Of a stretch of DNA of 30,389 bases, positions 1 through 30,389 are shown piece after piece. The translations under genes were made by a program, and so were the position numbers. The notes below the pieces were generated by a model. It made no database searches, had not been told where the DNA came from, and saw nothing but the letters and a program-made list of their open reading frames with translations. The DNA is from a virus, in IMG/VR virus record IMGVR_UViG_3300020214_000078, positions 1-30,389 of that record; one strand, written 5' to 3'. The first letter of the stretch is position 1. The number at the start of each line of letters is the position of its first letter.

Positions 1-145
1 CTATTTCTTTAAACTCGAAAGCAGTCACATCTTGATATTTAACAATATCTCTTAAATGAACAAGGAGTTTATCATACGCTTCTTGTTCGGATTCTGCGGA
101 AATTTCATCTTCAAAGGTAACCTTAAATATTTTAATACTATCCAT
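1..145 (-). CDS. small hypothetical early protein (3' end outside window)
   Basis: A minus-strand reading frame starts with ATG at 145 behind a clear GGAGG Shine-Dalgarno (151-156) and runs off the left edge, so at least 48 residues are present. It begins MDSIKIFKVTFEDEIS and is charged and soluble-looking, with no recognisable domain. The pattern of a beta-strand followed by an acidic helix is common in small phage accessory proteins, but I assign no function. It is the fourth gene of a leftward string of tiny genes spaced or overlapped by a few bases. Its ribosome site lies in the short gap after the 39-aa gene upstream. Confidence 0.7.
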   Translation of the reverse strand, partial: MDSIKIFKVTFEDEISAESEQEAYDKLLVHLRDIVKYQDVTAFEFKEI

Positions 146-169
146 CACTCGCCTCCTTGCCGATAGCGT

Positions 170-289
170 TTAGTCAGTTCCATATTCGGTCAAATAAATG
201 CCCGTGTGCTCAAAGTATGCCCGAACAATCCAAGTATCCTCGTGCGCGCAGCATTCTTCACATAAGCAATTTTTATCATGTTCACTCAT
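170..289 (-). CDS. 39-aa protein, paralogue of the upstream 70-aa gene
   Basis: ATG at 289 follows a strong GGAGGGG site (293-300). The product is 39 residues with a Cys-rich N-terminus (CLCEECC at residues 8-14) and ends in a block reading AYFEHTGIYLTE. The same block (AYFEDTGIYLTE) occurs in the neighbouring 70-aa protein, so the two are tandem duplicates. This copy stops just after the shared block while the neighbour continues about 26 residues. The CxCxxCC cluster could bind a metal, which is inference. It overlaps the stop of the 70-aa gene by 8 bp. Function unknown. Confidence 0.7.
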   Translation of the reverse strand: MSEHDKNCLCEECCAHEDTWIVRAYFEHTGIYLTEYGTD

Positions 290-494
290 CAGTCCCCTCC
301 AACTCGCGGTTAATCTCATGAATTCGTGCAAAATTCTTATCGAGTAGTTCTAAGCATTCAATCTCTGTTAAATAAATGCCCGTATCTTCAAAATATGCGT
401 CTATCACCCAACTATATTTAAAAGGTACTTGAAACTCAATATTTGCGGTCACGTATTCACCATAATAGTTTAAGCCTTCAACTGTTCTAGTCAT
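282..494 (-). CDS. 70-aa hypothetical early protein, paralogue of the 39-aa gene
   Basis: ATG at 494 lies behind a GGGGG-type ribosome site. The 70-residue product is acidic and shares the block WVIDAYFEDTGIYLTE (about residues 29-44) with the 39-aa product of the next gene downstream (WIVRAYFEHTGIYLTE). The rest resembles nothing I recognise. It overlaps the membrane-peptide gene upstream by 8 bp and the 39-aa gene downstream by 8 bp, so the cluster is probably read as one coupled transcript. By position this is an early, host-directed region, but no specific function can be supported. Confidence 0.72.
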   Translation of the reverse strand: MTRTVEGLNYYGEYVTANIEFQVPFKYSWVIDAYFEDTGIYLTEIECLELLDKNFARIHEINRELEGTDE

Positions 495-633
495 GCTGCC
501 CCCTTACAATCTGCTCAGTAACGACTTTTTGAATACTTTTGACGTTAGCCTCTTTTAACTTTGTCAAAAGCCCAAAGGTTAAGATCGCTAGTAGTATGCT
601 AAAGATTATTACAAGGCGTGTATAGGGTGCCAT
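487..633 (-). CDS. 48-aa single-pass membrane peptide
   Basis: I chose the ATG at 633 (MAPYTRLVIIF) because AAAGGA lies at the right distance upstream. A longer open frame to 720 has no ribosome site and runs through promoter-like sequence. Residues about 7-24 form a hydrophobic transmembrane helix, followed by a basic then mixed tail (KLKEANVKSIQKVV). This is the first gene of the leftward cluster and lies about 825 bp from the strong minus-strand promoter at 1466-1494. Small single-pass proteins are common among early phage genes, but which process this one affects cannot be told. Confidence 0.6.
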   Translation of the reverse strand: MAPYTRLVIIFSILLAILTFGLLTKLKEANVKSIQKVVTEQIVRGQHD

Positions 634-663
634 ATTAAGTCCTTTGTTAAGGTTTGTTAAGTC

Positions 664-710
664 TGCTTTCGTCTTTATACTACTACAATACGCGTGCCAA
701 ATGCAAGTGC
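664..710 (-). promoter_or_regulatory. weak promoter-like sequence before the membrane-peptide gene
   Basis: On the minus strand TTGCAT is followed 18 bp later by TAGTAT, and TTGGCA 15 bp later by TATAAA. Either pairing is a mediocre sigma70 match. It lies 30-80 bp upstream of the chosen start at 633, the right place for a local promoter of the small-gene cluster, but it is far weaker than the promoters at 1157-1546. Confidence 0.3.
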
Positions 711-833
711 TTGATATCATTGTGTGCTAATTGTGCTTTTCCGTAGAACTTCCATACAATGCTATACCATTTTACCACATAAGTATGTGATATTAAAAGC
801 AAATCCCCCCAATTGCATAACTTTTGATATCAA
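711..833. promoter_or_regulatory. cluster of palindromic operator-like boxes
   Basis: TTGATATCA occurs at 711-719 and, as the full 10-bp palindrome TTGATATCAA, at 824-833. Between them lies CACATA-AG-TATGTG (776-789), a perfect 6-bp inverted repeat with a 2-bp spacer, immediately beside a minus-strand TGGTAAAAT that resembles an extended -10 box. Such symmetry is typical of dimeric repressor sites. No candidate regulator gene lies in this window. Confidence 0.35.
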
Positions 834-847
834 GTTCTTAGACAATA

Positions 848-870
848 CGCACGCATTTTTTGTGCGTGCG
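848..870. repeat. GC-rich hairpin in non-coding DNA
   Basis: CGCACGCA (848-855) and TGCGTGCG (863-870) form a perfect 8-bp stem around a T-rich 7-nt loop. No T-run follows the stem on either strand, so an intrinsic terminator is unlikely. It sits in an unusually GC-rich patch (about 848-1010) of an otherwise AT-leaning genome. Confidence 0.5.
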
Positions 871-983
871 CGTGCAACCCGGCACCCTAGTGGGGTAGGG
901 CACCAATGGGCACGGGCCCCCCGACGGAGAGATATCTATAATTTTTGGCCTTACGTGCGTTTATAACGCTTTTACCCTATTTA

Positions 984-1008
984 GGGAGGGGGGATGGAGG
1001 GGGGTGGG
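984..1008 (+). other. G-quadruplex motif
   Basis: The plus strand has four G-runs, GGG-A-GGGGGG-ATGGA-GGGGGG-T-GGG, which fits the canonical intramolecular G4 pattern with short loops (1, 5 and 1 nt). It is non-coding, in the control region, on the non-template strand for rightward transcription. The sequence is direct; that it folds is inference. Confidence 0.6.
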
Positions 1009-1100
1009 TTACAATGCGCTCTAATGGCAACGTCGCGCAAATTAGGGCCAGTTTAAGAAGGGGAAGGGAGATGAGCGGCAGCGCCCGTTAAGTAGGGCAT

Positions 1101-1131
1101 TTTGGCGGTAAACTGGTGCCGTTTGGCGGTA
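1101..1131 (+). repeat. 10-bp direct repeats TTTGGCGGTA, 21 bp apart
   Basis: TTTGGCGGTA occurs at 1101-1110 and again at 1122-1131, start to start 21 bp, which is two helical turns. The pair lies just upstream of the first rightward promoter (-35 at 1157). A related sequence (minus-strand ATTGGCGTTT) lies inside that promoter's spacer at about 1162-1171. This arrangement suits a regulator binding one face of the DNA. Confidence 0.4.
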
Positions 1132-1156
1132 TTATGCATTTTTTTAAAAAAAAGAC

Positions 1157-1185
1157 TTGACAAACGCCAATAAACGTGTTATTAT
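1157..1185 (+). promoter_or_regulatory. strong sigma70-type promoter, rightward (upstream of two)
   Basis: TTGACA (1157-1162), a 17-bp spacer, then TATTAT (1180-1185). The -35 is perfect and the -10 has one mismatch. Transcription would begin near 1192 and enter the structured segment before reaching the fibre gene at 1577, so it yields either a leader of about 385 nt or a separate RNA. Confidence 0.8.
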
Positions 1186-1197
1186 TATGATATGATA

Positions 1198-1459
1198 GGG
1201 GTCGCTTGCAGAGAGGGACTTTTACTAACTTCCTTGCGGCTATAGCCCATAGAGGCGTCACCTGCCCGTCGCGATCAAGTGGTGAGCTACCCGGAGGCTA
1301 CCGGGACTTCCAAGAGGTTAAATGCGGGACATAACGTTAGCTAACATAAACAGAGGGGCGCTGCTGACGCGCGCCCCTACGTATGCTGGCAGGGTTCTAA
1401 AACCCTGCCTACCCTGCCGGGAGCTACCGTATATACGTATACACTATTTCTCGGCAGCA
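1198..1459. ncRNA. candidate structured non-coding RNA or leader
   Basis: No gene is present, but hairpins are packed tightly: palindrome 1238-1247, stem 1258-1262/1281-1285, CCCGG/CCGGG 1290-1305, palindrome 1336-1345, 8-bp stem 1354-1361/1371-1378, 9-bp stem 1388-1396/1401-1409 with a 4-nt loop, and 6-bp stem 1414-1419/1452-1457 enclosing a further GTATA/TATAC pair. A long-range helix pairs 1227-1236 with 1311-1319 using one bulge and one G-U pair, which only works on the plus-strand RNA. It is flanked by promoters facing inward from both sides. I cannot match it to tmRNA, RNase P, 6S, SRP, group I intron or a riboswitch class. Confidence 0.5.
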
Positions 1460-1465
1460 CAATTA

Positions 1466-1494
1466 ATTATAACATGAAAATAAGCATTTGTCAA
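1466..1494 (-). promoter_or_regulatory. perfect consensus sigma70 promoter, leftward
   Basis: On the minus strand TTGACA (1489-1494), a 17-bp spacer, then TATAAT (1466-1471): a complete consensus match. The start point is near 1459, so transcription runs left through the structured segment and on toward the small genes at 633-1. It is the best promoter in the window and the likely early promoter. Confidence 0.85.
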
Positions 1495-1517
1495 GCGTTT
1501 TTTTATTTATTTTTTTC

Positions 1518-1546
1518 TTGACATTTGCGATTTTATATGGTATTAT
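1518..1546 (+). promoter_or_regulatory. strong sigma70-type promoter of the virion operon
   Basis: TTGACA (1518-1523), 17-bp spacer, TATTAT (1541-1546). The predicted start near 1553 gives a leader of only about 24 nt before the fibre ATG at 1577, with AAGGAG at 1562-1567. The -35 and -10 hexamers and spacing are identical to those of the promoter at 1157. No phage-specific late promoter is visible, so host polymerase probably reads the virion operon. Confidence 0.85.
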
Positions 1547-1576
1547 TAGTATAACAGAGTCAAGGAGACTACAAAT

Positions 1577-3631
1577 ATGGCTTTTTTAATTACTCCGCCG
1601 GCTCCCGGCATCCTCCCCCTTGGTTCAGTCTCTTTTCCTGAAATTGAGAACATGCCCAACAATCACCTACTTGGTAACAATACTGGTAGTGAAGGCCCAG
1701 CTCTGAGCTTAGACGCCGATGAGGCAACGGCATTACTTAGCCCTATGGTGGGTGCAAGTGCAAGCCATGGTGGGACTAAGGGATTAGTCCCGGCATCTTT
1801 TGCTGAAGATCGACTAAAGTTCTTACGCGCCGATGGGAATTGGGCACAAGGAACACCCGTCGCTACTTCAGCAGATGCTGGCAAAGTGCTTGCTACGGAT
1901 GGGACCAATGCATCTTGGCGATATGCCGGTTTGGGAGATGGAGGTTTTGGGACTAACAATGTCATTTTAGGACAAGCAAAGCCTGCTTCACTTACTGGAG
2001 CAAAAAATATTATTATTTCGGTACAACCAAGTTCGGCAACTACGTCAGATCGCAATGTTCTTATTGGGGATATTGGACTACCCATTACACAAGGCATTCT
2101 GAATGTTTGTATTGGTTTTGATACTAATATACAACCGGCACATAACTCTCAAGAAAACGTCGTAATTGGTACGCGAACTTATACAGCAGGATTTGGAAAT
2201 GCTCTTATTGGAGACTGTGTGTCGGGGGCTGGTGATAGCGTTGCAATTGGTAAGGCGGCATGGGCTGGTTCAATTGGCGCATTTAATAATCAACGTAACG
2301 TAGCAATTGGTGCTGGCGCCGCCACTTATGAGGGAAATAATGCAGTCGCCATTGGAGCTGGAGCACAAGCTCGAAAGTCGGACTCTGTGGTTATTGGAGC
2401 CTATTCAGCCGCTTATGGATTAACCTCAGTCGTGGTTGGGTGTAACTCTGGGAGCACGAATCTAGTTGGCGCAGACAATACCATAGTTGGGCAAGGCAGT
2501 GGAACGGCGCTGACGACGGGAAGTAAAAATATTTTTATTGGGAAATCTGCCGGTTCTGTGCTTACCACCGGATCAAACAACATTATCATTGGAGACGAAA
2601 CGTCTTTTGCCACTTCCACAAATGCCATATTAATTGGCGATAATGTAACTCATCATACAGGTGGAGATGCTGCGATTGCTGCTGGCGGGGTTTCTATCGG
2701 CAAAGATTCCCAAACATCTAGTGGCGTAGCTCTTGGTCTTGCCGCAAATGCGACCACAAATCCGTGGTTTCCTGGTACAGCAATTGGGCGGCAAGCAGTT
2801 GCTCTGGACAGTTCAGTCGCAATTGGAGCCTACGCGTCTGCTCCCGGTTGGTATGGTAATCCAATGATTGCAATTGGCTATGGTGCTATTTCAAATAGTC
2901 TTTGTACAGTTATTGGGCATGGTGCAGACGCTAATACTCCACAAGCAAGGGCTACGCATAGCATTTTGCTTGGTCACAATTGTAGCGCCACAATACCGTG
3001 GATAGATCAAACAAATAGGCAAGCAAATAATACATTTTATATTGGAAGTCAAGCTGCCCCAATTAAAACGGTTTATTTAGGTGCCGGAGGAACTGGGCAC
3101 AGTGCTCTAGCAGTGCCCGTTTTATTTACTTTATCTCCTATAGGGTACGAAGCAAATGGAAGTGCTTCAGCAAATATATTAACAATTGCTGGCGCTCAAG
3201 GAACTGGAACAGGGCCAGGAGGAGACCTTGTTTTTTCAACGGCTCCTGCTGGTAGTACAGCGTATAGACTAAATCCTCATGTTGAAAGAATGAGGGTTCA
3301 GGTTGATGGTATCATTAAAATCTCGTGTGGCGAAAAACACGCTTCAATTCATGGCCTAACTGCAAACTATACCGCCACCATAAATAATTACTACATTGGT
3401 GTGGATACCTCATCCGCAGCAATAACAGTTAAGCTTCCTGCGGCTGGAACTGCTGGACAAGGTTTTGTAATGGTTATCAAAGATGAAACTGGAAATGCTG
3501 CAACTGCCAGCAGAAATATTACCGTTGATGGAGACGGAAGCAATATTGATGGCGCTCCAACGCAAACAATTAATACAAACTACGGATCTGTGTCGTTAAT
3601 GTTCAGCGGATCTGCATGGTTCATAATGTAA
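1577..3631 (+). CDS. tail fibre with YadA-like head repeats
   Basis: 684 residues. After an N-terminal segment (1-120) that probably attaches to the tail, residues about 125-480 carry many copies of a short repeat of the form N-x-V-[AV]-I-G, the signature of the left-handed beta-roll of YadA/Hep-Hag trimeric adhesins, also seen in phage fibres. The last 90 residues (ATINNYYIGVDTSSAAITVK to SAWFIM) match a domain I recognise from the ends of many phage fibres. The likely role is trimeric receptor binding. ATG at 1577 has AAGGAG seven bases or so upstream and follows the promoter at 1518. It is the first gene of the rightward operon, an unusual place for a fibre gene. The family call is solid; the receptor is unknown. 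Confidence 0.8.
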   Translation: MAFLITPPAPGILPLGSVSFPEIENMPNNHLLGNNTGSEGPALSLDADEATALLSPMVGASASHGGTKGLVPASFAEDRLKFLRADGNWAQGTPVATSADAGKVLATDGTNASWRYAGLGDGGFGTNNVILGQAKPASLTGAKNIIISVQPSSATTSDRNVLIGDIGLPITQGILNVCIGFDTNIQPAHNSQENVVIGTRTYTAGFGNALIGDCVSGAGDSVAIGKAAWAGSIGAFNNQRNVAIGAGAATYEGNNAVAIGAGAQARKSDSVVIGAYSAAYGLTSVVVGCNSGSTNLVGADNTIVGQGSGTALTTGSKNIFIGKSAGSVLTTGSNNIIIGDETSFATSTNAILIGDNVTHHTGGDAAIAAGGVSIGKDSQTSSGVALGLAANATTNPWFPGTAIGRQAVALDSSVAIGAYASAPGWYGNPMIAIGYGAISNSLCTVIGHGADANTPQARATHSILLGHNCSATIPWIDQTNRQANNTFYIGSQAAPIKTVYLGAGGTGHSALAVPVLFTLSPIGYEANGSASANILTIAGAQGTGTGPGGDLVFSTAPAGSTAYRLNPHVERMRVQVDGIIKISCGEKHASIHGLTANYTATINNYYIGVDTSSAAITVKLPAAGTAGQGFVMVIKDETGNAATASRNITVDGDGSNIDGAPTQTINTNYGSVSLMFSGSAWFIM

Positions 3632-3640
3632 GGAATAAAT

Positions 3641-4075
3641 ATGTCATATTTTCCACCTACTTTAACTATCATTAATGGCGATAACAAAAATACAGCAAGT
3701 AATGACGCTATTTTTGATGCTCTAGCTCTAAAAGCAAATCAAGCCCCGTTTCGACAAACCATTGTTACTCTTACCGACGCTTCAACAATTATGGTAGACG
3801 CGGCTTTAGGAAATATTTTTAGAGTTACTCTTGGGGGTAACCGTGCTTTAGGGGCGCCAATTAACGCTGTAGATGGACAAATGCTTAGTTTTGAAATTTC
3901 ACAAGATTCAACTGGAGGCCGCACCTTAGACCTAACAAATTCAATATTTAGATTTAGTGCAGATCTTCCTTTGCCGACACTTTCAACTGGGGCAAACAAA
4001 CTTGATAGATTGTTGTTTCAATATAATTCAAGCGCAAATAAATTTGATTGTATTGCTATAAATAAAGGGTTTTAA
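3641..4075 (+). CDS. small fibre-tip / virion-associated protein
   Basis: 144 residues, ATG behind AAGGA, 9 bp after the fibre gene. The body (TIMVDAALGNIFRVTLGGNR, then FEISQDSTGGRTLDL) matches a beta-rich module often found alone or at the C-terminus of phage tail and fibre proteins. It contains no enzyme motif, signal peptide or membrane helix. Sitting between two large adhesins, it may cap one of them or act as a separate tip protein. The structural class is likely; the exact role is inference. Confidence 0.6.
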   Translation: MSYFPPTLTIINGDNKNTASNDAIFDALALKANQAPFRQTIVTLTDASTIMVDAALGNIFRVTLGGNRALGAPINAVDGQMLSFEISQDSTGGRTLDLTNSIFRFSADLPLPTLSTGANKLDRLLFQYNSSANKFDCIAINKGF

Positions 4076-4077
4076 CT

Positions 4078-7000
4078 ATGGCAACATACGCAGCAAAATC
4101 GGGAACACAAAATTTCACGGACACATGGGCAGAAGTTTATCTTTCTAGCAATACTGAATATTGGTACGTTGCTGACAGTCCAGTAAATGAGAATACGGCA
4201 GATGTTTATCAGGTATCCCCTGCGTTTACTCCAGGTGCTATGGAAATTGATGCCATTGGCTTTCATTTTAATTATTCACGGTCTGCCGCTTATGTAAATG
4301 AGACTGGCGGTTTCTATGGTCAGCCCAATTGGCCAAGTGACCCAGGGACGTTTACCCTTAGACTTGCTCAAGGCGGGTCAACCGTCGCGGGGACAGAAGT
4401 TACCGTAAATGGTGCCGACCTAATGGAAGTTTCAAGAACCATTGGCTTCTACGGTGCTTTTGGTGGTGAGTTGCAGACACGATACGATGGAAGTTTCGTG
4501 ATGATTAAGCTTCCGACCCCTGTTACGTTGAACGCCGGGACCGCCTATACACTGGACTTCAAGGCTTCTAGGGCCCATATGTTCTGGGTATATACCAGTC
4601 ATCCGAACAGTACTTCGTGGATGTTTTTTTTCCGCAAAATTTCCACAGGAACTCCAGTTGCGGGAGATCGACTCTTTATTTGCGGAGAGTTAAGCCCTAC
4701 TAGCGGGTGGTCAACCAACACAGTGCTGCATAATAGCACTGATTCCACCACAACCTTTGGCCGCTTGGACATTGGCAATTCAGGCGTTTGGCAATGGGGC
4801 ACTGCAAGCTCTACTAACTACTATTATAAAACAAATGGTGATATTCGGGTGGGGTCAAGTGGAACCCTGCAAATTGGCACCAGCGCTTCCCCATTACCAG
4901 CAACATCGACGGCAACAATAGATTTTGTTCCTTCTTCTGGGGGCGCGTGTGCTTTGTTTTGCTCACGCAAATCCAATGTAACCATGATTGGCCCGGTTAA
5001 AACACATGTTGGTTATTTACAAAGCAATATTGCGGTTGGGGCTACTACTGCGACAATATCGTCGTCATCAAGCGGCCCTGTTGATCCTGAATGGAAAAAT
5101 GGTGATCTAGTTGTTTTTGCGGCGGCTCCTACGGATACTAATCTTTCAAGCCATTGGAATAAATTTGACCAAGCAACGTTAAGTTCAGACTCAAATGGAG
5201 CCGGAGGTATTCAATTGACTGGCGGCACTACACACGCACACAAGACGCAACATCCTTGGGTGGCAAATCTTTCCAGAAACATCAAAATCAAAGGTACAAG
5301 CACATCAAATACCTACATCTTTGCAAGCAATACGGACAAAATTAATTTGCGCGGCGTCGAGATGTTTAATCTTGATTCCTGTATGCTTCGCAATGGGGAC
5401 ATGGCCAATTTTGTGACCATTGAGAATTGTGTTGTAAGACACTGTAGAGCTGTTGATTATACAAAGCCACCAGGGATCATTTCTTGGTCAAACAAAAACC
5501 TTTTGCTAAAAGATTGTGTTGTCGCAAGGGCGGGTGGCTACGCATTTACAAGAAACGTAAGCTCAGGCAACGTTAATTCTGATGGTACCGGCCAAGCTAC
5601 TGTTGTTAAAAATTGTGTTTCTATTGCAAATGACAATTCACACAACCAAATTCAGGGTTTTGAAAATAGCAGTCAACTGGGTAATGATCCCTATGTGATA
5701 TTAGATGGGTGTATTTCAACCTCTAACTCATCGTCTGGAATATATTGGCGTAGCGCATCCACTACCCTGCACAATAACATGAATGCAATAAAAAATTGTT
5801 TTGTGGGCGTTAACGCAGGTATTTCGCGTTTTCTTGGGGAATATGAAGGTTGGGGTGATGTCATCACTGGCGGGGAAGGTGAGGGGTCTTACAAAGTAAC
5901 AAACTGCTCCTTTGTTGACACACATATCTCGCTTGAGGGATGCAATGTTACCGTTGAAAACTGCGCCTTTACACATAGCTACGATGGAACAGGTTCTTTT
6001 GTTAATTCGAACCAGCTTCTAAGACAGCACGGATATATCAATGAACCTAAACTTCCAAACTATCTTAATAATTGCACTTTTACCGTCCCAACCAGTGGCG
6101 CAGTTCACCCTTTTGCAGATTTTAACCATGGCGGTCAACCCGTAATTATAAATGGCGGAAGCACAAATTGTGGGTTGAGAACCGATATCGGGGCGAACGG
6201 TGGCGCTCAATGGCTCTTTAATAATTTTGCTTGCCCGAACTGGGCCACCTCTTTTTTGTCAACCAACAACGCCACAACAAACCACTCACCATTAAACGTG
6301 ATAGGGGGGCCTTGGAATAGACCTAGGGATGGCTGGATCAAATTTCAACGGTTTAATCAGGTTGAGGGGGATCACCGAACTTACAGCGGGCAATACATGA
6401 TGTTTGCGGACTCAACAATATTTGACTCTTCACCGAGGTCTTTAAAGATATATTCAAACGCAATAAACGTAGGATCGTGGGGCGCTCCAATTAGAATTCC
6501 ATTAAAGAAAAACCAATCAGCAACTCTAGAGTTTAAAGTTAAACTTAGTGAAAACACGGCAGAGATTTATGATTTCTATAAACCACGAAAAAGTTTTATG
6601 GGACTTATTCCGTCTGTTTTCATTAAGGCTAACCCCGCTTTAGGACCAAATTATAATTCTGACATTGAATTAGTTAATGCCGAACAAATAAATGGGGCAA
6701 CAACTTTTACTCCAAGCGCCCTGGGAACCGCGGTGCGTTTATGGTTGGATTGCACTGACGCCAGTACGCTTTCTTACAATCCCGAAACATTGACCGTGCA
6801 TGAGTGGCGCGACAAATCTGGAAATGCCCATCACCTAACGCAAACTGTGGAACTTCAAAAACCTTTCCTTAGAAAAAATAATCCAACGGGCTGCCCCTTT
6901 CTAGCCACCACACCCGTGTCTTGGACTTCGCGAGCCGATCAACGGTTAGCTTTCTCGGGAAATATTCTAAATACTACAACCGCCGAAATGGAAATTTTTA

Positions 7001-7605
7001 TGGTTGCGGTGTATACAACGGGTAATAATGGTACTCTAATGCGTTTTAATGGCTCCGCAGGGTTTATGGATGTTCGCGTCGTAGGATTTTATAATAATCA
7101 GATAACTAGTGGCATTGGAGAAGCCCCTCCTTGGTTGCCCAGCGTACTTGAACAAGGGAATAACGAAGGTTTCGCTAGATACGGGATTCACATACAACAC
7201 TTACGAAACAGCATGACAAACAACCAGAGAAGACTTCTCACAAACGGTTCTAGAAGAGGTTCTGCCACATCGGGGCTACAAGATGCAACTCCCGTTAATA
7301 TTACGCCGAACTCTAATTTTTTACTTGGTTCGGCAGAATCAACTTCAATTAGAAGATCATCCAGCTCAATTGATATCTATGAACTTATTATTGTGGGACG
7401 GCGAATGACTGACGCTGAAGTTGCCAATATGAATAAATATTTAGCAAATAAATATAAGATTGCCCTACGACACGACACAACAACATGGCAAACAATTTCG
7501 CACACAATACCCGCACCAACCGACGACTGTGTAATTGAAGCCTTGTTAAAAGTGCGTGGCACGGGAGAGGGGTTTATTAACGTCGACACATTCAAGGTGA
7601 CCTAA
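4078..7605 (+). CDS. large tailspike/adhesin: beta-helix plus LamG-like domain
   Basis: 1175 residues, ATG two bases after the previous stop with AAAGGG upstream. Residues 1-230 look like a beta-sandwich attachment region. Residues about 415-700 carry a repeated x-x-[NDG]-C step (ENC, KDC, KNC, DGC, TNC, ENC, NNC), about ten copies, the pattern of a right-handed parallel beta-helix with a stacked Asn/Cys ladder. Residues about 885-1130 (LWLDCTDASTL, EWRDKSGNAHH) match LamG/concanavalin-like carbohydrate-binding domains. It probably recognises or degrades a surface glycan. I cannot point to catalytic residues, so lyase or hydrolase activity is unproven. Confidence 0.75.
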   Translation: MATYAAKSGTQNFTDTWAEVYLSSNTEYWYVADSPVNENTADVYQVSPAFTPGAMEIDAIGFHFNYSRSAAYVNETGGFYGQPNWPSDPGTFTLRLAQGGSTVAGTEVTVNGADLMEVSRTIGFYGAFGGELQTRYDGSFVMIKLPTPVTLNAGTAYTLDFKASRAHMFWVYTSHPNSTSWMFFFRKISTGTPVAGDRLFICGELSPTSGWSTNTVLHNSTDSTTTFGRLDIGNSGVWQWGTASSTNYYYKTNGDIRVGSSGTLQIGTSASPLPATSTATIDFVPSSGGACALFCSRKSNVTMIGPVKTHVGYLQSNIAVGATTATISSSSSGPVDPEWKNGDLVVFAAAPTDTNLSSHWNKFDQATLSSDSNGAGGIQLTGGTTHAHKTQHPWVANLSRNIKIKGTSTSNTYIFASNTDKINLRGVEMFNLDSCMLRNGDMANFVTIENCVVRHCRAVDYTKPPGIISWSNKNLLLKDCVVARAGGYAFTRNVSSGNVNSDGTGQATVVKNCVSIANDNSHNQIQGFENSSQLGNDPYVILDGCISTSNSSSGIYWRSASTTLHNNMNAIKNCFVGVNAGISRFLGEYEGWGDVITGGEGEGSYKVTNCSFVDTHISLEGCNVTVENCAFTHSYDGTGSFVNSNQLLRQHGYINEPKLPNYLNNCTFTVPTSGAVHPFADFNHGGQPVIINGGSTNCGLRTDIGANGGAQWLFNNFACPNWATSFLSTNNATTNHSPLNVIGGPWNRPRDGWIKFQRFNQVEGDHRTYSGQYMMFADSTIFDSSPRSLKIYSNAINVGSWGAPIRIPLKKNQSATLEFKVKLSENTAEIYDFYKPRKSFMGLIPSVFIKANPALGPNYNSDIELVNAEQINGATTFTPSALGTAVRLWLDCTDASTLSYNPETLTVHEWRDKSGNAHHLTQTVELQKPFLRKNNPTGCPFLATTPVSWTSRADQRLAFSGNILNTTTAEMEIFMVAVYTTGNNGTLMRFNGSAGFMDVRVVGFYNNQITSGIGEAPPWLPSVLEQGNNEGFARYGIHIQHLRNSMTNNQRRLLTNGSRRGSATSGLQDATPVNITPNSNFLLGSAESTSIRRSSSSIDIYELIIVGRRMTDAEVANMNKYLANKYKIALRHDTTTWQTISHTIPAPTDDCVIEALLKVRGTGEGFINVDTFKVT

Positions 7606-7606
7606 T

Positions 7607-7780
7607 ATGGCAGCAACAAACGAGACAAATTTATTAACGCTGTTCTTAGATGCTGAACCTTGTTTGGATTTTAAAAATCCGAACAACGCCAATCCCAACG
7701 ATTGCTATGGGAATGCAGAACCTTTTTTAACGCTTTTTTCATCAGAAGATAAAAAGTATCTATTTTACTTTGGGTTTTAA
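7607..7780 (+). CDS. 57-aa hypothetical protein
   Basis: A short frame fills the gap between the spike gene and the next gene exactly. ATG is at 7607, one base after the spike stop, and its TAA overlaps the next ATG (TAATG at 7778-7782). The product is acidic and aromatic-rich at the end (YLFYFGF), with a central Asn/Pro stretch (NPNNANPND). Nothing identifies it. Given its neighbours, a small virion or fibre-assembly protein is the best guess. The exact junctions argue that it is translated. Confidence 0.6.
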   Translation: MAATNETNLLTLFLDAEPCLDFKNPNNANPNDCYGNAEPFLTLFSSEDKKYLFYFGF

Positions 7781-8070
7781 TGAGCTTTACAAAACTACAA
7801 GATGGACGCGGAACATATGCACTAGATAGTATACGTTTGCGCATCCAACGTGAAGTCACAGCGGCACCACAAGCAAATGTTATTGAGCTATTTATTAAAA
7901 ACAATATCCTTTATCAAATAGACGCCGACGGCATTGAACAGCAAATTGGTATACCCCACGTTACTACTATACAAAAAAAATCATTTGAATATGCCGGTGC
8001 TATTGTTTTTGATACGACACTAAAAAAGCATCAAGGATATAATGGTACTACTTGGAATAATTTATACTAA
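7780..8070 (+). CDS. 96-aa virion-associated protein with fibre-tip-like C-terminus
   Basis: 96 residues starting in a TAATG overlap with the 57-aa gene and ending in a TAATG overlap with terminase. The N-terminal two-thirds are predicted mixed beta. The end, GAIVFDTTLKKHQGYNGTTW, follows the pattern GxIVFDTTxxKxQxYxGxxW seen at the tips of many phage fibre and baseplate proteins. A small structural protein at the fibre tip is therefore plausible. The coupling of three genes by TAATG junctions suggests a fixed ratio of synthesis. Confidence 0.6.
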   Translation: MSFTKLQDGRGTYALDSIRLRIQREVTAAPQANVIELFIKNNILYQIDADGIEQQIGIPHVTTIQKKSFEYAGAIVFDTTLKKHQGYNGTTWNNLY

Positions 8071-9785
8071 TGGCTAAACACTATACAGACAAATTTAGAA
8101 CGGCCTATGAGGAAGTTCTTCAGATAGCAAAACTCGAAGGGCAAGAGCGGGGTATGCTTGCCTTTCGGGATGCTATGTTAAAACTTGGACATGAGGAGCG
8201 CATTCGAAACCTCTACCGCGTTCAGGATAAGTTAACCAAACAAGCCAAGTTCTTTGTCCCAAACGGGCCGCAAGAAAAATATTTAAAGACCAAGCATGTG
8301 CGAAACATTATTTTAAAATGTCGGCAAGTGGGATTTACTACCCTTAATTGTATCCGCGCGCTAGACTATGCTATTTGGGAAAGTAATATGCGCACGGGCA
8401 TCATGTGCCATAAGTTGCAGGTTGTTAAGACCATCTTTAATGACATTACCAAATTTTGCTATAACTGGTTTTTACGCGATTGGGGACATCTTTATAAACC
8501 AGTCGAAAAGAATGATTCATCGACTGCCTTGTCTTTTGCGCACGACGGCCTTGGTCGTCCATTAGAATCTTCAATCCTGGTATTGCATGACTTTAGAGGT
8601 AAAACTATTCACTTCATGCATGTATCGGAAGCGGCCCGTATTGAACGCGACCGTTTGGTAGGATCATTAAATGGCGTGCCAGATAACGGCGAAATCACAT
8701 TAGAATCAACCGCCGCTGGGCGCTCAGGTGAGTTTTATCGCTTATGGCAAAGCTGGCGTACAAAGGGGCCTGTAGCCCCTTACAAAGGCTGCTTTATCCC
8801 TTGGTATAAATATTATCCAGAGAATCCCGCTGATTGGGAAATGCCGAAAGATGCAGTGCTAACAAACCGCGAACGAGAACTGTTATCAAGTTATAAAAAT
8901 AAAATTAATGACGCGCATATCTTTTGGCGTCGTTGGTGCATTGAAGCTAAATGTGGTGGTGACGAGGAACTCTTTGAAAATGAGTACCCTACGAATGATC
9001 AAGACTGTTTTTTAACGGGCGATGCAAACGTATTCTCTAGCACAATTTTAAAGATGCAGGATCGCAATACCCGCGACCCCATATTTACTGGGCACTTGTT
9101 AGCCGATGGCAACAAGATGGAAATACATGATGACCCTAAAGGGTGTGTTACTTTCTGGGAAGAACCCGACCCATCGCACACTTATGCTATTGGTGCAGAT
9201 CCAAGTGGAGGGGTAGGTCAGGATAACGGGGCGGCTTATGTTAAAGATAATAAGACCAACAAACTTGTAGCGCGCATTTGGGGTGATCTTGCCCCGGCTG
9301 ACTTTGCCCGGGAATTGTACAAATTGGGTAAATTTTACAATAACGCATGGATATGCGTAGAAGCAAATAACCACGGGCACGTAGTATTACATGTTCTTAA
9401 GGAAATGAACTATCGGAATTTATATAAACGATCGACTATAGATGAAATAACGAACAAACCGACAAAAAAAGTTGGGTTTATAACAACGAATCAGACAAAG
9501 ATTATGATTACCGAAAAGTTTAAAACCGCTGCGAAAGAAGGTAAGTTAATCATTTTGGATAAAGACTTGGTGTCCGAAATGTCAACCTTCATACAAATTG
9601 CCGGTAAAAGCGGCGGTACGGTTCGACGGGAAGCAAGTGCCGATGCTCATGATGATTTAGTAATGGCAGCCGCATTAACTGAAGAAATGAGTAGTTCCCG
9701 ACCGTGGGATACAACGGACGAGCAGACACGAAACGAAATGCTCGAATATACAATTGACCCTGAAACCGGATTTATTATAGGATAG
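8070..9785 (+). CDS. terL: terminase large subunit (DNA-packaging ATPase/nuclease)
   Basis: 571 residues. The ATPase half has a Walker A-type KCRQVGFTT (83-91), a Walker B/catalytic carboxylate segment FMHVSEAAR (182-190), and a motif III-like ESTA (212-215). The RNase H-like nuclease half has D377 in GADPSGG, E431 in VEANNHG and Asp residues in SADAHDDL (523-530). These are the conserved positions for cutting concatemers and pumping DNA into the prohead through the portal encoded next. No small terminase is recognisable nearby; one of the small genes or an off-window gene may serve. The start is coupled to the gene before (TAATG). Confidence 0.92.
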   Translation: MAKHYTDKFRTAYEEVLQIAKLEGQERGMLAFRDAMLKLGHEERIRNLYRVQDKLTKQAKFFVPNGPQEKYLKTKHVRNIILKCRQVGFTTLNCIRALDYAIWESNMRTGIMCHKLQVVKTIFNDITKFCYNWFLRDWGHLYKPVEKNDSSTALSFAHDGLGRPLESSILVLHDFRGKTIHFMHVSEAARIERDRLVGSLNGVPDNGEITLESTAAGRSGEFYRLWQSWRTKGPVAPYKGCFIPWYKYYPENPADWEMPKDAVLTNRERELLSSYKNKINDAHIFWRRWCIEAKCGGDEELFENEYPTNDQDCFLTGDANVFSSTILKMQDRNTRDPIFTGHLLADGNKMEIHDDPKGCVTFWEEPDPSHTYAIGADPSGGVGQDNGAAYVKDNKTNKLVARIWGDLAPADFARELYKLGKFYNNAWICVEANNHGHVVLHVLKEMNYRNLYKRSTIDEITNKPTKKVGFITTNQTKIMITEKFKTAAKEGKLIILDKDLVSEMSTFIQIAGKSGGTVRREASADAHDDLVMAAALTEEMSSSRPWDTTDEQTRNEMLEYTIDPETGFIIG

Positions 9786-9789
9786 ATGA

Positions 9790-11664
9790 ATGAAAAATCC
9801 ATTTGACCATGATGAATTACAGCAGAAAGAGCAGTCAAAAGAGTTACATGCAATTCGTGTAGTACGCGCATTTATGCGTAATAGCGATGAGTACCGCGAT
9901 CCTCACATTGAATTGGCACTTAAATCACGCGAATTGTATGAAAACTGGTCGCCATCAAACCGTAGCCTTGTGCAACGTGCTAACTTAAAGTTGCCATTCG
10001 GCTTTACCATTATTGAAACCCAGACGCCACAATTGGTTGACATCTTTTTTAGAGGTGGTAATGCCGTTCAATTTAAAGGGCAAGATGCAAACGATGCCCT
10101 GTACGAGGATGCCATTACCGACTTTCATACCCATCAATTTGAAGAAATGAACCTCCAATCTAAATCGGCAACATTTATTAAAGCTATGTTACTAGATGGG
10201 ACTGCAATTGCCAAAGTACCCTATAGATATAAAGAGATGGAAACCTTACGCCGGGTCGTGCAAAGCGACCCTCTTACCGGCGCTCCTCTTTCTTTAAAAG
10301 TTCCTGCCGTCGAAATTCTCTTTGATGGTCCGGATCTGGAAGTGATCTCGCTGGTAGACTTTTTTCCGGACTGGACAGTTAAACGCCCGGGAGATATTGC
10401 CGCTATGCGCGGATGTGTCCACCGCACATTTAAGACCCTCGCATCGCTTAAAACCAACCCCCTCTACAAAAATCTTGATGAAATTAAAATTAGTGTTGAT
10501 ATCAAGGGGGCTGATGCGTGGGCTCGCCCGTATTATTCAGATGCCTATAAAGATGATTTTGATAAATTAAATGATAATGAAGAAGGGGTTAAAGAAGAGG
10601 GGGCCGTCGAAGTTTGGGAATATTGGGGGTTATTTGACCGCAATCAAGACGGTGAATATGAAGAATATATTATTGTAATTGCAAACGGGGATGTGGTCCT
10701 TCGCTGTGAGCCAAACTTTTATGATTATAAATTTAAGCCTTTTGTAGCATGTCCCAACTATATGCGTGAGTCTGAGTTTTATGGAATCCCAGAACTCATG
10801 GCAGTTAGGTCCCTTATTAAAGAAGCAAATACGCTACGTAATGCCCGACTTGATAATATTAATTTATCCGTTAACCCTATGTGGATTGCAGACCGGGCTG
10901 CGGGAATTAACACAAAGAGCTTATTTTCACGACCTAATGGTGTTATCTGGACCAATGACATTAATGCTATTAAGCCATTGCCACCAATGGACCCATCCAT
11001 TGGGTCCCGTGAGGAAATGGCGTTTATTCAAAACGACATTCAAAACGCTACTGCAATGGTAAATGCAGCGCCCGTTGCATCAAACCTTGGTAAACAATTT
11101 GGTAGGTCAGCAACCGGTGTAAATTTTATTCAAAGTTTTGCAAGTTCGCGCATTAGTCTGAAAGCACGTATGCTTGCTGAAATGTTTTTTAAACCTGTAG
11201 CTAAAATTATGCTACTGACAAATCGACAGTTTGTAACTGAGAATCAGTGGGTACGGGTATTAGACCCCAATACACCTAACCCATTTATCGAGTTACCCGC
11301 AGACGCATTTTTCAGGGCCTTCGATTTCTTCGTTGAGACGACGTTAGAAAGTGGAGGCCCAGAGGGGCAATTACAAAAGATCCAAACGGTGTCCCAAATT
11401 CTTCAAGCCGTTGAAGGTAGTCAGCCCGGAACCATTAAGAGTGACGTACTAATGGAGGCTCTATTGCGTCCATTACTTGGTCGACAAGTCAAACGCTTTG
11501 TTAATACCCCGGATGAACGGCAACAGATGCAAATGCAACAGCTTGCTGCACAGCAAGCGGTTAATGCCCAGCAAGGAGCCGCAGCTCCGCAGCCAAACGC
11601 GCAAGATCAAGGGTTAAATGTGCAACCGTCTCAAGACGTACTTGCAGCGTTAGGATTAGGATAA
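9790..11664 (+). CDS. portal protein
   Basis: 624 residues directly after terminase. The sequence has the general look of podovirus portals: N-terminal helical segment, a wing/stem core with YEEYIIVIANG and FKPFVACPNYMRES, a conserved NARLDNINLSVNP segment, and a Gln/Ala-rich disordered tail (about 575-615) that may form the barrel. It forms the dodecameric DNA channel at one capsid vertex and docks terminase, then the connector proteins. ATG at 9790 is preceded by AGGA (9779-9782). An ATG at 9786 in another frame gives only a few codons. The family call rests on position, size and overall similarity. Confidence 0.85.
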   Translation: MKNPFDHDELQQKEQSKELHAIRVVRAFMRNSDEYRDPHIELALKSRELYENWSPSNRSLVQRANLKLPFGFTIIETQTPQLVDIFFRGGNAVQFKGQDANDALYEDAITDFHTHQFEEMNLQSKSATFIKAMLLDGTAIAKVPYRYKEMETLRRVVQSDPLTGAPLSLKVPAVEILFDGPDLEVISLVDFFPDWTVKRPGDIAAMRGCVHRTFKTLASLKTNPLYKNLDEIKISVDIKGADAWARPYYSDAYKDDFDKLNDNEEGVKEEGAVEVWEYWGLFDRNQDGEYEEYIIVIANGDVVLRCEPNFYDYKFKPFVACPNYMRESEFYGIPELMAVRSLIKEANTLRNARLDNINLSVNPMWIADRAAGINTKSLFSRPNGVIWTNDINAIKPLPPMDPSIGSREEMAFIQNDIQNATAMVNAAPVASNLGKQFGRSATGVNFIQSFASSRISLKARMLAEMFFKPVAKIMLLTNRQFVTENQWVRVLDPNTPNPFIELPADAFFRAFDFFVETTLESGGPEGQLQKIQTVSQILQAVEGSQPGTIKSDVLMEALLRPLLGRQVKRFVNTPDERQQMQMQQLAAQQAVNAQQGAAAPQPNAQDQGLNVQPSQDVLAALGLG

Positions 11665-11665
11665 T

Positions 11666-12007
11666 ATGTTATACGCGAACGAGAACATTAAAATATGGAA
11701 CCCGGAAACGGGTGAGATGTCAGACAAAGAAGACATTATTGATAGTGAAACCGAACGCGTTATTGATGAAGGGCTTGCACTTTCCCAAATGACCGGAACG
11801 CGCGGCTGGATAATTTTACGTGGTTTACTTACCAATACTTGCACCGACTTAAAAGAAAAGTTGGTCATTGAACACGATTTAGATAAGTTTCGCCGCTTAC
11901 AAGAAGCGGTAAAAGCTTATCAAAATGTAATGAACTTTGTTGATTATAAAATCGCAGAAGGCATTGCATTACAAGAACAAAAAACCCAGTCCCCTGAAAA
12001 GGGCTAA
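11666..12007 (+). CDS. 113-aa conserved hypothetical protein between portal and scaffold
   Basis: 113 residues, mostly helical, acidic at the N-terminus, with a segment GTRGWIILRGLLTNTCTDLK and a C-terminal helix (KFRRLQEAVKAYQNVMNF). AGGA precedes the ATG. Small helical proteins of this kind commonly sit between portal and scaffold in podovirus head operons, but their role is not established. It could help head assembly or act as a minor capsid protein. No membrane or enzyme features are present. Confidence 0.7.
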   Translation: MLYANENIKIWNPETGEMSDKEDIIDSETERVIDEGLALSQMTGTRGWIILRGLLTNTCTDLKEKLVIEHDLDKFRRLQEAVKAYQNVMNFVDYKIAEGIALQEQKTQSPEKG

Positions 12008-12021
12008 ACTAGGAGGATAAC

Positions 12022-12825
12022 ATGTCAGACGAGAAAATCGCGCAGCCACAAGCGACCTCGCAAGAAAGTCCGGCTGTTGAACAGCCACAGTCCCCAGAGA
12101 TCTCTACTCTTGGTCAAACTGAAGCAGTGGAAGAGGCGAACTCTATACCTCAGAAGTTCGTAGGAAAATCTTCAATGGAGATTATCCAGGCATACCGAGA
12201 ACTTGAAAAAGATCGCGGTAGGCTCGCATCTGAGTTAGGCTCGGCTCGAAAAGAGAGGGAAACGTTAGAGGAGCAATACCGTCAAGCAGAGCGCGAACGA
12301 ATCGCTTATGCTCAGGCAGCAAATCAACGTCAACCACGAACGGTTCAAATCGAAGAGGCCCAGGACCCTGTTGCCGTCTTTGACTCTAAGTTTGATGAAG
12401 ACCCGCGTAATGCCGTGAAAATGGCTTTAAACGCTGTATCTAGTCAAATGAAACAGCAATCACGCGCACAATCACAAGCAGAAGCGGAAGGCTACTATAG
12501 ACGACAAAAACAGGACAATCCAGATTACTCTCGACGTGAACCAATAATGCAGCGGCTTGCCGCAGAATTAACCGATGTTGTAAAACCAGAATATCAAAAT
12601 TCATTAAAGGTTTTAGCTGCTTTGGATTTAATGTCCAAAGGTGCTGACATTGATTATTACACTAAGCAAGCTGTTGAGCGCGGGCAGAAGGATGGTCTTT
12701 CTGTTCGATCCGAAAAACAACGCGCTCAGTCCGAATCTGCTACATCTAAAACAGATTCTTCAGTATCTTTTAAAAACCTCTCACTTGATGAGATGCGAAA
12801 GGTACTTGGGCGGAGCGACGATTAG
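12022..12825 (+). CDS. capsid assembly scaffolding protein
   Basis: 267 residues directly before the major capsid gene, with a full AGGAGG ribosome site. The N-terminus is a disordered Gln/Glu/Pro-rich region (1-45). Next come IPQKFVGKSSMEIIQAYREL, a motif common in phage scaffolds, and a charged coiled coil (about 60-105, AYRELEKDRGRLASELGSAR). The C-terminus is helical and charged (LSLDEMRKVLGRSDD), as expected for the capsid-binding end. It would direct prohead assembly and then leave or be degraded. Position and composition agree well. Confidence 0.82.
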   Translation: MSDEKIAQPQATSQESPAVEQPQSPEISTLGQTEAVEEANSIPQKFVGKSSMEIIQAYRELEKDRGRLASELGSARKERETLEEQYRQAERERIAYAQAANQRQPRTVQIEEAQDPVAVFDSKFDEDPRNAVKMALNAVSSQMKQQSRAQSQAEAEGYYRRQKQDNPDYSRREPIMQRLAAELTDVVKPEYQNSLKVLAALDLMSKGADIDYYTKQAVERGQKDGLSVRSEKQRAQSESATSKTDSSVSFKNLSLDEMRKVLGRSDD

Positions 12826-12834
12826 GAGTAAATA

Positions 12835-13815
12835 ATGGCTACTAATACTACCTTATCACAGGTTGCAGCTAATCCCAATTATCTCAACCTGTATTATGAG
12901 AAAAAGCTATTGTCAGTCCTTGAACCTCGTCTAGTCCTTCAACCGCTTGGAAAAAAACAACGACTTCCAAAAGGGTTTGGCAAACAGGTGAAATGGCTGC
13001 GATATAATACAATTGAACCATATAAAGTTAGCGGTGCAATAACAGCACTAACTGAGGGTGGTTCAGCACCGGAAGTCAGTTTCACCACTTCAAGCGTAAC
13101 GGCAGATATTCAACAATACGGACAATATTCTAAAGTGTCTGACCTTTTGTCAGATGTGGCAATTGATCCCGTATTGGAAAATTTGTCTGAACGCTTTGGT
13201 ATTGCTGCTTCAAAAACAATTGAAGAACTCATTGTTAATGAGATTGCAGCAAACTGTACCGATCAGTTTGTAAATGATAAACTGGGGCCAAATGACATAG
13301 TCGATAGTGATATTCTTAATCATAAAGAACTGATCGAAGCAATGATTGTGCAAAAAGCTGCATTCGTTGGTCCACATGAGTCGGGAGACTACGTTTGCGT
13401 ATTACACCCGCGATCGGAATATGATTTACTTATCGATGATCAAGCTGGAAGCTTTTTGGACATCATGAGGTACACGAACAATAAACCGCTTTTAAACGGT
13501 GAAATTGGTCGTATGTATGGAATGCGGTTCTTAGTTTCTGATAAAATGCCAACTGCGGCTAATGCCACCGCAATAAATGTTCATAAATCATTTGTGATTG
13601 GTGAAGAGGCATTTGGGGTTGTGGAACTAAATAGTGATTCCCTAAAAATGATAACAAAACGACACGGTTCCGCTGGAGCAAGTGATCCACTGGATCAGTT
13701 TGCTACAGTCGGCTACAAGATTCACGGCTTTGCAGTGAAATATCTTGCAGAAAGCCCCCCCGGTGGCGTCAAAAAACCTCGCATTATTGCAATTAGTGCG
13801 GCATCAAATATCTAG
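12835..13815 (+). CDS. major capsid protein, N4-gp56 family
   Basis: 326 residues with AGGAG before the ATG. The opening (TLSQVAANPNYLNLYYEKKL, then LVLQPLGKKQRLPKGFGKQV) and the region around ALTEGGSAPE and IQQYGQYSKVSDLL are characteristic of the N4-gp56-type capsid fold (HK97-like). The gene lies between scaffold and connector genes and is followed by a stable hairpin (13823-13846), as is common after highly expressed capsid genes. It forms the icosahedral shell. Confidence 0.9.
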   Translation: MATNTTLSQVAANPNYLNLYYEKKLLSVLEPRLVLQPLGKKQRLPKGFGKQVKWLRYNTIEPYKVSGAITALTEGGSAPEVSFTTSSVTADIQQYGQYSKVSDLLSDVAIDPVLENLSERFGIAASKTIEELIVNEIAANCTDQFVNDKLGPNDIVDSDILNHKELIEAMIVQKAAFVGPHESGDYVCVLHPRSEYDLLIDDQAGSFLDIMRYTNNKPLLNGEIGRMYGMRFLVSDKMPTAANATAINVHKSFVIGEEAFGVVELNSDSLKMITKRHGSAGASDPLDQFATVGYKIHGFAVKYLAESPPGGVKKPRIIAISAASNI

Positions 13816-13822
13816 GTTAGGA

Positions 13823-13846
13823 GGGGGTAAGTTAATGCTTACCCCC
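13823..13846 (+). terminator. strong hairpin after the capsid gene
   Basis: GGGGGTAAG (13823-13831) and CTTACCCCC (13838-13846) form a perfect 9-bp stem with a TTAATG loop. Only a short mixed sequence follows instead of a U-run, so full termination is doubtful. It may instead protect the capsid mRNA 3' end or partly lower downstream expression. The loop contains an ATG that opens a mini reading frame. Confidence 0.55.
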
Positions 13847-13876
13847 AACTTTACCTGTAAATGGCATTTACATTAG
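13835..13876 (+). CDS. possible 13-codon leader peptide overlapping the next gene
   Basis: An ATG in the hairpin loop lies behind GGAGGGGG at suitable spacing and opens a 13-codon frame (MLTPNFTCKWHLH) that stops at 13874-13876, past the ATG at 13861. The following 164-aa gene has no ribosome site at 13861, so ribosomes finishing the mini frame could restart at 13861 or at the ATG at 13897. The sequence is direct; translation is conjecture. Confidence 0.3.
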   Translation: MLTPNFTCKWHLH

Positions 13877-14355
13877 TACCACTGGAGCAACCGAAAATGA
13901 CCTTAATGAGCTTTCAAGATAAGCTTAAAAAAATTCACCCCTTGTTATATGTGAACACCACAAAACCACAAGTACGTGAAAATGGTCTTAAATTTGGTGC
14001 TGTTTATTTAAAACAACCTCGTAAAGACACAAGTAAGATTAGTGCAAATAAACGTAATTTGGTCAGTGAAGGACATGCCAAATATTTAGACGCTTTAGAA
14101 ACCGGGCAAATGGATGTGTTTATTACGTCGATTTGTCTTGACTTTATACCAGAATATGATATATTTAATCTAGAGTACACGCGTTTAGTAGTACTAGGCT
14201 GGAGATCATTTGGGTTGATGCTTATTAAACAAAAACTTGTACCCGCAGAACGAGTAAAAAAGGGTTTGAATTGCGCTGGTCTTGGCGAGTCAGATTATGA
14301 CCGCGCCAGCTTTTTTGGGAAAATAGAAATTGCAAAGAGGTTAGCAAATGCCTAA
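13861..14355 (+). CDS. 164-aa conserved hypothetical head-region protein
   Basis: 164 residues of mixed helix and strand, basic overall, with no recognised domain. The annotated ATG at 13861 has no Shine-Dalgarno. An in-frame ATG at 13897 has GGAG about nine bases upstream and may be the true start (152 aa). It lies between the capsid gene and the adaptor protein, where podoviruses often encode small head-completion or structural proteins. The final codons overlap the next start by 8 bp. Function unknown. Confidence 0.72.
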   Translation: MAFTLVPLEQPKMTLMSFQDKLKKIHPLLYVNTTKPQVRENGLKFGAVYLKQPRKDTSKISANKRNLVSEGHAKYLDALETGQMDVFITSICLDFIPEYDIFNLEYTRLVVLGWRSFGLMLIKQKLVPAERVKKGLNCAGLGESDYDRASFFGKIEIAKRLANA

Positions 14356-15070
14356 CGTAACACAAGGATTTTTATATTCGGAAATTGTAACGCGCGTTAA
14401 AACATTCATTGGTAATGAGAGCGCAAGCTTTCAGACCTATGTAGAACAGACGTTGCCTTTGGCCGAATTTCGCTTTTGTAAAATGCATGATTGGGCTTTT
14501 CTTAAAAAGACCGGCCTTGTGTTAACGACTCAACTAGGTACCGCGGAGTATACATTAAACCCGGCGAGTATTGGGTTTCATATGGCTGCTACCGATGTCG
14601 AAACAATACGGGCAGAAGCCGATGGCGTTGTTCTTAAACGCATGGACTTAAATCAAATACGGCGCTTTGACGCTGAAAATGACGACGGCTCTGCTCAAGA
14701 TACCCCGAAGTTTTGGGCTCCGGTAGGGGATAACAAGATTCGTTTATGGCCTCCAAGCACGAAGTCAATGACATTGCAAATTGATGGCAAGATTACGCCT
14801 GAGCCACTATCAACCAACTATCCCCTTATCCCTTATAAATATCAAGAGTCATTTATTGAATATGTAATTGCAATAGCCCTAGATCGTGAAAATGATGACA
14901 GGGCTGCTGGCAAAAAGCAAGAAGCTTTGGCTTTAATTCGCGAAGATATTAAAGCTGATCTTGCAAGTCTTTCAGACGTGGAGAACCCACGCATTAAATC
15001 TTTATTAGAAGCACGTTTTGATGGGCTTAGTGCGTCGTTAAACATACCAGGGTTTGGACCGGGCGAGTAA
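14348..15070 (+). CDS. head-tail connector / tail tubular adaptor-like protein
   Basis: 240 residues with GAGG before the ATG. The helical opening (TRVKTFIGNESASFQTYVEQ), the middle (PKFWAPVGDNKIRLWPPSTK, a beta hairpin) and the helical end resemble the adaptor ring proteins of podoviruses (T7 gp11-like or P22 gp4-like). These sit under the portal and carry the nozzle. Its place directly before the nozzle candidate fits. The family match is by pattern and order and not by one diagnostic motif. Confidence 0.72.
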   Translation: MPNVTQGFLYSEIVTRVKTFIGNESASFQTYVEQTLPLAEFRFCKMHDWAFLKKTGLVLTTQLGTAEYTLNPASIGFHMAATDVETIRAEADGVVLKRMDLNQIRRFDAENDDGSAQDTPKFWAPVGDNKIRLWPPSTKSMTLQIDGKITPEPLSTNYPLIPYKYQESFIEYVIAIALDRENDDRAAGKKQEALALIREDIKADLASLSDVENPRIKSLLEARFDGLSASLNIPGFGPGE

Positions 15071-15071
15071 T

Positions 15072-17138
15072 ATGGGAACGAGTAGATATATTGACGAGAT
15101 AGAATATTCAGATGCAAAGGGGCTAGATACGGCGTCGCCGATTAATCTGGTTGCCGCGGGATTTGTACGCGAAGCAAAGAATATTAATTTAGGCGTAACG
15201 GGTTCTTATATTAAACGCAATGGTTATATACAACAATTTACTCAAGCAAATGCTCAAACGGGTTATCAAGTTTTACAAGGAATTGAGTTTAAAAATGCTC
15301 TTGTAACTGAAAAATTATTATATATTACTAATGATATTGTGGGAAAATTTGGAAAAATAGACCCGGTTTTTGGATCATTCACTTCGTTACAAACACTGGC
15401 GGGAGTGCCCTTATCGTTAGATTCAACAAAACGCCCATCGTTTGCCCAAGTTCGCGACTCGTTATTTTATTTCGATGGGTCAGCCGAAACAGAAACTCCA
15501 TTTGTTTATGAAGGGAACGATGTATATACTCGGCCTCTCGGTATTGTGCAGCCCAATTCTCTTACAAGTACGGGCCCTGCCGGCGGGGGTTTTTTAGAAG
15601 CAGAGGGTGAGTATATTTTTGCATATACCTATGCGTTCTACTATAACGAGCAGCTTATCGCTGAAAGTAGCCCTTCCCCTTTATTAAATGCCACAACCAC
15701 GGTCTCTGATAAGACGGTCCCATTAACTTTAGCGGCATATCCATTTTATAGTGATGCTGGCTTATCTCATTTAGATATAAGAACGCGCATTTGGCGAACA
15801 ATGGTTAATGGATCTATTCTTTTTTTAGAAACGGAAATTTCGGCAAACTTAACCGAATATTCGTCTGGAAATCACCCCGACAATTCCGATGATGGTTTAT
15901 TGTCGGAACAAATGTCATTTGATAATAGTCCATTACTGGATGACTATGTACGGGCTCGATTTCCGGTGGTAGCTCGAAACCGTGTGCTGGTATTTCACCC
16001 AACACAACATCGGGGTCTGTTTTCTAAAATTGGGTTTAATGGTCCATTACCCGAAAGTTTTCCAATAGCAAATGAGTTTTCTGTAGAAGGTAAATATGGG
16101 GCTGCCGATGCTTTGGTGGGGGCCGGGCAGATTAAGGGAGTCCCAATTATCTTAAAAGAGCGTTCAATTGGTCGCTTAGAAGAAGTTGGACTTCCAGATA
16201 TTGCGAATAGCGAGGATAGTGTCACATATATTTATCGTGAAATTTCGGAAGTAACCGGCGCTGTGTCACATCACGCTCAGTGCCAGGTATTTGACGAGCT
16301 TATCTTTTTAGGTCGTGACAACATTTACGCTACCGATGGGCAAACGGTGCGACCAATCGCCCTTCAAATTCAAGACATTGTTAAAGCCGCGGATTACAGT
16401 GGTAATAAAGCTAGTAAAATGTCTGCAATTAATGATACAAAAAATAGACGCATCTATATTCAAGTTTATCAAAATTCGGCATCTTCTTTACCAGATTTAA
16501 CACTTGTTGGGGATTATCAACAATACCCCACATTTCGATGGACGACATATGAAAAAGGAGATGATGTAACTACTGCCCCCGGAATTAATGCCGGCTGTTT
16601 TTTTCAAACGGACGCTACGGGTGCGGGCGGTATGGATATATATTTTGGATCGGCAGCACCACTTGGTCAATATTATAAAATGAACACTGGGACAAGTGAT
16701 TATCCAGCCAATACGTGGATCGCGGGATCGACTCCGGCGAACGCCATTCATATGCGCCTTGTGAGTAGACCCTATATGTTTTCACAACCCATGATTACAA
16801 AACTATATAAACAAGCAAAAATTTTTACACTGGCTGCAAATCAATCATATCAGTTTGAGTTTGGCACTAAGTTTGATTTAGATGACACAACAATTAATTT
16901 AACCTCTTTTAATGTGGTAGGTTCCGGAACTACGTGGGGGAACTATAATTGGTTACCTTCCAATAACACTATTGTTGGAAATACCCTTATTTGGCAAGGG
17001 CCGGCTTTACAAGAAAAAAAATATCACATGCACTATAAAGCACAAATGATGCAATTAGTTTTTATTCAGGATGATTCAAATGCTCCTTTAACGCTCCTCG
17101 GTTGGGGCGTGTCGGGAAGCGTATTTTCAGGTATATAG
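15072..17138 (+). CDS. tail nozzle/hub protein (T7 gp12 or P22 gp10-like role)
   Basis: 688 residues from ATG 15072. A TTG at 15054 would add six residues but ATG follows the previous stop by one base, so I prefer it. The protein is beta-rich throughout, with repeated blade-like segments (GDNIYATDGQTVRPI; RNRVLVFHPTQHRGLF; FRWTTYEKGDDV) as in the beta-propeller nozzle proteins that form the distal short tail. No enzyme motif is evident. Adjacent to the adaptor gene, it would build the DNA-exit tube to which fibres attach. Confidence 0.72.
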   Translation: MGTSRYIDEIEYSDAKGLDTASPINLVAAGFVREAKNINLGVTGSYIKRNGYIQQFTQANAQTGYQVLQGIEFKNALVTEKLLYITNDIVGKFGKIDPVFGSFTSLQTLAGVPLSLDSTKRPSFAQVRDSLFYFDGSAETETPFVYEGNDVYTRPLGIVQPNSLTSTGPAGGGFLEAEGEYIFAYTYAFYYNEQLIAESSPSPLLNATTTVSDKTVPLTLAAYPFYSDAGLSHLDIRTRIWRTMVNGSILFLETEISANLTEYSSGNHPDNSDDGLLSEQMSFDNSPLLDDYVRARFPVVARNRVLVFHPTQHRGLFSKIGFNGPLPESFPIANEFSVEGKYGAADALVGAGQIKGVPIILKERSIGRLEEVGLPDIANSEDSVTYIYREISEVTGAVSHHAQCQVFDELIFLGRDNIYATDGQTVRPIALQIQDIVKAADYSGNKASKMSAINDTKNRRIYIQVYQNSASSLPDLTLVGDYQQYPTFRWTTYEKGDDVTTAPGINAGCFFQTDATGAGGMDIYFGSAAPLGQYYKMNTGTSDYPANTWIAGSTPANAIHMRLVSRPYMFSQPMITKLYKQAKIFTLAANQSYQFEFGTKFDLDDTTINLTSFNVVGSGTTWGNYNWLPSNNTIVGNTLIWQGPALQEKKYHMHYKAQMMQLVFIQDDSNAPLTLLGWGVSGSVFSGI

Positions 17139-17147
17139 GAGAGTAAC

Positions 17148-17534
17148 ATGGGATTTCCTTCAGTATCAGCGAGTGCATCCGTAGCGACAGAACATGTCCA
17201 GAAAACCGGCCTAAATGCTACTCCTCAACTTATCTTTACAGGACGAGGAAACCTCTATGGGTTTCTTCTAGAAGAGATGGGTGGGGACGATTTATTTATG
17301 CAATTTTTTGATGCTGCGGCGGTGGGGGATGTAACAGTCGGAACAACAACGGCAGTAATGTCAATTCGAGTCAAGGCTGGTGGAGCTATGGGAAAAGACG
17401 TTAATGATAGTCCGTTAAAGTTCTTTTCTAAGGGCTGTGTAGTGGCCGTTACAAAAGGGCGCGCTAATAACGCAGCACCAACAATAGATGCCGTATCACA
17501 GTTTTGGTACGTTGCACAGAACTTTACTCTATAA
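17148..17534 (+). CDS. small beta-rich virion protein (decoration or tail)
   Basis: 128 residues, AGGAGAG before the ATG. The sequence alternates short strands and small turns (YGFLLEEMGGDDLFMQFFDA; VTVGTTTAVMSIRVKAGG) in a compact beta fold seen in small phage structural proteins of unknown placement. It could decorate the capsid or sit on the tail. It is flanked by nozzle and fibre genes, so a virion role is likely. Nothing suggests an enzyme. Confidence 0.6.
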   Translation: MGFPSVSASASVATEHVQKTGLNATPQLIFTGRGNLYGFLLEEMGGDDLFMQFFDAAAVGDVTVGTTTAVMSIRVKAGGAMGKDVNDSPLKFFSKGCVVAVTKGRANNAAPTIDAVSQFWYVAQNFTL

Positions 17535-17545
17535 CGAGGTAAATT

Positions 17546-18712
17546 ATGGCATTAACCATACCCTATACATTTCTCCCAGGCTTTCCTGCGATTGCCGGCG
17601 AAGTAAATGAAAATTTTGATGCCGTTGCAGCGTGGGCCAACAACGCAAATATTGGGACAGATTCATTGGGAGTTTTACAGGCGCGAACGGTAAGCTTACC
17701 ATCCGCACCAACCAATGCCATCTTATATTTAAACCAAACCAGTAGTAACCCTACTATTTATATTTCAAATGCTGGAACGGATTGCTCTTTAGATATTGTG
17801 CAAGCCGATCAACTTGCATCTGGAAAAGCCGTAATTAAAATTACGGACAATTTTACACAATTGGTTAGTGGGGCTAATGAGTTTGTTATGAATTTAGCGG
17901 GAAACTCAACAATCCCTGCATTATTAATCAAACACGGCTCCATTGAAACATTTAAAGTAACTAAAACCCATATGAGCATCCCCGCCGTTACGACCACGGA
18001 ACGCGATGCCATTGTGTCTCCAAATGTAGGGTCCATCGTTTTTAATACAAGTACACAAGACTTAAATGTAAAATCTGCTTCAGCCTGGACTACCAGTGGA
18101 AGTTCACCGACAGGAACCGTCGTGATGTTTGCCGGTGCAGCGGCTCCTATTGGTTGGTTAATTTGTAATGGTGATACTATTCCAAATGGGATGGGGACTG
18201 TTCAAGGTGTTACAGCCGATTTTTCCTCGCTGTACGCCATCTTAGCGGGAAACTATGGGAGTTCTAGCGGAACCTATAAATTACCTGACATGCGCGGTAT
18301 TTTTCCAACCGGGGCGGGCACATCTGCTGGAGTCCCAGCATTTGCGGGAAAAACTTATGCTGGAGGTGTTTTAGGTAATTATTCAGTTGAGGATATGGGA
18401 ACCCATACGCACACAATTCCAGTGTTTGTTACAAGTAGTAATCCGGATCCAGGGATAGTGGGCCAATCTTACTCATATTCCCATTCATCGCTAACAAATC
18501 CGGGTTATAGCAACGGGGGAAGCCCTTTTAATACTGCTAATGTGCAAACGTATAACAATCTGTTTATGAAAATAATTGGTGCCGCTAGTTGTAATAATGG
18601 TATAAATGGGACTCTACACAACAGCGCCGACCGTTTTACAACGGGAACAGCAGGGGCGGGCGTAGCCGTAAAACCCGGCAGCCTGTCCATGCATTTTATT
18701 ATTAAACATTAG
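17546..18712 (+). CDS. tail fibre with phage tail-collar domain
   Basis: 388 residues, GAGG before the ATG. Residues 1-25 (PYTFLPGFPAIAGEVNENFD) are a common N-terminal segment of phage fibres. Residues about 190-265 form the tail-collar domain: GTVVMFAGAAAPIGWLICNG, then YKLPDMRGIFPTG. The C-terminal part (HTHTIPVF to MHFIIKH) is the receptor-facing tip with a His-Thr-His metal-binding-like motif as in T4 gp12-type proteins. It is a second, separate fibre from the adhesins at 1577-7605, placed with the nozzle genes. Confidence 0.82.
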   Translation: MALTIPYTFLPGFPAIAGEVNENFDAVAAWANNANIGTDSLGVLQARTVSLPSAPTNAILYLNQTSSNPTIYISNAGTDCSLDIVQADQLASGKAVIKITDNFTQLVSGANEFVMNLAGNSTIPALLIKHGSIETFKVTKTHMSIPAVTTTERDAIVSPNVGSIVFNTSTQDLNVKSASAWTTSGSSPTGTVVMFAGAAAPIGWLICNGDTIPNGMGTVQGVTADFSSLYAILAGNYGSSSGTYKLPDMRGIFPTGAGTSAGVPAFAGKTYAGGVLGNYSVEDMGTHTHTIPVFVTSSNPDPGIVGQSYSYSHSSLTNPGYSNGGSPFNTANVQTYNNLFMKIIGAASCNNGINGTLHNSADRFTTGTAGAGVAVKPGSLSMHFIIKH

Positions 18713-18713
18713 T

Positions 18714-19226
18714 ATGAAAATACACGTAATAGAAAATGTCCTTGTCGAACTTAAACCCGTTTCCACGGAAGTGCTCACTATGCTTCCTAGTTGGGCTCAG
18801 AAGCCCCCGTTACGGGATTATTTTAGGGCGTGGCCCCCATTACAAGACTGGAATAGCCCAACCCTTTTAGCACAGCGGCTTGAATGGGGTTATGGAATTT
18901 ATGAAAATGGAACCTTAGTGGGGCTTGTTCAACTATGTTATCCAAATCAAGCGGCCCGATGTATTGAATATGGGATGCTGATTGATGACGATCTCTCCCA
19001 TAATAGGTATGAAACAAGTTTACAAGTCGAACAATTAATTTCCAAATATATTTTTGAAACATTAAACTATAACAAATTATACGTAAGAATTTTAAAAACA
19101 CGAACAAATCTATTAACAAGGCTCCTCAATTTAGGTTATAAAATTGAAGGAACACTAGAACAATCGGCACGTATTGATGGACAATATGTAACCGAACTAT
19201 TATTAGCCAAATTTAAAGGAGTATGA
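18714..19226 (+). CDS. GNAT-family N-acetyltransferase
   Basis: 170 residues. The order fits the RimJ/RimL-like GNAT fold: IYENGTLVGLVQL (strand before the acyl-CoA site), RCIEYGMLIDDDL (strand 4), a helix with EQLISKYIFETLNYNKLYVR, then LLTRLLNLGYKIEGTLEQSA, the usual closing strand-helix-strand. The canonical Q/RxxGxG/A loop is not clear, which lowers certainty about activity. There is no ribosome site; ATG is one base after the fibre stop, so translation is coupled. A GNAT between a fibre and ejection genes may modify a virion or host protein. The substrate is unknown. Confidence 0.75.
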   Translation: MKIHVIENVLVELKPVSTEVLTMLPSWAQKPPLRDYFRAWPPLQDWNSPTLLAQRLEWGYGIYENGTLVGLVQLCYPNQAARCIEYGMLIDDDLSHNRYETSLQVEQLISKYIFETLNYNKLYVRILKTRTNLLTRLLNLGYKIEGTLEQSARIDGQYVTELLLAKFKGV

Positions 19227-19227
19227 T

Positions 19228-19581
19228 ATGGCATTCTTAGCACCACTTGTCCCGGCATTACTAGGAACTGGAGCAGCCGGAGCAGCCGGAGCAGCCGGAG
19301 CAGCCGGAGGGTTAGGGAGTATGTTAGGCGCAACCGGCGCTACTGGAGCAGCCTTAAATAGCATGGGTATATTAGGATTAGAACAAGCGGGTGAAAGTGG
19401 GTCGGCCCCGGCACCTCAAGCAGGGGGTCAATCACCACAACCTATGCCAGCACAACCGACCCTAAATCCTGCACAACGAGAAGCACAACTGGAAATGGGG
19501 CTTGTTGAATCATTAATACCCAAGCCCCCGACCGAAGTGGGGGCAAACGCGATTGCAAAACGGCATTTACCTGGAAAATAG
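19228..19581 (+). CDS. 117-aa Gly/Ala-rich internal virion protein candidate
   Basis: 117 residues, AAGGAG before ATG. The first 50 residues are hydrophobic Gly/Ala-rich (a four-fold GAA repeat encoded by four 9-bp units at 19270-19305), enough to cross or enter a membrane. The rest is Pro/Gln-rich and disordered, ending in a basic segment. It is the first of five consecutive genes that look like internal/ejection proteins, similar in layout to small ejection proteins of P22-like phages. That role is inference from composition and place. Confidence 0.6.
   Translation: MAFLAPLVPALLGTGAAGAAGAAGAAGGLGSMLGATGATGAALNSMGILGLEQAGESGSAPAPQAGGQSPQPMPAQPTLNPAQREAQLEMGLVESLIPKPPTEVGANAIAKRHLPGK
19270..19305 (+). 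repeat. four tandem 9-bp repeats in coding sequence
   Basis: The unit GGAGCAGCC occurs four times in a row (19270-19278, 19279-19287, 19288-19296, 19297-19305), each encoding Gly-Ala-Ala. Copy number could change by slippage without breaking the frame. Confidence 0.85.
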
Positions 19582-19596
19582 GAAACGAGGTTAATT

Positions 19597-20244
19597 ATGT
19601 CATCAATCATTGGTGGAAAAAAACAAACATCTTCTACAACCGCCCAAACAAACACGGACTCGACTTCGCGGATGGCGCAACGTGCCGTATTGCGACCTGA
19701 AGATGCGATGGCTTTACAGCGCAATCAAATGGCATCGGAATTAGCTGGTGAGAATTTACAAACCTTTTTACAAAAGTTACAACAACAGAGTCAAGCGGAA
19801 CAGCCGTTTACAACAGGAGGTCCTGATGCTATGACGCGCGCGTTAGCGTCCCAAGCTACACAGGGTATGGCGCAACAAGCGGGAGCATTACAAAAACAAG
19901 TTGGACAACAATTTAGTGCAAATCCACTGGCCGCAAAAGCTTTGCAAACGCAAATTGCTATGCAAAACCGTTTGTCTTCCAATCCCGCATTATTTAATGC
20001 GTTTAAAGACCAACAACAAAGGCAGTTACAAGAACTCCAAGCCCGACAAACACAAAGACAAGAACAAGCCGGTTTAGCACAATCTGGCTATGGGATCTCC
20101 CAACAAAATTTAAAAAATGCAGCAACAATTGCTGATATGCTTAAGACCACACTTCAGGAAGGCTCACAGACCCAACGGCAAACACAAAGTCAACAACAAT
20201 CAGCAAGAAGCGGTGGGATACTACAAAATTTTGGGATTAAATAG
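19597..20244 (+). CDS. 215-aa Gln-rich internal virion/ejection protein candidate
   Basis: 215 residues with GAGG before the ATG. The protein is strikingly rich in Gln and Ala and predicted helical (ENLQTFLQKLQQQSQAEQ; FKDQQQRQLQELQARQTQRQ), with an Ala-rich middle (ATQGMAQQAGALQKQVGQQF). Gln-rich helical proteins in this position in podoviruses are commonly ejected with the DNA. It has no signal peptide or enzyme motif. The assignment depends on composition and gene order. Confidence 0.6.
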   Translation: MSSIIGGKKQTSSTTAQTNTDSTSRMAQRAVLRPEDAMALQRNQMASELAGENLQTFLQKLQQQSQAEQPFTTGGPDAMTRALASQATQGMAQQAGALQKQVGQQFSANPLAAKALQTQIAMQNRLSSNPALFNAFKDQQQRQLQELQARQTQRQEQAGLAQSGYGISQQNLKNAATIADMLKTTLQEGSQTQRQTQSQQQSARSGGILQNFGIK

Positions 20245-20252
20245 GAGAGTAT

Positions 20253-21038
20253 ATGGGAAGCTTTTTAGGTGACGTTACACGGGTACTTGGCGCTGTTGTT
20301 TCAGCAGAAAAAGGCGATTTGCGAGATTTAGAGCACGTCTTTAGAGGAGAACCGACTGAAAGCGAGAAGGCTGATAATTTGTGGTCACAATTAACAAACG
20401 CCGCAACAGTAACTCCCCAAGGTCCCGCACCGCTCTCTCCCGACATGCAACTAGCACGAGCACAAAATGATATGCCTGGTTTTTTGAAGGCAAGTGGCCA
20501 AAACCAAAGTCGGACAGCTCTCCTCGACTCAGTTAATGCGAGTAATCTAGATGAAGCCGAAAAAGCGGATTTTAAACGGCGCATTATGACTGGAGAGAAC
20601 CCTTCGAAAATGTGGGATGATTATAATCATGCAAAAAATCGGTTAGTGATGCAAGGACAAAGACAAGAAATGAATCTACAAAATGAACAACGCCAAATTG
20701 CGGGCGAAGAACGGCGAGCTAAAACACAGGACAAACGTAAAAAAGAGGCTTCCTTCGAATTTAAAGCTAAAGCATACGCTAACGAAAATCCCAACGCTAC
20801 CGCAGAACAATGGGCAGCTTGGTTACGCAGCATGGGAGGCGTAAAACCTGATAATGTTGACCAAGCCCTTAAGGATCTTGAAACGCTTGGAATTAAAACG
20901 CCAGACCCTACATTCAAAGACAAAATTAAAAAGCTATTTGGTTTTTCCCCGTCTGTCCCCCCGGCAAATCCACCGGCGGGCTCGACATCTTCTCAGCGCA
21001 AATTGTATTATAACCCAGCGACAAAAACCGTAGAATAA
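20253..21038 (+). CDS. 261-aa helical internal virion/ejection protein candidate
   Basis: 261 residues, AGGAGAG before the ATG. The centre is a long charged helix (about 120-180, MNLQNEQRQIAGEERRAKTQ), then a segment ending KDKIKKLFGFSPSVPPANPP and a C-terminal tail KLYYNPATKTVE of a kind often found at the ends of phage virion proteins. Its stop overlaps the start of the 1138-aa gene (TAATG), so the two are likely made together. An ejection role is inference. Confidence 0.6.
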   Translation: MGSFLGDVTRVLGAVVSAEKGDLRDLEHVFRGEPTESEKADNLWSQLTNAATVTPQGPAPLSPDMQLARAQNDMPGFLKASGQNQSRTALLDSVNASNLDEAEKADFKRRIMTGENPSKMWDDYNHAKNRLVMQGQRQEMNLQNEQRQIAGEERRAKTQDKRKKEASFEFKAKAYANENPNATAEQWAAWLRSMGGVKPDNVDQALKDLETLGIKTPDPTFKDKIKKLFGFSPSVPPANPPAGSTSSQRKLYYNPATKTVE

Positions 21039-24000
21039 TGCCAAAAATAATTGAAATTCCAAATGTGGGTGAAGTAGAGTTTCCAGATAGCATGTCTGAA
21101 ACGGACATCAATGCGGCAGCCTCTAAACTTTACACGGATAGTTTATCCTCAACGTCGCAACAACCTACCTACGAAGGTGGGATACCGCTCGACATTTACC
21201 AAGAAGTTAATGCCCCACAATTAGAAGGCATTCTACCCCCGCCTGAACCTACTCCAGCACAACAAGCTGAACAGGAGATGATGAGTGGGATACGTACCGG
21301 TGAGCAATTTGTAAAGTCGCTAGGACGAGGCGCTGCCGGGGCCGCCATTGCCCTCGGTGAGCTATCGCCGGCCTTTCCTGAAGGCACGCAGCCCGTTAAA
21401 GAGGCCCTTACACTAGCCATACCCCCTTTAAAGCCCCTCTTTGAGCATAAAAGCGAGGGTTGGGTAGAGCATATAGCGGAATTTGCGGGCGGCTTTCTAG
21501 CTCCTGAAGGAGCTATATTAGCGTCTAAAGTACCGACGGCTAAAGCGTTGACAAAGAAGGCTTTGACTGAAAGCCACGTCCGGAGCGTACAAGACGCCGC
21601 TTTTAAACGAGCAGCTAAGGCTGCTATGGGTGAATTTGAGCCTTTAGATCTATGGACCCCAAAATTACAAACGGTTGAGAATAAGACACTTGCGCCTCTT
21701 CTAGCAAACGAATTACAAGATACGGTGGCTCAACAAGCTGCTTTTGAAAAGCAGCTAGTAGAATCAGAAGCAGCTATCTCTAAACAAACAGGGCGTTTGA
21801 TTGAACGTGAGCTGGCGGCTAAGGAGCGTGCGGCTGCGCGCATTGATAAGCTTTCGCAAGAATCCGCTACAGCTACTTCAAATAAGGAGGGGTTGATAGC
21901 TAGAGCTCAAGAGAAACTGGCTGTCTTCAATGACACTATTGAGGACCCGACCGTCTTTAACGACCGGATCAGTTCTCTTGAAGCAAGACGTTTAGAGTCA
22001 CAAGCGCGCATACAGGCTCTAGACCAAGAAATGACCATGCTTGACCAAACCGCCGACATTGATAAACTTGCACGCCTTGAAGGGCAAAAGCTATCCGAGC
22101 TATCACGCCGGGACGCAATTGTTGGCGAATTTAACGAGGTTACTATATCACGCGGAATGTCGCGGGACCAACGCCTATTAGCTCGACAGCAATTGCAGGG
22201 GCAAACGGAGGCCGCCATCCAAGCGGCTAACCTTGCCGAGCGAAAAGCACAAGGGCAGCTTTCTAAAGAAGCTGCCGCGATCAGTAAAGGTTTACAAGAA
22301 GAACGCATTCGGTTATTACGCCAACTTCAGCAAAAGCGGGGAATGCGGCAAGACTTAAATGAGACGGCCAATAAGCTTCGGGAAAATCTTTTAAAACAGG
22401 AACAGATTAAGCAAACCATGCGTCGCTCCCAGATTGCAATTGAACCAAACCTTAATTGGTCCCGTACCTTTGGCGCTACAAATATTCCGGAAATGGTACA
22501 CGCGCGGGCGCTTGAACAAGTCCGGCTTGTTGATGATATGCTGAAAGCAGGTTTTGTCAAGCCTGAACTAGCCGACTCTATACGCAATGCTGTATACACC
22601 GAAGTCTTAGCAACAAATGGCATTAAGACCGCTACGCAAAAATTGCACAAATTTAATATCCTAAACGAAACCTTTAGATGGGGTAATATACAAAAACGCA
22701 CCGGCGTACCTACAAATGAATCGGTACAAAAAACAATATGGGCACTAAATGAGGGTAAAAATATTCAAAATCAATACCGCAAGGCTGCTTCTGAGCCTAT
22801 CCGCGCATTGCACAAAAGTGGTATTGGTCTCGACGATCAAACAAAAATATTACAATACTTTGAGAAAATGGAAGATGGGTCCGTAGTATTTAAGCCAGAA
22901 GCCTACACACTTGAGGTCGATGGTGTTAAAAAAGTAGTAATTCCTGAATACCGTGGACCGGTATTGACTGAAAGTCAGCAAGCAGCTTTTCGCCAGTTAC
23001 GGGAAATTTTTGATGATATGGCCTTTGAAGCCGGCGTGTCGCGCTTACCGCGCTACGTTCCCTTACGTGAACTTCCTCAATATGCAGGATTATCGACTAA
23101 GACCAGTGCGGAAGTTATACAAAATGCTACATTAGCCCAAGCTAGAACCTCCGGTCAATTAGTGAGTGGCATTCATGAAACTAACATTATAAACCTTGTA
23201 GACCGCTACACCCGTGAACTAGCCCGCAAAAAATTCATTGCCCCCGCTCTTGAGGATTCTATTGAAACTCTCAATATGTTACATTTATCGGGGCTTACTC
23301 ATGAGAGTGTTGAATTTAAAAAATGGTTACTAGACGCCTTTAATATTGATGCCGAAAAAACAGCATCACAAGTATTGGGCACATATAAATTAAATCAAAT
23401 TAAACCGTTAATTGACGACTTTGTACGAATGTTGCCAGACGCAGAGGGGGCTACTAAACAAATTTCTGATGCGCTATCACAGGCCATGTTTGTGAAACTG
23501 GTCGGTATTAATCCAAAAACATGGGTAAAACAATTCTTGCAATTTCCTACCTTAGGGTCTATCGAATTAGGCGAACGGTGGGTTGCAAGTGGATTAGCGG
23601 ATGCCACTAACGTTTGGACAGTTGCCGGGCGTGATCGCATTCGTGAAGCAAAGAAAATTTTACGCGCCTCGTTAATAAAAAATTCAGCCGTGTTAGAATC
23701 AGAATTGGGTAAAGCCCCTACTAACAAGATTGCTAAAGCTATTGATTTGTTTAATGCCCCTTCCCGTGCTATATCACGTAGAACAATGGAAGCCGGCGAA
23801 GAATTTAACCGCCTTCAGTCTGTACTAGCTGCACAAAATAAGTTTTCACATTATTGGGAACGCGCTGGGGCACAGGGAATCCAGCGCCTCCTTGATGAGT
23901 CGGCGCTAACAACCGCACAGAAACAAATGATAAGCCGGTCGTATTTAAGTGGCGGGGTAAATAATGCTCGCGATGTTTACTCCTTGCTAATGACTCAGCG

Positions 24001-24454
24001 TATTAACTTTGCATATGGTTTAGCCGATTCTCCGCGCGTATTGCGTAGTGAGTTTGGCCGCTTGTTTCCATTTTTAACTTATACGCGAAATGTGTTAACC
24101 CGCGGCGCAGAGGCAATTGCTGAAGGTAAACCTAAAGACTTAGCCAAATTAGTACTTAAACCCCTAATGCTGCTTGCGGCGTTTGCAGGTGGGACGAAGT
24201 TAGCAACGGGTACAGCCCGAACATTGCCGCCGGGTTCTGGCCCAGCCGAAGCCGTCATGGACATCTATAAATATGGCGTTACCTCTGCACCACAAATCAT
24301 ACTTAAAAACGCATATAACATCATATCACCAATACCCTTTAGCGTTTGGGATGAGAAGAAATTTAAGAAAGAACTTGACAAAAAATTAGAAGTGTTTCCA
24401 GAAGTAGGCAAGTCTAGTCCGTTATATGACACGTTATTAAAGGGATTTAAGTAA
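21038..24454 (+). CDS. very large internal virion (ejection) protein
   Basis: 1138 residues starting in a TAATG overlap. The N-terminus (IEIPNVGEVEFPDSMSETDI) is a short module common at the start of podovirus internal proteins. Residues about 225-460 form long charged coiled coils (EKQLVESEAAISKQTGRLIE; RIQALDQEMTMLDQTADIDK). The remainder is mostly helical, with a hydrophobic segment near 1040 (LVLKPLMLLAAFAGGTKLAT). I see no lytic transglycosylase motif. The likely role is part of the trans-envelope channel built during DNA entry, the counterpart of the T7 gp15/gp16 class. Confidence 0.68.
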   Translation: MPKIIEIPNVGEVEFPDSMSETDINAAASKLYTDSLSSTSQQPTYEGGIPLDIYQEVNAPQLEGILPPPEPTPAQQAEQEMMSGIRTGEQFVKSLGRGAAGAAIALGELSPAFPEGTQPVKEALTLAIPPLKPLFEHKSEGWVEHIAEFAGGFLAPEGAILASKVPTAKALTKKALTESHVRSVQDAAFKRAAKAAMGEFEPLDLWTPKLQTVENKTLAPLLANELQDTVAQQAAFEKQLVESEAAISKQTGRLIERELAAKERAAARIDKLSQESATATSNKEGLIARAQEKLAVFNDTIEDPTVFNDRISSLEARRLESQARIQALDQEMTMLDQTADIDKLARLEGQKLSELSRRDAIVGEFNEVTISRGMSRDQRLLARQQLQGQTEAAIQAANLAERKAQGQLSKEAAAISKGLQEERIRLLRQLQQKRGMRQDLNETANKLRENLLKQEQIKQTMRRSQIAIEPNLNWSRTFGATNIPEMVHARALEQVRLVDDMLKAGFVKPELADSIRNAVYTEVLATNGIKTATQKLHKFNILNETFRWGNIQKRTGVPTNESVQKTIWALNEGKNIQNQYRKAASEPIRALHKSGIGLDDQTKILQYFEKMEDGSVVFKPEAYTLEVDGVKKVVIPEYRGPVLTESQQAAFRQLREIFDDMAFEAGVSRLPRYVPLRELPQYAGLSTKTSAEVIQNATLAQARTSGQLVSGIHETNIINLVDRYTRELARKKFIAPALEDSIETLNMLHLSGLTHESVEFKKWLLDAFNIDAEKTASQVLGTYKLNQIKPLIDDFVRMLPDAEGATKQISDALSQAMFVKLVGINPKTWVKQFLQFPTLGSIELGERWVASGLADATNVWTVAGRDRIREAKKILRASLIKNSAVLESELGKAPTNKIAKAIDLFNAPSRAISRRTMEAGEEFNRLQSVLAAQNKFSHYWERAGAQGIQRLLDESALTTAQKQMISRSYLSGGVNNARDVYSLLMTQRINFAYGLADSPRVLRSEFGRLFPFLTYTRNVLTRGAEAIAEGKPKDLAKLVLKPLMLLAAFAGGTKLATGTARTLPPGSGPAEAVMDIYKYGVTSAPQIILKNAYNIISPIPFSVWDEKKFKKELDKKLEVFPEVGKSSPLYDTLLKGFK

Positions 24455-25431
24455 TGGCTGAATGGGATGCATTATTTGGTATTATACCTAGTATGTTGGT
24501 TAATCAACAATTGGCAGAACGTTTTGAAAATGTTTCCAAATACCAGCAGCCCAAACAATATACCTTACAAGAAGCCCCTACCACCGAATATATACCCAAA
24601 AAAGAACTGCCTGAATATCAAAAACTTTCCCCAGAAGAACAGCTTCAAGCCGCAAAAAAAATGTTTAGTGCAGAAGGTCAAACAGTATTAAGCACAAATG
24701 AGTCTGGAAAAGTCGCAATGAAAGATTTTTTTAAGGGTTATAAAACTCCGGAAGATTTTAATGCTGATATGGCAGCACTATTATCACGGCGTGATATTGG
24801 TCAAGTGCCCATGACAGACGAACAGTACGCAAATAATTTGCAAACTTGGTACGCAACACAAGCAAACGATAAGGGTGAAAAAACATACGCACGAGATTTA
24901 TTAGGTACAAAAAAAAGAGCTAACGCTGTTAGAACAACTTTGCTTGATCCAAATTTTCAACAACTGAACCAGCAGCAACAAGCTGCTTTTTTATCAACTG
25001 ACAATTTAATACACAACTCTTTTAAGTCTGAGAAATTGAAAAAAGCTGAAAACGAATTAAACGCTGCAAAAACACTAAAAGCACAAACTGCCATTAACAT
25101 CGCACAAGAAAAAATTGATGAAATTAAAAGTAGTGGTGCGGGTGTAGATCAAAATAAAGTTCAACAAATGCAAGAAAACATTCAACGTGGGTGGGATGCT
25201 GCTAAAAGTATTAGTGCTAAACTAAATAACAATGTATCTCCCGAAATTATTTTTGCACAGATTGCAAATGAAACTGGGTATTTAACAAAACCCATTGCGT
25301 TAAATAACCTTACAAGTATTAAAATTACACGTGCTGATAGGGCTGAATTAAAACGTCAACGTCAACAAAAAGAGTATGAGCAAAAATTACTTAGTATATT
25401 CCCAGACATATTTTTGCGGAGATTACCATGA
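24454..25431 (+). CDS. 325-aa helical virion-associated protein candidate
   Basis: 325 residues, TAATG overlap with the large gene and AAGGGA upstream. The N-terminus is mildly hydrophobic (WDALFGIIPSMLVNQQ). The rest is Gln/Lys-rich and helical, with two coiled segments (about 195-225 and 228-255). It is the last of the five ejection-type genes and ends in an ATGA overlap with the first small membrane gene, so the virion and membrane cassettes are coupled. No domain recognised. Confidence 0.6.
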   Translation: MAEWDALFGIIPSMLVNQQLAERFENVSKYQQPKQYTLQEAPTTEYIPKKELPEYQKLSPEEQLQAAKKMFSAEGQTVLSTNESGKVAMKDFFKGYKTPEDFNADMAALLSRRDIGQVPMTDEQYANNLQTWYATQANDKGEKTYARDLLGTKKRANAVRTTLLDPNFQQLNQQQQAAFLSTDNLIHNSFKSEKLKKAENELNAAKTLKAQTAINIAQEKIDEIKSSGAGVDQNKVQQMQENIQRGWDAAKSISAKLNNNVSPEIIFAQIANETGYLTKPIALNNLTSIKITRADRAELKRQRQQKEYEQKLLSIFPDIFLRRLP

Positions 25432-25583
25432 ACTTTCAAGATATACTAGACATTGTTAGCGCCATCTTTACAGTGATTGGCGCGCTTAAAGTAATAGCCC
25501 GCTATACCCCCTGGAAGTGGGATGACGCGGTTCTCGATTTTTTAGACTTCCCTATGAGACTACTAGCAAAGAAGGATAAATAG
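25428..25583 (+). CDS. 51-aa membrane peptide (holin-like candidate)
   Basis: ATG at 25428 forms an ATGA overlap with the previous stop. The 51-residue product has one hydrophobic stretch (about 7-24, LDIVSAIFTVIGALKVIA), then an amphipathic segment RYTPWKWDDAVLDFL and a basic end (LLAKKDK). One membrane span plus a charged tail, followed by another membrane gene, is a usual layout for holin or antiholin genes at the end of a late operon. The function is inference; the gene itself is supported by the exact junctions on both sides. Confidence 0.6.
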   Translation: MNFQDILDIVSAIFTVIGALKVIARYTPWKWDDAVLDFLDFPMRLLAKKDK

Positions 25584-25584
25584 T

Positions 25585-25806
25585 ATGCGTGCGGATCAAC
25601 TACTACACAAAATAGATAAACGACTTGCCGTTCTGGAAGCAATTAGTAAAGAACATGCTATTGAAACGGAAGAACAATTACGTGAATTAAAAAGTGATGT
25701 CGCCGCAGTTAAAACGGAAGTGGGTTACTTAAAAATTAAAATTGCGGGGGTTGCATCGGTAGCTTCCTTTATTATTAGTATTGCTCTTAAAAAGTGGGGT
25801 ATGTAG
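25585..25806 (+). CDS. 73-aa coiled-coil protein with C-terminal membrane anchor (XhlA/holin-like)
   Basis: 73 residues with AAGGA before the ATG. Residues about 5-50 are a heptad-patterned coiled coil (LLHKIDKRLAVLEAI; LRELKSDVAAVKTEVGYLK). Residues about 53-68 form a hydrophobic C-terminal helix, then KKWGM. Coiled coil plus terminal membrane helix is the layout of haemolysin XhlA-type phage lysis accessories. The TAG stop overlaps the GTG start of the rhomboid gene (TAGTG), which couples the two. Confidence 0.62.
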   Translation: MRADQLLHKIDKRLAVLEAISKEHAIETEEQLRELKSDVAAVKTEVGYLKIKIAGVASVASFIISIALKKWGM

Positions 25807-26402
25807 TGGCAACCCTATGCCTCTTTGCAGTAAGCGTTTTATCCCTTCTTCTATTTGATCCGGTGGTAACGGCCTACGTCTACGATGAGCCCACCTTTCA
25901 ATGGCGCTTTGTAACACTATTTACCCACATGGTTAGCCATGGGGGATGGGCACATCTTCTTGGGAATTTTCTATTTGGTGCACCCTATATGTTATATCTT
26001 GAACACAGATTGCAAAGCTCGAAAAAATTTATTCGGTTGTTTTTTTGTGCGGGGTTGGTTGCGCTGTTGTTTCAATATATTTTTAATGAGATGGCGATAA
26101 TTAAATCGAGTGGTTTGATTGGTAGTAGTGGTGCAATCTTTGGTCTTGTGGGGGCGGCGCTTATGGGGTATCGCGGGCCGCGAGCGGTTCAATTGACGGC
26201 CAAAGCCATCCTTATATTTCATATAATAACTCAAGGACAAGCTGCGTGGGTATCACTTGTTTGGGCAGACGGTGTGGCATATGCAGCGCATTTTGGTGGA
26301 ATACTGGCCGGTGTGTGGTTTAGTTATCATCATCTGAATCGGGGTCCCAGTCGCTCTCAAAAACGACGGTGCGGTCAACGACGCTCTCTTCCAAAACAAT
26401 AA
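25806..26402 (+). CDS. rhomboid-family intramembrane serine protease
   Basis: 198 residues from GTG 25806, chosen because it overlaps the previous TAG by one base; GTG 25794 would add four residues. Six membrane spans are visible (about 2-19, 50-66, 78-92, 105-121, 130-142, 158-175). All rhomboid hallmarks are present: H45, H50 and N54 in HGGWAHLLGN (same spacing as GlpG H145/H150/N154), the nucleophile S108 in IGSSGAIFG, and H162 in YAAHFGGILAG. It should cleave transmembrane helices in the host membrane. The basic tail (about 171-198) overlaps the opposite-strand gene by 83 bp. It is the last gene of the rightward operon, after two holin-like genes. The substrate is unknown. Confidence 0.9.
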   Translation: MATLCLFAVSVLSLLLFDPVVTAYVYDEPTFQWRFVTLFTHMVSHGGWAHLLGNFLFGAPYMLYLEHRLQSSKKFIRLFFCAGLVALLFQYIFNEMAIIKSSGLIGSSGAIFGLVGAALMGYRGPRAVQLTAKAILIFHIITQGQAAWVSLVWADGVAYAAHFGGILAGVWFSYHHLNRGPSRSQKRRCGQRRSLPKQ

Positions 26403-26505
26403 TTCTATTTTCTAACCGATGAATGGCGACGCGAAGGAGCTTTAGCTGCTCGTCGAGAATTCTTACTTTTTTCATGGTTAGCTCTAACTGTTCGGCTTGT
26501 TTCAT
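26320..26505 (-). CDS. 61-aa coiled-coil protein with acidic tail
   Basis: 61 residues with GGGAGGGG before the ATG. Residues about 8-42 are a leucine/isoleucine heptad coiled coil (LTMKKVRILDEQLKLL; AIHRLENRIIVLEES). The end is very acidic (ESDWDPDSDDDN). The last 83 bp lie antisense to the 3' end of the rhomboid gene, and the start lies inside the 3' end of the next gene upstream in another frame (101 bp overlap). A small dimeric regulatory or inhibitor protein is imaginable but not supported beyond its form. Confidence 0.62.
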   Translation of the reverse strand: MKQAEQLELTMKKVRILDEQLKLLRVAIHRLENRIIVLEESVVDRTVVFESDWDPDSDDDN

Positions 26506-26752
26506 TTACCCCTCCCAATATTTTTCCCACCTCTAATTGTCTCATTTGAATGATTGCGCCTTTGATAATAGCAAACTGTTCGGCGTTATCATCAATCGTT
26601 TGCCCACAAATCCATACCGCAACAATATATGCAACGTCATTTTCCGCAACAATTACCCCGCAAATCTCGCATTCAATTGGCGCAGCTTCGGCTCCCGACC
26701 AATGGGCGTGATCCCAAAATTTGATCCACACCATATTAGACTTAAGCGTCAT
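26405..26752 (-). CDS. 115-aa conserved hypothetical protein
   Basis: 115 residues with GAGG upstream. The folded part (about 1-80: WIKFWDHAHWSGAEAAPIEC; DDNAEQFAIIKGAIIQMRQL) is beta-rich and resembles a small protein I recall from other phages without a known function. The last 30 residues are basic and disordered and overlap the start of the next gene in a different frame. Its stop lies 3 bp from the rhomboid stop on the other strand. Its start overlaps the exonuclease stop. Confidence 0.62.
   Translation of the reverse strand: MTLKSNMVWIKFWDHAHWSGAEAAPIECEICGVIVAENDVAYIVAVWICGQTIDDNAEQFAIIKGAIIQMRQLEVGKILGGVNETSRTVRANHEKSKNSRRAAKAPSRRHSSVRK
26427..26472 (+). terminator. possible weak terminator for rightward transcription
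   Basis: CGACG (26427-26431) and CGTCG (26451-26455) pair, with an inner AGC/GCT stem, and a run of six T residues follows at 26467-26472, about 12 nt after the stem. The gap is too long for a textbook intrinsic terminator. It lies just past the rhomboid stop, where rightward transcription should end, inside leftward genes. Confidence 0.25.
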
Positions 26753-27456
26753 TTACGCCTCGTTAAAAAGTATCCCTTACAGGAACGGCACTTCCACTGC
26801 TGTTGCAGTGCCATTGAGTTTGCTCTAACACCGTCTTTAACAACCTTAACTGAGCCGCATTTTGGGCATCCTTTTCTATCGGAAAGCAGCGCCATATTGG
26901 GATGGCGCTCCATCCAAGGCAATAGTTTTTTGTATACTTTCTCTAATAGTACCACGTCTTGTTTATTATACTTCTCAAGTAATCGCCAACTATCCGCACG
27001 ATTTTGAAGGCAGCCCAGCCACAGGTCAAAACCTGTGTGCTTCACCTTTTCCCCTAACTTAAAATAAAGTCCAAGGTCATTAAGTTTACAGCTATTAAGA
27101 TTAAAGTATTTACGCGTAATCTTAAGTGTGTCAACCGTGGCAAATGTGGAGGGGGGTTTTAAGCCGTGAAACGCAAAGCGTGCGCGCGCCTTCTTAATAT
27201 CGAAGGCGTCACCGTTGTGAGCTATAACCACGTCAGCCTTGTCAAATAAGTCACGCAATTTTTGTGCCAATTGGCGGTCGGTCTTTTGTCCCTGCATAGT
27301 AACACAGTGAATCTCGGATTCCCCTAGCCACTTGTAGGCAAACGAAAGCAGGTGCCATTCCTCTTTAAACGCTATAACGTCTTGTTCATATTTACCCCAT
27401 ACGTAAGCTAAATTAGGGGCCGTCTCAATATCAAACAATAAAACTTTTGGTTTCAT
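26749..27456 (-). CDS. DEDD-family 3'-5' exonuclease with C-terminal zinc ribbon
   Basis: 235 residues from ATG 27456, chosen for its GAGG site; a GTG ten codons upstream is less likely. The RNase H-like exonuclease motifs are in order: D9 and E11 in LLFDIETAPN, D86 in AHNGDAFDI, and Y163/D167 in YNKQDVVLL (DEDDy type). A zinc ribbon follows: C197-x2-C200 (GCPKCG) and C223-x2-C226 (CRSCKG). The exonuclease would trim DNA or RNA ends during replication or host DNA breakdown, and the ribbon probably binds nucleic acid. It overlaps the RuvC-like gene by ATGA, placing both in one nucleic-acid-processing unit with DNA polymerase. Confidence 0.82.
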   Translation of the reverse strand: MKPKVLLFDIETAPNLAYVWGKYEQDVIAFKEEWHLLSFAYKWLGESEIHCVTMQGQKTDRQLAQKLRDLFDKADVVIAHNGDAFDIKKARARFAFHGLKPPSTFATVDTLKITRKYFNLNSCKLNDLGLYFKLGEKVKHTGFDLWLGCLQNRADSWRLLEKYNKQDVVLLEKVYKKLLPWMERHPNMALLSDRKGCPKCGSVKVVKDGVRANSMALQQQWKCRSCKGYFLTRRK

Positions 27457-27908
27457 TTTTTCCTCGCTTTTTTCCCTACGCCGCACCTGGCGGTTCTGGC
27501 GGTGTGCCAGAGTCCCATTCCGATTGCCGCAAGTTCGTCTTCTGAGCTAACCCGCCCGGTATAACCGTCAAGAAGCTTTTTGTCCCCTTTCCAATCCGTG
27601 TGCTTTTGCCAAGACGCAATAGGAATGTCTGCAAAAATATTGCAGCCGCTATGGTGCAAAGCAATAGCAATAACAGATACAGACCAATGAGTGTATATAT
27701 GAGTATTGCGAACCAATTGCTCAATGTGAACCTCCTCATACTCTACAAGTAACTTTTTATACAGTTTATAAATTTTACATAACCGTATAAATACGTTGTC
27801 TTTTTTGTCGACGGCAACCGTCCCCGAATCTATAAGGCGATCGCCGTCAAACAAAGCCCAGCCCGATGAAATACTGGCCGGGTCGATATAGAGCACTTTC
27901 TTAGGCAC
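27453..27908 (-). CDS. RuvC-like Holliday-junction resolvase
   Basis: 151 residues starting at GTG 27908, overlapping the previous stop by 8 bp. RuvC/RNase H-fold motifs: D9 in YIDPASISSGWALF, E63 in VHIEQL, and acidic residues in SSEDELAAIGMGLWH (121-135). Such phage resolvases cut branched DNA before packaging. In most relatives the last motif has a second Asp followed by Ala (DA), where this protein reads LAA, so the catalytic set may differ. A second possible GTG start lies five codons in. Confidence 0.78.
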   Translation of the reverse strand: MPKKVLYIDPASISSGWALFDGDRLIDSGTVAVDKKDNVFIRLCKIYKLYKKLLVEYEEVHIEQLVRNTHIYTHWSVSVIAIALHHSGCNIFADIPIASWQKHTDWKGDKKLLDGYTGRVSSEDELAAIGMGLWHTARTARCGVGKKARKK

Positions 27909-28227
27909 TTGCGGCTTTTGCTTTCTCTTCCGTAGGTGTCAGTTTATCTTGTGCAATTTTTAAGATCTTGCCTACCGATTCTTGATAGCCATGGAATTGT
28001 AATGCATACACACACAATTGGTCATCTTGCAGCGAGGCTAATGCCTCTCGCAATTTTCGGGTAATTGTTTTAGCTTCTTCAGCATTTATACCTTCAATAG
28101 GTACAAGGTCAACTCCGAATTGTAGGGTGTATAGTGCTCCGGCATCGGCCCCCTCATTGATACTATCATGTAGTGCAGTTAATAATTGTTTAACTTGCGC
28201 TATTGTATGTACTTGTTTTTGGTTCAT
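27901..28227 (-). CDS. 108-aa hypothetical protein with its own promoter
   Basis: 108 residues, GGGAGAA before the ATG. Mostly helical (TIAQVKQLLTALHDSINE; AKTITRKLREALASLQD), with a short beta segment TLQFGVDLVPIEGI; no recognised domain. Its start lies inside the end of the polymerase gene (38 bp overlap), and a strong promoter sits 20-50 bp upstream within the polymerase coding sequence, so it may be made in larger amounts or at another time than the polymerase. The location suggests a replication-associated accessory role, unproven. Confidence 0.7.
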   Translation of the reverse strand: MNQKQVHTIAQVKQLLTALHDSINEGADAGALYTLQFGVDLVPIEGINAEEAKTITRKLREALASLQDDQLCVYALQFHGYQESVGKILKIAQDKLTPTEEKAKAASA

Positions 28228-30136
28228 TGGTTTCTCCCTTATTGTTAATTATATCTGACTCCGATAAAGAAGTCAAGATTTTTATGTCTACCTTTAATGG
28301 CACCCGCAATGGATACACATTTTCAGCAACCTGTTTAATCTCTGCAATTTTGCGCGCTAAATGCCGATCATTTGGAACGCTTATAACCACTGAGTCATGC
28401 ACTTGGGTAACCAACCGGTACCCTAGATTATGTAATTTAATCATGGCGCGCTTTGTAATACTGGCCCCAAGGCTTTGAATTGGGAAGTTATAACCCTGTT
28501 TAAGGGCGTGCCGCCACTCCTTACTACCTGTAGGTTCGTATTCAATGGCCGGTAAGCGTCGCAAGCGCCCAGCCTCAGAGATAACACAGGCATTGGTTTC
28601 AATAAATGCTCTCTGGTTTTCTAAATATTTTTTATAGCCCGTATACAGGTCGTAAAATTGATGGATAATTTCCCAACAGTCATCGACATTCTTATTAATC
28701 ATGCTGGTTAATCTATACGCAGATGCATCGTAGATCATGGCAAAATTAACAGCCTTACCAATCTGTCGATCCGTCCCAATGGCATTAGCAGTTATTTGGT
28801 GTAGGTCAATGCCGTCATTATATGCCTGTAAAAGTAGTCGGTCGTTTGACAGATGGGCAGCAAGCCGTAACTCAAGCTGAGAGTAATCAAAATACACAAA
28901 CACTTGGCCCGGGTCTGGCAAGAAAAATTTCTTAATCTCAGACCCGCGTGGTAAGTTCTGCATGTTTGGGTTTCTTGATGATAGTCGCCCGGTTACAGTG
29001 CCGCCCGAACTGTCCTCTTTGTCCCTGCCTGTCTGCAAATACTCGGCGTAGATGCGCCCATTATCTACGTGCGCGAGTAACCCCGTCTTCTCAACCGCGT
29101 CCCCTGTGTACGTGTTTAAGATCTTGATGTTCTTTTTCCACATTTTATACGTCGACAAAACTTTATGGATGCGGTCAGTTTCTTTATGCGCTTTATAGAT
29201 CGTTTCCAAAGAACTTTCGGAAGTTGATGGTTTGCCCGTTGTAGTTTTATCCACAAGCTTTTCAGGAATTTTAAATTGACCGAAGATAAGCGACGCCAAA
29301 TGTTCCGAACTTTGCCAATTAAATTTCGTTTTGCTTTTGAGACTACGGCGCTGCACGTTTGCTTGCCCTTTCGGCGTGTGTTTTGTTGCGAGCACTTTTT
29401 CATATAGGTCCTCCTCTATATTATGAATTTCTTTTGCACAAAGTAACGACATTTCCGCAAGTAACTTAATGTTCTCTGCCAGTAAAGTTTGCTTGTACTC
29501 GTTTAACGCTACCTCATTTAAGTGAATGCCATCTAACTCCATTGACAATAACACTGATTCGAGGGGCATCATTTCATCGGTATAATAGTCTAAGGGGGAT
29601 TGCGTATAGCCTTGGTTTTTAAGGGCATTATCAACATTATTTAGGGCGGGCACCAAACTCCAAAAAAGTTTGTACGTATTTTTGCAATCCTCAAGACAGT
29701 ACCGCTTGATTAGATCATAGTAAGGTTCGGTATCATCATCGAGGTCAAGGCGGCAGAGATCGGCAACCGAGCGCCCTTGCACGGCGGTAATAGCCCGATC
29801 CAATTCTTGCTTACGTAAAAGAGCCGAAGTACCCCAGTACTTAACCGACAAATCTTTTAGGCCGAGGGGCTGGTTCTCGTTGTCAAGTTGTGCCATTAAT
29901 TTAGTATCCCATATTCGACATTTAATGACCACGCCAGCATTAATTAAGAACTTAAGATCAAAGCGTAGGTTATGTCCAACAATGTGGTTGTTGGCGTCGG
30001 CTAAGAACTGTCGAAGTTCCACGTCGTCAACGGAACGATACTTGCCTTCGGTTCCATCCCACGTTCCCACGCCATGAATGCGGTCACGCCGTGGGTTAAG
30101 GCCGGTGGTTTCAATGTCTAGCGCGAGTAGTTTCAT
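28190..30136 (-). CDS. polA-like: family A DNA polymerase with 3'-5' exonuclease
   Basis: 648 residues, GAGG before the ATG. The proofreading domain has D7/E9 in LDIETTGLNP, D60 in GHNLRFD and Y146/D150 in YCLEDCK. The polymerase domain has motif A with D417 in YFDYSQLELR, motif B R457-x3-K461-x3-F465-x3-Y469, and motif C QVHDSV (H580, D581). There is no 5'-3' exonuclease, as in T7-type phage polymerases. The residue after motif B Tyr is Asp instead of the usual Gly. F465 at the sugar-selecting position matches E. coli Pol I and differs from T7 (Tyr). It replicates the phage genome. Its start overlaps the upstream small frame by ATGA. Confidence 0.93.
   Translation of the reverse strand: MKLLALDIETTGLNPRRDRIHGVGTWDGTEGKYRSVDDVELRQFLADANNHIVGHNLRFDLKFLINAGVVIKCRIWDTKLMAQLDNENQPLGLKDLSVKYWGTSALLRKQELDRAITAVQGRSVADLCRLDLDDDTEPYYDLIKRYCLEDCKNTYKLFWSLVPALNNVDNALKNQGYTQSPLDYYTDEMMPLESVLLSMELDGIHLNEVALNEYKQTLLAENIKLLAEMSLLCAKEIHNIEEDLYEKVLATKHTPKGQANVQRRSLKSKTKFNWQSSEHLASLIFGQFKIPEKLVDKTTTGKPSTSESSLETIYKAHKETDRIHKVLSTYKMWKKNIKILNTYTGDAVEKTGLLAHVDNGRIYAEYLQTGRDKEDSSGGTVTGRLSSRNPNMQNLPRGSEIKKFFLPDPGQVFVYFDYSQLELRLAAHLSNDRLLLQAYNDGIDLHQITANAIGTDRQIGKAVNFAMIYDASAYRLTSMINKNVDDCWEIIHQFYDLYTGYKKYLENQRAFIETNACVISEAGRLRRLPAIEYEPTGSKEWRHALKQGYNFPIQSLGASITKRAMIKLHNLGYRLVTQVHDSVVISVPNDRHLARKIAEIKQVAENVYPLRVPLKVDIKILTSLSESDIINNKGETNEPKTSTYNSAS
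28248..28276 (-). promoter_or_regulatory. strong internal promoter in the end of the polymerase gene
   Basis: On the minus strand TTGACT (28271-28276), a 17-bp spacer, then TATAAT (28248-28253). Only one base departs from consensus. The start point near 28241 gives a leader of about 14 nt before the ATG at 28227, so it serves the 108-aa gene and those behind it (resolvase, exonuclease, small genes). Confidence 0.75.
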
Positions 30137-30345
30137 TTTACAACCTCAAAAATAAAATTACGTAACTTAACCCGATCTTTTTTTACTGCTGTTATCCGGG
30201 TGCAATGATAGCGCATATAGCATCGTATCGGAAGCATTTCGATGTTATATAAGACATCTTTACAGTTGCGTAGTAGTTTGTGTATATTGTATTTCCCCGT
30301 TTCATACGGCCTCCCAGTGCGGGTGCAATGATAGTACGTGTTCAT
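30133..30345 (-). CDS. 70-aa hypothetical protein upstream of DNA polymerase (uncertain)
   Basis: Open frame from ATG 30345 ending in an ATGA overlap with the polymerase start. The product is basic and repeats YHCTR at about residues 5-9 and 46-50, encoded by an exact 15-bp repeat (30197-30211 and 30320-30334) 123 bp apart, in the same frame. The in-frame repeat favours this frame being coding, and so does the precise junction with polymerase. Against it, the first 44 bp overlap a plausible upstream gene end, the ribosome site is weak, and another frame (30192-30305) has a better one. The frame stays open to the window edge. Confidence 0.45.
   Translation of the reverse strand: MNTYYHCTRTGRPYETGKYNIHKLLRNCKDVLYNIEMLPIRCYMRYHCTRITAVKKDRVKLRNFIFEVVK
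30192..30305 (-). CDS. alternative 37-aa frame before DNA polymerase (uncertain)
   Basis: ATG at 30305 overlaps the stop of the upstream frame (ATGA, 30302-30305) and has GGGAGG at ideal distance, which is the usual style of this genome. The product (MKRGNTIYTNYYATVKMSYI and onward to CAIIAPG) is short and unrecognised. It leaves a 55-bp gap before polymerase. This frame and the 70-aa frame overlap; both could be real, but I would not insist on either. Confidence 0.35.
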   Translation of the reverse strand: MKRGNTIYTNYYATVKMSYITSKCFRYDAICAIIAPG

Positions 30346-30389
30346 AAGCTTCTTGTCCCTGATGTTTGCGAACTGCTTCAAGATATACC
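30302..30389 (-). CDS. C-terminal end of an upstream early gene (5' part outside window)
   Basis: The last 28 codons of a frame entering from the right edge, reading YLEAVRKHQGQEAYEHVLSL and ending WEAV before TGA at 30302. It looks helical and coding-like, and its stop overlaps an ATG preceded by GGGAGG inside its own last codons. Too little is visible to name it. As the gene before DNA polymerase, a replication protein is likely. Confidence 0.5.
   Translation of the reverse strand, partial: VYLEAVRKHQGQEAYEHVLSLHPHWEAV

Follow-up and report, generated by a model that had tools for sequence, protein, structure and literature searches.

Two strong predicted promoters of the host sigma-70 type, P1 and PL, face each other near one end of the window (the whole 30,389-bp IMG/VR record analysed here, from a phage of freshwater type) and bracket a structured RNA, an H-type pseudoknot followed by a hairpin, which looks like a new family missing from Rfam. 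This RNA, which lies in the leader transcribed from P1, was absent from the preliminary description of the region. The explanation that we favour, and to which we would give about an even chance of being correct, is a hub of host sigma-70 promoters in which the pseudoknot of the P1 leader acts in cis and P1 and PL interfere with each other.

Genomic context

Terminase, portal, major head and tail genes are present in the window, which has a virion block running rightward; its minus strand encodes a DNA polymerase of family A together with an RNase H-like exonuclease. The portal relatives of the window reach about 40 kb. The virion block opens with a tail spike- or fibre-like gene (1577–3631, plus strand; phrog_4636, E = 2.8e-11), and the rightward block closes with a gene that has a rhomboid protease domain (25794–26402; PF01694, E = 1e-18). 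None of the named phages was matched in a megablast search with 25 kb of the window. The first leftward ORF downstream of PL (487–720, minus strand, together with 282–494) matches no family. In the relative G001 (39,973 bp), small genes in leftward orientation occupy the region to the left of P1, forming a block between about 39 and 32.5 kb, which makes it likely that a leftward early block starts at PL. Also to the left of P1, a non-coding stretch of the window (876–1018) shows about 68% identity to the relative L004 and is present in another, L132 (GGGCCCCCCGACGGAGAGA ... GGGGGGATGGAGGGGGGTGGGTTACAA). The annotated genes include no integrase or repressor, the neighbours of the promoters being tail genes, the DUF6321 gene described below and small early-type ORFs. 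No single-subunit RNA polymerase (PF00940) was detected in the window or in the records of seven relatives (two of them about 40 kb long) in a search in which the control set was silent as well.

Three promoters of one host type

P1 (1157–1185, plus strand; TTGACA-17-TATTAT with an extended −10 TG, 11/12) has its predicted start near 1192, and PL (1494–1466, minus strand; TTGACA-17-TATAAT, also with an extended −10 TG, 12/12) has its predicted start near 1459; these are exactly the near-perfect rightward promoter and the perfect leftward promoter that the preliminary description had proposed. The facing arrangement across about 265 bp is borne out as well, given that the predicted starts are 267 bp apart, the sites are outliers against shuffled sequences and the pair is kept in relatives. 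Among 2000 dinucleotide shuffles of positions 1100–1600, sites of at least 11/12 averaged 0.01, and no shuffle contained as many as three. The whole window contains only five such sites, three of which are P1, PL and P2, the other two (22560 and 28276, minus strand) both being devoid of the TG. Judged by consensus and conservation, P1 and PL are a convergent promoter pair, located on opposite strands and with overlapping predicted transcripts. The third promoter, P2 (1518–1546, plus strand; TTGACA-17-TATTAT, extended −10 TG, 11/12), has its −35 box back to back with that of PL and, as had been noted before, is placed by geometry outside the overlap, where it would escape the collision. An A/T tract directly 5' of the P1 −35 box (1141–1155, plus strand) is a possible UP element; L003, L008, L009, L043 and L024 have an A-tract in the corresponding position. 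The T-run at 1498–1517 was considered as a P1 terminator and rejected; the same place is A-rich on the plus strand in L008 and L009.

The preliminary description also set early (leftward) against virion (rightward) expression. The gene map fits this polarity, the leftward blocks comprising the DNA polymerase and small early-type genes and the rightward genes being those for tail and head. However, nothing indicates that the promoters are used at different times: all three are of one host sigma-70 type, and since one host polymerase would fire them all at once, a time switch would need a regulator. A temporal early/late switch thus finds no support.

The order, strands and TG extensions of P1, PL and P2 are the same in L003, L004, L008, L009, L043, L024 and L132/L002 (the two ends of one record), and the hub is kept in all seven relatives that cover the region, P1 itself being found in 7/7. 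PL and P2 are also retained in L031, a record that starts inside the pseudoknot motif, and PL scores 12/12 in L008, L009, L043 and L024. The predicted starts of P1 and PL are closest in the window (267 bp), followed by L024 (about 320 bp), and are separated by about 550–690 bp in the other relatives. PL and P2 are arranged back to back, their −35 boxes being separated by 15–37 bp; the exception is L024, which has the DUF6321 gene between these two promoters. The promoter sites are conserved although the DNA here is about 68–76% alike or no longer alignable between phages, and the RNA core (1251–1310) is the sole feature between P1 and PL that is present in the window and all these relatives.

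Several further elements are found close to PL. A perfect hairpin, GGCAGGGTT-CTAA-AACCCTGCC (1388–1409, not assigned to a strand), corresponds in position to a hairpin of L003 that differs from it in sequence. The initial transcribed region of PL (1430–1461, minus strand) is 94% identical in L003 and L004 and includes the palindrome TATACGTATA (1432–1441), which is unique in the window and would lie 18–27 nt into the predicted PL transcript. Where the window has this palindrome, L003 has a 12-base direct repeat, CGTATACACTAT (717–743). The palindrome and the direct repeat may be candidate operators acting on PL.

A pseudoknot RNA in the P1 leader

The 5' part of the P1 leader RNA (1192–1250, plus strand) was delineated by alignment with relatives and is followed by the RNA core (1251–1310, plus strand), which was recognised by its recurrence in unrelated phages, by covariation and by a covariance model match; the RNA fold of 1192–1530 has z = −2.9. 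In the plus-strand RNA of the window, RNA stem P1 pairs 1254–1256 with 1264–1266, the pseudoknot pairs the loop bases UCACC (1258–1262) with GGUGA (1281–1285), and hairpin P3 (1290–1294/1301–1305) closes the loop AGGCUA. The general plan is a stem NNNGC/GCNNN closing a 7-base loop G[U/C]CACCU, five bases of which pair with a 3' GGUG[A/G] to form the H-type pseudoknot, the linker in front of this 3' strand being 4 to about 50 bases long; GGUG[A/G] is followed by GC and then by a hairpin with a GCA/GCU-containing loop. Most members of the window group have an additional hairpin in the linker, with the loop GAGAAG and then CUUCUC. A hairpin loop that pairs downstream, followed by another hairpin, is the topology of the Pistol ribozyme and of small H-type pseudoknot riboswitches as well, but no Rfam model of these matches any member tested. 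We do not favour the view that the loop UCACCU mimics the 16S rRNA 3' end for ribosome docking; covarying members have CCACC/GGUGG.

The strict pattern derived from the window core yielded 31 distinct matches, 22 of which have the 3' hairpin P3 and were chosen by this hairpin, not by RNA stem P1. Pairs 3, 4 and 5 of the stem, which are outside both the search pattern and the P3-based selection, are paired in 22/22, 17/22 and 16/22 of these sequences, respectively, against 37.5% expected. When the loop was fixed as CCACC and its partner left as A or G, true members were found only with G (L300, L304, L313/L321, L322 and L317), and the matches with A were isolated and chance-like; the loop pair of the pseudoknot changes from U-A to C-G. 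In an alignment of the 31 cores, which come from members that had passed a filter on two stem pairs and on the loop pair and which have one filler base as the linker, 92% of the cells are paired and the covariation score is 0.32 (0.10 for shuffles, at most 0.10 when slid). Because this alignment was pre-filtered, the clean tests are the count of stem pairs 3–5 and the CCACC loop-pair scan; the inner CACC/GGUG pairs, being fixed by the search patterns, are uninformative on covariation. The loop pairs with the 3' strand, as in an H-type pseudoknot, with support from covariation. The covariance model R1 assigns 54.2 bits to the window copy (1251–1315), the window being one of its source sequences, and on 32 whole records it found one strong copy in 28, two in one and none in three. 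No Rfam family matched the pseudoknot RNA above the gathering threshold, permissive searches giving the same outcome, and no RNA matching the element was found in the literature.

Occurrence in unrelated phages

Approximately 30 distinct copies matching the strict pattern are present in unrelated IMG/VR phages, usually one per genome. They are intergenic and, in those read, on the strand of the downstream gene, the start codon of which is often 20–60 nt past the motif (e.g., in L139, L170, L283, L290, L295 and L288). The downstream genes vary, including virion or tail genes (L144, L031), ParB in Mu-like prophages (L313), phrog_4652 (L170), phrog_1544 (L283) and DUF6321. Unrelated downstream genes of this kind, with no shared pathway, are not the pattern of a metabolite riboswitch and fit an element of general function in cis or else a small RNA. 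A strong terminator lies within about 100 nt after the motif in L141/L143/L145/L148, L279 and L322; none was found in the P1–PL interval of the window or its relatives.

Some copies have peculiarities of their own. L284 carries two pseudoknot copies, 4426–4482 and 1428–1484 (minus strand), about 3 kb apart and with a changed stem (GC/GC vs GU/AC). In the Mu-like prophage L304 (8799–8881, minus strand), the 3' flank of the pseudoknot resembles the suhB/mmgR sRNAs at 21.4 bits, below the cut-off of 41, and ends with a terminator-like hairpin and a U run. In L140 and L278, a sequence judged by eye to be tRNA-like lies directly 5' of the pseudoknot.

Blast searches against named phages gave no match for the motif copies and a single weak 400-base match for the 8-kb flank of L313. 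In bacterial chromosomes, a GTDB pattern scan produced 10 matches, which we judged to be due to chance (coding-looking and without the stems), and the exact pattern had two matches only in 754 alpha- and gammaproteobacterial genomes, the one read (G621) being coding-like. Scoring with R1 in bacterial genomes covered only about 15 candidates per genome and is weak evidence; a relaxed motif pattern returned mostly chance matches.

Loss of the DUF6321 gene in the window

The P1–PL interval of L003, L004, L008, L009 and L043 contains a gene of 103–105 codons that follows the pseudoknot and encodes DUF6321 (PF19846, a domain of unknown function; 2.4e-15), and in L024 this gene is located just beyond PL (PL at 1003–975, gene at 1012). 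The window keeps the leader up to 1315 and the gene end from 1352. Between them, 36 unrelated bases (1316–1351, plus strand) replace the 103-codon gene of L003/L004, and what remains of the final codons and the stop region (1352–1379, plus strand) is 93% identical to L003/L004, one base short and broken in frame. DUF6321 was not found anywhere else in the window record. At the level of sequence, these remnants show that the DUF6321 gene was deleted in the window phage and the RNA retained; the loss is read from a single record, and an assembly error may be its cause.

A control hub and its alternatives

In the explanation that we favour, the three promoters would together constitute a control hub, and the phage appears to depend on the host sigma-70 RNA polymerase. 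P1 would produce, rightwards, a leader RNA with the pseudoknot and hairpin core, which in the relatives would run on into the DUF6321 gene; PL would fire leftwards, antisense through the pseudoknot DNA, and feed the leftward early block; and P2 would supply the genes for tail and virion that lie past the overlap. With a conserved structured RNA and, in the relatives, a DUF6321 gene of its own to transcribe, P1 does not appear to be merely a second virion promoter. The leader pseudoknot would act in cis on the rightward unit, through read-through or translation: the position of the motif on the strand of the downstream gene, often shortly before the start codon, points to a cis role. The P1 and PL polymerases would interfere by collision and occlusion, mutual interference being expected from the geometry, so that the output of leader RNA would stay low as long as PL is active.

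Pairs of strong promoters that face each other over 60–340 bp are known from phage control regions, namely pR/pL and pR/pE of coliphage 186 and PR/PRE of lambda (PMC6593788, PMC7498355), where the modes of interference are collision, occlusion and sitting duck (PMC6593788, PMC7498355); for lambda PR/PRE (320 bp) and 186 pR/pE (340 bp), interference is about 1.6- to 6.7-fold (PMC6593788). The likeness consists in two strong facing promoters in a phage control region, which are known here from sequence. The 186 and lambda pairs, however, serve lysis/lysogeny with CI/CII/Apl, whereas the promoters described here look like constitutive sigma-70 promoters; furthermore, the interval here holds a structured RNA, and the spacing is variable among relatives, with 267 bp as the shortest and about 690 bp as the longest. 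Since translated transcripts tend to win polymerase collisions (PMC6593788), loss of DUF6321 would be expected to weaken P1 against PL.

Two observations run against a role in cis, namely that the motif precedes different genes in different phages, which is odd for a classical riboswitch, and that a terminator follows soon after the motif in several lineages, as expected of a free-standing sRNA. Such an sRNA gene (P1–pseudoknot here, pseudoknot–terminator elsewhere), whose trans-acting product would bind a host factor or an mRNA and would be tuned in amount by the PL antisense transcript, is in our estimate unlikely, though far from negligible. The downstream gene would then be incidental and could be lost or differ, in line with the unrelated neighbour genes and with the window, which kept the RNA and lost the DUF6321 gene; the single copy per phage genome, the strong terminators listed above and the sub-threshold suhB/mmgR resemblance in L304 also speak for it. 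Conversely, the P1–PL interval is free of terminators, the motif is tight against a ribosome-binding site and without a terminator in L170, L283, L290, L295, L288 and L139, and the copies read share the strand of the downstream gene. We consider it rather improbable that the nascent pseudoknot binds its own host polymerase in the manner of put antitermination, enabling it to pass terminators and perhaps to survive encounters with PL polymerases. The phage association of the RNA and its position right after a phage promoter and, in several lineages, before terminators would suit this mechanism, and put of HK022 is likewise an RNA of about 70 nt located just downstream of PL and about 270 nt into PR (PMC9378689), that is, a compact phage leader RNA adjacent to an early promoter and acting, as proposed here, with no dedicated protein. 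In the architecture, by which the two are compared, put consists of two stem-loops, described without a pseudoknot, and is present at two sites in HK022, whereas here an H-type pseudoknot plus hairpin occurs in one copy per phage; moreover, the window group has no conserved downstream terminator.

The simplest alternative, in which the convergent promoters form an ordinary collision and antisense switch and the pseudoknot is a passive part of the leader, draws on the strength and conservation of P1 and PL and on the known behaviour of the lambda and 186 pairs; we regard it as quite improbable, given that the RNA core recurs, with covariation, in unrelated phages and different gene contexts, and is therefore under selection of its own. 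Even smaller is the probability that we attach to a DNA-level element, such as an origin or a packaging or recombination site, which would be in keeping with one intergenic copy per genome but not with covariation of the pseudoknot type or with the consistent strand relative to the downstream gene.

Implications

Convergent phage promoters are already known; here, the pair brackets an RNA knot shared by many unrelated phages. In this compact system, promoter collision is separable from the structured nascent RNA. The R1 covariance model can be used to look for the RNA elsewhere. We tentatively suggest that this phage-specific family of structured RNAs might represent a portable element regulating transcription or translation in phages that, in the phage group described here, would be controlled by a dedicated facing antisense promoter.
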